A program made the translations under genes and the position numbers. Below, one piece after another: positions 1-50,423 of a stretch of 50,423 nucleotides of DNA (positions within the stretch are counted from its first letter, which is position 1; each line of letters begins with the position of its first letter). The notes below the pieces were generated by a model. The model saw only the letters and a list, made by a program, of their open reading frames with translations, did not search any database and had not been told where the DNA came from. Source of the stretch: Archaeoglobaceae archaeon (GTDB taxonomy: Archaea; Halobacteriota; Archaeoglobi; Archaeoglobales; Archaeoglobaceae); assembly GCA_030153385.1 (NCBI GenBank), contig JASKJN010000003.1, positions 1 through 50,423 of the forward strand. The letters run 5' to 3'.

Positions 1-1
1 T

Positions 2-127
2 GAAAAGTTGCCTCATGCAAAACACGTGGTTGTTGGAAGCCCATCAGTTCCTACCGATCTGTATCTCAAAAGAATTATGGGTGCAGAAGAAGAGGGAGGA
101 ACAATTATTGTCGGTTTCGAACTGTGA
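2..127 (+). CDS. C-terminal fragment of a CDS truncated by the window start (…KLPHAKHVVVGSPSVPTDLYLKRIMGAEEEGGTIIVGFEL*)
   Basis: Open frame from base 2 to the TGA at 125-127 with protein-like composition; family not recognised. Confidence 0.5.
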   Translation, partial: EKLPHAKHVVVGSPSVPTDLYLKRIMGAEEEGGTIIVGFEL

Positions 128-180
128 TAATTGCTTTTGCTGTGCAGAAGAAGCGGATCTAAGGTATACTAGGAGAAAGG

Positions 181-1974
181 TTAGTGAAACTTGCCTCTTC
201 CAAGAACCAACACGAAGCTTGCAGAAACTCCGGCCATTAAAACAATATCCGCTATATCTGTTTCGAGTTCTTTCGGCCTTTTTATCAAGCTTCTATTTTT
301 TGGAATCTGGCTATTCTGGTCTGAGCTATTCAGGTTATCTAAATTTTCAGGGGTAGAATTCAGCTGTTCATTTGAGCTTAGGTTTTGTTCTTCGTGAGAA
401 TCTGTGTAATTGTGGTTCTCAGTATCTGAAATTTCTTCTGTGGAGTTAGAAGGGGCGTCTTCTGTCTCATTCAATTGCTCTGTTTCGTTAAGCTCCAGCG
501 TTTGATTTACTGTTTGATTTACGATGAGATATGCACTGTATACATATGGATTTATGGGTTCTCCGTTATCTGCATCCATTCTCTTCATTTTGACAGTTAT
601 TTCAGTGTCTCCTTCTGAGAGAGCTTTCAGAGTGATCGTTGCGATTTCCACTCTGCTCACACCCTTTCCAATAAATCCTTTCAGATCTATGGCACTGAAC
701 CTCGCATGATCCTTTGAAATCACTTTGTAAGTCTCGTAAGCCCATTCCGGGAAATAGATGCGATAAATTTCTGCCACAGACTTATTGGTGAGATATATGG
801 CCAGATCATAAGCACTTAGCCCATCATCTGCAAAACTCAGCAATATTCTGTAATTCACGAGCTCCCCCTGGTCAGCTGTTTGATCTGTGGGTTCGAAGAA
901 AAGAATAGATTTCGATTTTATCTGCGTGTTTTTTGTGATCCTTATATATTTTACAATTAATATATCATCCTGTGCATAAAATTCTTTCGCCGCCGGATCT
1001 TTGGGATCCAGATCGTAGTACAGGTAGGCAAAACTTTTCGGTTCATATTTCCTGTACGTTAGCATGGTATCGCGGATGTACAGTTTGTATTCTCCCTCGC
1101 TTAAGCCAGCGGTTTCTATCATGATATTTGCTTCTCCTTTCTCATTCAGCTCAACAACTCTGACCGTTTTGTAGTTCTCACCAACGAGGGTTAAAACGAT
1201 TCCTTTGTAGTATGTTCCACCATAACCTTCTCCTACCCTATTTGTCGAGATCCCGATCCTGATCGGATCCCCCGCCATGATTTCTTCGGGAACTTGAACT
1301 GAAAGTCTTGGTTTTGCAACTTCTACGGTTAAAACTCTGCTGTCGAAGATTTTGCCCTTGTAGTTGAGCGTAATCTCCATTGCATATATTCCGGGCTTTA
1401 AAGCATAGTCTATATCCTTTGTTTCCTCGTATCTCTCCCTCAAATTCAATTCAAGCTTTGCTAAATTCTTATATGGTTTAAATTCCTCTTTGGAAGTAAA
1501 TCTGAAATTCAGACCGATGAACTTGAACGAAAGACTCGTAACACTCTCATCTGGAGTGTCTACATACACATTTACGAGTGTTTTTCCCTGATACGGCACT
1601 TCCGGAATATCTATCTTTGTTATTTTTGGTTTTACCACTTTGAACTGTTTAAAAAACTCCTTTGTGGTGCTATTTTCAATCAAATTAACCTTAACCAGAT
1701 AAACCCCATCTTCCCAGTCCTCAGGGATCTGGAAGTCGAATGATTCATCGAAAATCTGAACTGAGTCGTTCTCATAAAGCCATTGCCCCACACCGCCGGA
1801 TCCTTTTACAAGGATCTCCAGGAAATTTGGTAGGTCGGAAAGGACTGTTACTCTAATTCGAATCAGATCTTCAGGGGCAACAATGTCTTTGTCTAACGTT
1901 ATATATACTTCTGTTTTTCCTGAAACGGGGATTATGAGCATTATTATTAGTATGAGCATTATGGAGAGTCTCAC
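181..1974 (-). CDS. Exported/cell-surface protein with signal peptide, cohesin-like domain, sequon-rich stalk and C-terminal TM
   Basis: N-terminal MRLSIMLILIIMLIIPVSG signal; cohesin-like stretch (DQTADQGELVNYRILLSF…ARFSAIDLKGFIGKGVSRVEIATITLKALSEGDTEITV); N-x-S/T-rich region; terminal hydrophobic segment. Confidence 0.75.
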   Translation of the reverse strand: MRLSIMLILIIMLIIPVSGKTEVYITLDKDIVAPEDLIRIRVTVLSDLPNFLEILVKGSGGVGQWLYENDSVQIFDESFDFQIPEDWEDGVYLVKVNLIENSTTKEFFKQFKVVKPKITKIDIPEVPYQGKTLVNVYVDTPDESVTSLSFKFIGLNFRFTSKEEFKPYKNLAKLELNLRERYEETKDIDYALKPGIYAMEITLNYKGKIFDSRVLTVEVAKPRLSVQVPEEIMAGDPIRIGISTNRVGEGYGGTYYKGIVLTLVGENYKTVRVVELNEKGEANIMIETAGLSEGEYKLYIRDTMLTYRKYEPKSFAYLYYDLDPKDPAAKEFYAQDDILIVKYIRITKNTQIKSKSILFFEPTDQTADQGELVNYRILLSFADDGLSAYDLAIYLTNKSVAEIYRIYFPEWAYETYKVISKDHARFSAIDLKGFIGKGVSRVEIATITLKALSEGDTEITVKMKRMDADNGEPINPYVYSAYLIVNQTVNQTLELNETEQLNETEDAPSNSTEEISDTENHNYTDSHEEQNLSSNEQLNSTPENLDNLNSSDQNSQIPKNRSLIKRPKELETDIADIVLMAGVSASFVLVLGRGKFH

Positions 1975-2064
1975 ATGTTGCTGTTGATCGTATCATTTTT
2001 AAGCCATTCTTTCCAAAGTGAAATTCTTGGAATAAAATTTTAAACAGTTGAGCCCAATTTTTTT

Positions 2065-2826
2065 ATGTCAAATGTAATTACCGCTCGAAGAGGGCATGTT
2101 TTAGTTGTACAGCTGAACAGAAGCGAAAAGAGAAATGCGATAAATTTTGAAATGGCTGAAAAGCTCGAAGAAATCTGGAAGGATTTTGAAAAGGATGATG
2201 AACTTTACGTTGGAATTATTGCGGGCTCGGGAGGTAATTTCTGTGCTGGAGCGGATCTTGGCGATCTGAAGAATTTGATGAGTAGGGCGATGAAACCTGA
2301 GGGTCCGCTTGGATTTACGAGAATGATCCTTTCAAAACCCGTAATTGCGGCGATCTCGGGATACTGTGTCGCTGGCGGTCTGGAAATAGCCCTCTGGGCA
2401 GATTTCAGAATTGCAGAAGAGAATGCAAAGTTTGGATTCCTTGAAAGACGTTTTGGAGTTCCTTTGATAAACGGTGGCACCCAGAGACTGCCAAGGATTG
2501 TTGGACTAGGTAATGCGTTATACCTGATCCTAACTGGAAAGCTGATCTCTGCTCGGGAAGCATTGGAGATCGGGCTTGTCAATGAAGTTGTCGAGAATGG
2601 AAGAGCTCTTGAGAGAGCAATAGAAATCGCAGAACTAATAGCCTCCTATCCTCAATTGGCACTCAGAAATGACAGAAAAAGTGTATATTCGGGATTAGGA
2701 AAACCTCTAAAGGAAGCTCTCTTAATCGAGGCGGAGATCGGCGTTGAGACGTTGGAAAATGGGGAACTATATAGGGAGGCGGAGAGGTTTGTGAAAAATG
2801 GCAAAGGAAGGCATGGAAAGATGTAA
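2065..2826 (+). CDS. Enoyl-CoA hydratase/isomerase (crotonase) family protein
   Basis: Crotonase hallmarks: LNRSEKRNAIN, AGSGGNFCAGADL, AAISGYCVAGGLEIALWADFRIAEENAKFGF. Confidence 0.9.
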   Translation: MSNVITARRGHVLVVQLNRSEKRNAINFEMAEKLEEIWKDFEKDDELYVGIIAGSGGNFCAGADLGDLKNLMSRAMKPEGPLGFTRMILSKPVIAAISGYCVAGGLEIALWADFRIAEENAKFGFLERRFGVPLINGGTQRLPRIVGLGNALYLILTGKLISAREALEIGLVNEVVENGRALERAIEIAELIASYPQLALRNDRKSVYSGLGKPLKEALLIEAEIGVETLENGELYREAERFVKNGKGRHGKM

Positions 2827-2878
2827 GAAATTTTTGTTTTTTGTCAAAACTTAAAAAATTTTTTAAACCCAGCGTTGG

Positions 2879-3445
2879 ATGTTGAACATGCTAATCGAAG
2901 TCAGATTTCATGGAAGAGGAGGACAGGGAGTGGTAACAGCAGCGGACTTTTTGGCAGTAGCAGGGTTTAAAGAAGGCTACTATACGCTATCATTTCCCAC
3001 TTTTGGTGCTGAAAAGAGAGGGACACCAGTGGCATCGTTTCTCAGGATCTCAGATGAGCCAATTGTTGTCAGAGACGAGATCTATCAGCCAGACTATGTT
3101 GTGGTATTAGATCCAAGCCTTTTTGAATCTGTAAATGTTACATCTGGTTTAAAATCCGACGGCATGCTCATTGCGAATTATCCCAAAGGCCCCGAAGAAT
3201 TGAAGGCTAAAGCCAATATCAAATCCAAAGTGGCGACGATAAATGCGACTAAGCTTGCAATTGAGATCCTTGGAAGACCCATAACCAATACCGCAATGGT
3301 TGGGGCATTTGCAGGAGCTACAGGAATTTTAAAGCTTGAAACTTTGAAGAAAACTGTAGAAGAGTTTTTCAAAGGAGCTCTTATAGAGAAAAACAAACTC
3401 ATCATAGAGCAGGCTTACAACCAGATGAGGGAGGTGTGCAGATGA
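2879..3445 (+). CDS. porG: Pyruvate/2-oxoacid:ferredoxin oxidoreductase gamma subunit
   Basis: IEVRFHGRGGQGVVTAADFLAVAGFKEG… typical gamma subunit; first gene of a gamma-delta-alpha-beta operon. Confidence 0.9.
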   Translation: MLNMLIEVRFHGRGGQGVVTAADFLAVAGFKEGYYTLSFPTFGAEKRGTPVASFLRISDEPIVVRDEIYQPDYVVVLDPSLFESVNVTSGLKSDGMLIANYPKGPEELKAKANIKSKVATINATKLAIEILGRPITNTAMVGAFAGATGILKLETLKKTVEEFFKGALIEKNKLIIEQAYNQMREVCR

Positions 3446-3735
3446 AGTTGAAGATAAATCTTGGAGCAATTTCGGAACCGCTTCAGTCTGAAAATTTTAA
3501 AACAGGAGACTGGGGGACTGAATGGGCTCAAGTTGATAAGGAGAAATGCACTGCCTGCAGAATATGTGAGCAGTTCTGTCCCGAAGGATGCATAGAGGTT
3601 AAGGAGTTGGGGGATGAGAAGTTTGCAGTCGTAGATTACAATTACTGCAAGGGATGCGGTGTATGTGCCTCTGTTTGTCCTCAGGAGGCGATAAAAATGG
3701 AGACTAAGGAAATTTTCAAGTTTGATGCCTACTGA
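3442..3735 (+). CDS. porD: Pyruvate/2-oxoacid:ferredoxin oxidoreductase delta subunit (2x[4Fe-4S])
   Basis: Two CxxCxxCxxxCP motifs (CTACRICEQFCPEGCI, CKGCGVCASVCPQEAI); operon position. Confidence 0.92.
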   Translation: MKLKINLGAISEPLQSENFKTGDWGTEWAQVDKEKCTACRICEQFCPEGCIEVKELGDEKFAVVDYNYCKGCGVCASVCPQEAIKMETKEIFKFDAY

Positions 3736-3748
3736 GGTGGTTTGGATG

Positions 3749-4912
3749 ATGAAAGTTGTGAGAGGCTTTTATTCAGTTGCTCATGCCGTTAAACTTTGCA
3801 GACCAAATGTTATCTGTGCTTATCCAATAACTCCCCAAACCGAGATCGTTGAGAATATTGCGGAAATGTATGCGAATGGAGAGTTCGAGAATTGCAGATA
3901 TATAACCGCAGAATCAGAGTTCGCAGCAGCAAGCATCCTCGTTGGAGCGTCAGCAGCAGGAGCGAGAACATTTACAGCGACCTGCAGTCAAGGGCTGATT
4001 CTGATGAGTGAAGTCCTTTTTAATGCAGCGGGAATGAGGTTACCCATCGTTCTTGTGAATACAAATCGAGCATTGTCCGCACCTTTAAGCATCTGGAACG
4101 ATTTGCAGGACAGCATGGCTCTGAGAGACGCGGGGATCATTCAGTTATATGTGGAGAACAATCAAGAAGCCCATGACGCAATTCCACAGGCTTACAAAAT
4201 AGCAGAAAACAGAAAAGTCCTTCTGCCATTCATGGTTTGCATGGACGGATTCAAGCTAACCCATGCCTATGAGCCCGTAGACCTTCTCGATCAATCTCTG
4301 GTGGACAACTTCTTGCCTCCTTACAAGCCCGAGGCTTATCTCACGACGAAAAAGCCACTCGCATTCGGATGCTATGCCCCACCACACGTATACATGGAGT
4401 TCAGAGTGGCAATGCAGAATGCAATGGAGAGGGCAAAATCAGTTATGAGAGATGTCTTTAGGGAGTGGGCAGAAGTCTCTGGCAGGAACTGGGGTGGGCA
4501 TCTGGAAGTTGTGCATCCAGATGCGAAGTTTTTTGTTGTCTCGATGGGATCTATCGTCGGTCTTTTGAGGAAGGTGGTTGAAGAATTGCGAAAAGAAGGG
4601 ATTGATGTTGGCTTGATAAAGCTCAGAACTTTCAGACCGTTTCCAGCAGAAGATCTTAGGAAGGAGTTGAGCTCTGCGGAGAAGATCATAGTGCTCGATC
4701 GTTCTATTAGCTTGGGCTATGAAGGTAACCTATCGATAGAGCTGAAGTCCGCTCTTTACGGATTTTCTGCTGAAATCATTTCGATGGTCATTGGTCTGGG
4801 AGGCAGGGACATACCCAAGGAATTTCTAAAGGATCTCATAAAAAATGCAATTCTTGGCAAGGAGGGTAGTGGTTTCAAGGGAGTTAAGGAGTTTGAGGAG
4901 GTGATCCCATGA
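3749..4912 (+). CDS. porA: Pyruvate/2-oxoacid:ferredoxin oxidoreductase alpha subunit
   Basis: YPITPQTEIVENIAE…ESEFAAASILVGASAAGARTFTATCSQGL; start chosen at internal Met (ORF opens at 3722). Confidence 0.92.
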   Translation: MKVVRGFYSVAHAVKLCRPNVICAYPITPQTEIVENIAEMYANGEFENCRYITAESEFAAASILVGASAAGARTFTATCSQGLILMSEVLFNAAGMRLPIVLVNTNRALSAPLSIWNDLQDSMALRDAGIIQLYVENNQEAHDAIPQAYKIAENRKVLLPFMVCMDGFKLTHAYEPVDLLDQSLVDNFLPPYKPEAYLTTKKPLAFGCYAPPHVYMEFRVAMQNAMERAKSVMRDVFREWAEVSGRNWGGHLEVVHPDAKFFVVSMGSIVGLLRKVVEELRKEGIDVGLIKLRTFRPFPAEDLRKELSSAEKIIVLDRSISLGYEGNLSIELKSALYGFSAEIISMVIGLGGRDIPKEFLKDLIKNAILGKEGSGFKGVKEFEEVIP

Positions 4913-5790
4913 GATACTTCGGCAGAGGTCACGGAGCCTGTCCCGGCTGTGGACTTGCCATTGCTGTTCGCAATGTTTTGAACGCTCTCGAGGGAAAGTG
5001 CTTCGTTGCAAACTCAACAGGATGCTTAGAGATCATCAGTTCCCAGTACGGTAAGAACGCCTGGGGGGTGCCATATATTCACTCGCTGTTCGACAATACA
5101 GCAGCTGTGGCAAGCGGTATTTCCGAGGCGCTCAAGGCACTAAGGAGAGAAGACGAGGGAAAGGTTGTAGTTTTAGCGGGAGATGGTGCGACCGCGGACA
5201 TAGGGCTAACTCTTCACGGGATGTTCGACAGAAATCATGATGTCATCTACATATGTCTCGACAATGAAGCCTATCAAAACACGGGACACCAGCAGAGTGG
5301 TCTAACGCCCCTTGGCGAGGCTACAACCACGACACCCGCTGGAAAGCTTCAGCTCGGAAAGATGGGAAGGAAGAAGGACATGGTTGCAATTGCCTTGGCC
5401 CACGGATCGCCCTATGTGGCAACCTCAAGTGCTGTTCTCCCAGCGGATATAAGAAGAAAGGTCAAGAAGGCTGCGAGCATTGAAGGAGCGAAGTATATTC
5501 AGATCCACTGCCCATGCGTGACGGGATGGGGTATTGAAGGAAAAGACGTCGTGAAGGTTGGCAATCTGGCAATAGAAACAGCCCTTTACCCGATTGTCGA
5601 GTTCGAGAATGGAAAACTGATAACAGCAAGGAAAATAAGAGACAGAAAACCAGTTGAGGAGTATCTGAAGCTCCAGCGCAGGTTCAGACATCTCTTTGTG
5701 GATCCGAGGGGAAGGGAAATAATTGCGGAAATTCAGAAAATTGCAGACCACAATGCTGAGAAATACGGGCTCGATCTGAAGAAAGATTAA
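4909..5790 (+). CDS. porB: Pyruvate/2-oxoacid:ferredoxin oxidoreductase beta subunit (TPP-binding)
   Basis: GHGACPGCGLAIAVRNVL, GDGATADIG, NEAYQNTGHQQSG; ATGA overlap with porA. Confidence 0.93.
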   Translation: MRYFGRGHGACPGCGLAIAVRNVLNALEGKCFVANSTGCLEIISSQYGKNAWGVPYIHSLFDNTAAVASGISEALKALRREDEGKVVVLAGDGATADIGLTLHGMFDRNHDVIYICLDNEAYQNTGHQQSGLTPLGEATTTTPAGKLQLGKMGRKKDMVAIALAHGSPYVATSSAVLPADIRRKVKKAASIEGAKYIQIHCPCVTGWGIEGKDVVKVGNLAIETALYPIVEFENGKLITARKIRDRKPVEEYLKLQRRFRHLFVDPRGREIIAEIQKIADHNAEKYGLDLKKD

Positions 5791-5836
5791 CCCTTTTTTT
5801 GCTTAAATTTAAAAACAGTTCTTCGATCTGCACGCG

Positions 5837-6846
5837 ATGGGTATTGAATTCCACGACCCAGAAAAAAGCTTGAAGAATTTTTTTAGGGAAGGCATATTTT
5901 CCCAAATAACGCTTTCTTTGCTAACTGCAACTGTAATAAGTTCATATCTTGCTCTTGCAGGTGCAAGCCCTCTTCAAATAGGGGTTCTGGTTGCAATACC
6001 CTATCTTACGACCACAACTCAAGTAGTATCAGCCAAATTTATTGAAAAGAGAAGCAGAAAGAGAATTGCAGTTTTTGCAAGTTTCGTCGCAAACAATTCG
6101 ATTTTGGCAATTACGATCTCATCCCTTTTAGACGGGTCATATGAAGTGTTTGCATTCGCAATATTTTATCTAATCTTCAACATCTTCGAAGATCTGCTAA
6201 CCGTAACTTGGAGTTCATGGATGAGAGACCTCATTTTTGGAGCTAAAATGGGTGAAACTCTCTAAAAGATTGGCCTATGGGAAAATTGCAGCTATTCCTG
6301 TGTTTATTCTGCAGATATGGCTATTTGAAAGATTTGACAAGTCCGCTTTTCCTATTCTTTTCTTCATCGCTCTCCTCACGGGAATTGCGAGTGTTTATTT
6401 CTTAAGGAACATCGAAGACGTAAAGTCGAGGAGAATAAGCGAGCCAAAGTTAATTGCCCCGCTAAAGAATAAAAATTTTCTTAAATGGTCTTTATTAAAT
6501 TCCGCTTTTTGCTTCTCACTGAGCGCTTCGCGCACGTTCTTTGCGGTTTTATGCGATCGGCAACTGGATGCAAGATCTCTTCTCCGCCTTAGGAAGCATT
6601 TTTGGAGGGGTAATGCTCGCAAAGCTCGCATTGCTTGGAAGCTATTCCTTCTTTATATTGTTTGCAATGTCAATCCTTCTCTCAATAGTCTTATTCCCTC
6701 TGCTAAGATTATACGATGAATTTGGACAGCCAACGAGAAATGCGGTTATAAGTCTTCCAAGGCTGTTTTTGGAGGATTTAAGTTTGTGTCGAGGAATCGC
6801 AAAGTCTACGTTTTTTAGACTAAAAAAGGATAGGGATGAGCTTTAG
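5837..6846 (+). pseudogene. Frameshifted MFS-type transporter
   Basis: Consecutive hydrophobic ORFs in three different frames (5837-6265, 6237-6719, 6541-6846) join into one transporter-like polypeptide. Confidence 0.75.
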
Positions 6847-6926
6847 ATTTCAAATTTAAAATCATTAATTTATCTATTTCGTAGCAAAAAATTTATATCA
6901 CTTGCGAGAAGCATCTCAAAATTGAT

Positions 6927-7574
6927 ATGATCGAGATGCTAAAAGCTTTAGCTTTAATGAATGCTTCACGGGAAGTCGTTAAGGTTAGCTGTAAGGATCT
7001 CGGAGAAAAGCTGGGTCATAGCACGCAAACTGCATCGAGAAGATTGAAAGAACTCGAAGATCATGGACTCATAGAGCGCACGGTTACAAAAAATGGACAG
7101 TTTATCGCCATAACTGAAAAAGGAATGGACATGCTCTTCGCAGAATATTCAGATTACCGAAAGATCTTCGAGAATGCAAACAGCATAAAGCTCCACTGCA
7201 CAGTTTTCAGCGGTCTTGGTGAAGGAAGCTACTACGTTTCTCTTGAAGGATATAGAAGGCAGTTTAAAGAGAAGTTAGGCATTGATCCGTTTCCTGGGAC
7301 TCTTAACCTCAGAGTTGCCAAAGAAGATTTGATAATTAAAAAGAGGCTTGATAAGGAGGAAGGAATTAAAATAGAAGGTTTTTCTGCTGAAAATAGGACT
7401 TTTGGCCCTGCAAAGGCATTTAAATGCAAGGTTAACGGTTATCCGGCTTTTATTGTCATACCACAGAGAACTCATTACCCTGGAGATGTGCTCGAGATCA
7501 TTTCTGACAAAAAGCTGAGAGATGTTTTGAATCTGAAGGACGGAGATATCGTCGAATTGGAGGTGATCTTATGA
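6927..7574 (+). CDS. rbkR: HTH domain + CTP-dependent riboflavin kinase (RbkR-type)
   Basis: N-terminal winged-HTH (KDLGEKLGHSTQTASRRLKELEDHGLIER) followed by archaeal riboflavin kinase domain (GLGEGSYYVSLEGYRRQFKEKLGIDPFPGTLNLRV); next to ribB. Confidence 0.88.
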   Translation: MIEMLKALALMNASREVVKVSCKDLGEKLGHSTQTASRRLKELEDHGLIERTVTKNGQFIAITEKGMDMLFAEYSDYRKIFENANSIKLHCTVFSGLGEGSYYVSLEGYRRQFKEKLGIDPFPGTLNLRVAKEDLIIKKRLDKEEGIKIEGFSAENRTFGPAKAFKCKVNGYPAFIVIPQRTHYPGDVLEIISDKKLRDVLNLKDGDIVELEVIL

Positions 7575-8275
7575 TTGAAGAAGCCTTAAAGGCCTTCAGA
7601 AAAGGTAAACCTGTGCTTATTTTCGACTTCGAAGATCGGGAAGGCGAAACAGACATCGCAATTCCAGCACAGTTCGTGAAGCCACGAGAGGTTGCGATGA
7701 TGCGAATCGACGGAGGGGGGCTTATCTGCGTCGCTATTCACCCGTTAGCTGCTAAAAGGTTAGGTTTACCATTCATGCACGATGTTTTAAAAGCTGCAAG
7801 CGAAAAGATTCCAACCCTCTCGTCGATTTCCAATTTCGACATAAAGTATGACACAAGGAGCTCATTCTCAATCTGGGTCAACCACAGGGACACTTTCACT
7901 GGGATCACGGATGTTGACAGGGCAAAGACAATAAGAAGGATCGGGGAAGTGGTAGATATCGTTATGATGAACGAAAAGTTTGACTTTGGGAGAGAGTTCA
8001 GAAGCCCGGGACATGTTGCAATTCTTAGGGCTTCAGAAAATCTGACTTACGAGCGTGTTGGGCAGACAGAGCTCAGTGTAGCCTTAGCGGAGATGGCTGG
8101 AATAGCTCCTGCTGTTGCAATTTGCGAAATGCTTGACAGCGAGACAGGAAAAGCTTTGAGCAAGAAAAAAGCAATGGAGTATGCAGAAGAGAGAGGAATT
8201 CCATTCGTTGAAGGAAAAGAGATTGTTAAGCACTATAAGGAGTTCCGGGAAGTTAAGGCGAAGCTTTTTATCTAA
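7571..8275 (+). CDS. ribB: 3,4-dihydroxy-2-butanone 4-phosphate synthase
   Basis: FDFEDREGETDIAIPAQF, DGGGLICVAI, DRAKTIRRIGE, FRSPGHVAILRA; ATGA overlap with upstream kinase. Confidence 0.92.
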   Translation: MIEEALKAFRKGKPVLIFDFEDREGETDIAIPAQFVKPREVAMMRIDGGGLICVAIHPLAAKRLGLPFMHDVLKAASEKIPTLSSISNFDIKYDTRSSFSIWVNHRDTFTGITDVDRAKTIRRIGEVVDIVMMNEKFDFGREFRSPGHVAILRASENLTYERVGQTELSVALAEMAGIAPAVAICEMLDSETGKALSKKKAMEYAEERGIPFVEGKEIVKHYKEFREVKAKLFI

Positions 8276-9246
8276 TCAATCATTTTTAGCGTCTCTCTGA
8301 CTGCCTTATTCAGCGCTATCTCTCCGATCGATCTCATGTGTCTGCATGCGCTCAGCAGACTCTCCAACCCCAGGCGATACTGCGATGAGCCTTCGATACT
8401 CTCTATCATTTCATTCTCAATTTTTTCGAGGAACTCGATGGACTCTTCGGATAGCTCAAGATCAGAATTGAAATAAGCCTTAGAGGTCATTTCAAAGGCG
8501 TTTAATAAGTTTTCAAGGAATTTTTTCAGAATCCCCTTCTCTTTGCTGTCTTTCAGTTCTACAATGTAGTTTGAGAATTTCTCAAGGTTGTCGAGGATCT
8601 CCTCGATCAGTTTCGCAACCGTTCTTATTCCTAAGATCAGCCTCAACTCGTTCCACTTCGCAGGACTCGAGAACTCTCGAAGAAGTCTATGCTCCTGCCT
8701 GACTGCTAGAAGGTAAAGCCTGTCAGAATCAACTTCCAAATTCTTAATCTCATTAAAGGCTGAAAGATCATTTTTGAGCAGTGCATCCAAAAGCATGTGG
8801 ATCATAGTAAAAACGATCTGGGTCATTCTCCTTACTACTCCGAAAACGTCGAAGTCTGTTACAGTTAAGCACCTGAGCAACACCCTCTCGCTTGCATCTA
8901 TTATCTCGATACCGATAAGAGATTTCACGATTTCGCTGATCTTTGCAATAAGCCTTGGGTTTAGATTTTTGTCAGTTATGATGATTTCATCAATTCCCTG
9001 AATATAAAGCGCATATATAAATCTCCGCAAAAATTTTTCATCGTATCTTCGCAGATTTTCGATCTCAGCCCTCGAGAGCTTTAAGTCTTCTTTGAACCCC
9101 TTTGGATATAGCGTTATGACTTTACCTTCAACCTCGAGAATAACCTCGTCCCCTTGGCTCAGTTGATTTGCCTTAACCCACTCCTTCGGCAGACTTACCA
9201 TGAAGCTCGATCCACCGATCAGCTGAAGCTTTCTCGTCTGCATCAT
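8272..9246 (-). CDS. PhoU/AbrB-domain phosphate uptake regulator-like protein
   Basis: N-terminal SpoVT/AbrB-like segment (GGSSFMVSLPKEWVKANQLSQGDEVILEVEG) and helical PhoU-like remainder. Confidence 0.8.
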   Translation of the reverse strand: MMQTRKLQLIGGSSFMVSLPKEWVKANQLSQGDEVILEVEGKVITLYPKGFKEDLKLSRAEIENLRRYDEKFLRRFIYALYIQGIDEIIITDKNLNPRLIAKISEIVKSLIGIEIIDASERVLLRCLTVTDFDVFGVVRRMTQIVFTMIHMLLDALLKNDLSAFNEIKNLEVDSDRLYLLAVRQEHRLLREFSSPAKWNELRLILGIRTVAKLIEEILDNLEKFSNYIVELKDSKEKGILKKFLENLLNAFEMTSKAYFNSDLELSEESIEFLEKIENEMIESIEGSSQYRLGLESLLSACRHMRSIGEIALNKAVRETLKMID

Positions 9247-9332
9247 ACATAGGAATAATAAGAGGTTAAAATAGCTTTCTATTTTGTAGTTGTTCTACGA
9301 TTGATACAAATACCTTCACAAGCTTTTTTAAA

Positions 9333-10322
9333 GTGCGTTTAATTTGCGGTGTGATCGTTACATACTCTCGAAATGTTTTCATTCCGCTAACAAGAAGCTG
9401 TAGAAACAAATGCTGGTATTGTGGGTTTAGAGTAGAAAATGTAGACTTGATGGATAAGGAAAGCATTAAAAAGCTGTTGGAGAGAGCGAAGAGTGCAAAA
9501 GAGGCACTTTTTACATTTGGAGAGAAACCGGAGCAAGTCCATCCAGAATTGAAGGAAAAACTGCGGACGCTTGGCTATCCAAGTCTGCTAGACTACGTCG
9601 TGGAGATGAACAAACTCGCAATAAATCTCGGATTTCTTCCGCATACGAATGCAGGCGTTCTGGAGAAGGATGAACTTATGAAGCTGAAGCCATTCAATGC
9701 AAGCCTTGGGTTAATGCTTGAACAAGCTGTAGAGCTTGATTGCCACTCCGAAAGTCCCGGTAAGAAGCCAGAAGTGAGAATAAGAACGATCAGAAATGCA
9801 GGAAAGCTCAGAATCCCTTTCACAACAGGTATTCTTATAGGAATAGGTGAGACGGAATACGATAGAGCCTACTCGCTTGAAGTCATTGCTGAATTGCACA
9901 GAGAATTTGGACACATACAGGAGGTCATAATCCAGAATTTTAAGGCGAAGAAGGGGACTAAAATGGAGAATTTTCCAGAACCTTCATTGGAGGAAATGCT
10001 AAAAACAGTGAAGCTCGCGAGACAAATCTTGCCAAAAGACGTGGCCATACAGATCCCTCCAAATCTCGTTGAGGATATTTATCCATTTCTGAAGGCAGGG
10101 GCAAACGATTTGGGAGGAATTTCTGAAGTAACACCAGATTACATAAACCCAGAAGCACGCTGGCCTTCGATTGATCAAATAGAGAAGAGTTTGAGAGGTG
10201 AATTCGTTCTAAGGGAAAGACTTCCAGTTTATCCAAAATTCGTAAAGCTTAAATTATTTGGCAGTGCGGTAAGTGAGCTAATAGAGGTGTATTCAGATGA
10301 TGACGGATACTGTCGCTCTTGA
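9333..10322 (+). CDS. cofG: FO synthase subunit 1 (radical SAM)
   Basis: SRNVFIPLTRSCRNKCWYCGF (CxxxCxxC), GANDLGGISEVTPDYINPEARWP; adjacent cofH. Confidence 0.93.
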   Translation: MRLICGVIVTYSRNVFIPLTRSCRNKCWYCGFRVENVDLMDKESIKKLLERAKSAKEALFTFGEKPEQVHPELKEKLRTLGYPSLLDYVVEMNKLAINLGFLPHTNAGVLEKDELMKLKPFNASLGLMLEQAVELDCHSESPGKKPEVRIRTIRNAGKLRIPFTTGILIGIGETEYDRAYSLEVIAELHREFGHIQEVIIQNFKAKKGTKMENFPEPSLEEMLKTVKLARQILPKDVAIQIPPNLVEDIYPFLKAGANDLGGISEVTPDYINPEARWPSIDQIEKSLRGEFVLRERLPVYPKFVKLKLFGSAVSELIEVYSDDDGYCRS

Positions 10323-11310
10323 ACTTCTCAAGGATCCATACGAGACATTCAAACTCGCAAATGAACTCCGAAAGAAGGCTGTTGGCGATGTTGTGACATT
10401 TGTTGTTAATAGAAATATAAATTTCACAGATATTTGCATAAACGACTGTAAATTTTGCTCTTTCAGGAACAGGAAGAAATTTTTGCTGTCAACTGAAGAA
10501 ATTAAAAGGAAAGTCGAAGAGGCAGTTGATTTCGGGTGCACCGAAGTATGCATTCAGGGAGGACTCCTTCCAAATGCGGATATAGAGTTCTACATCTCAA
10601 TTCTTGACGCAGTCAGAGAGGTTTCGAAGAAGATCCACATTCACGCCTTCTCTCCAATGGAAATCGTGCATATGGCGAAGAACAGCAAACTGACAACTTT
10701 AGAAGTATTGAAAATCCTTAAAAGAGAGGGATTGGGCTCAATGCCCGGAACAGCAGCAGAGATACTGAACGACTGTATCAGAGAGCAGATCTGCCCGATG
10801 AAGCTTAAAACTGAGGAGTGGGTGAGAGTGATAAAAGAAGCTCATGGAATTGGAATCCCAACAACTGCAACGATGATGTACGGACATATTGATAGCTGGG
10901 AGGATAGAATAAGGCACATAATGCTGATAAAACGGATCCAGCGGGAAACTGGAGGTTTTACTGAATTCATTCCTCTATCATTCATGTGGATGAACAATGA
11001 GTTGGGGAAAAGGACTAAGGGAGTTTCAGGTTTCGATGACCTGCTCGTCATTGCCATAGCAAGAATTCTGCTGTATCCTGAAATAAAGAATATTCAGGCC
11101 TCCTGGGTAAAGCTCGGTATCAAACTGGCTCAGGCTTCGCTTAACTTTGGTGCCAACGATCTTGGCGGAACTTTGATAGAGGAAAACATCTCGAAATCAG
11201 CTGGAGCTACGAGCGGAGAGTTCTTGAGCCCTGAAGATCTGAAAGAACTAATAATCAGAGCGGGAAGAATTCCGAAGCAGAGGGATACTCTCTACAACAT
11301 ACTGGATTAA
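10297..11310 (+). CDS. cofH: FO synthase subunit 2 (radical SAM)
   Basis: [53 protein letters not shown]; overlaps cofG. Confidence 0.93.
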
Positions 11311-11345
11311 GAAAACTTTATCTTTCCCCCCGCGTTTTGCCTTGC

Positions 11346-13190
11346 ATGAGACTACTGCTGATCCACGCAGATTACATCGAATACGAAGTTAAGGAGAAGA
11401 CAAAGCTTGCTGAGGATTTTGAGGGAAAAGGAGACAGAGTTGAAGAAGTCCTCGTTGTTTTTACTTCCGTTGAGAAGGGCGATAATGAGGAAGTTGTGAA
11501 GAGAGCTGTTGAAGAGATAAAGGATACTGCCAAAAAAGTCGGAGCGAATAGAATATTAATTTACCCTTATGCTCATCTTTCATCTAATCTTGCGGATCCA
11601 GAAACTGCGATCAACTTGCTGAGAATGCTCGAGTCCGAACTAAAGGATTTTGAAGTAAAGAGAGCTCCTTTCGGCTGGTATAAGGCCTTTCGGCTTTCCT
11701 GCAAGGGACATCCACTGAGTGAACTCTCGAAGGAGATAATGGGAGAGGAGGCAGAAGTCACCAAGGCCCTGAAAGACGAAAAGAAGGTTGTAAGCCACTG
11801 GTTCATCCTCAAGCCTGATGGAGAGCTCGTCAGAGTTGAGGATTTCGATTTTAAAGGCTTTGAAAACCTCAAAAAATTCGCAAGATATGAGATGGAAAAA
11901 AGAAGGGCGGTTGACGCAATTCCGGCGCATGTGGAATTCATGCAGAAGCTCGAAATTGCGGACTACGAAGGTGCAAGTGATTCCGGACACATAAAGTTCT
12001 ATCCGAAAGGCAGACTGATAAAGAGTTTGCTCGAGAGCTTCGTAACAAGGAAGTGTGTCGAATACGGGGCAATGGAAGTTGAGACACCGATAATGTACGA
12101 CCGAAGCCATCCAACTCTGCGTAAATACCTCGAAAGATTCCCCGCTCGGCAGTATATTCTTCATGGAGACAAAAGAGAGTTTTTCCTGAGATTCGCTGCA
12201 TGTTTTGGGCAGTTTTTAATGCTATCAAATGCAACGATCACCTATAAAAATCTTCCATTGAAGATCTACGAATTGACAAGGTATTCTTTCAGAAAAGAGC
12301 AGAGAGGGGAACTCGTTGGTTTGCGGAGGCTAAGAGCATTCACCATGCCCGATATGCATACAATCGTTAAGGATATGGATCAGGCCAAGGAAGAGTTTTT
12401 GAGACAATATAAATTATCTGCAGAAGTTTTGAATGAGATCGGGATCTCTCCAGACGATTACGAGGTTGCATTAAGGATAACGAGGGACTTCTACGAGCAG
12501 AATAAAGAATTTGTGAAGAAAATAGCAGAAGTTCTTCAAAAGCCGATACTGCTCGAGATGTGGGACCATCGATTCTTTTACTTCGTTCTGAAGTTTGAGT
12601 TCAACTTTGTTGATGCTCTGGAGAAAGCTTCAGCGCTGTCAACTGTGCAGATCGATGTGGAGAATGCCGAGAGGTATGGGATAACCTATGTGGACTCCGA
12701 AGGAACAAGAAAGACTCCACTGATCCTTCACTGCTCTGTAAGCGGTGCAATTGAGAGGGTTATGTATGCTCTGCTTGAGAGGGCGAAGTTCATGCTCGAT
12801 GCGAAAAAACTGCCCATGCTTCCTGTATGGCTCTCCCCAACTCAGGTTCGCATAATTCCAGTGAGCGAGAAGTATATTGAGGAGTCCAAGAAGATCGCAG
12901 ACATGCTTCAAGCAAGAGTAGATATCGACGACCGCAATGAAACGCTGAACAAAAAGATCAGAGATGCAAACACAGAATGGATTCCATATATAGTGGTTGT
13001 TGGGGAGAGGGAGGTAAAGGAGGGGAAACTCACCGTTACTGTAAGAAAAGAGTCTACTTTGGAAAAACAGAAAAGAATCCAAGTTTCAGTTGAAGAACTA
13101 AACGAAATTCTGAGGAGAGAGAACGAAGGAAAGCCTTTCCTGCCACTTCCACTTCCAAGACTGCTTTCAATGAGAGCGTCTTTCAGGTGA
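11346..13190 (+). CDS. thrS: Threonyl-tRNA synthetase, archaeal type with N-terminal D-aminoacyl editing domain
   Basis: [15 protein letters not shown] archaeal editing domain; class II motifs ([52 protein letters not shown]); anticodon domain. Confidence 0.95.
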
Positions 13191-13194
13191 GAGA

Positions 13195-13461
13195 ATGGAT
13201 GCAGAGTTGAAGAAGACATTCATTCCGATAATCCTCGGCGCAATTGCGGGTCTGATCTCCTTCATTGTCACTCAGGATCTTAGGCAGAGAGATGCTTTTG
13301 GAATAATAATCCTTGTTTTGCTGATCTATATTCAGAAATTCATCTTTCCAAAGCTGGGGGTTGAGCTGAAGCCGAAGGACTGGGTTGGCCTGTCATTCCT
13401 GAGCCTCTCCGCCTGGTACATCGTCTGGACAATTCTCTTGAATGAATATTATTTCTCTTGA
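13195..13461 (+). CDS. Small integral membrane protein, archaeal EMC6-like
   Basis: 88 aa with about 3 TM helices; ends KPKDWVGLSFLSLSAWYIVWTILLNEY, resembling archaeal EMC6-like proteins by my recollection. Confidence 0.6.
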   Translation: MDAELKKTFIPIILGAIAGLISFIVTQDLRQRDAFGIIILVLLIYIQKFIFPKLGVELKPKDWVGLSFLSLSAWYIVWTILLNEYYFS

Positions 13462-14276
13462 AAATTTAAAGCCTCAAGTGCGACTTTTTTCATCAAACTG
13501 ACCGGTGGCTTTATACCTGTCCATATCTCAAAGGCTTTTTCAGCTTGGTATACAAGCATTTCTAAACCGCTTACGACTCTGCACTCTATCTCCTTGGCCT
13601 TTTTAATAAGCGGAGTCTCTACTGGATTGTAAACCGCATCAAAAACGATCATCCCCGGTTTAAGAATTTCTTCTGGCACAGGAATACCAGAAGAGAAGCC
13701 CTTCATACCAACGGGCGTCGCATTTGCAACTATATCAATCTTCAGCTCTCCGATCTTCTCCATTGGATAAAAGATGCATTCTCCATATTCGCGAAGCTCT
13801 CTAACCGCCTCAAGTCCTCTGCTCTCTGTTCTGTTCGTCAGAACAACTTTGGCCCCCATTTTCATGAGTGCCAGTGCTATTGCCTTCCCCGCCCCACCCG
13901 CTCCAACTACAAGGGCAATTTTTCCCTCTACTTCTAACTTTGAGTTTTTAAAAGCCATTTCAACTCCGTAGATGTCGGTGTTGTAACCCTCCATTTTCCT
14001 GAGATCGATCGTGTTAACCGCAAGCTTTGCTTCTCCGACAGGTTTGACGAATTTCAGAACTTCCTCCTTGTACGGAATTGTGACATTTAGACCTGTGAAA
14101 CCGAGAGCTTTCGCTCCAAAAATAGCATCCTTCAACTCGGATGGCTTGACTTCGAATGCAAGATATCGCCCCTGTATGCGAAGATATTCCATCACTGCAT
14201 TGTGGATCCTCGGCGAGATCGAGTGCGATAGAGGGTAACCAATTATGCCAAGGTAGAGCATGATAAAAGTTCTCAA
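13449..14276 (-). CDS. aroE: Shikimate dehydrogenase
   Basis: IIGYPLSHSISPRIHNA, GLNVTIPYKEEVLKF, VVGAGGAGKAIALAL, ANATPVGM. Confidence 0.95.
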   Translation of the reverse strand: MRTFIMLYLGIIGYPLSHSISPRIHNAVMEYLRIQGRYLAFEVKPSELKDAIFGAKALGFTGLNVTIPYKEEVLKFVKPVGEAKLAVNTIDLRKMEGYNTDIYGVEMAFKNSKLEVEGKIALVVGAGGAGKAIALALMKMGAKVVLTNRTESRGLEAVRELREYGECIFYPMEKIGELKIDIVANATPVGMKGFSSGIPVPEEILKPGMIVFDAVYNPVETPLIKKAKEIECRVVSGLEMLVYQAEKAFEIWTGIKPPVSLMKKVALEALNFQEK

Positions 14277-14374
14277 TAGGGTTTAATATTTCTGACGTTA
14301 GAATTTTTGCAGTTGGCTAAACTGGGGATTTCTTAAATTCCGCAAAATTTTTTACGCTGAAGGCTATTCTGCGT

Positions 14375-14911
14375 ATGCGGATAACTGAAGCAGAAGATCG
14401 GGAGAGGATAAAAAAGCTTGCTCCCGAAAAGATTATGGATCTGCTCTTCTTTCAGGTTAGGAATCTCTGGCGGGTCGATGGCTTCTACTTCCTCGGAATC
14501 GAGGAAAAATTTGGGACGGAGGTTGCGACTGAAATTGATGCCAACTGCTGGAGTTCTCTCGCTAAGATTGAGGCAAAAGAACTGAAGAGGATCTTTGGCA
14601 TTGAAAAAGTCGAAAGAATTGCGACTCTTCTCGAGCTTTTGACAAACACGAGCTGGGCACTTTATCAAACGAAGAAGGAAATTGAGATTTTGGAAGACAA
14701 AGGGATTTTCAGAGTCTCAAGCTGTAGAATTCAGGAAGCGAGATTGAAAAAGGGTTTGGAGATCTTTCCATGCAAAAAGGTAAGGTTTGGATACCTTAAA
14801 AGCTTTGTAGAAGAGCTTAGCAGTGATTTTGAGGTTCTATGCAAATCCTGCCCACCCGATAAGAAGCGGGAAGGTTTCTGGTGTGAATGGGAATTTAGAA
14901 AAAAGATTTAA
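14375..14911 (+). CDS. DUF6125-like / conserved hypothetical protein with C-terminal cysteines
   Basis: LLFFQVRNLWRVDGFYFLGIEEKFGTEVATEIDANCW…; CKSCPPDKKREGFWCEWEF. Confidence 0.6.
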   Translation: MRITEAEDRERIKKLAPEKIMDLLFFQVRNLWRVDGFYFLGIEEKFGTEVATEIDANCWSSLAKIEAKELKRIFGIEKVERIATLLELLTNTSWALYQTKKEIEILEDKGIFRVSSCRIQEARLKKGLEIFPCKKVRFGYLKSFVEELSSDFEVLCKSCPPDKKREGFWCEWEFRKKI

Positions 14912-14920
14912 ATAAAATTT

Positions 14921-15289
14921 TTACTTCAAAAGACTTTCCGCAATGTCTCCAAAGACCGGGAACTTGAACATCTCTCCCTGGTATGCCTTGATCATTCCGA
15001 CGATCCACAGGATAACCATGCCTATAATTATCAACCATACCAATATCACAAGGGGCCATACAAAGATGCTTATGAAAGACAAGATCCAGGCAAGTACCGT
15101 AAGGCTTAAAAACGTTACCAAAGATTGCATCGCATGGAATTTCACGAATTTACTCTCCTTTTCCAGTAGCAGAAATATCAGCCCTGTAATCCATCCAATT
15201 AAATAGCAGAGGAGTCCCACAACGTTTTCTTCCAGCCCAAGCGAACTCTTTGGCTTTTGAACTTCCGCAGGTTTTGTCTCACCATTCAT
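14921..15289 (-). CDS. DUF4870-family membrane protein
   Basis: EENVVGLLCYLIGWITGLIFLLLEKESKFVKFHAMQSLV motif and TM helices. Confidence 0.82.
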   Translation of the reverse strand: MNGETKPAEVQKPKSSLGLEENVVGLLCYLIGWITGLIFLLLEKESKFVKFHAMQSLVTFLSLTVLAWILSFISIFVWPLVILVWLIIIGMVILWIVGMIKAYQGEMFKFPVFGDIAESLLK

Positions 15290-15330
15290 TCACAACACCT
15301 CCATGATTTTTCAAATATTTTCTTTGAGCT

Positions 15331-16098
15331 TTAAAAATTTTTCCCGAGCAAATCCTCGTAAGCCTTCACGTTCCTATCTGTAAGGGTGTAGTTTATCTTT
15401 CTGTAAGCTCTTATCCTGCTCAGATCAACTTCCGCAACCAGCGCTTCTTCTTTCTCTTCATGCTTGGCCTTTGCGATGATTCCATCAAAACTTGCTATAA
15501 GGCTTCTTCCTACCGCTTCGCTACCAGCAAAAGTTCTGCCAAAACCACCCGCTTTGACGATCGCATAGCAGTTGTCAAAGGATCTTGCAAAGTATAGGCA
15601 GTATCTCAAATTTTCGCCGGGTAATTCGGAGTGTTTGAAGGAAACAACAGGATTTAAGGCTATATCAACGCCCTTTATCCCTGCAATTCTGCAGAGCTCA
15701 GGATACAAGATGTCCGCGCAGATGAGGACGCATATCTTTGCTTTTCGAACTTCAAAAAAGTTAAGCTTCTCCCCCGGAACTATACCGAATGTTTTCTCAG
15801 TCCTTGTTGGATGGACTTTGTCTTGATAGCCTATTACGTCTCCAGAGTCGAAGATAAAAGCTCTGTTTGTTGTTTTTCCCTCATTGAAAACTATGTTGCC
15901 CGAAGTGACCACGCCATATTCCTTGCTTATTTTTCGAAGGAATTGCAGGGTTTTTTCGCCATAATCAAGCGAAAAAGCAGGATAGGAGAAGTATTCGGGA
16001 TAAAGAAGGATCTCTGCCCCATTTTCAACTGCCTCGATCGATAGTCTTTCTGCACCATCCAGATCACCAATTCTGCACTGAATTGCTGCGACTTTCAA
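15331..16098 (-). CDS. Carbon-nitrogen hydrolase (nitrilase superfamily)
   Basis: Candidate Glu-Lys-Cys triad: LLYPEYFSYPAF, DKVHPTRTEK, VLICADILYPEL. Confidence 0.88.
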   Translation of the reverse strand: MKVAAIQCRIGDLDGAERLSIEAVENGAEILLYPEYFSYPAFSLDYGEKTLQFLRKISKEYGVVTSGNIVFNEGKTTNRAFIFDSGDVIGYQDKVHPTRTEKTFGIVPGEKLNFFEVRKAKICVLICADILYPELCRIAGIKGVDIALNPVVSFKHSELPGENLRYCLYFARSFDNCYAIVKAGGFGRTFAGSEAVGRSLIASFDGIIAKAKHEEKEEALVAEVDLSRIRAYRKINYTLTDRNVKAYEDLLGKNF

Positions 16099-16870
16099 TT
16101 TTCCTCACCCCACAGCAGTCTATTTTTGCTTTAAACGGCTCACCAAATTCCTTAAGAGCATCGAATCCTCTGTAAGCAAAAACGGTTTTTCCAAGCATAG
16201 CCATACTCGCCATACCGCCAGCGCTTTCTACCGCTTCCACTATATCTCTAACAGGTTCTATAAGTCCGGTCTCCTCAGCAAATCCCTTAGAGCATCTGAA
16301 AAGATTTTTAAGGCTAACATCCCTCATGAATTCCTTCAGCCATCTCCTTCCGATCTCCGCTATGTCTTTTCTTTCCCGAAGCACTTCTCTCGTTGAAATA
16401 CTACCCAAAGAGAGGAAATCGAGCTCGTATACCCATGCATATCTCTCCACAACGATCTTGGACGGACATGAAGCTGTCTTTCTTATGACAAGTCCGCCAA
16501 AAGCTTGAGTTGCCACAGTTCCAAGCCCGGTGAGGTTAACAACTTCTGCAACGTGGGCTAAATCGTATAGCTCAATCGCAGGCTTATCGCTTAGGAATGC
16601 GGTAGCCAGAGCGGATGCCCCACTCAGACCAAATCCACAGCCGAGAGGAAGCTCTGTGAAAAGCTCAACTCCTTCCATTTCGTTTTTCTTCAGCACATAC
16701 TCTACAGTGGGAAAGCTGATCTTCTCTCCGTTGAACCTCAACTCCGAAGATGGCTTTGCAAAAACCCCCTTATCGATCGTGAAACCCACACCCATGCTTC
16801 CAGACCTTAGGGGATCCTTATCGATCTGGGGGCTGAAAATACAGCTTATTGCAGCGGGACAGAAGATCAT
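16064..16870 (-). CDS. Pantoate kinase (GHMP family)
   Basis: GHMP motif LPLGCGFGLSGASALATAFL; overlap/adjacency with coaBC. Confidence 0.85.
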   Translation of the reverse strand: MIFCPAAISCIFSPQIDKDPLRSGSMGVGFTIDKGVFAKPSSELRFNGEKISFPTVEYVLKKNEMEGVELFTELPLGCGFGLSGASALATAFLSDKPAIELYDLAHVAEVVNLTGLGTVATQAFGGLVIRKTASCPSKIVVERYAWVYELDFLSLGSISTREVLRERKDIAEIGRRWLKEFMRDVSLKNLFRCSKGFAEETGLIEPVRDIVEAVESAGGMASMAMLGKTVFAYRGFDALKEFGEPFKAKIDCCGVRKIESRSNSVQNW

Positions 16871-18078
16871 AGGCAGTCTCCAATGTAGATCTCTACGATC
16901 TTCTTGGCAATTATAGTTTTTCTACCTTCCAGCCACTGAACTCTCTTGCCAGTAACAACAACAACTCTCGACTCTTCTGTCCCCATTCCCTTTTCAAGAA
17001 CGTCGTTTGCAACTACCATTGCAAGTTTGTCAGCATGAATTCTTTCTTTCGCAATTTCCACGAGTTCCTCATCGCTTACCCCGGTTTCAGCCTTAAATCC
17101 AATTATGTCTCCCCCGTAAACCTTTCTGACCTCCCTTATAATCTTTGGAGCTTCTTTTAGCTTTAGAGTGAGCTCTGGAACTGTTTTGATCTTCTTTTCC
17201 TGCATTTCAATCGTGAAATCAGCTGGAGCTGCAGAAGAAACGAAAAGGGAGCAGTTAGAAATTTCCTCAAGCACAGCTTTCAGCATGTCTTTCACAGACC
17301 AAACTTTAACCTCTTTGAAGTTGGGGAGATCTACATTGAAATCCTTTGAGGTCACAAGCACAACTTCCGCGCCTCTTCTCCAGAGCTCCAAGGCTATCTC
17401 CTTTCCCATAAGGCCAGAACTTTTATTGCTTATGAATCGAACGGGATCTATCTGCTCGTAAGTCGGGCCAGCGGTAACGAGAACCTTTTTTCCGGCGAAT
17501 TCTTTTGGGTAAAGCCTTCTTTCAACATGCAAACAGATCTTCTCGATATCGGGAAACTTTGCTTTTCCTTCAGAGAACTTTGGTTCTATAAACTCCACAC
17601 CCATTTTTTCAAGCTTCTCGATATTTTCTTGAACTGAGATATTTTCGATCATCGCTGCGTGCATTGCGGGAGCGATCAGCACAGGCTTACCCGCTCCTAA
17701 AGCGGTCGTGGCAAAAGTCGTCACTGGTGTGTCGTCAATGCCGTTTGCGATCTTCGAAATCGTGTTAGCGGTTGCGGGAGCTATAAGGTAAAGGTCTGCA
17801 AATCCATCCTTGCCAAGATAGTTCACGTGCTCGATCATCCCGGTGATCTCTGTCACTACTTTATTTCCAGTTGCAAATTCAAGGGCGTAGGGGTGGATTA
17901 TCTTCTGCGCGGACTCGCTCATAACTGCAAAAACTTCTGCCCCTCGCCTTGCAAGTTCTCTTGCAAGCTTAACACATTCCACAGCTGCGATGCTTCCAGT
18001 AACTCCGAGAACGATCTTTTTTCCCTTAAGTCTCTCGCTCTCCACTCCCCTTATCCTTTCCAAGTGCACGTTCAACAC
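16867..18078 (-). CDS. coaBC: Bifunctional phosphopantothenoylcysteine decarboxylase/phosphopantothenate-cysteine ligase
   Basis: VLGVTGSIAAVECVKLARELARRGAEV, LIAPATANTISKIANGIDD, VTAGPTYEQIDPVRFISNKSSGLMG. Confidence 0.95.
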   Translation of the reverse strand: MLNVHLERIRGVESERLKGKKIVLGVTGSIAAVECVKLARELARRGAEVFAVMSESAQKIIHPYALEFATGNKVVTEITGMIEHVNYLGKDGFADLYLIAPATANTISKIANGIDDTPVTTFATTALGAGKPVLIAPAMHAAMIENISVQENIEKLEKMGVEFIEPKFSEGKAKFPDIEKICLHVERRLYPKEFAGKKVLVTAGPTYEQIDPVRFISNKSSGLMGKEIALELWRRGAEVVLVTSKDFNVDLPNFKEVKVWSVKDMLKAVLEEISNCSLFVSSAAPADFTIEMQEKKIKTVPELTLKLKEAPKIIREVRKVYGGDIIGFKAETGVSDEELVEIAKERIHADKLAMVVANDVLEKGMGTEESRVVVVTGKRVQWLEGRKTIIAKKIVEIYIGDCL

Positions 18079-19324
18079 CTCTTATAAACACATCCCGCTC
18101 ACCCGTTTCGAATGCTTTTCTATATCTGACCTTCCTTAGCAGAACCTCAACCTTTTCAATGTTCTCAACACCCTTAATCGGAATTCTCTCTCCAGCCTCT
18201 TCAATTTCCTCAGCCGGAGTTTCTACAGTTTCAATGAAAGAGATCTTCTCCAGCTGTTTAACTCTTTCCTTTTTCAAGATTCTTTCAACCGCATCTTCCC
18301 AAGCGTTTCGCCAGGGGACGTCACGAGTTGTCTCTTTCGTGAAATAATTTTTCCTCTCAACCAAGATCAGGTCATACGGGCAGGCATTCTCGCACGCTCC
18401 GCAGTAAATGCAGAATTTCTCATTGAAGTATACTCTTTTTCTGTCCTCGGATACATACCAAACCCTGTTGAACTTGCAGATCTTCAAACATGCTCCGCAA
18501 CCCACTGGGTCACAGCGTGTCATTCTTGCCTCAAATAGACTCAGCTTTCCCTCGATTGGCTTTATAGTCTTTGCAGCGTCGTAAGGACAGATCTCCTCGC
18601 AGTATCCACAGTTTGAGCAAGTATTTTGGTTTATCGTGATCTTTGCTATCTTCTCTGGAAGCTTATATGAAATCCTTTTTCCCTCCACCACTATCGCCTT
18701 TTCAGGGCAGATCTCTTCGCAGAGCTTGCAATAGTCGCATTTGCTCTCGTCAATAAGAATATCGCTGTAGGGCATCAGATCTGTTGGAAGAATCTCTTTT
18801 TCCACCATTCTGAAAACTTCACAGAATTCTGCACATATTCCGCAGAGATTGCACTTATTTTTGTCGACCTTAACAGAACCCTTAAAGGATTCGTTTCTTT
18901 CCGCGATCTGACTCCTAACAATTAGATTCTCTCTTTTTATTGCTCCAGTTGGGCAGACCTTGTAGCAAAGCGTGCATTCCTTACAGCTTTCATACTTGAA
19001 TGTATACCTAACTGGAGAGAGATGCAAAGAAGACTTATCTACTGATTCTCCATTTATGTAAAATTCGAATGCGTTGAATGGACAGAAGGAATAGCAGATC
19101 CCGCAGTAAGCGCACCTTAGATGGTCTATGATCACAGGAGGCATCTCCATGCCCTTCGCGATCTCATGTACGGGTCCGAGCTCAATCGCATTCACAGGAC
19201 AGGCAAAAACACAAATTCCACATCCATTGCACCTTTTATAATCATATAGAAGTTCCCTAATCTCTTCTTCAGTCCTTTGAATGCATCTTATCTTTTCATC
19301 CACTTCCACAGTTCTTTCGATCAT
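18026..19324 (-). CDS. Polyferredoxin with eight [4Fe-4S]-type motifs (FwdF-like)
   Basis: Eight cysteine clusters: CNGCGICVFACP, CAYCGICYSFCP, CKECTLCYKVCP, CNLCGICAEFCE, CDYCKLCEEICP, CSNCGYCEEICP, CDPVGCGACLKIC, CIYCGACENACP. Confidence 0.85.
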   Translation of the reverse strand: MIERTVEVDEKIRCIQRTEEEIRELLYDYKRCNGCGICVFACPVNAIELGPVHEIAKGMEMPPVIIDHLRCAYCGICYSFCPFNAFEFYINGESVDKSSLHLSPVRYTFKYESCKECTLCYKVCPTGAIKRENLIVRSQIAERNESFKGSVKVDKNKCNLCGICAEFCEVFRMVEKEILPTDLMPYSDILIDESKCDYCKLCEEICPEKAIVVEGKRISYKLPEKIAKITINQNTCSNCGYCEEICPYDAAKTIKPIEGKLSLFEARMTRCDPVGCGACLKICKFNRVWYVSEDRKRVYFNEKFCIYCGACENACPYDLILVERKNYFTKETTRDVPWRNAWEDAVERILKKERVKQLEKISFIETVETPAEEIEEAGERIPIKGVENIEKVEVLLRKVRYRKAFETGERDVFIRGVERALGKDKGSGERET

Positions 19325-20415
19325 GTTCTCCCCACAAAACTTCTTGGAATCAGACCCTGCAGAAGCATGCAATCCACGATAACAAGCGAAGCCATCGCCT
19401 CCGCAACAGGAACAATTCTCGGGACTATGCAGGGATCGTGTCGCCCCTTAACGCTGATCTCTACTTCTTCCATCCTCTCGTAGTCCACACTTTTTTGTTT
19501 CTTCGAAATTGAAGGTGTGGGCTTAACCGCTATTCTCATCACAATATCCTCCCCATTTGTGATTCCTCCAAGGATTCCGCCAGCGTTATTTGTCGCAAAG
19601 CGTATTTTCCCATCCTTCAGCACGATCGGATCGTTGTTCTCGCTCCCCTTCAGCTTAGCTACCTCAAAACCCCTTCCTATCTCAAATCCCTTGACTGAAG
19701 GGATGCTCATCAAAGCATAGGCAAAATAAGCGCTTATCTTTCCGAAAACTGGCTCACCCAATCCTGCAGGGACATTTTTTGCTATCAGCTCTACAATTCC
19801 TCCAACACTATCTCCTTCGCTCATGGCCATTTTTATCCGCTCTTCAGCTTCCCCTTCTTTTTGGGGATCAGGGCACCTTATGGGACTCCTTTCAGCTATC
19901 TCGAAGGCCTTCTCGGGATCCTCAACACTAAACCTTATACCTCCAATTTCTCTAGCATATCCAAAAACCCTTATATTGTACTTTCTGAGGATCAGCTTGG
20001 CTATCGCTCCCGCAGCGACTCTTCCAACGGTCTCTCTTGCAGACGCTCTTCCCCCTCCACGCCAGTCTCTGATTCCGAATTTCGCAAAATAGCTGAAGTC
20101 AGCATGTCCCGGGCGTGGAATGGTTTTAAGCTCCTCATATGGTTTTGAGTCAACGTCTTTATTCCAAACGAGCAGTGAAATCGGTGTTCCAAGAGTGATT
20201 CCGTCAAGAACTCCCGAAAGAATCTCAACCTCATCTATTTCCTTTCTTTTAGAACTGAATTCCCCTCCGGGCCTTCTTCTGCTCATCTCCTTCTGAATGA
20301 ACTCCTCATCAATTTCGAGACCCGCAGGGCAACCGTCGATGATACAGCCTACTGCCTTTCCATGGCTTTCCCCCCAGGTAGTGACCCTGAAGGCGTGGCC
20401 GAAAGTGTTCATCAA
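19321..20415 (-). CDS. aroC: Chorismate synthase
   Basis: FGHAFRVTTWGESHGKAVGCIIDGCPAG, SRRRPGG, GRASARETVGRVAAGAIAK, GRHDPCIVPRIVPVAEAM. Confidence 0.97.
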   Translation of the reverse strand: MMNTFGHAFRVTTWGESHGKAVGCIIDGCPAGLEIDEEFIQKEMSRRRPGGEFSSKRKEIDEVEILSGVLDGITLGTPISLLVWNKDVDSKPYEELKTIPRPGHADFSYFAKFGIRDWRGGGRASARETVGRVAAGAIAKLILRKYNIRVFGYAREIGGIRFSVEDPEKAFEIAERSPIRCPDPQKEGEAEERIKMAMSEGDSVGGIVELIAKNVPAGLGEPVFGKISAYFAYALMSIPSVKGFEIGRGFEVAKLKGSENNDPIVLKDGKIRFATNNAGGILGGITNGEDIVMRIAVKPTPSISKKQKSVDYERMEEVEISVKGRHDPCIVPRIVPVAEAMASLVIVDCMLLQGLIPRSFVGRT

Positions 20416-20450
20416 AAGTCCTAAATTTCAACCTTTTATAATCCTTCGCA

Positions 20451-20865
20451 TTATTGCCCCCCTCGCGATGAGATGTAAAAAGTGGAGGTTGCAATCGCTA
20501 TCGTATCCCCTTTCTCATCTTTCAGTTCTCCATAGCCAACAGCAACCTTTGAGCCTATAAACAAAGGCTTTGCTTTGGCAGTAATTCTCCCCTTTGAGAC
20601 TGGTTTTAGATAGTGAACATTTAGCTGAGAAGTTATGGCTACCTTTCCTTTTTCAACAAGCTCTTTGTTTATGTTAAGACCAATTGCTGAATCGAGTATA
20701 CTTGCTATGACTCCACCATGAACCATCCCAAAGGGCTTGAAGATGCTTTTCTTCCACGTTTATTTCCACGAAGATCTCACTCTCATCCCTTTTTATTTTC
20801 ATCCCGATTAGATTATACCATGGCGCGCTTCCAACGAGCTTCACAAATACATCAACGACATCCAT
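20451..20865 (-). pseudogene. PaaI-like hotdog thioesterase interrupted by a frameshift
   Basis: N-part (MDVVDVFVKLVGSAPWYNLIGMKIKRDESEIFVEINVEEKHLQ) and C-part (PFGMVHGGVIASILDSAIGLNINK…) lie in different frames and meet at the hotdog motif. Confidence 0.72.
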
Positions 20866-20959
20866 GCACTCTCAGTGTTTCTGATCCTTAAAAATTTGTT
20901 GACGATCAGAGTTTTCAATCATAGAAAAATAAATATCCGCCACTTTTCAAATTGCTCTT

Positions 20960-21217
20960 ATCGGGGGAGTGGTGGTAGTAAGCCCCCTTCTGTTCCGACG
21001 GCATCAGTCTCAGCGGCTCTTTGGCCTTGCACCCGATGGCGGGCAGGAATTTCAACCAGCAAGGGTGATCTCTGCCCTTCGGCATCATCGCATTACCCCT
21101 TGCCGGGATTTTTCTGTTCCCGCCCGTTCCCCTCTCAGGGATCTCCTTACGGAGACCATCTTTGCGGGTGGGGGGACTTTCCTCCTTTCGGTAAGCCGTC
21201 CACCACCGCTCCCCCAA
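20960..21217 (-). ncRNA. rnpB: RNase P RNA (archaeal)
   Basis: GC-rich island; minus strand reads GGGGGAGCGGUGGU…GAGGAAAGUCC…ACAGAAGGGGGCUUACUACCACCACUCCCCC: conserved GAGGAAAGUCC and ACAGAA…GGCUUAC elements plus a near-perfect 14-bp closing P1-like helix. Confidence 0.9.
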
Positions 21218-21279
21218 AGAGTAGTTGATAGGGCATAAAATCTTTAAGGCGAGAGCGTTAGCAGTGGAAAGGTGAGCGC

Positions 21280-21684
21280 ATGATCTTTCAGGGTAGGAGT
21301 AAAAGAAAGCCAACCGGGGGGTTTTACAGACCGCACAGAAAGAAGAGGAAATACGAGCTTGGTGGAGAGCAGGTACTGACGACGATTGGCGAAAGGAAGG
21401 CAAAGAAGGAGAGAATGATGGGAGGAAGCTACAAGCTAAAGCTATACTCAGACAAATATGCGAACATTTACGACCCTGAGCAGAGAAAGGTTCTCAGAGT
21501 TGCAATCAAGGGTGTAATCGAGAATCCCGCACATGCTCACTACGTCAGACACGGAGTTATAACAAAAGGAGCGATAATACTGACAGAGATCGGAAAAGCA
21601 AAGGTTACGAACAGGCCAAGCCAAGAGGGAATCATTAACGGGATTTTAATAGAGAGAACAGAGGGGGCGCCAAAAAAACCATAG
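21280..21684 (+). CDS. rps8e: Ribosomal protein S8e
   Basis: FQGRSKRKPTGGFYRPHRKKRKYELGGE, ENPAHAHYVRHGVITKGAII, GKAKVTNRPSQEGIINGIL. Confidence 0.96.
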   Translation: MIFQGRSKRKPTGGFYRPHRKKRKYELGGEQVLTTIGERKAKKERMMGGSYKLKLYSDKYANIYDPEQRKVLRVAIKGVIENPAHAHYVRHGVITKGAIILTEIGKAKVTNRPSQEGIINGILIERTEGAPKKP

Positions 21685-21925
21685 ATGCATCGGCGGCAGG
21701 ATAGATGCCAATGATGTAGCGACGCCCCTGAGTTACTTATTCTTTAAATTAATAAGCCTTTCGGGGGAGTATTCTAAAACCAAATAATTTTCAAAACACG
21801 GCTTGTGTCATAGCTGATCCGTGAGTTTGCATGCCTGAGCTATCTCTTTACGCAGAATACAAAATCCACGCAATTCCCACCCCAAACCTAATAAAAATTT
21901 AATTCGAATAATAAAAATTAAAAAT

Positions 21926-22750
21926 TTATTGTGGTTTGCTTATCAGTTCGGTCTTGGAAAGGACCTTTCCGTCTCCAGAATGGGGATTTCTGAATAGCTT
22001 GTCACCGTATTTCTCTATTTCTCTTGCTTCATCTGCAAGGATCGCAGCTATGCGCATCATTTCATGTGCAGAAGCTATCAAGGGCACGTAGACGTTGTAA
22101 TCCTTTTCAACGAAGCAACCACGCACGTTTATGTCCGCAACTTTCTCTGCGATGAAGTAAGCAGCCATCGCCTTTGCCTTCGCATAGGGATTTGTGAACT
22201 TCCCAGCTTCGACAGCTTTCTCAGCTGTAACGATTATCTGCGGTAACTCTGGTTTCTTTCCTGCCTTTATATCTTCAATTACCTTGTCAATTGCCTCCTG
22301 AACCAACCTGAGAGCACCAGTTGCGGCAAGAACCTTTAAAACATCTGCATTGAAGAGAGCCATTTCAGTGGGATCGAGGAATTCTCTGCGAGCCCCGATC
22401 ATCGAGTCCGCATTCAGGAAAATGTAGCCAAATCCCTTCTCCTTCAGCTCATCCTTGGCCTTCTTTGCAGGGGCATCGCTGATCACTATAACAGGTTTCC
22501 CAGCAAAAGCCTCTCTCGCCGCCTTGGGTCCAGGCAAAGCTGCATTTGGCGAAGCAACAATTATCAGATCGGGATTGAATTCCTTCAGCTTTTCAGCAAC
22601 AACAGCCTCTTCAGGCTGCATTTTTGCTCCACTCGTCACGACACGGACTTCAATGTCTTCTCTATCCGCCCTTTCGTCAAGAAGGTATTCAAGTATAACC
22701 GCGGTGCCGATAGCACCCATCTTCAAAACTCCTACCTTCACCTTTGTCAT
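21926..22750 (-). CDS. mtd: F420-dependent methylenetetrahydromethanopterin dehydrogenase
   Basis: VKVGVLKMGAIGTAVILEYLLDERADREDIEVRVVTSGAKM; SPNAALPGPKAAREAF; DSMIGARREFLDPTEMALFNADVLKVLA. Confidence 0.95.
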   Translation of the reverse strand: MTKVKVGVLKMGAIGTAVILEYLLDERADREDIEVRVVTSGAKMQPEEAVVAEKLKEFNPDLIIVASPNAALPGPKAAREAFAGKPVIVISDAPAKKAKDELKEKGFGYIFLNADSMIGARREFLDPTEMALFNADVLKVLAATGALRLVQEAIDKVIEDIKAGKKPELPQIIVTAEKAVEAGKFTNPYAKAKAMAAYFIAEKVADINVRGCFVEKDYNVYVPLIASAHEMMRIAAILADEAREIEKYGDKLFRNPHSGDGKVLSKTELISKPQ

Positions 22751-22797
22751 AGCAAAAGAAAGAAGGTGGCGTATTTAATACTTGCCATTTCATTCCT

Positions 22798-23395
22798 TTA
22801 TTGAATATTGCTGGTCAACTTATCCACCGCTCTTCCAGCGCTAAGGTATGCTAAGATTACTGCTATAATCAGTAATACCGGCACAAGAATACCGATGATG
22901 TATAGAATTCCAGCAGTCTTGAAACCTCCTTCAATATCGCCCATTCTTATCAGCATTACTCCAAAGAAAATTGCTCCAACTAAGATTGCAATTACTGCGC
23001 CGAAAATGATTGCAAATGATATGATTGCGATTATTGATGAACTTGTGCTCGTTTCTAACGCCAATAATCCCAATCCGACAAAAAGCAAAAGAAATCCTAG
23101 AATCTGCAGAAAAATTCCATTTCTGCCTATACCATACTCTTCTTTTGCTTTTTTTTAAGTCTCCGGTGGCCATGAAGAAGTAAATGAAGCCAGCAATGCT
23201 GAGGATTATACACAGCACAAAAATTACCAGAAAAATCCCAACTCCAAAGATCAAAGCCGGATTCATGGGATCCGCTGAACTAAAGCCTGATACGAGTACT
23301 AGAGATAAAAGACCCAACAAAAGGATGGATGTTGCTAAGATATACATCAGCGCCCCAGTTCTCATCCTTCTCAAACCGTTTACCAATTCGTTCAT
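22798..23395 (-). pseudogene. DUF973-like multi-TM protein with a frameshift at an A8 run
   Basis: ORF 22931-23395 reads MNELVNGLRRMRTGALMYIL…GDLKK; shifting frame at the poly-A gives KAKEEYGIGRNGIFLQILGFLLLFVGLGLLALE…, which runs into ORF 22798-23088. Confidence 0.72.
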
Positions 23396-23486
23396 AGGCT
23401 AAATAATTAAACAAGAAATTAAAGAATTTTTGCAATTTTGCCACATCTCGAACTCCTTCACACTTATCACCGATAATCAAAAGGAG

Positions 23487-24215
23487 CTAACTCAAAAACT
23501 TTCTAACTTCTTCCTTAAGAACTCCTGAATATTCCTGTATTCTTCCAGCAAAGTTCTCGAGCTCGGGATCGACTGGCAAATGTTCTACTCTTATCCCATG
23601 CTTTTTTCCGAGATCTTCAACGATATCGGGCTTTCCAAAGGGATAAATTAGCCCTTCTGGGGTTTTAAGATAGCACATGTTCGCAATAATCCTCTTAACT
23701 TCAATTTTTGAATCGAGCAAATAGTCAAGCATGTGCTTAACGGTCATCACTGAGAGCTTCGATGGCAGAGTTACAAGAAATACCTCGGGATTTACAACTC
23801 TTTTTAATGTAAGAAGCTCTTCTCCCATCCCTGGGGGCATGTCGATAATCACAGTTTCTTCATTCACATTTGAAAGGCCGAGAAGGGATTCCAACACATT
23901 ACCCTCCTCGCTTCCAGTTAAAACTACGTAGCGGTCTCCAACAATTCCTCCAATACTGAAAATGGACACGTTTCCAACTTTGAACGGCTCTATTCCATTC
24001 TTACTGACCCCATGCAATTTACTAATACCAAATAGCTTTAAAGTGGAATTTCCATAGATATCGAGGTCTATAATAGCAGTATTCTGCCTTTCACTTAAAT
24101 TTAATGCTATTAAAGAGGCAACAGTGCTCTTTCCAACCCCTCCCTTTGCGCTCATAACCGCGATAACTCTCTTCCCCCTCAAACGCTCTCTTGCAAGCTC
24201 AAGGAGCGGGTTCAT
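23487..24215 (-). CDS. Mrp/MinD-family P-loop ATPase, candidate atypical HypB-type partner of HypA
   Basis: VMSAKGGVGKSTVASLIALNL, DLDIYGNS, DMPPGMGEELLT; ATGA overlap with hypA. Confidence 0.85.
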   Translation of the reverse strand: MNPLLELARERLRGKRVIAVMSAKGGVGKSTVASLIALNLSERQNTAIIDLDIYGNSTLKLFGISKLHGVSKNGIEPFKVGNVSIFSIGGIVGDRYVVLTGSEEGNVLESLLGLSNVNEETVIIDMPPGMGEELLTLKRVVNPEVFLVTLPSKLSVMTVKHMLDYLLDSKIEVKRIIANMCYLKTPEGLIYPFGKPDIVEDLGKKHGIRVEHLPVDPELENFAGRIQEYSGVLKEEVRKFLS

Positions 24216-24619
24216 ACCTCTATCCCCTCAACCCTTATTGAGGAGTCAACTTCAAAGTCATTTGAACCGCACTTCGGGCATTTTGCAAATGCGGTGATAA
24301 GCGAGGGAGCAATGTGAAGTGGATTCTCCTCGCCGTAATCTTTTATCACAGATTCGAGTTCTTCTTTTATATCTTTCATGGTGAAAACGTTTCCACAGCT
24401 TCTGCATTTAAAATTCTGTTCCCTAACAATAACTTCAAGCTCCGCACCGCTTATCTTGCTCTCCTTCTTGATCGTGTTGAAGGCCTCGAGGAGAATTTCT
24501 ACTTCAAGCATCGATAATGATGGAATTGAGAGGTAAACCTTCTTCACTTTCAAGTTTCTTTCCAGAGACCACTTCTCAACACTGCCCACTATCGACATTG
24601 CAATGGCCCATTCGTGCAT
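24212..24619 (-). CDS. hypA: Hydrogenase nickel incorporation protein HypA
   Basis: MHEWAIAMSIV Ni-site start; zinc-site cysteines CRSCG…CPKCGS. Confidence 0.93.
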   Translation of the reverse strand: MHEWAIAMSIVGSVEKWSLERNLKVKKVYLSIPSLSMLEVEILLEAFNTIKKESKISGAELEVIVREQNFKCRSCGNVFTMKDIKEELESVIKDYGEENPLHIAPSLITAFAKCPKCGSNDFEVDSSIRVEGIEV

Positions 24620-24733
24620 AGCATCGATAATCCCATCAATTTAAATAGTTCGTGTACACCTCCACGGTTACCGGTGGAGAAGTTCTCAAAACAAGGTGGA
24701 AAATTTTATAACACTTTAATCATTACAATATTC

Positions 24734-25672
24734 ATGAAAATTCCCGTAACTGGTGGAGAGATAAAGCTTCAGGAGATTGGTTTTACTCTTGTGCACGAGC
24801 ATCTGAAAACTGAAAGTGAAGCGGTAAAAATCCAGTGGCCTCATATCTACAGCGAAGAGCTTGCTTTTAAAAACGCTGTTGAAGAAGTTAAAAGAGCCAA
24901 ATCTCTCGGCGTGTCAACGATTTGCGACGCTTCAGTCATGGGACTTGGAAGAGATGTAAGATTTATAGAGAGAGTTGCAAAGGAAGCAAAAATAAACGTT
25001 GTCGTTGCTACTGGAGTTTATCTGAGATCCGAGTTACCTTTCTACTTCCTTGGAAGAAACGAAGAAGAGATTGCAGAGCTCTTCGTTCATGACATAAAGA
25101 ATGGGATACAGGGGACGCAAACCAAGGCAGCTTTTCTGAAGGTTACAACCGATCCAAGCCTTACGCAGGATGTCGAGCTTGCATTAAAGGCTGTGGCCAT
25201 AGCTCATGAAAAAACGAAAGCTCCAATTTATACCCACACAAATGCTCACATGAAAACTGGGCTGGAACAGCAAAGGATTTTCAAGGAAATGGGTGTAGAT
25301 CTTGCCAGAGTATGCATAGGCCATACCGGGGACACTACTGACATGGATTACATCAAAAAGATCTTGGGCGAAGGCAGTTTTGTTGGGCTTGACAGATACG
25401 GGCTTGATTACCTTCTGCCAGTCGAAGAGAGAAACAAGGTTCTTCAGGATCTGATAAAAGATGGTTTCGCAGATCAGATCCTCGTTTCTCAGGATTACTG
25501 CTGTAGCATAGACTGGGGGATTGCAAAACCGGAAAACAAACCCCTGCTTGCACCAAGATGGTCTATGACGCTCGTCTTTGAAGAGGTCATTCCATTGCTC
25601 AGAAAAATTTCAGATGAGCTTGTTGAGAAAATATTCGTTGAAAATCCGCAGAGGTTCCTTGGAAAAATTTAG
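24734..25672 (+). CDS. Phosphotriesterase-family metal-dependent hydrolase (lactonase-like)
   Basis: GFTLVHEHL; CIGHTGDTTDMDYIKKIL; VSQDYCCS; FVENPQRFLGKI. Start set at the internal ATG. Confidence 0.87.
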   Translation: MKIPVTGGEIKLQEIGFTLVHEHLKTESEAVKIQWPHIYSEELAFKNAVEEVKRAKSLGVSTICDASVMGLGRDVRFIERVAKEAKINVVVATGVYLRSELPFYFLGRNEEEIAELFVHDIKNGIQGTQTKAAFLKVTTDPSLTQDVELALKAVAIAHEKTKAPIYTHTNAHMKTGLEQQRIFKEMGVDLARVCIGHTGDTTDMDYIKKILGEGSFVGLDRYGLDYLLPVEERNKVLQDLIKDGFADQILVSQDYCCSIDWGIAKPENKPLLAPRWSMTLVFEEVIPLLRKISDELVEKIFVENPQRFLGKI

Positions 25673-25834
25673 GCCACAACGAGTTGGCAAGTATCCAAGA
25701 TTAGCGAGTTCGGAGAGTTCAGGTTTTGAAGAGATTTCTGAAAGGATCAATTAAAAAAGGATATATCAAATAGTAAAAATCGAAAAGCATTTAAAATCCT
25801 GCTATTTTTTATTTATAAACAATGAGGTGGAAAA

Positions 25835-25891
25835 ATGGGGAACGTATTCGGTTTGATTGGTTGTGGGGGTGCTTTAAATGAGAACATCTGA
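25835..25891 (+). other. Putative 18-codon leader ORF MGNVFGLIGCGGALNENI*
   Basis: ATG preceded by GAGGTGG at 5 nt spacing; stop lies inside the start region of the downstream CDS. Confidence 0.45.
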
Positions 25892-27305
25892 GGAATACAG
25901 ACAAGATCTTTTTAAAATGAAGCCGAACATCTACGTAAGGGGAAAGAAAGTGAAGAGAGACTCACCTGAGCTAAGAGGAGGGATTAATGTAATCTCAAAA
26001 ACCTTCGACCTCGTCGAAAACCCTGATTTCAAGGATTTGCTTGTAACGCACTCTCATTTGACCGGGAAAAAGATAAACAGATTCACACATATAAATCAGT
26101 CTGCAGAAGATTTGCTAAAGAAGCAGGAAATGATTAGGAAATGCTGTCAGGCCACAGGCGGTTGCATTCAGCGTTGCATGGGATGTGATGCCATAAACGG
26201 GTTATCAGTGGCAACATTTGCAGCAGATCAGGAGTTTGGGACGGATTACCACAAGAGGTTTATAGAATATCTCAAAGAATTCCAGAACAGAGATCTCGTC
26301 GCAGCATGTGCTCAGACCGATGTTAAGGGAGACAGAAGCAAAAGACCTCACGAACAGGACGATCCGGACATGTATGTTCGAGTTGTGGAGGAGAGAAGTG
26401 ATGGTATCATCGTAAGAGGAGCAAAGAACTGCATAACGATGGCAAGTATTGCGAATGAGATCATTGTGGTGCCGACAAGGGCTATGACGGAAAAGGATAA
26501 AGCCTACAGCGTGGCCTTTGCGGTTCCGGGAGATGCTGAGGGTGTTAAGATCATTGCAAGAACCGCTCATCACAGGGCTCCGCCAGAGTTCAACATGCCG
26601 TTCAGCGAAATTGGAGACGACGAGAACATGGTCATCTTCGACGACGTCTTCGTGCCATGGGATCGCGTCTTTCTTTGTGGAGAACACAAACAAGCGACGA
26701 TGGCTGCCCATCTCTTTGCCCTCTTCCACAGACACAGCTACACAGGCTGTAAGCCTGCAGCGACTGATGTAAAAATGGGTTTTGGAGCATTGATAGCGGA
26801 ATACAATGGCGTTTACGACAGGCACAACATAAGGGAGAGGCTGGTTGAGCTAGCTGCGACAGCTGAACTTGTTTACGCAGCCGGAATAGCTTCAGCAGTT
26901 AAGGGAATGAAGACTCCCGCAGGAACATTCATTCCAAATGAAGTGTATGCGAACGTGGGCAGAAGGCATGCTGGGCTTAATTACTATCACGACCTCGAGA
27001 TCCTTGCAGAACTCGCGGGCGGTCTTCCAGCATGTTTGCCATTCGCAGAGGATTATCTGAATCCAGAAACAAGGCCATACATTGACAAATACATAAAAAG
27101 GAGGAGCGACATACCACCAGAGAAGGTGTATCGCTGTCTCTACGGAATTTCGAACATCCTCGCTTCCTCGCTTGGAGGGACGAGCGCTGTTGCTGGAGTC
27201 CATGGTGGTGGCTCGCCTGTGATGGAGGACATCGCAATAATGCGCTCTTACGACTTCGAGGAGAAGAAGAAGATCGCAAAATACCTCGTAGGAATCCGAG
27301 ATTAA
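25878..27305 (+). CDS. abfD: 4-hydroxybutyryl-CoA dehydratase/vinylacetyl-CoA isomerase family (4-HPA hydroxylase superfamily)
   Basis: Motif TGGCIQRCMGCDA (CxxxC) and HRHSYTGC (H-x6-C) match the expected [4Fe-4S] ligand pattern (Cys, Cys, His, Cys) of AbfD; overall flavin fold motifs. Confidence 0.85.
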   Translation: MRTSEEYRQDLFKMKPNIYVRGKKVKRDSPELRGGINVISKTFDLVENPDFKDLLVTHSHLTGKKINRFTHINQSAEDLLKKQEMIRKCCQATGGCIQRCMGCDAINGLSVATFAADQEFGTDYHKRFIEYLKEFQNRDLVAACAQTDVKGDRSKRPHEQDDPDMYVRVVEERSDGIIVRGAKNCITMASIANEIIVVPTRAMTEKDKAYSVAFAVPGDAEGVKIIARTAHHRAPPEFNMPFSEIGDDENMVIFDDVFVPWDRVFLCGEHKQATMAAHLFALFHRHSYTGCKPAATDVKMGFGALIAEYNGVYDRHNIRERLVELAATAELVYAAGIASAVKGMKTPAGTFIPNEVYANVGRRHAGLNYYHDLEILAELAGGLPACLPFAEDYLNPETRPYIDKYIKRRSDIPPEKVYRCLYGISNILASSLGGTSAVAGVHGGGSPVMEDIAIMRSYDFEEKKKIAKYLVGIRD

Positions 27306-27318
27306 ATCCGTGATTTTT

Positions 27319-27750
27319 ATGTTTTTTGAAGATTTTGAGCTCGGAATGAGATTCGAGACTGCGGGCAAGACTATAACCGAAGCGGACATAGTGAATTTCG
27401 CAGGTGTTAGTGGTGACTGGAACAGAATTCATCTCGATGAAGAATTTGCGAAGAAAACTCCTTTTGGCAAAAGAATTGCTCACGGATTGCTTACACTCTC
27501 GATCACGAGCGGTCTAATAACGAGATTGCGCTTGACAGAGGATAGCTTAATAGCTTTCTACGGCATAGATAGGCTGAGGTTCACAAAGCCCGTTTTCATT
27601 GGTGACACAATTAGAGGAGTCGTTGAGGTGGAGGGCAAGGAGGATAAAGGCGATTATGGAGTTGTCTCCTTCAAGATCTCGACTCTAAATCAGAGAGATG
27701 AAGTAGTGATGGTCGCTACTTTCAAGACTGCAGTTAAGAAAAAGATATGA
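27319..27750 (+). CDS. MaoC-family (R)-specific hydratase
   Basis: FEDFELGMRFETAGKTITEADIVNFAGVSGDWNRIHLDEEFAKKTPFGKRIAHGLLTLSI hot-dog/MaoC motif. Confidence 0.92.
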   Translation: MFFEDFELGMRFETAGKTITEADIVNFAGVSGDWNRIHLDEEFAKKTPFGKRIAHGLLTLSITSGLITRLRLTEDSLIAFYGIDRLRFTKPVFIGDTIRGVVEVEGKEDKGDYGVVSFKISTLNQRDEVVMVATFKTAVKKKI

Positions 27751-28709
27751 TCGAAAAAATCGCCGAAGGGCTTTACAGGATTGAGATCCCTCTGCCCAAA
27801 AATCCATTGAAGCTACTTAACTCCTACGTGATCACAGGAAGCAAGTTTTTGATCATAGACACGGGTTTCAACCTAGATGCATGCTACGAAGAGATGTTAA
27901 GAGGTTTGAGGCAGATTGGTGTCGATTTGAAGAAGACAGAAATTTTTGTAACTCACCTGCATGCGGATCATCTCGGCTTGGCCGGCAGACTGGCTGAAGA
28001 GGTTTATATGAGCAAGACTGATGCGGAGATCGCAATGGAATCTGCGAAGCATCCCGAATACTGGAATGAGCTTGTGGAATTCTACAAGAAGAATGGTTTT
28101 CCATCTAATGAGGCTGAAAAAGTATCGAAAATACATCCAGCGGTAAAATACAGTCCCAAAGCCATACAGTTCAATTTTTTAGAGGAAGGAGATGTTTTAG
28201 AGTTTGGAAATTACAGACTTGAAGTTCTGCACACCCCGGGGCACACACCGGGGCATCTATGCCTCTATGACCCAGATAAGAAAATCCTTTTCTCGGGGGA
28301 TCACATATTATTCGACATAACCCCAAACATAACGCACTGGGAAACACTCGACGATGCTCTTGGAGTTTATCTTCAGAGCCTCGATAAGGTCTACGCTCTC
28401 GAAGTCGAAAAGACTCTGCCAGGACACAGAAACTTCTGTTGTGATCATAGAAAGAGGATAGAAGAGCTGAAAGAGCACCACAGAAAGAGGCTTGAAGAAG
28501 CTCTTAATGCAGTAAAATCTGGCTCAAAGACTGCTTGGGAAATTGCGCAGAAAATAACTTGGGATCTAACTTATGAAGACTGGAACGAACTTCCGACGAT
28601 GCAGAAATGGTTTGCTGTTGGCGAAACAATTGCCCATCTTGATTATCTCGAGAAGAGGAAGATGATTTTTAGAGAGAACTCAGATAAAATTTACTATTAC
28701 ACCACCTAA
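27747..28709 (+). CDS. Metallo-beta-lactamase fold hydrolase
   Basis: THLHADHLG, HTPGHTPGHLCL, FSGDHILF, LPGH. Confidence 0.92.
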   Translation: MIEKIAEGLYRIEIPLPKNPLKLLNSYVITGSKFLIIDTGFNLDACYEEMLRGLRQIGVDLKKTEIFVTHLHADHLGLAGRLAEEVYMSKTDAEIAMESAKHPEYWNELVEFYKKNGFPSNEAEKVSKIHPAVKYSPKAIQFNFLEEGDVLEFGNYRLEVLHTPGHTPGHLCLYDPDKKILFSGDHILFDITPNITHWETLDDALGVYLQSLDKVYALEVEKTLPGHRNFCCDHRKRIEELKEHHRKRLEEALNAVKSGSKTAWEIAQKITWDLTYEDWNELPTMQKWFAVGETIAHLDYLEKRKMIFRENSDKIYYYTT

Positions 28710-29413
28710 ACAACACCAATCTCTTCGAACATTCTTTCATCCAGAGTATTTATAGTTGTATCTTCAACAATTCTACCTTTTGACATCAAAACAACTCGAT
28801 TGCATAGCCTTTTGATTATTTCAAGTTCGTGAGACGTTATAACGACCGTGCCCTCGTATTTTCTCATCATCTCTGCAACCATTCTTTTTGTCTTCCCATC
28901 CACGTTTGCAGTTGGTTCATCAAGGAAGATAACCTCGGGTCTGTAGATCAGAACGCTTGCTATTTCAACCTTCTTCTTTTCCCCTCCGCTAAGTCTAAAG
29001 GGCGGTTTATGGAGAATTTCCTTTAGATCGAACATCTCCGAGTATTCTAAAAGTAGCTGTCTCATCTTCTCCTCGTTTATTTCTAACTGTCTTGGAACGT
29101 AGAGGAGTTCATCTCTTACAGTGGGGTTGAAGAGGAAGTCGTCGGGGTTCTGGAAAACTACACCTATCTTTCGCCTGATGCTTTCGAAATTCTTTTTATC
29201 AGGCGTCAGTCCAAAAATCCTTACCTCTCCTTTTGTCGGTTTCAGCAGGCCAGAGAGGAGAAAGATCAGCGTTGACTTACCACTTCCATTTGGTCCCACT
29301 ATCCCGACTCTCTCGCCCCTGAATATCTCTATGCTCACATCTTGCACTCCCATGCTTCCATCCGGGTAGACGTAGCTGATCCCCCTTGCACTGATCAGAG
29401 GACTATGCACCAC
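28706..29413 (-). CDS. cbiO: Energy-coupling cobalt/nickel ABC transporter ATP-binding protein
   Basis: Walker A GPNGSGKST, FQNPDDFLF, LSGGEKKKVEIASVL, Walker B VIFLDEPT; operon with cbiQ and cbiM. Confidence 0.93.
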   Translation of the reverse strand: MVHSPLISARGISYVYPDGSMGVQDVSIEIFRGERVGIVGPNGSGKSTLIFLLSGLLKPTKGEVRIFGLTPDKKNFESIRRKIGVVFQNPDDFLFNPTVRDELLYVPRQLEINEEKMRQLLLEYSEMFDLKEILHKPPFRLSGGEKKKVEIASVLIYRPEVIFLDEPTANVDGKTKRMVAEMMRKYEGTVVITSHELEIIKRLCNRVVLMSKGRIVEDTTINTLDERMFEEIGVV

Positions 29414-30126
29414 AGAGCTACGAAGGCTGAAAGTGTTATATATATTATCTCAAGAAGTCCAAACTTAAACTTACTCTGTATTACTCTCTCTCCCCTCGAA
29501 GCCATTGCGAGCTGAACTCTCTCCGCTCTTTCAATGCTTCTGAGGAAAAATAAACCCACCGACTCTCCTCCTTTTCTCCATAGATCCGCATGACTCCCCT
29601 TCGCAACTCTTCTGCTCTCTCTTGCAAGAAGAATGCTGATTATATCCTGAAAAACTACCAAAATGTAGCGATAGGCGAGCCATAACCCGTGGATGAAGAT
29701 CTCGGGAACTTTGAGCGATCTTAAGGCAGAGCAAATCTCAGCAAAGCTTGTGCTCATTACGAGCATCTGAACCGCTATAATAGCGACTGTGACACGCAGA
29801 GTGAAAAGAAATGGATACTTTAAATCTTGGATTAGCAGAGGTGAGACGACCAAGAATGAAAAGATAGAGAAAAGCCAGACTCTGCTAAATAGCCTTTTGA
29901 GGCTCAATCCCAAAATTGCAGAAATTAAGATCAGCGAAAACAAAAGAAAAGACAATTTATCAAATTCGAAAGTTGAGATCGCAAGTATTACGAATACTAT
30001 TGTGCTCAGAAGCTTGATTCTGGCGTCAATTAAATGTATGGCTCCGTTCGAGGAGTAATCGTGAATGAAAAAATTTTGAAAGTATGAGGAGGCGTTTTTA
30101 AGTGTCTTTTCGAGAACTACGTGCAT
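29395..30126 (-). CDS. cbiQ: Energy-coupling transporter transmembrane protein
   Basis: Multi-TM; CbiQ-like coupling motif region RESRRVAKGSHADLWRKGGESVGLFFLRSIERAERVQLAMASRG. Confidence 0.9.
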   Translation of the reverse strand: MHVVLEKTLKNASSYFQNFFIHDYSSNGAIHLIDARIKLLSTIVFVILAISTFEFDKLSFLLFSLILISAILGLSLKRLFSRVWLFSIFSFLVVSPLLIQDLKYPFLFTLRVTVAIIAVQMLVMSTSFAEICSALRSLKVPEIFIHGLWLAYRYILVVFQDIISILLARESRRVAKGSHADLWRKGGESVGLFFLRSIERAERVQLAMASRGERVIQSKFKFGLLEIIYITLSAFVALWCIVL

Positions 30127-30991
30127 ATTTCACCGCATAAGCCAAAAGCAAGACTATTAGAACTCCAATCGCACCACTGATCAGTGTTCCCGTGTATGGA
30201 TCAAGACCGGGAATAGTGTAATCCGGGAATATGCTCTCGTATATTGGATTCTCTTCAAGCCCAAGCATCTCAGCAGCATTCTCAAGTGGCTCTGAATATC
30301 CGACTTCTTCCGCAAGGTATGCAAATACCGGTGATAGAGCTATAAGCCCCGCAATAAGAACAAATGAAGCTTTTCCAACCTCTTTCTTTTCCAGAAGATC
30401 CGCTCTTCGGGTTGCGATATAGCTGACAACTCCAGCAGTAATTATACCCTCTATGATCCCGAGAACCGCATGCCAGATTCCCATCACTGGAATCGTAATG
30501 CTTAAACCATATGCGAAGCTCGTCGAGAGCCCTATCTCAAGCCCCGCAAAGATAGCAGCGATCGTGATTCCAAGCCATCCCGCGAGGAATGCGGAGAAGC
30601 TTCTGCTGAACTTGGAAAAGGTTTGGTAAATGTAATATCCCACGAATACGTTTACGATCGCCATATTCCAGACATTTGCCCCCCATGCGGTGATGCCACC
30701 GTCGTTGAAGACGAGCGTTTGAATCGTTAGCACAATTGCCATCGCCAAACTTCCAGCGTATGGGCCGAGAAGGATTCCCGCAAGCGATCCACCAACGAAA
30801 TGTGCAGAAGTTCCGCCAGGAATTGGCCAGTTAAGCATCTGAGCTGCAAATATTGCCGCTGAAAGAACCCCGAATAAAGACGTGAGCTTAGCCCCTCTGA
30901 GCTTGAAGATCGAGTAGCCCAATACTGCCAATGTTAGCACAAAGAATAATCCCGCTATACTCAAATCCAGATACCCATCGGGGATGTGCAT
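30098..30991 (-). CDS. cbiM: Cobalt/nickel substrate-binding CbiM with C-terminal PDGLE/CbiN-like region
   Basis: MHIPDGYLD start (Met-His metal site), TSAHFVGGSLAGILLGPYAG; C-terminal segment AEMLGLEENPIYESIFPDYTIPG. Start corrected from ORF start 31006 to the MHI Met. Confidence 0.93.
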   Translation of the reverse strand: MHIPDGYLDLSIAGLFFVLTLAVLGYSIFKLRGAKLTSLFGVLSAAIFAAQMLNWPIPGGTSAHFVGGSLAGILLGPYAGSLAMAIVLTIQTLVFNDGGITAWGANVWNMAIVNVFVGYYIYQTFSKFSRSFSAFLAGWLGITIAAIFAGLEIGLSTSFAYGLSITIPVMGIWHAVLGIIEGIITAGVVSYIATRRADLLEKKEVGKASFVLIAGLIALSPVFAYLAEEVGYSEPLENAAEMLGLEENPIYESIFPDYTIPGLDPYTGTLISGAIGVLIVLLLAYAVKYARSSRKDT

Positions 30992-31114
30992 GATTCTTTT
31001 TCTCACTTAAAGTTAATAAAATTTTCCCAATTTGTTAATTGATATTAAAATCGAGAAAAATTGTAATAAACAGTTTGGAAAAGATATTTATCACTCATCC
31101 CCATTTTTCTGGCT

Positions 31115-33061
31115 ATGAAGCTCGTCACCTGCGGACTGCCATATGCGAATGGAAAGCTCCATGTCGGTCATCTTCGCACTTATGTCCCCGCAGACGTTTA
31201 TGTGCGATATTTGAGATTGATGGGTGAGAAAGTTGTTTTCATTTGTGGTAGCGACTGCCATGGAACGCCGATAGTTGTAAACGCGGAGAAGGAAGGATTG
31301 AAACCTCAGGAGCTCGTGGATAAGTATCATGAGCACTTTAAACGAGTTTTCAAAGCGTTAAATGTCGAATTCGATTTCTTTGGAAAAACAACAGAAAGCT
31401 ATCACCATGAAAGAACCAGAGAGTTTGTAAAAAAGCTTGCAGAAAACGGTTATATCTACAAGAAAGAAATTGAGCTTGCATACTGCGAGAATTGCAACAT
31501 GTTTTTGCCGGACAGATATGTTGAAGGAATATGCCCCTACTGCAAGACTCCCGCAAGGGGAGATGAGTGTGATCAGGGCTGTGGAAGGCATCTTGAGCCC
31601 GGGGAGATACTGGAGCCGAAATGCAAGATCTGCGGTAATAAGGCTGTTTTCAGGAAACAGATGCATTACTTCTTTAAGCTCACAGCATTTCAGGATTTTC
31701 TCGAAGAATACCTTTCAAATCTCTCGGGAACAGAGAATGCGCTTAATTATGCAAGACAGTGGATTGGAAATCTCAAAGACTGGTGTATAACGAGAAACCT
31801 TGATTGGGGTGTTAGATTTCCGCTGGATGAAAGCTTAGTGCTCTATGTATGGGTCGACGCTCCAATTGGCTATATAAGCTTCACAGAAAAGGCTACGGAT
31901 GACTGGAGAAAGATCTGGCTTGAAGGAAAGGCGGAGATCATTCATTTCATTGGTTTGGACATTGCTTACCACCACTGCATATTCTGGCCTGCGATGCTTA
32001 AGGGAGCCAATTACGCCCTTCCTTCAGCAGTCATTGCAAGCGGAATGGTTAAGATAGAGGGAAAGAACCTCTCAAAGAGCAGGGGATACGTTGTTTGGGT
32101 TGAAGATGAATATCTGAAAGCAGGGTTCAATCCCGATTATCTGCGATACTACCTCGTGAACTATACAAGCCATGACAAGGATCTTAACTTCTCATGGGAC
32201 GTGTTCAGAGAGAAAGTGAACAACGAGATCATCGCGACCTTCGGCAACTTCCTCTTCAGAATCCTCTCATTTGTATGGAAGAATTTCGGAGTTGTATCTA
32301 TGGAGGTAGATAGGGAGATTCTGAGCAAGATAGAGGAGACAAAGAATAAGATAGTGAATGCCATAAAGAAGTGGGAGTTCAAGTCCGCAAGCGATGCTGT
32401 GATGGAGCTTGCAAGCTTTGGAAACGTTTACTTTCAGAATTCAAAGCCATGGGAACTGCTGAAGTCTGATAAGGCAAAGACCATGAAGGTTGTGGCTAAT
32501 TGCCTGCAGATCGTGAAGGCTTTGCTGATTCTGAGCTATCCAATCATGCCAAAAAGCATGGAAAAAGTTGCGGGGACAATCGGAATTAATCTGGGCAATT
32601 GCTCAATAGATGACGTTTTGAAAGTCGATGAGAAGATTGAAGTCAAAAAGCCAGATCTCCCCTTCAAGAAGATCGAGAACGAGGAAATAGAACCCCTCAA
32701 AAAGGCAATTCAGGAAAAGTTTTGTGAGAAAAATGAGAGCGAAGTCTCAATTGAGGAGTTCAGGAAAATGGATTTTAGGGTTGGAAAAATCGTTTCTGCA
32801 CAGAAAATAGAGGGGAGCAAGAAACTCATGAAGCTGGTAGTTGATATTGGAAGCGAGAAAAGGCAAATCGTCGCTGGAATTGCTGAAAGTTATTCCCCAG
32901 AAGAGCTGATTGGAAAGCTTGTTGTCGTTCTTGCAAATCTAAAGCCCGCAAAGTTAATGGGAGTTGAAAGCAGGAGCATGATCCTCGCGGTTGACGTTGA
33001 GGGAAAGCCAATACTCTTAACACCAGAAAGGGAAGTTAAGCCGGGGGAGAAGGTCAAGTAG
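31115..33061 (+). CDS. metG: Methionyl-tRNA synthetase with C-terminal tRNA-binding domain
   Basis: LPYANGKLHVGHLRTYVPADVYVRY, zinc knuckles, KMSKS-like NLSKSRG, C-terminal FRKMDFRVGKIVSAQKIEGSKKLMKL. Confidence 0.97.
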   Translation: MKLVTCGLPYANGKLHVGHLRTYVPADVYVRYLRLMGEKVVFICGSDCHGTPIVVNAEKEGLKPQELVDKYHEHFKRVFKALNVEFDFFGKTTESYHHERTREFVKKLAENGYIYKKEIELAYCENCNMFLPDRYVEGICPYCKTPARGDECDQGCGRHLEPGEILEPKCKICGNKAVFRKQMHYFFKLTAFQDFLEEYLSNLSGTENALNYARQWIGNLKDWCITRNLDWGVRFPLDESLVLYVWVDAPIGYISFTEKATDDWRKIWLEGKAEIIHFIGLDIAYHHCIFWPAMLKGANYALPSAVIASGMVKIEGKNLSKSRGYVVWVEDEYLKAGFNPDYLRYYLVNYTSHDKDLNFSWDVFREKVNNEIIATFGNFLFRILSFVWKNFGVVSMEVDREILSKIEETKNKIVNAIKKWEFKSASDAVMELASFGNVYFQNSKPWELLKSDKAKTMKVVANCLQIVKALLILSYPIMPKSMEKVAGTIGINLGNCSIDDVLKVDEKIEVKKPDLPFKKIENEEIEPLKKAIQEKFCEKNESEVSIEEFRKMDFRVGKIVSAQKIEGSKKLMKLVVDIGSEKRQIVAGIAESYSPEELIGKLVVVLANLKPAKLMGVESRSMILAVDVEGKPILLTPEREVKPGEKVK

Positions 33062-33149
33062 CATCAGTTTGAGAACATTTTCTTAAGATTTTTAAATAAA
33101 TTGAATTCTCAAGAAAAACTTATTAAAGCGTCTGTAGACATAAATTCAA

Positions 33150-34205
33150 ATGGCTGAGAGAGAAGTCGAGCTGAAATACGTGATCCTCCGTCCCCTCGGA
33201 TACCCGCTTAAGGCAAGCTTTGTCGAGTATCCGAAAGTAGATAATCCAAGAGTCTTTAACGCTTATGCTAAGGATCAATGGAGGGGCGAAATGGTATACA
33301 AGGGAAAGTTGATGTTCGACATGAAGATGTTCCCAGATTTCGCCTTTGAAGTTGTCGAGGCAGTCCCTCCGTCAGGATACATATCAGATTCCACGAAGAT
33401 CATAGTAGAATCTGAAACAGCCGTAGTGGAGACAGAGTTTGTGAAAAACGTTCGACTTTCTGACGTCGTTGGGCAGGAAGAAGCAAAGAGGAAAGCGAAA
33501 GTCATCCTTGAATACCTCAAGAATCCGAAGAAATTTGGAAAATGGGCTCCAAAGAACGTTCTCTTCTACGGACCCCCTGGGACAGGGAAAACGATGCTTG
33601 CAAAAGCCCTGGCAAATGAAGCGAATACGCCTTTCCTTTCAGTAAAGTCCACAAAGCTAATAGGCGAGCACGTTGGCGATGGTGCGAGGAAGATCCACGA
33701 GCTATATGACAAGGCAAGGGAGTTAATGCCATGTATCGTTTTCCTTGACGAATTCGATGCCATAGCCTTAGACAGAAGCTACCAGGATCTCCGTGGAGAT
33801 GTTTCCGAAGTCGTCAACGCTCTTCTCACAGAACTCGATGGAATGCAGAGCAACGAGGGTATTTGCACGATCGCTGCGACGAACAGAATAGAACTTCTGG
33901 ATTATTCTATTAGGAGCAGATTTGAGGAAGAGATAGAGTTCAAACTTCCAACATTTGAAGACCGCGTGCAGATCTTGAGAAATAACATTAAGGAACTACC
34001 GCTCGAGGTAAGGGCAAACCTTGAAATGATAGCAGAGCTTTCAGAGGGGCTTAGTGGGAGGGATCTTGTTGAAAAGATCATCAAGGCTTCGCTTCACAAA
34101 GCAATTGCAGAAGGCAAGGATGTTATAGAAACTTCAGACCTTCTCAATGTGATGGAAAAGCTAAAAATAGCCTCCAAACAACCACCAAAACATATGTTTG
34201 CTTAA
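33150..34205 (+). CDS. AAA ATPase of the AMA type (Archaeoglobus/methanogen AAA)
   Basis: Walker A YGPPGTGKTMLAKALANE, Walker B VFLDEFDAIA, single AAA module plus a distinctive N-domain. Confidence 0.82.
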   Translation: MAEREVELKYVILRPLGYPLKASFVEYPKVDNPRVFNAYAKDQWRGEMVYKGKLMFDMKMFPDFAFEVVEAVPPSGYISDSTKIIVESETAVVETEFVKNVRLSDVVGQEEAKRKAKVILEYLKNPKKFGKWAPKNVLFYGPPGTGKTMLAKALANEANTPFLSVKSTKLIGEHVGDGARKIHELYDKARELMPCIVFLDEFDAIALDRSYQDLRGDVSEVVNALLTELDGMQSNEGICTIAATNRIELLDYSIRSRFEEEIEFKLPTFEDRVQILRNNIKELPLEVRANLEMIAELSEGLSGRDLVEKIIKASLHKAIAEGKDVIETSDLLNVMEKLKIASKQPPKHMFA

Positions 34206-34209
34206 AATC

Positions 34210-34872
34210 TTAAACTCTTCTACCCCTCACCCGATCAATGTCAAACTGTGCCCTTTCGCTTACGTGCATGACTGCAAGCGTTCCCGCCATAACAGGGTCG
34301 CTGATCACAAGATCGCTCACCTCTGGCACGCTTCCAAACATGCTTAATGAGATAACCTTAATTCCTTTTTTCCTCAGCTTTTTAACCTCCTCCGCTATCT
34401 TGCCACCCATGAGTCCGCCAGCGAGAACGAGGACTTCCGCTCTGTGAAGCCTCGACACAGACTTTACAGCTTCCGCTATCTCTTCTTCACCAACTATCGG
34501 CATCGTATCAACGCTTATCCTCTCACCACGCAGATTGTGCCGATCCGCCTCGCTAATAGCCCCTATTGCCACTTGAGAAACAAGCGCACCTCCACCGAGT
34601 ATGATCACTCTCTTGCCATAAACCTGCTCAAAGGGTTTTTCCTCCTCGATCTCGACTATGTATTCGAGTTTTTTGATCTTTTCAAGCATTCCCTCAAAGT
34701 TCCCTCCCTCGATCTCGAAATAAATCAAAGCCTTTCCCTTGTGCTCACCGAAGGTTAGTGGAAAGCTCTGGGCATAGTGGACATTCCCACCTTCGTCCGC
34801 TATGATCTTCGTCAGATCCCTGAGAACTCCTATTTTGTTTTCAGCTACAATTCTAAGCCCGCGAAGCATCAA
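34210..34872 (-). CDS. ACT-domain protein with DUF5612-like C-terminal domain
   Basis: N-terminal ACT (LRIVAENKIGVLRDLTKIIADEGGNVHYAQS); C-terminal Rossmann-like VIILGGGALVSQVAIGAISEADRHNLRGERISVDTMPIVGEEE. Confidence 0.78.
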   Translation of the reverse strand: MMLRGLRIVAENKIGVLRDLTKIIADEGGNVHYAQSFPLTFGEHKGKALIYFEIEGGNFEGMLEKIKKLEYIVEIEEEKPFEQVYGKRVIILGGGALVSQVAIGAISEADRHNLRGERISVDTMPIVGEEEIAEAVKSVSRLHRAEVLVLAGGLMGGKIAEEVKKLRKKGIKVISLSMFGSVPEVSDLVISDPVMAGTLAVMHVSERAQFDIDRVRGRRV

Positions 34873-35117
34873 AACTTTGCCCCCGTAAGAGTTTTTGTTT
34901 CCAGAACTCCATCAATAGCCCTTATTTTGTTCACGACTATATCGCTCAGCTCCTCGAAATCCTTTACAACGATCTTCGCAATAAGATCGTATTCTCCAAA
35001 GAGCGGGTATAGCTCCTCTACTTCCTTTATGTTCGCAATTCTGTCGTAAACCCTTTTCTCCTTTCCCGGAGCGACCTTTATCAGCACAAATCCGAGAGCC
35101 ATGAAAGAAGTGAGCAT
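34869..35117 (-). CDS. Stand-alone Lrp/AsnC ligand-binding (RAM) domain protein
   Basis: ALGFVLIKVAPGKEKRVYDRIANIKEVEELYPLFGEYDLIAKIVVKDFEELSDIVVNKIRAIDGVLETKTL. Confidence 0.87.
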   Translation of the reverse strand: MLTSFMALGFVLIKVAPGKEKRVYDRIANIKEVEELYPLFGEYDLIAKIVVKDFEELSDIVVNKIRAIDGVLETKTLTGAKF

Positions 35118-35217
35118 TTAAAATTTAAAATTTATCTTTAACAGCTTTTAGTCCGAAACATACTTTTAAAACTTCTGACCGAAAGCTCTTTAGCCTCTGA
35201 AGTTTGAACTGCCAAAA

Positions 35218-35697
35218 CTATCCCCTTATCAAATTGTTGCTGATAAGATAATCCCAGATTCTATCCTTTACGTGGTGCAGGTTTTTGACAGCCTTTCCCT
35301 TTCCCTTCATTTCTTCTGCATTGCACAGCGCAATTCCCACCGCGATCGCGCTTTCCTTTCCCTCCACTGTAACATAGACGAAATCCCCTTCCTTAATTCT
35401 ACTGTCAGCAAAGACTATTCCGGGCTTCATTATGTCTGCACCATTCACAATGAACTTGAAAGCTCCGCTGTCGACTGTGACCCTGTATTTTTCGGGCTTC
35501 AGCTTTATTGCCCCGTAAACGGATAGATAGTGTCTGCCACCATATTCAAGGAGTAAAGGCTCATTGTCCACGAGGATTATTTTTATTTCCCCAAAATCAA
35601 GCAAATCCATTTCTCCTTCCACGCTAACGCCAGAATTTTCGAAAACTTCTCTCGCTATCTCTTTTGATTCCTTCTTTCTCAACCTTCTCCTTTGCAC
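35218..35697 (-). CDS. PUA-domain RNA-binding protein
   Basis: PUA motif VNGADIMKPGIVFADSRIKEGDFVYVTVEGKESAIAVGIAL. Confidence 0.85.
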   Translation of the reverse strand: MQRRRLRKKESKEIAREVFENSGVSVEGEMDLLDFGEIKIILVDNEPLLLEYGGRHYLSVYGAIKLKPEKYRVTVDSGAFKFIVNGADIMKPGIVFADSRIKEGDFVYVTVEGKESAIAVGIALCNAEEMKGKGKAVKNLHHVKDRIWDYLISNNLIRG

Positions 35698-35789
35698 ATC
35701 GAAATTGGAGGAGAAATTTTAAAAGCTTATCCCTAACCCGGCATTTCTCGGGAACAAGTTTTTTTAAGCAATTGCCTGGTATTTTCTAT

Positions 35790-36353
35790 ATGAGAACGGA
35801 GATTTACTGTGATACCTGTAAAGAGATTACCGATCACGAAATGGTCAAGGATAACCTTTACAGGTGTCTAAATTGCGGAACTCATGTTCGCTTAGAGCCA
35901 GAAAGAGAGGTAGAGTTAAAAGCAATCTTCAGTCATGAGGATGAAACGAGAATTGGAGCAGTGAAGCTAGCGGAGAGTGAGGAACTCGTTAAAGGGGCGG
36001 AGTTGATAGTTGATCTGGATGGGGAAAGCAGAATTGGGAGGATCACTGCGGTTCAGCTGAAGGATGGGAGAACTGTGGAATTTGCAAAGGCTAAAGATTC
36101 GCAGGCTGTTTGGCTGAAGGAAGTCGGAGAAGTTTACGTTAGGTTTAGTCTGCATAAGAGAGCGGTTACTACTTCCTACAAGATCCCCTTTGATGGGGAA
36201 ACAGAATTCTCAGTTGGCGAAGAAATTGAGTTTGAAAGGAAGAAGTTCGTTATCACAAGAATAAAGCTTTTGGATGGAAGATTGCTGAAAAAAGAGGGCG
36301 AAAAAGCAGTTGCGAAGGAGATAAAGAGAATATATGCGACCTATTCGCCTTAG
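35790..36353 (+). CDS. HVO_0476-type zinc finger protein
   Basis: MRTEIYCDTCKEITDHEMVKDNLYRCLNCGTHVRLEPEREVELKAIFSHEDET; CxxC…CxxC. Start set at the internal ATG. Confidence 0.75.
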   Translation: MRTEIYCDTCKEITDHEMVKDNLYRCLNCGTHVRLEPEREVELKAIFSHEDETRIGAVKLAESEELVKGAELIVDLDGESRIGRITAVQLKDGRTVEFAKAKDSQAVWLKEVGEVYVRFSLHKRAVTTSYKIPFDGETEFSVGEEIEFERKKFVITRIKLLDGRLLKKEGEKAVAKEIKRIYATYSP

Positions 36354-37284
36354 AGACTTCTTAAGGGTTGGAAACTGCTACTTCTCAGTTCTCGGATACA
36401 GAAATGATGAGAAAGTAAAGTGTTTTCTTCGATATTCCGAACACGAGAAAGGGGATAGGCTGAAGGATGGAAAGAGGTTCAAAAAGCTTTCTCACGAGGA
36501 AGCGCTGTCTCACCCATTGGCTGAAAAATACTATGAGAGAGGAATTTTCAGGGTGCCTTTGAGAGATGTCGAGGAAGTTTTAAAGCCTGAGGAAAGATTG
36601 AAAGACATCATGGATTCGAGCGTTGCCAAAGTCGTGAACTTCTTCAGCTCGATCCCGATGAATGAAATGGGTGTCACGGGTTCGAGGCTTATTGGACTGC
36701 AGAGCGAGGAATCTGACGTTGATTTCATAGTTTACGGGAAATACTGGTTTTTGGCAAGGGAGAAGCTGAAGAAAGGCATTGAGAGGGGCGCTCTTTCTGA
36801 TCTGGATGATGAAATGTGGGAATTCATTTACCGAAAGAGAAAAGTTCCGATTCCCTTCGATTTATTCGTTGCACACGAGAAAAGAAAGTTTCACAGAGCT
36901 TATCTTGGCGAGACTTACTTCGATCTGCTTTATGTGAGGGGATACGACGAGATAGATAATGGAATACCTGAAGAAGCGGGGATCAAGCTTGGAAAGGCGA
37001 CGATTACCGCAAAAGTCCTTGAAGACAGATACGCATTTGACTATCCTGCCTACTATCCTTTAGAGCATTCCGAAGTAAGGGCGATTCTGTGCTTCACACA
37101 CACCTTTGTTGGTCAGGCTTTCAGAGGTGAGAGAGTCGTTGCAAGAGGAGATCTCGAGATCATAAATGGCGAGAAATACCTGGTTGTTGGAACAAAAAGA
37201 GAGGCGGAGGATGAATTCATCGTTTCTCTCGATCTGATGGAAAAAGAGGGTTTCAAGCCATCCGACTACCTATTTTTTAGCTGA
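36334..37284 (+). CDS. Nucleotidyltransferase (pol beta superfamily) domain protein
   Basis: NTase signature GVTGSRLIGLQSEESDVDFIVYG. Confidence 0.82.
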   Translation: MRPIRLRDFLRVGNCYFSVLGYRNDEKVKCFLRYSEHEKGDRLKDGKRFKKLSHEEALSHPLAEKYYERGIFRVPLRDVEEVLKPEERLKDIMDSSVAKVVNFFSSIPMNEMGVTGSRLIGLQSEESDVDFIVYGKYWFLAREKLKKGIERGALSDLDDEMWEFIYRKRKVPIPFDLFVAHEKRKFHRAYLGETYFDLLYVRGYDEIDNGIPEEAGIKLGKATITAKVLEDRYAFDYPAYYPLEHSEVRAILCFTHTFVGQAFRGERVVARGDLEIINGEKYLVVGTKREAEDEFIVSLDLMEKEGFKPSDYLFFS

Positions 37285-38015
37285 AGTGAATCCCGGGCAA
37301 GCAAGGAAGCGCCCTTGGCAACCGCATAATCGTCTTCTATAACCCTGAACTCGGGTTTGAAAACCTCTGGGATTAATTTCGAAATCTCTTCTGCAAGCAA
37401 ATCCTCTTTCAGTCTTCCGCCTATTCTGCCTCCAAAAGTGACGACTTCTGGATTCAGAAGCATTATAGCATTCGATACTGCTATGCAGAAAAGCTTAAAA
37501 CCCTTTGTCTGATAAATCGTGCCTTTATCGAGTTTCTCTTTTATGTCTCTTATAGCCCAACCCCCAAAGTAAGCTTCGAGGTGTCCGCAACCTCCACATT
37601 TGCATTTTCTCCTCCCACCAACAAAAGCATGCCCAAGCTCACCCGCCAAACCATCGCCACGATAAACCTCTCCCTCGATCACAATTCCAGTCCCGATACC
37701 TGTGCCGATCGTGAGAGAAAGAACGTTCTTCTTCTTTGTTAGATATGCTGAATAGTATGCAAAGCAATTTGCGTCATTATCGACGACTTTTGGTTTGTTC
37801 GTCACCAAGCTTGGAATCCTCTCAAGGTTCGGAGCTCCAACCGGTTTGCCATTCCTGAACCATACCGCAATACCAACACCCAGAGCATCATAATCGACAT
37901 TAATTTTACTCAGATCAAAATCCCTCGTTTTGAATGTGCCCAAAACTTCGAAATAGCCATCCTTAAGCAAAACCACATCTGTGTTCGTACCTCCAATGTC
38001 AAGGCCGAGAATCAT
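37266..38015 (-). CDS. ROK-family sugar kinase
   Basis: [35 protein letters not shown]; zinc motif [15 protein letters not shown]. Confidence 0.93.
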
Positions 38016-38056
38016 GGAGCAACAAGGTTATTAATTTAAAAATACTTTTTCATTTC

Positions 38057-38653
38057 ATGAAGCTAAGCCTTGAAGAGGGAACGATGGCTGTAAGGCTTGC
38101 GAGAAAAGCAATAGAAGAGTACTTGGAAAAAAACAAAGTGATTAACGACCGATATGGCGGTGTCTTCTCGGAAAAAAGAGGAGTCTTTACGACCTTGATC
38201 AAGAACAACGATTTGAGGGGATGTATCGGATTTCCTTTTCCAATAAAGAGGCTTGATGAGGCAATAATAGAATCTGCAATCTCTGCTGCTGTTGATGATC
38301 CGAGATTTGAGCCCGTAAGGCTGAGCGAAATGGATGAGATCACGGTTGAGGTCACAATCCTAACAGAACCTGAAAAGATCAAAGCAAAGCCTCAGGACCT
38401 TCCAAAGTTTGTGGAGATTGGTAGACACGGTTTAATGGTTAAAAAAGGGCTTTTTTCTGGACTCCTACTCCCACAGGTTGCAGTTGAGTTCGGATTCGAC
38501 GCTGAGGAGTTTTTAAGCCAGACCTGCATGAAAGCTGGACTGCCACCGGACTGCTGGCTCACAGGGGCGGAGGTTTACAGATTCGAAGGACAAATTTTCA
38601 AGGAAGTTAAGCCGAGAGGAGAAGTTGTGGAGCTGGAACTGAGTTGTAGGTAA
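38057..38653 (+). CDS. AMMECR1-domain protein
   Basis: [78 protein letters not shown]. Confidence 0.95.
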
Positions 38654-38655
38654 TC

Positions 38656-39555
38656 CTAAAGCGTTATTAAACCAAGCCTGAACAAGTCGTTACTCGTGAA
38701 AATCCTCACACCAGATTTTTTCAGCGCTTTTATGGTCTCAAGCGTGTCATCTATGAGCTGGAGCATTTCATCCTTTTCCTCCGGAATTCTACCATGCACT
38801 CCGGTGAAGAATGCTCCCTGTTCCGTGAACAGATAATTTGAGACGTGGTCTGTTGTGAAATAGGTCTCAACTTTTATACCCTCAATCAGTTTTCTAAGCT
38901 CCTCAAGTTGTTCTTCGGCTTTTAGAGGCTTTATTAGGTTTTCCATCACAGGATTTGTGATCGTAAGATTTCTGACTCTCACAAAAGTCGGTTTTGCCTC
39001 GTTTATCACCTTTGCAGTATTTACCGCATGTCTTTCGCTCCTCTCAGACCCTCCAAGTCCTGTGATCACGTAGTACGTGAGTTCAAAATATTTTCCAGCC
39101 TTTTTTCCAGCCTTTATGGCATCCTCAGCATTTATTCCTTTTTGAACAAGGCTCAAAACCTCATCATCTCCGCTCTCAAGACCCATATGCAATCTTGTCA
39201 GCCCAGCAGACTTAAGATTCTCCAGCTTCTCCTCAGGCATGTTTGCTATTGTTTTAATTCTCGCATAAGCTGTTATCCTCTCCACTTCCGGTCTCTTATT
39301 TTTCAAATAGCGCACGATCTCGACGATGTCTTTGTGTATAAGCGGGTTTGAGTCACCGAGAAATGCACTCCTTGATCTCGGGAAGTATTTTGGGATCTCA
39401 TCTATGTCTCTGAGGATCTCCTCCTTTTGTCTTTGCTCAAATTTTATAGTCTTATACATCGAGCAGAATAGGCATTTGTTCCAGTTGCAACCCCTTACAA
39501 CTCGAATTAGATAACTGAAAGCCTCGCTTGGCGGGCGAAAAGGAGGAAAGTCCAT
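38656..39555 (-). CDS. Radical SAM protein (GCNWNKCLFC type)
   Basis: LIRVVRGCNWNKCLFCSMYKTIKF (CX4CX2C) with downstream radical-SAM features (FLGDSNPLI, RLHMGLESGDDEVL). Confidence 0.87.
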   Translation of the reverse strand: MDFPPFRPPSEAFSYLIRVVRGCNWNKCLFCSMYKTIKFEQRQKEEILRDIDEIPKYFPRSRSAFLGDSNPLIHKDIVEIVRYLKNKRPEVERITAYARIKTIANMPEEKLENLKSAGLTRLHMGLESGDDEVLSLVQKGINAEDAIKAGKKAGKYFELTYYVITGLGGSERSERHAVNTAKVINEAKPTFVRVRNLTITNPVMENLIKPLKAEEQLEELRKLIEGIKVETYFTTDHVSNYLFTEQGAFFTGVHGRIPEEKDEMLQLIDDTLETIKALKKSGVRIFTSNDLFRLGLITL

Positions 39556-39556
39556 A

Positions 39557-39826
39557 CTATCGCCTCAAGCTGAACCTCTTGAAGTGCAGATTTGCCAGTG
39601 CCTGAAGCCAGAGCTTCGCCTCCTCGCTAACTGTCTCGCTTAACTCCGCTTGACTCTCGCTTACGAATCCATGGAATTCGTCATAAACGTAAAATTCGAC
39701 TCTGTCTCTTGTGATCACTATCCTGAGAGGATCGTCTTCAATAACAAGGTTTCCATCTTCCTTCTTGAGAATTCTGCTCAGCTCTTCGAATGATTCAAAG
39801 ATCTTGGACGCGTAATCTGTGAGCAT
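39557..39826 (-). CDS. Small conserved-looking hypothetical protein
   Basis: 89-aa ORF between the radical SAM gene and a divergent regulator, same strand and 1 nt from the upstream-transcribed gene. Confidence 0.6.
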   Translation of the reverse strand: MLTDYASKIFESFEELSRILKKEDGNLVIEDDPLRIVITRDRVEFYVYDEFHGFVSESQAELSETVSEEAKLWLQALANLHFKRFSLRR

Positions 39827-39913
39827 GTAGGAATTATGCTTGAGAGCAGAAAACCTTTTCCACCTTAAAACTCAGAAAATTTTTATATACAACCTCAAAC
39901 AACATAGATCAAA

Positions 39914-40840
39914 ATGATGCAATCTTTGCTGGCGAGCAATGTTATAAAACTTCTCAAAAGAGAGGGATACATTCTGCTGGAGTTAGTTGATACTAAGCCA
40001 AGATGCTTTGACATAATAGCCAAAAAGGGTAATCGAATTCTATTAATTAAAGTGCTTTACAACGTCGACTCTTTGAAAATGGAGACCGCAGAAGAGATGA
40101 GAAAGATAGCAAGGCTTTTGAATGCCACAGCTCTTGTTATCGGTGAGAGATTCAAGTTCGATTTTCTGGAAAGGAGAGTAGTTTACACTCGTTATAACCT
40201 TCCAGTGATAAACCTCGCAACCTTCTACGACTATCTTCGAGGAGAACTGCCATGCATATATTCCGCCCCCGGTGGGTACTACGTAAAGCTTGACGCTGAA
40301 AAGCTCAGAAAAGCCAGAGAAGCTATGGGTGTGAGCGTTGGTGAGGCGGCAAGGAGACTTGGAGTCTCTAAGAGGACTATGAAGAACTACGAAGAGGGTG
40401 CGGATGCAAGCGTTGAGATTGCAATGAAGATAGAAGAGATCTTTGGGGATGTGGTTAAAAAAATAGATTTCTATGAGTTCATCAGCAAAAAGGATGAAGA
40501 AATAGAGAGCGGAGATTATGAGGACGAGATCGTCGGAAAGCTCAGAGAGATCGGAGTTGCGATTTACACTGTGAAGCATACTCCATTCGATGCTATTTCA
40601 AAGTTTGAAGATAACGAAGTTTTAATGGGTTTGAAGCAGGTTAGAGAGATAGAAAGAAGAGCGGAGCTAATAGGTAAAGTTTCTGAGATTTTGAACGCGG
40701 ATGCTGCTTATATTACCGAGAGAGAATTGAAGAAGAGGGTTAGTTCGGTCGTGTTTGTTCTAAAGGAGGAATTGGAATCGCTCGACTCTCCCAAGGACTT
40801 TATCGCTTTAATTAATGAGAAGAGGGAGAAATATGCTTGA
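39914..40840 (+). CDS. Archaeal HTH-type transcriptional regulator (XRE HTH with nuclease-like N-domain)
   Basis: LRKAREAMGVSVGEAARRLGVSKRTMKNYEEG HTH; N-terminal CFDIIAKKGNRILLIKVL. Confidence 0.82.
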   Translation: MMQSLLASNVIKLLKREGYILLELVDTKPRCFDIIAKKGNRILLIKVLYNVDSLKMETAEEMRKIARLLNATALVIGERFKFDFLERRVVYTRYNLPVINLATFYDYLRGELPCIYSAPGGYYVKLDAEKLRKAREAMGVSVGEAARRLGVSKRTMKNYEEGADASVEIAMKIEEIFGDVVKKIDFYEFISKKDEEIESGDYEDEIVGKLREIGVAIYTVKHTPFDAISKFEDNEVLMGLKQVREIERRAELIGKVSEILNADAAYITERELKKRVSSVVFVLKEELESLDSPKDFIALINEKREKYA

Positions 40841-41345
40841 GCTTCTGTATCCTCTCAGGACTTATTTAATCGTTTCTGGAGTTGATAAGCCGAATGTAAT
40901 GACTGCAGACTGGGTTATTCCCCTCTCTTTTGAACCAAAGCTTCTGGGAGTTTCTGTGGGTCACAAGAGACATACAAATAAGCTTATAAAGGAGTTTAAG
41001 GAGTTTGTTGTTGCAGTTCCAACGATAGAGCTTTTAAAGGACGTCTGGATAGCTGGAACTGTTAGCGGAGCAAATGAGGATAAGCTGTCAAAGCTTAGGC
41101 TGACGTTTGTGAATTCGCAGAAAGTTAGAGTACCTTCGATAAAGGAGTGTCAGGCAAACCTAGAATGCAAGGTGGTAAAAGAAGTTGAGGTCGGGGATCA
41201 TACACTCTTCGTTGGTGAAATTGTAAACGCGACTTATGGCGACGCTTTCAGGGGTGGAAAAGCGGATCTCAGCTACCGCTTTATCCTCCACGCAAGTTTT
41301 GGAAAAAATTTTACAACAAATTCAGATGAAATTTTCTCACCCTAA
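40833..41345 (+). CDS. Flavin reductase-like FMN-binding protein
   Basis: YPLRTYLIVSGVDKPNVMTADWVIPLSFEPKLLGVSVGHKRHTNKLIKEFKEFVVAVP; HTLFVGEIVNA. Confidence 0.88.
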   Translation: MLELLYPLRTYLIVSGVDKPNVMTADWVIPLSFEPKLLGVSVGHKRHTNKLIKEFKEFVVAVPTIELLKDVWIAGTVSGANEDKLSKLRLTFVNSQKVRVPSIKECQANLECKVVKEVEVGDHTLFVGEIVNATYGDAFRGGKADLSYRFILHASFGKNFTTNSDEIFSP

Positions 41346-41980
41346 GATCTGCGAAGCATTATTGCAGTTGCGGTGAAAGAACCTACAAAGATTGATACCA
41401 AGAAGAGGGTTGTTGCTCGGTAAGTGGCGCTTTGTTCCGACAAATTTTTAAGCTCGACCTCCATCTGTGAGATCTTGCTCTTTTTGCTTTCAAGATCCTG
41501 AATTATTGCAAAGTATTTTGCCTGAAGCTGGTCATAACTGTCCCTATATGCTCTTAGTTCGGTTTCAAGACCTAATTTTTCAGTTTTAAGCTTCGAGTTT
41601 TCCTGTTCAAGTTCATTTACTCTCTCTGAAAGATTGTTTATTTCCTCACTGAGCAAAGTGTAATTCTTCCAAACATTTTTAATTTCATTTTCGAGGAAGA
41701 TCGCATATTTAATCACAGTCTCGGATTTAGCAGGAGAGACCGAGATCACGGCAATTGTCGATCCATTCCCCAATACATATTTTGTGCCTTCAGAACATGT
41801 CAATCCGACTTGCAAGATGTGTTCTCCTGGCTGAACGCTTGCTACATTGCTCATACTCTCCAAGAAGTACATGCAGGGGTCATCAGCCTGCAAAACAGCT
41901 GGTTCACTGACAGGTATCGTCACGTTCTCTCCTGCACTTACTGAAAAGACGAGAATAGATAGGAGAATGGTAGCGATCAT
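41342..41980 (-). CDS. Exported coiled-coil protein with C-terminal TM anchor
   Basis: N-terminal signal (MIATILLSILVFSVSAG), two ectodomain Cys, long heptad-rich coiled coil (LSERVNELEQENSKLKTEKLGLETEL…), C-terminal TM (TTLFLVSIFVGSFTATAIMLRRS). Confidence 0.75.
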   Translation of the reverse strand: MIATILLSILVFSVSAGENVTIPVSEPAVLQADDPCMYFLESMSNVASVQPGEHILQVGLTCSEGTKYVLGNGSTIAVISVSPAKSETVIKYAIFLENEIKNVWKNYTLLSEEINNLSERVNELEQENSKLKTEKLGLETELRAYRDSYDQLQAKYFAIIQDLESKKSKISQMEVELKNLSEQSATYRATTLFLVSIFVGSFTATAIMLRRS

Positions 41981-42486
41981 ATCAACCCCTCCAGAATCGT
42001 ATTTACCTCAACTTTTAGTTTCTCAATCTCAGGCCGAGAGAGTTCTCTTGCAACTTTTGCGTAGAGCAAAACGTCGGGATTTATCTGAACGACCACAACT
42101 CGATTTTCTCCCCCACTCAGCACGATCCTATCAGAGTTCAAAAGCTGATTCGCCAGTTTTATGATCTCTGGAGCGTTGGCAGTATCCTCCTCAGGAGTCG
42201 AGCTATTTGAAGCTATCGGCAATCCATCTGGAGTTAATAATGTGATCTCTGAAAGCATGTATTTTCTGCCAATGTAATTCAGTAGCTCTTCGAGGCTTGA
42301 GGGTTTTTCAGATATTGGTTCTACTGCATTCTCAATTTTTTCCGTTACTGCTATCTTGGCCTTCCTCACCTCTCCAATTTTTTCTTCCTCTCTTCTAACA
42401 CCTACCTCTACGAACCTCCATGTAACTACAAATCCGATCCCGAATCCAAGAGCTATGCTCAAAATGTCGTAAAGCATGCGGATCAC
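41977..42486 (-). CDS. Membrane-anchored roadblock/LC7-like protein
   Basis: N-terminal TM (LYDILSIALGFGIGFVVTWRFV), linker, then ITLLTPDGLPIASNSS…EIIKLANQLLNSDRIVLSGGENRVVVVQINPDVLLYAKVAREL. Confidence 0.6.
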   Translation of the reverse strand: MIRMLYDILSIALGFGIGFVVTWRFVEVGVRREEEKIGEVRKAKIAVTEKIENAVEPISEKPSSLEELLNYIGRKYMLSEITLLTPDGLPIASNSSTPEEDTANAPEIIKLANQLLNSDRIVLSGGENRVVVVQINPDVLLYAKVARELSRPEIEKLKVEVNTILEGLI

Positions 42487-42821
42487 CTTAATTTTGCCAA
42501 CTCATCTAAATCTGCATTCTCAACCCTCTTCGCAAATTCAAAAACTTCCTCAAGGGAGCTAAAGTCTATCTTTTTTCTGCTCCTAGAAACAAGATTTCTT
42601 GCAATTATTCTCGCAACTCCAGCAGATTTTCTTTCTACACCTACCATTACGAACTTTTTTTCAAAAGCTTCGAAGTAAATCGCCGTTTCTTCGCCCACCA
42701 AGATCGCCTTTTTTATCCCGGAATCTCTAAGCTTTTTAAACAGCTCTGTTTCTTCGATACCTTCTGAAGTTACCTCGTCGCCTATTTGGAGAATGTAGAA
42801 TTTATGCTTCATATATAGCAC
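42483..42821 (-). CDS. Small roadblock-like/unknown protein
   Basis: Four-bp overlap with the next gene; strand-helix pattern (KAILVGEETAIYFEAFEKKFVMVGVERKSAGVARIIARNL). Confidence 0.55.
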   Translation of the reverse strand: MLYMKHKFYILQIGDEVTSEGIEETELFKKLRDSGIKKAILVGEETAIYFEAFEKKFVMVGVERKSAGVARIIARNLVSRSRKKIDFSSLEEVFEFAKRVENADLDELAKLR

Positions 42822-43110
42822 CCTTCTTCCTTATTATTTCTCCGAGATTGTCTGTTCTCGCCGGGAAGAGCAAGAATTTGTCTTCAATTTTGAAAACTCC
42901 GAATCTCCTGTTCATGTCGAACTCAAAAATCCCCAACTCGAAATCTTTTGGGAAAAAATCGATCAGGGGTAGCAGTTTTTTAATCCACTCAATTTCGAAA
43001 TCGCTGAGGAGGTAATTTTCCAAAATCTTGCCTTCTTTTACAATGCAAAATCCCGAACCGAGCTCTGAGTAAATTTTTCCCATATCTGGCATTAAATAAT
43101 CTTTAATCAA
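42802..43110 (-). CDS. Small roadblock-like/unknown protein
   Basis: GSGFCIVKEGKILENYLLSDFEIEWIKKLLPLIDF…ELGIFEFDMNRRFGVFKIEDKFLLFPARTDNLGEIIRKKG; first gene of the overlapping operon. Confidence 0.55.
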   Translation of the reverse strand: MIKDYLMPDMGKIYSELGSGFCIVKEGKILENYLLSDFEIEWIKKLLPLIDFFPKDFELGIFEFDMNRRFGVFKIEDKFLLFPARTDNLGEIIRKKGAIYEA

Positions 43111-43188
43111 TCGAATATTTAAATTTATCCAATGAGAACCATCTCCGCGAAACCTAAAACTTTTTTATACCTTTGAAAATTCAGCTTT

Positions 43189-43941
43189 ATGAAAATCGCA
43201 GTTTCAGGAAAGGGGGGCGTTGGTAAAACAACGCTTTCTGCTGTATTGGCACATTTATTTGCCAAAGACGGATACAGAGTCACCGCAATTGATTGTGATA
43301 CCGCAATGAACCTGCCATCCGCTCTGGGTATAAAGAAGAATTTGAAACCACTCTCAGAACTTAAGGAAATAATAGAAGAACGTGTTGTCGGCCCCCTGGG
43401 AACGTATAAACTGAATCCAAAGGTTGACGATATTTTTGAAGCATATTCCGAATACAATGAAGACGGTGTAAGGGTTCTTGTCCTTGGGACTATTGAAAAA
43501 GGAGGAGAGGGTTGTTTCTGTCCTGAAAATGCCTTTCTGAGAGCAATTTTAAGACATGCAATTTTTAGGGAAAAGGACGTTTTAATTCTTGACATGGAAG
43601 CCGGAATCGAGCATCTCGGGAGAGGGACTGCGAGAGGAGTTGATCTGCTGATCGCTGTGGTGGAACCGGGAAGTAGAGCCTTCGAAACGCTTGAGAGAAT
43701 AGAGAAGCTTGCGAGAGATATAGGGATCGAGAAAATAGGTGTGGTTGTGAACAAGTTCATTGAGTCTGAAGAAGCAAATAGGTTAATCGAAAAGCTAAAA
43801 CACCCGGTTTTGGGAAAGATCCCGTTCAGCGAATGCTTTATCAAAGCGGACATAAACAACATCCCACCCTACAAGGTCTGTGAACTTCGGCCATTCATAG
43901 AGATAAAAGCTGAAATCGAGAGAATATGCAGATCAGCGTAG
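43189..43941 (+). CDS. CooC-like MinD-family maturation ATPase with CxC motif
   Basis: Deviant Walker A SGKGGVGKTTLSAVL; DCDTAMNLPSALG; GGEGCFCPENAFLRAIL (CxC); DMEAGIEHLGRG. Confidence 0.9.
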   Translation: MKIAVSGKGGVGKTTLSAVLAHLFAKDGYRVTAIDCDTAMNLPSALGIKKNLKPLSELKEIIEERVVGPLGTYKLNPKVDDIFEAYSEYNEDGVRVLVLGTIEKGGEGCFCPENAFLRAILRHAIFREKDVLILDMEAGIEHLGRGTARGVDLLIAVVEPGSRAFETLERIEKLARDIGIEKIGVVVNKFIESEEANRLIEKLKHPVLGKIPFSECFIKADINNIPPYKVCELRPFIEIKAEIERICRSA

Positions 43942-44591
43942 TTGTAAGAAGAGGGAAGAACAGAAGGGCGATAGAACAATTCTCGAAATTTTTTGAGGTT
44001 AAAGTTTACGAGGTCGAGAGAGAACTTCCAGTGCTAATAGAAAATCCAAAAGATTATCTGAACCTACCAGAGGATTTTAAGCCAGATCTGGTTGTCTCAT
44101 ACCTTCTGCATCCAGATTTGAATCTTGAGCTCATAAGGCAGGCTTCAGAGAGAGGAATTAAGCTTGTGGTGATCTCGGGGGGAGCCAAGAGCGGTTCTTA
44201 CAAACAGCTGAGGGAGGAAGGGGATAGAGTAGGGGTGAGAGTTTTCTGGGAGGAGATCTGCTGTACAACTCCAAAGATAGACAACTCTCCGTTTTTCGAG
44301 CTTTTTGGAGCTCCGGAATTCGAAATAGAGATCAAAAACGGAGTAATAAAGGACGTTAAGGTCAAGAGATCTTCCTTCTGCGGATCCACTTACTACGTTG
44401 CAGAAAAGATCAAAGGCTTGAGAGTCGAAGAAGCACCGTCGAAAGCGGGCTACTACACACAGATCTTCCCATGCGTCGCTTCTCGGGGTCTTACAGGTGG
44501 AATCCACAAAGCTGCGAATGCTCACAAAAAAGCAGTTGAAAGGGCAATTGAACAGGCCCTCATTAAAGCTTCTAAGAGTAGCGAACCTTAA
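43926..44591 (+). CDS. DUF166-family protein
   Basis: KPDLVVSYLLHPDLNLEL, VISGGAKSGSYKQL, VKRSSFCGSTYYVAEKIKG, FPCVASRGLTGGIHKAANAHK; 16-bp overlap with the CooC-like gene. Confidence 0.8.
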   Translation: MQISVVVRRGKNRRAIEQFSKFFEVKVYEVERELPVLIENPKDYLNLPEDFKPDLVVSYLLHPDLNLELIRQASERGIKLVVISGGAKSGSYKQLREEGDRVGVRVFWEEICCTTPKIDNSPFFELFGAPEFEIEIKNGVIKDVKVKRSSFCGSTYYVAEKIKGLRVEEAPSKAGYYTQIFPCVASRGLTGGIHKAANAHKKAVERAIEQALIKASKSSEP

Positions 44592-45555
44592 CTTCTCCGT
44601 CAAATGAAAAAACAGGGTAGTTTTTCCTTTTCACCCCTATCAGCCCGTGGGCTAGAATAGGTAGAGCGATCGTTGCATCCGCAAAAACCTGGACTTTTTT
44701 ACTCTTAACGTTTATTTTACCCCAGCTGATACCCTCCTCGAACGTGCAACCGCTTAGACCGCCAAAGTAGGGCGAATCAGTAGTTATTTGAATTGCATAA
44801 TCATGGCCGTCGACTTCATAGCCTTTTAACCTTGCAACTACCTCTGTCTGCTGAATGAAGTTCTTTGGAACCCCTCCACCTATGTAAATAACCCCAGTCT
44901 TCTCTGATCTCGCAACGATCTCTGTAAGCTCTTCCACGTCCTTAATGGTGTCCACTATACATCTTTTACCTGCAAGAGACGCCCCAATACCAATAGAACT
45001 ATCAGCGATCGCCGGACAGAATATGGGCACACCCTCTTCGTAAGCTGAAAGGACGATCGAATCCTCCTTTGCATCCTTTCTAACCCTCTTAGCGATCATT
45101 TCGACGATCTCTCTTGAGCTGAAGACCCCCTCAGATTCCGCAAAGATCTCGGAAATTAAAAAATCGAGCTTGTTGAACTCTCTCTCGTAGGCGAAAACGT
45201 CGTATATGCGGTCGATCCCTTCTCTGTAAAGTTCCTCGTCGTTTGCTGAATCAACGCCCAGATAGTGCTTGAAGCCCAGAGCCTCGTGAAGATCGTGGAA
45301 GAGGTTTGCTCCCGTTGAAACAAGGACATCAACGTATCTGTTCCTGATCAGCCAAGTTAATATTTTCCTCATTCCAGCGGGAACCATTGCCCCCGCCAGA
45401 CCCATCAGAATAGTTATTTTTTCTTCTTTAAGCATTTCGAGCCAGATCTCGAAAGCCAAACCAAGCCTTCTGCCCTGGAATCCAGTTTTAGACATTGAAA
45501 TTAAAAGCTCTGCAAAACTCTTGTTCGAGACCTCTATAGGACTTGTGTGCTCCAT
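44572..45555 (-). CDS. dhs: Deoxyhypusine synthase
   Basis: AGAMVPAGMRKILTWLIRNRYVDVLVSTGANLFHDLHEALG; YIGGGVPKNFIQQ active-site Lys; TTDSPYFGGLSG. Confidence 0.95.
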   Translation of the reverse strand: MEHTSPIEVSNKSFAELLISMSKTGFQGRRLGLAFEIWLEMLKEEKITILMGLAGAMVPAGMRKILTWLIRNRYVDVLVSTGANLFHDLHEALGFKHYLGVDSANDEELYREGIDRIYDVFAYEREFNKLDFLISEIFAESEGVFSSREIVEMIAKRVRKDAKEDSIVLSAYEEGVPIFCPAIADSSIGIGASLAGKRCIVDTIKDVEELTEIVARSEKTGVIYIGGGVPKNFIQQTEVVARLKGYEVDGHDYAIQITTDSPYFGGLSGCTFEEGISWGKINVKSKKVQVFADATIALPILAHGLIGVKRKNYPVFSFDGEVKVRYS

Positions 45556-45556
45556 T

Positions 45557-46114
45557 TCAGATCACAAAAACCGCAGCTGCTACAACTGTTGTGTATTCGT
45601 CAACCTCAGCAGTAGCGGTAATGTTCAGAGTCTTTCCGGGTTCAATATCGAATGCGGTTCTTAGCATGTATGCTGCCATTTCTTCCGCATACTTCCCTTC
45701 TTCTCCGTTGCAGTATCCGTGATATTCGGTCAAGTAGCCATTTAAAGTCGGAGTATCGGGGATCGCCGCTCCAACACTTGCAAAGATTCTTTTGCCCTTC
45801 TCACAGCTTGTCATCCTTGACATCACGCAGAAAACGATCTGCCCTGGATGTAGCTCCTTCAGTCCCTCTTCCTTCGTGATCATTTCGCATCCGGGCGGAT
45901 ATATGCTACTGACCGTTACGAGGTTGAATTTCTCGATCCCCGCATCTCTCAAAGCGAGTTCAAAGCTAACAAGCGCATCTCTATGTTTCCCGACGCCGGA
46001 TGTGAAAAAGACTTTCTTTGGCAGAAATCTGTTTTCGGAGGCCAGATTTAACCCGCCAACTCTCCCAGCGCTCTGTTTATATCCAACCAATTCCAATTCA
46101 GATGTCTCGAACAT
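45557..46114 (-). CDS. pdaD: Pyruvoyl-dependent arginine decarboxylase
   Basis: FTSGVGKHRDALVSFELALRDAGIEKFNLVTVSSIYPPGCEMI (self-cleavage SS); VMSRMTS; EYHGY. N-terminal start uncertain. Confidence 0.94.
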   Translation of the reverse strand: MFETSELELVGYKQSAGRVGGLNLASENRFLPKKVFFTSGVGKHRDALVSFELALRDAGIEKFNLVTVSSIYPPGCEMITKEEGLKELHPGQIVFCVMSRMTSCEKGKRIFASVGAAIPDTPTLNGYLTEYHGYCNGEEGKYAEEMAAYMLRTAFDIEPGKTLNITATAEVDEYTTVVAAAVFVI

Positions 46115-46416
46115 CTCCGTGCACCGATCTACTTGGTTGTACCAGAGTATTTAAGCTTTTCTATGGTTCTATTGAGCTGTGTGCAACGAAGTTAATTATT
46201 ACACATCCAAAGCGAATTCAGGCTGTTTTAAAACAAATTGAGATTTAAAATTAAAAGCATAAAATAATATACAATCAATCCCGAGAACGCCTTAAAAGTT
46301 CTCTTCTTGGCTCTCATGAAGCGATAGCTCATGAATAAAAATAGTTTGCTGACAATTATACGGAAATTGTAAAAACAACTAGGCAAGTATTAAAAACCCT
46401 GTGCAGAAGTCGTGAC

Positions 46417-46854
46417 ATGAGCGAGAAGATCAAACTAGGTTTCGTAGTTTCAGAGTTCAACAGAGATATAACATACATGATGGAGATCCTCGCAAAAGAG
46501 CACGCTGAATTTCTTGGTGCGGAAGTGGCAGAGATCATTCGTGTTCCCGGCACTTTTGATATACCAATTGCGGTCAAAAAGATGCTTGAGAAAGGGAATG
46601 TTGACGCTGTCGTTGCGATTGGCTGTGTGATCGAAGGTGAGACCGAGCATGACGAGATCGTCGCTCAACACGCTGCGAGGAAAATAGTCGACCTCAGCAT
46701 CGAATACGGAAAACCTGTGACACTTGGAATAAGCGGTCCGGGAATGGGCAGAATTGCAGCTGCTGAGAGAGTGGACTATGCAAAGCGCGCTGTAGAGGCT
46801 GCAGTGAAGCTTGTGAAGAGGTTAAAGGATTATGAAGTCCGCAAAAAGGATTGA
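46417..46854 (+). CDS. ribH: 6,7-dimethyl-8-ribityllumazine synthase
   Basis: [60 protein letters not shown]. Confidence 0.95.
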
Positions 46855-47965
46855 TGCTGTAAAGCCCTCAGCCACTCTGAGGATCTCTTCAATGGCTAAA
46901 CAGCTCGCAAAGGAGGGAAAAGACGTAGTGGACATGAGCGTTGGTGAACCAGATTTCAAGACACCTCAGAGGATCATAGATTCAGCTTGCAAAGCAATGA
47001 ATGAAGGAAAGGTGTTCTATACTCCAACTAAAGGCATTCCGGAACTTTTGAGTGCGATAGCAGAAAAGATGCAGAGAGAAAACGGAGTTCCAGCAACTCC
47101 AGATAATGTTATCGTAACTCCAGGAGCGAAGTATGCGATATTCGAGGCGATGATGTGTCTGGTCGAGGAGGGTGACGAGGTTATTCTGCTCGATCCTTCC
47201 TGGGTCAGCTATGAAGCATGCGTTCTCATGGCGGGAGGGAGACCAATATGGGTCCCTCACACCGAGGACTTCAGCGACGCACCAATTGAGGACTTCATAG
47301 GTTCAAAGACGAAGATGATCGTCATAAACAGCCCAAGCAATCCCCTCGGAGTAGTCTACGGGAAGGAGTTTTTGAAGAAGGTTCGAGATCTTGCGGTTGA
47401 TAAAAATTTGCTCGTGATGTCTGACGAGATCTACGAAAAGATCATCTTTGAGGGGAAGCATTACAGCCTCGCAAGCTTCGACGGAATGTTTGAAAGGACG
47501 ATCACGATTAACGGATTCTCGAAGACTTATTCGATGACAGGCTGGAGGCTTGGCTATGCTGTAGCTCCGAAGTGGATCATAGAGAAGATGAATGTCATGC
47601 AGTCCCACTCTGTCAGTCATCCGAGTTCTTTCGTGCAATATGCGGGTTTGGAAGCCCTTAAGATGGATGAGAGCTTTATAAAGCAAATGGTCTCAGAGTT
47701 CAGGGTAAGAAGAGACATGATAATGGAAAAACTCAACGAACTCGGTGTAAGCTATGCTCCGCCGAAGGGAGCTTTCTACATATTCATGAAGGTTGGCAGA
47801 GATGGGGATGAATTCTGTGAAGAATTTTTAAAGAGGGAGTTCGTTGCCCTGACACCTGGTTCTGCATTTGGAATAGCTTTCAAGGACTGGGTGAGACTGA
47901 GCTACGCAACTTCAAGAGAAAGAATAGCTGAATTTCTTAGAAGGTTTGAGAGATTCATTTCCTGA
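46832..47965 (+). CDS. Class I/II pyridoxal-phosphate aminotransferase (aspartate aminotransferase-like)
   Basis: [57 protein letters not shown] (PLP Lys). Confidence 0.95.
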
Positions 47966-48028
47966 TTTTATTTTGGAGCAAAGTTGAAATGTGGATAAAA
48001 TATATATAAAGTCACCCGAATTACTCGC

Positions 48029-48907
48029 ATGAAAAACGCTAGGGAATTTGCTGTGCTCGTTGCTGGAATAGCATTGGGCTTTGTAGTATGCTTCCTGATT
48101 TTGAATCTGATACAAATAACACCAGAAAAAACCTCGCAAGACTTTTCTAAGAACCTGAGCAAGGCATTAGATGAAATAAACAGGCAGGTGAAGATTTCCT
48201 ATCCAAATGTGAGCGTTAGGGCAACAGATTACACAAGCGCAGGAGAGTTCTATCTGGTAACGCTTGAATTTTATGACAGCAGTGGAACTCTGGCGACCGA
48301 GAGGTATTACATTTCTGGTGATGGTAAAAAGATCGTGTTCGAAGACTACGTCATAAGCCTTGAAAAAGAGCCTGTGAACGTTAGAGAGCCTGTGAACGTT
48401 AGCGCGGATGACGATCCCTGGGTCGGTGCTGAGAATCCAAAGATTGTGATAATAGAATTTTCCGATTACGCCTGCCCCTACTGTGCAAAGTTTGCGCTGG
48501 AAGTTGAGAAAAAGCTCATAGAGAATTACAGCAATGTAGTAAAACTTGTTTTCAGAGATTTTCCTGTTCACGGTGAGATTTCATACAAAGCTGCGATGGC
48601 TGCAAACTGCGCATTGGAACAGGGAAAATTCTGGGCTTATCACTATCTGCTTTTTGAAAGACAAAATGAGTGGTATTCCAACGAGACCATGTTCTACAAA
48701 TATGCGGAAGAACTAGGTCTGAATTCAACGCAATTCAATGAGTGTTTGAGTTCAGGAAAGTACAGAGAAGAAGTTGAAAAAGATGTTCAGGATGCTTTGA
48801 GCTATGGAGTAACCGGCACACCAACCTTCTTTGTCAATGGCGAGATGGTTATTGGATACAGAAGCTACGAAGACTTTGCAAAGATCATTGAAGGGAAGTT
48901 AAAGTAA
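48029..48907 (+). CDS. DsbA-like thioredoxin-fold protein (membrane-anchored)
   Basis: N-terminal TM; EFSDYACPYCAKFALEVEKKL (CPYC); GVTGTPTFFVNGEMVIGYRSYEDF. Confidence 0.92.
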   Translation: MKNAREFAVLVAGIALGFVVCFLILNLIQITPEKTSQDFSKNLSKALDEINRQVKISYPNVSVRATDYTSAGEFYLVTLEFYDSSGTLATERYYISGDGKKIVFEDYVISLEKEPVNVREPVNVSADDDPWVGAENPKIVIIEFSDYACPYCAKFALEVEKKLIENYSNVVKLVFRDFPVHGEISYKAAMAANCALEQGKFWAYHYLLFERQNEWYSNETMFYKYAEELGLNSTQFNECLSSGKYREEVEKDVQDALSYGVTGTPTFFVNGEMVIGYRSYEDFAKIIEGKLK

Positions 48908-48916
48908 ATTTTTTCT

Positions 48917-49789
48917 ATGTTCAAAACTCCCGAGGATTCCGCAGTTTCTGCTGTACTATCCCTGCTTCTGGAAGTATCAGCGAATCCCAAATCGGGAAAT
49001 GTAGACAGAGAACACGATTTTGAAGATCTGTGCTATGAGCACTTTCTTGTCTCTGCAGCTTCCGCATTTCCATTTCTCCTGAAGACTGCAAAAACTAAGA
49101 AATTGTACATTTTACAGGCGGTTGAAAAAAGCAGGAAATTGGGTGTTGGGACTAATGTTCATTTTGGGGCATTTTTGTTGCTTTTCCCTTTGGTTGCGGT
49201 ATGGGATTCGGAAATAGAGGAATACTCAAAAAGAACTGTCGATTTTCTTAAAAAAACAAGTTTCAGGGATTCTTTAAATATCTTCAAAGCGTATCAGCTC
49301 TGCAAAGCAAGGGTTTTGAAGGCTGAAAGCTTCTCGCTTAACGACCAGACGACGGTTTCAAAGATAACCAAGGAGAGATTAAGCGTCTACGAGTGGATGA
49401 AGCTATCCCCTAAAGAGAATCTTATCGCAAAAGAGCTTATTGAAGGGTATCCTATCAGTTTGAGTGGAGCAGAGTTCATATTGAGCTCCGAACATGGAAT
49501 TAACGAGACGATTGTTCTTCTGTATCACAAACTCCTCTCTGAGTTCCCTGATAGCCTTATAATAGCTAAGATGGGTTTAGAGGTTGCAAAAGAGGTTATG
49601 GAACTTGCAAAAAAGGCATTGGATTCAAATAACTTTGATGAGTTCAGAAAGCTTGATGAATACTTGATAAGGAAAAAGATAAACCCAGGAACTATTGCGG
49701 ACTTGGTTTCCAGCTCAATATACTTAGCACTTGCGGGGGGATGGAAAGTTGAGGCTAAAAGACTTTGGGCTGTGGAATGGGATAAATGA
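48917..49789 (+). CDS. Triphosphoribosyl-dephospho-CoA synthase family (CitG/MdcB-like) protein
   Basis: ANPKSGNVDREHDFEDLCYEHFLVSA; NPGTIADLVSSSIYLAL. Confidence 0.82.
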   Translation: MFKTPEDSAVSAVLSLLLEVSANPKSGNVDREHDFEDLCYEHFLVSAASAFPFLLKTAKTKKLYILQAVEKSRKLGVGTNVHFGAFLLLFPLVAVWDSEIEEYSKRTVDFLKKTSFRDSLNIFKAYQLCKARVLKAESFSLNDQTTVSKITKERLSVYEWMKLSPKENLIAKELIEGYPISLSGAEFILSSEHGINETIVLLYHKLLSEFPDSLIIAKMGLEVAKEVMELAKKALDSNNFDEFRKLDEYLIRKKINPGTIADLVSSSIYLALAGGWKVEAKRLWAVEWDK

Positions 49790-50306
49790 AGTTATAGTGA
49801 TAACAAAAGGAGAAAAACTGAACACCGCTCCGATAGGTATTATAGTAGATGATGAGAATGGCTTGAAAGCGAGGGCAAAACTATATCCATCACACACAAG
49901 GGAAAACTTAGAGAGAGGAAGTTTTTTTATCGCAAATATTGTAATTGATCCTTTGATCTTTGCAATATCTGCCTTTGATGACCTTGGAGAGGATTTCTTT
50001 GAGAGCCTAATCCCCCCAGTAATAAAAGGTGCTCTGGCTTACTGCGAATTCGAAGTCAAACTGAATGGCTTATACGCAGACCTTAACCTTCTCAGAGGGG
50101 ATATAATTCGAAAAGAGGTGAGAGCCATCAACAGGGGATTCAATGCGGTGATAGAGGCACTCGTTCACGCCACAAGATTCGTCAAAAATCGAAGTCCCGA
50201 GCTTGAGCGAGAGATTAGACATTGCTATGAGATCATCGAGAAGTGTGGCGGAGAAAGAGAGAAGCAGGCAATGGAGATAATAAAAGAAAATACTAGAATT
50301 CGCTAA
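49749..50306 (+). CDS. DUF447-family protein
   Basis: LWNGINEVIVITKG…NTAPIGIIVDDENGLKARAKLYPSHTRENLERGSFFIANIVIDPLIFAIS; probable TTG start overlapping the upstream gene. Confidence 0.8.
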   Translation: MRLKDFGLWNGINEVIVITKGEKLNTAPIGIIVDDENGLKARAKLYPSHTRENLERGSFFIANIVIDPLIFAISAFDDLGEDFFESLIPPVIKGALAYCEFEVKLNGLYADLNLLRGDIIRKEVRAINRGFNAVIEALVHATRFVKNRSPELEREIRHCYEIIEKCGGEREKQAMEIIKENTRIR

Positions 50307-50423
50307 ACCTCTTTCTTTGGAGGATAGGGGTGAATCTTAACCTTATAATCACAGAGCTTTTTCACCGCATCGATGCTTGCTTCTTTGAAATCAGCGTAGC
50401 CTTTAGCTCTTATCAGATCCGCA
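50303..50423 (-). CDS. C-terminal part of a CDS truncated by the window end (…ADLIRAKGYADFKEASIDAVKKLCDYKVKIHPYPPKKEV*)
   Basis: Open minus-strand frame into the window edge; stop codon overlaps the convergent stop of the DUF447 gene. Confidence 0.55.
   Translation of the reverse strand, partial: ADLIRAKGYADFKEASIDAVKKLCDYKVKIHPYPPKKEV

Follow-up and report, generated by a model that had tools for sequence, protein, structure and literature searches.

The window analysed here, a 50,423-nucleotide stretch of DNA from a heat-loving archaeon of the family Archaeoglobaceae (contig JASKJN010000003.1), contains four closely packed open reading frames, A to D, running in the same direction on the minus strand between 41342 and 43092 (table 1; G000 denotes the genome of the window, other G numbers the genomes of relatives, and L numbers loci). 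The frames had been delimited in a preliminary description of this DNA and are real genes, found in the order A-B-C-D in 10 other genomes; the overlaps ascribed to them hold in part. C and D share 4 bp (ATGA, 41977-41980), D starting at ATG 41980. A and B do overlap, yet by 11 bp rather than 20, since B starts at ATG 42812; B and C, on the other hand, lie 5 bp apart, given that C starts at ATG 42477 (in close relatives the protein begins MLY..., which leaves GTG 42486 unsupported as a start). Gene A begins at ATG 43092, from which its homologues align, and not at TTG 43110; the TATA-like box upstream fits a leaderless start there, and probably represents a single promoter serving the operon as one transcript.

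Table 1. Features of the four-gene operon (positions within the window)
Feature	Position	Strand	Description and basis
Gene A	42802..43092	-	96-aa small soluble protein; conserved in 12 relatives
Gene B	42483..42812	-	109-aa soluble protein
Gene C	41977..42477	-	166-aa membrane-anchored roadblock protein (supported by model); conserved core of the system
Gene D	41342..41980	-	212-aa coiled-coil protein, predicted to be exported; membrane helix at the C-terminus
TATA-like box TTTAAATA	43116..43123	-	About 25 bases before the gene A ATG; read from sequence
Membrane anchor of C	42415..42471	-	About residues 3-21; hydropathy, alignment
Roadblock/LC7 domain of C	41980..42300	-	About residues 60-166, α-ββ-α-βββ-α; model, Foldseek, profiles
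Signal-like N-terminus of D	41933..41980	-	Residues 1-16; hydropathy
Coiled coil of D	41411..41704	-	Residues 93-190; heptad periodicity, PDB coiled-coil matches
C-terminal membrane helix of D	41351..41410	-	About residues 191-210; hydropathy; very short tail after

The operon is flanked by genes for a flavin reductase, an HTH regulator and a CooC-like ATPase, and the earlier statement that no recognised partner adjoins it is true for the window. The flavin reductase, downstream and convergent, is a frequent neighbour in relatives; beside it, no remnants of A-B-C-D were found in genomes lacking C. The CooC-like ATPase (43189-43941), divergent from the operon, might be thought the missing partner, being a MinD-superfamily ATPase next door, as it also is in five relatives (G002-G004, G006, G007). 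However, it neighbours the operon in genus g1 only, and not in G009; five genomes with intact A-B-C-D (G009, G013, G016, G024 and G033) lack it beside A; it lies on the other strand; and it carries features that are presumably those of carbon monoxide dehydrogenase nickel-insertion ATPases. We find such a partnership hardly credible.

Gene C was described as a membrane anchor followed by a roadblock/LC7-like sequence, and structure prediction, profile comparison and, weakly, the relatives support this. The protein is hydrophobic over residues 1-27, and within the anchor G11 and G15 are invariant in Archaeoglobaceae. Its AlphaFold2 model, built with 14 homologues, begins with a membrane helix at the N-terminus, continues with a linker of little order (pLDDT <50) and then forms an α-ββ-α-βββ-α domain, whose pLDDT averages roughly 78-89 per block from residue 61 on. 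The top PDB matches of this model in Foldseek are Asgard Roadblock3 (E 4.6e-6) and Myxococcus MglB (E 5.8e-6), both with probability 1.00. At the level of profiles, a four-sequence roadblock alignment proved uninformative in hhalign, and a 24-sequence archaeal profile with a shuffle null was used instead; against it C scored 38.7, the best of 100 column shuffles reaching 19.8. The protein of the window gives no Pfam Robl_LC7 match above the curated cut-off; weak matches occur in 3 of 13 relatives (best E 0.002), and a PDB search with the C profile returned two chains only, both archaeal Robl_LC7 (E 0.16 and 0.74). Model and profiles thus support a predicted architecture of N-terminal membrane anchor plus roadblock/LC7 fold. 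A sample of 394 genomes across the phylum, searched by profile, yielded the family in 87. In G004 (L026/L088) the C gene is interrupted in its N-terminal third, by decay or by assembly error, and D is not recognised there.

For the two smallest proteins the roadblock assignment had been drawn from strand-helix patterning, and they fare differently. The AlphaFold2 model of B (mean pLDDT 79) displays ββ-α-βββ-α, without the first roadblock helix and with an additional C-terminal helical pair; of its 50 best PDB matches, 49 have a roadblock fold (E 3e-3 to 2.7e-2, probability 0.97-1.00). Sequence profiles, including the 24-sequence hhalign comparison with its shuffle null, gave no significant link, so that the support for B as a roadblock-type fold lacking the first helix comes from the model. 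A, in turn, reaches 18.2 against the same 24-sequence profile, where the best of 100 shuffles gives 15.5; this low-scoring alignment places the C-terminal half of A on strands 3-5 and the last helix of the roadblock, and A is possibly roadblock-like in that half. A PDB sequence search with A returned nothing relevant. Pfam and NCBIfam gave nothing above cut-off for A, B or D; the matches of these proteins to Pribosyltran, Cnl2_NKP2 and coiled-coil families are weak, below cut-off, and regarded as noise.

D conforms to its earlier description as a signal peptide, an ectodomain, a long coiled coil and a C-terminal membrane helix, on the grounds of hydropathy, heptad periodicity and PDB coiled-coil matches. 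Between the signal-like start and the coiled coil there is one small ectodomain; the coiled coil, of about 95 residues (93-190), is 85% hydrophobic at a/d positions, and in the membrane helix F193 and G200 are invariant. The sequence features support D as a putative external coiled-coil stalk. One may go further and read it as an S-layer stalk or envelope anchor to which A, B and C attach on the cytoplasmic side, the system then serving envelope architecture or cell shape rather than pilus positioning. The S-layer stalk SlaB of Sulfolobus is the best PDB chain for the D profile (8qox, E 2.4e-11), over the coiled coil that precedes the membrane helix, and SlaB of Sulfolobus acidocaldarius (8QOX) is likewise composed of signal peptide, ectodomain, C-terminal coiled coil and membrane helix; D also bears N-glycosylation sequons, and Haloferax MinD2 affects cell shape (PMC11588486). 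Yet the match is confined to the coiled coil, where convergence is common and where myosins and SMC proteins match as well; SlaB has three β-sandwich domains, whereas D is much smaller, has a single ectodomain and is encoded in an operon with roadblock proteins. Moreover, D is kept beside C in Archaeoglobaceae but was not seen at any of 20 C loci from other families of the phylum, and so cannot define the core function. We consider an S-layer role unlikely.

The conservation of gene order points to a MinD-type ATPase. Synteny of the four genes across relatives, which the preliminary description had put forward as a check, was confirmed in at least 10 other Archaeoglobaceae: A-B-C-D occur in that order in G002, G003, G004, G006, G007, G009, G013, G016, G024 and G033, at 29-80% identity, on contigs that include those of Archaeoglobaceae archaeon SKYB18, Archaeoglobi archaeon WYZ-LMO2 and Archaeoglobus sp. 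JdFR-41. In G020 the run continues as A-B-C-D-MinD-TM60-roadblock-DUF2226; G012 and G023 have a C-D-MinD-TM61 operon, and L090-L093 a similar C-D-MinD-TM operon, while L089 has C-D-MinD without a called TM60 gene. In the 20 C loci that we sampled from other families for neighbouring genes, MinD is the very next gene after C in 15, and C stands within two genes of it in 2 more (17/20), the usual order being a DUF2226-like gene, C, MinD and a transmembrane (TM) protein of 60-75 aa (DUF2226-C-MinD-TM65). The exceptions are four C-like genes of family f11 that are not beside MinD (3 of the 20 sampled loci, and L016). One Archaeoglobus-like C-D-MinD-TM operon, L092 (MTLR01000111.1), is labelled Candidatus Bathyarchaeota JdFR-04, with nearly the same match values as L093; the label is probably a binning error.

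Presence and absence tell a similar story. Among the 36 genomes first compared (G000 and its 35 nearest relatives, all Archaeoglobaceae), a MinD orthologue (E <= 2.8e-100) accompanies C in 14 of 14 C-positive genomes, and in a 36-genome set DUF2226 occurs in exactly the 11 C-positive Archaeoglobaceae. Genera g1, g4 and g12 each contain both C states, and MinD goes along; in G001, which is without C and 99% complete, MinD is broken by stop codons (G001:C1:128029-128551). On a tree of methionyl-tRNA synthetase (MetRS) C changes six times, and five independent pairs can be formed, in all of which MinD moves with C in most pairings and never in the opposite direction; because only five pairs exist, the test reaches p ~0.06 at best. 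Three genomes depart from the pattern (G017, G027 and G028), having a MinD orthologue and no detectable C. C, MinD and DUF2226 appear to have been gained or lost together, and a C-MinD partnership is, as a genomic prediction, well supported by operon linkage and co-inheritance.

In the genome of the window the MinD orthologue lies elsewhere (G000:C73:34549-35331). It is 63% identical to that of G020, is followed by a 66-aa TM protein (TM66), scores 367 bits against TIGR01969 minD_arch (cut-off 202), and has the deviant Walker A motif SGKGGTGKTT and a C-terminal KMLKVFRRKR that resembles a membrane-targeting helix. A canonical roadblock and DUF2226 pair is found on a further contig, G000:C59. 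A-B-C-D, MinD with TM66, and the canonical roadblock with DUF2226 stand at separate places, and we read them as one system split over three loci in G000. For DUF2226 we found no mention in the open-access papers searched. Beside the roadblock-DUF2226 pair in most C-positive genomes (L124-L127, L130, L135, L136) there is a HAMP receptor without output domain; the same neighbourhoods contain a coiled-coil protein, one end of which is CDC48_N/AbrB-like, and in most cases a 68-aa protein.

GTPases are the usual partners of roadblock folds, MglB and Ragulator among them. Together with the best structural matches of C, which are MglB and Asgard roadblocks, this would favour reading the four proteins as a scaffold of the MglB kind that serves a small Ras/Arf-type GTPase, the linkage to MinD being incidental; the preliminary description had likewise looked to an MglA/Ras-like GTPase elsewhere in the genome. 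Such pairings do exist in the family: clear Arf-type GTPases are present within Archaeoglobaceae in G014, G015, G017 and G018, each time as a fusion with a KaiC-like domain and next to a single canonical roadblock gene. However, these are all C-negative genomes and the only ones in the family with such GTPases, while at E <= 0.001 the Arf profile matches nothing in G000 or in the 11 C-positive members of the family that were searched, and C is tied to MinD instead by operon order and co-occurrence. A GTPase scaffold is in our judgement very unlikely, and the distribution rather suggests that a roadblock scaffold in Archaeoglobaceae has one of two partners, a GTPase or C/MinD. The C-negative loci themselves (L128, L129, L131, L132, from the same four genomes) combine a roadblock, a KaiC-like protein, the KaiC-Arf/Ras GTPase fusion and mostly a V4R protein, and constitute a different roadblock system.

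Overall, we suggest, with a probability of about 0.58, that A-B-C-D are the membrane module, receptor or scaffold, of an archaeal MinD system that places or licenses surface machinery. The membrane-associated roadblock and coiled-coil scaffold pictured earlier stands as far as the fold of C, the model of B and the stalk D are concerned; what it missed is the partner, MinD, encoded elsewhere in the genome. We infer contacts between C and MinD and between C and D, heterodimers, the cargo and the direction of control along the following lines. C would sit in the membrane with its roadblock domain in the cytoplasm, as the basic residues after the helix suggest, and act as the receptor or scaffold that binds the MinD-type ATPase there. 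Roadblock domains dimerise; thus C, A, B and the canonical roadblock could offer a mixed platform, the last three being likely further roadblock-type subunits dimerising with C. D would cross the membrane once beside C, its external coiled-coil stalk tying the platform to the cell envelope. On binding ATP, MinD forms dimers and becomes attached to the membrane by its C-terminus; in G000 the attachment may be provided by the basic KMLKVFRRKR end, and the C scaffold would recruit MinD, together with the 66-aa TM protein, or else retain or switch it.

As cargo, relatives point to surface machinery, most plausibly machines of the type IV pilus (T4P) family. Among the 20 loci from other families, 6 (L176, L178, L179, L183, L184, L187) have GspE/TadC pilus genes at the flanks of the module, and in L071, L075 and L076 such genes flank MinD; in Archaeoglobaceae, none of the loci seen has T4P genes next to the module. 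Pilus ATPases do not discriminate, being encoded in almost every genome, C-positive or C-negative, and the archaellum was set aside as a dividing trait, its accessory genes not following C. MinD-like ATPases and roadblock proteins have been noted as recurrent in archaeal T4P loci in a survey (Makarova, Koonin and Albers 2016, PMC4858521), and Haloferax MinD2 and MinD4 position archaella and chemosensory arrays (PMC11588486, PMC11621097).

Another neighbour invites a different function, in which the MinD-like ATPase and the roadblock proteins would help to mature or regulate a [NiFe] hydrogenase. Insertion of metal clusters is a common task of MinD-family ATPases, and genes for the small and large subunits of a Vhu-like hydrogenase share a run with the module in L028, L073, L074, L173, L174, L177 and L188 and lie near a roadblock gene in L133. 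Conversely, many loci have no hydrogenase nearby; among the Archaeoglobaceae searched the closely related, G020-type enzyme is present only in G020 and G012, and not in G000, whose MinD scores as minD_arch and not as a cluster carrier. We judge this function distinctly unlikely; the Vhu-like hydrogenase might sense H2 for the MinD/roadblock system. Usually a ferredoxin of about 80 aa is encoded near these hydrogenase genes, in several families. In G020 a 241-aa protein of unknown family (L028, 10080-10805) lies between the hydrogenase genes and A, and a distant relative of it lies near MinD in G028 (L070).

Compared with known systems, a MinD-linked membrane module combines familiar components in an unfamiliar way. 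C and B share all or most of the α-ββ-α-βββ-α fold of the Roadblock/LC7 superfamily (Robl_LC7, PF03259; MglB, Asgard roadblocks, LAMTOR/Ragulator), yet C falls below the Pfam cut-off, is predicted to be membrane-anchored and goes with a MinD ATPase rather than a small GTPase. The linked ATPase is a clear member of archaeal MinD (TIGR01969; Haloferax MinD2, MinD4), with deviant Walker A and basic C-terminus, but for Haloferax MinD we found no roadblock partner described. Archaeal T4P loci hold the same ingredients (arCOG02603 roadblock, arCOG00589 FleN/MinD), which stand beside GspE/TadC in several of our relatives as well; the passages of that survey consulted here (PMC4858521) do not, however, describe the membrane-anchored C family, its companions A, B and D, or DUF2226, and Archaeoglobaceae have no adjacent pilus gene. 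By analogy, the module may be likened to Myxococcus MglA/MglB/RomR, where a roadblock and an NTPase are thought to control type IV pilus-type machinery at the membrane, save that here the NTPase would be a MinD-class ATPase, not a Ras-like GTPase, no MglA-type GTPase being found by the Arf profile. Roadblock and MinD are known kinds of protein. For a membrane-anchored family such as C, for its close linkage with MinD and for the A, B and D genes added in Archaeoglobaceae, we found no published description in the open-access papers searched.

How archaeal MinD finds the membrane and the pole, and what replaces MinE, is the question that the C family may help to answer: in Haloferax no clear MinE-equivalent partner was identified in a 2024 paper (PMC11621097). 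A gene directly before minD across several families, and lost with minD in Archaeoglobaceae, makes C a specific and testable candidate for a MinD partner. Since in relatives a roadblock without C pairs with an Arf-type GTPase, roadblock scaffolds would on this view have come to serve two unrelated NTPase classes. We put forward, tentatively and at rather less than even odds, the broader proposal that the MinD system of this phylum has a membrane-bound roadblock regulator, C, and not a MinE/MinC-type partner, and that in Archaeoglobaceae it is coupled to an external stalk. If so, the coiled coil of D would let contact at the envelope feed into positioning by MinD, and roadblock scaffolds, regulators of GTPases from Myxococcus to eukaryotes, would be seen to serve another kind of nucleotide switch as well.

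Elsewhere in the window, the CooC-like ATPase and a DUF166 protein (43189-44591, divergent from the operon) are perhaps a carbon monoxide dehydrogenase maturation pair, and an archaeal RNase P RNA is encoded on the minus strand at 20967-21211 (Rfam RF00373, 141 bits).
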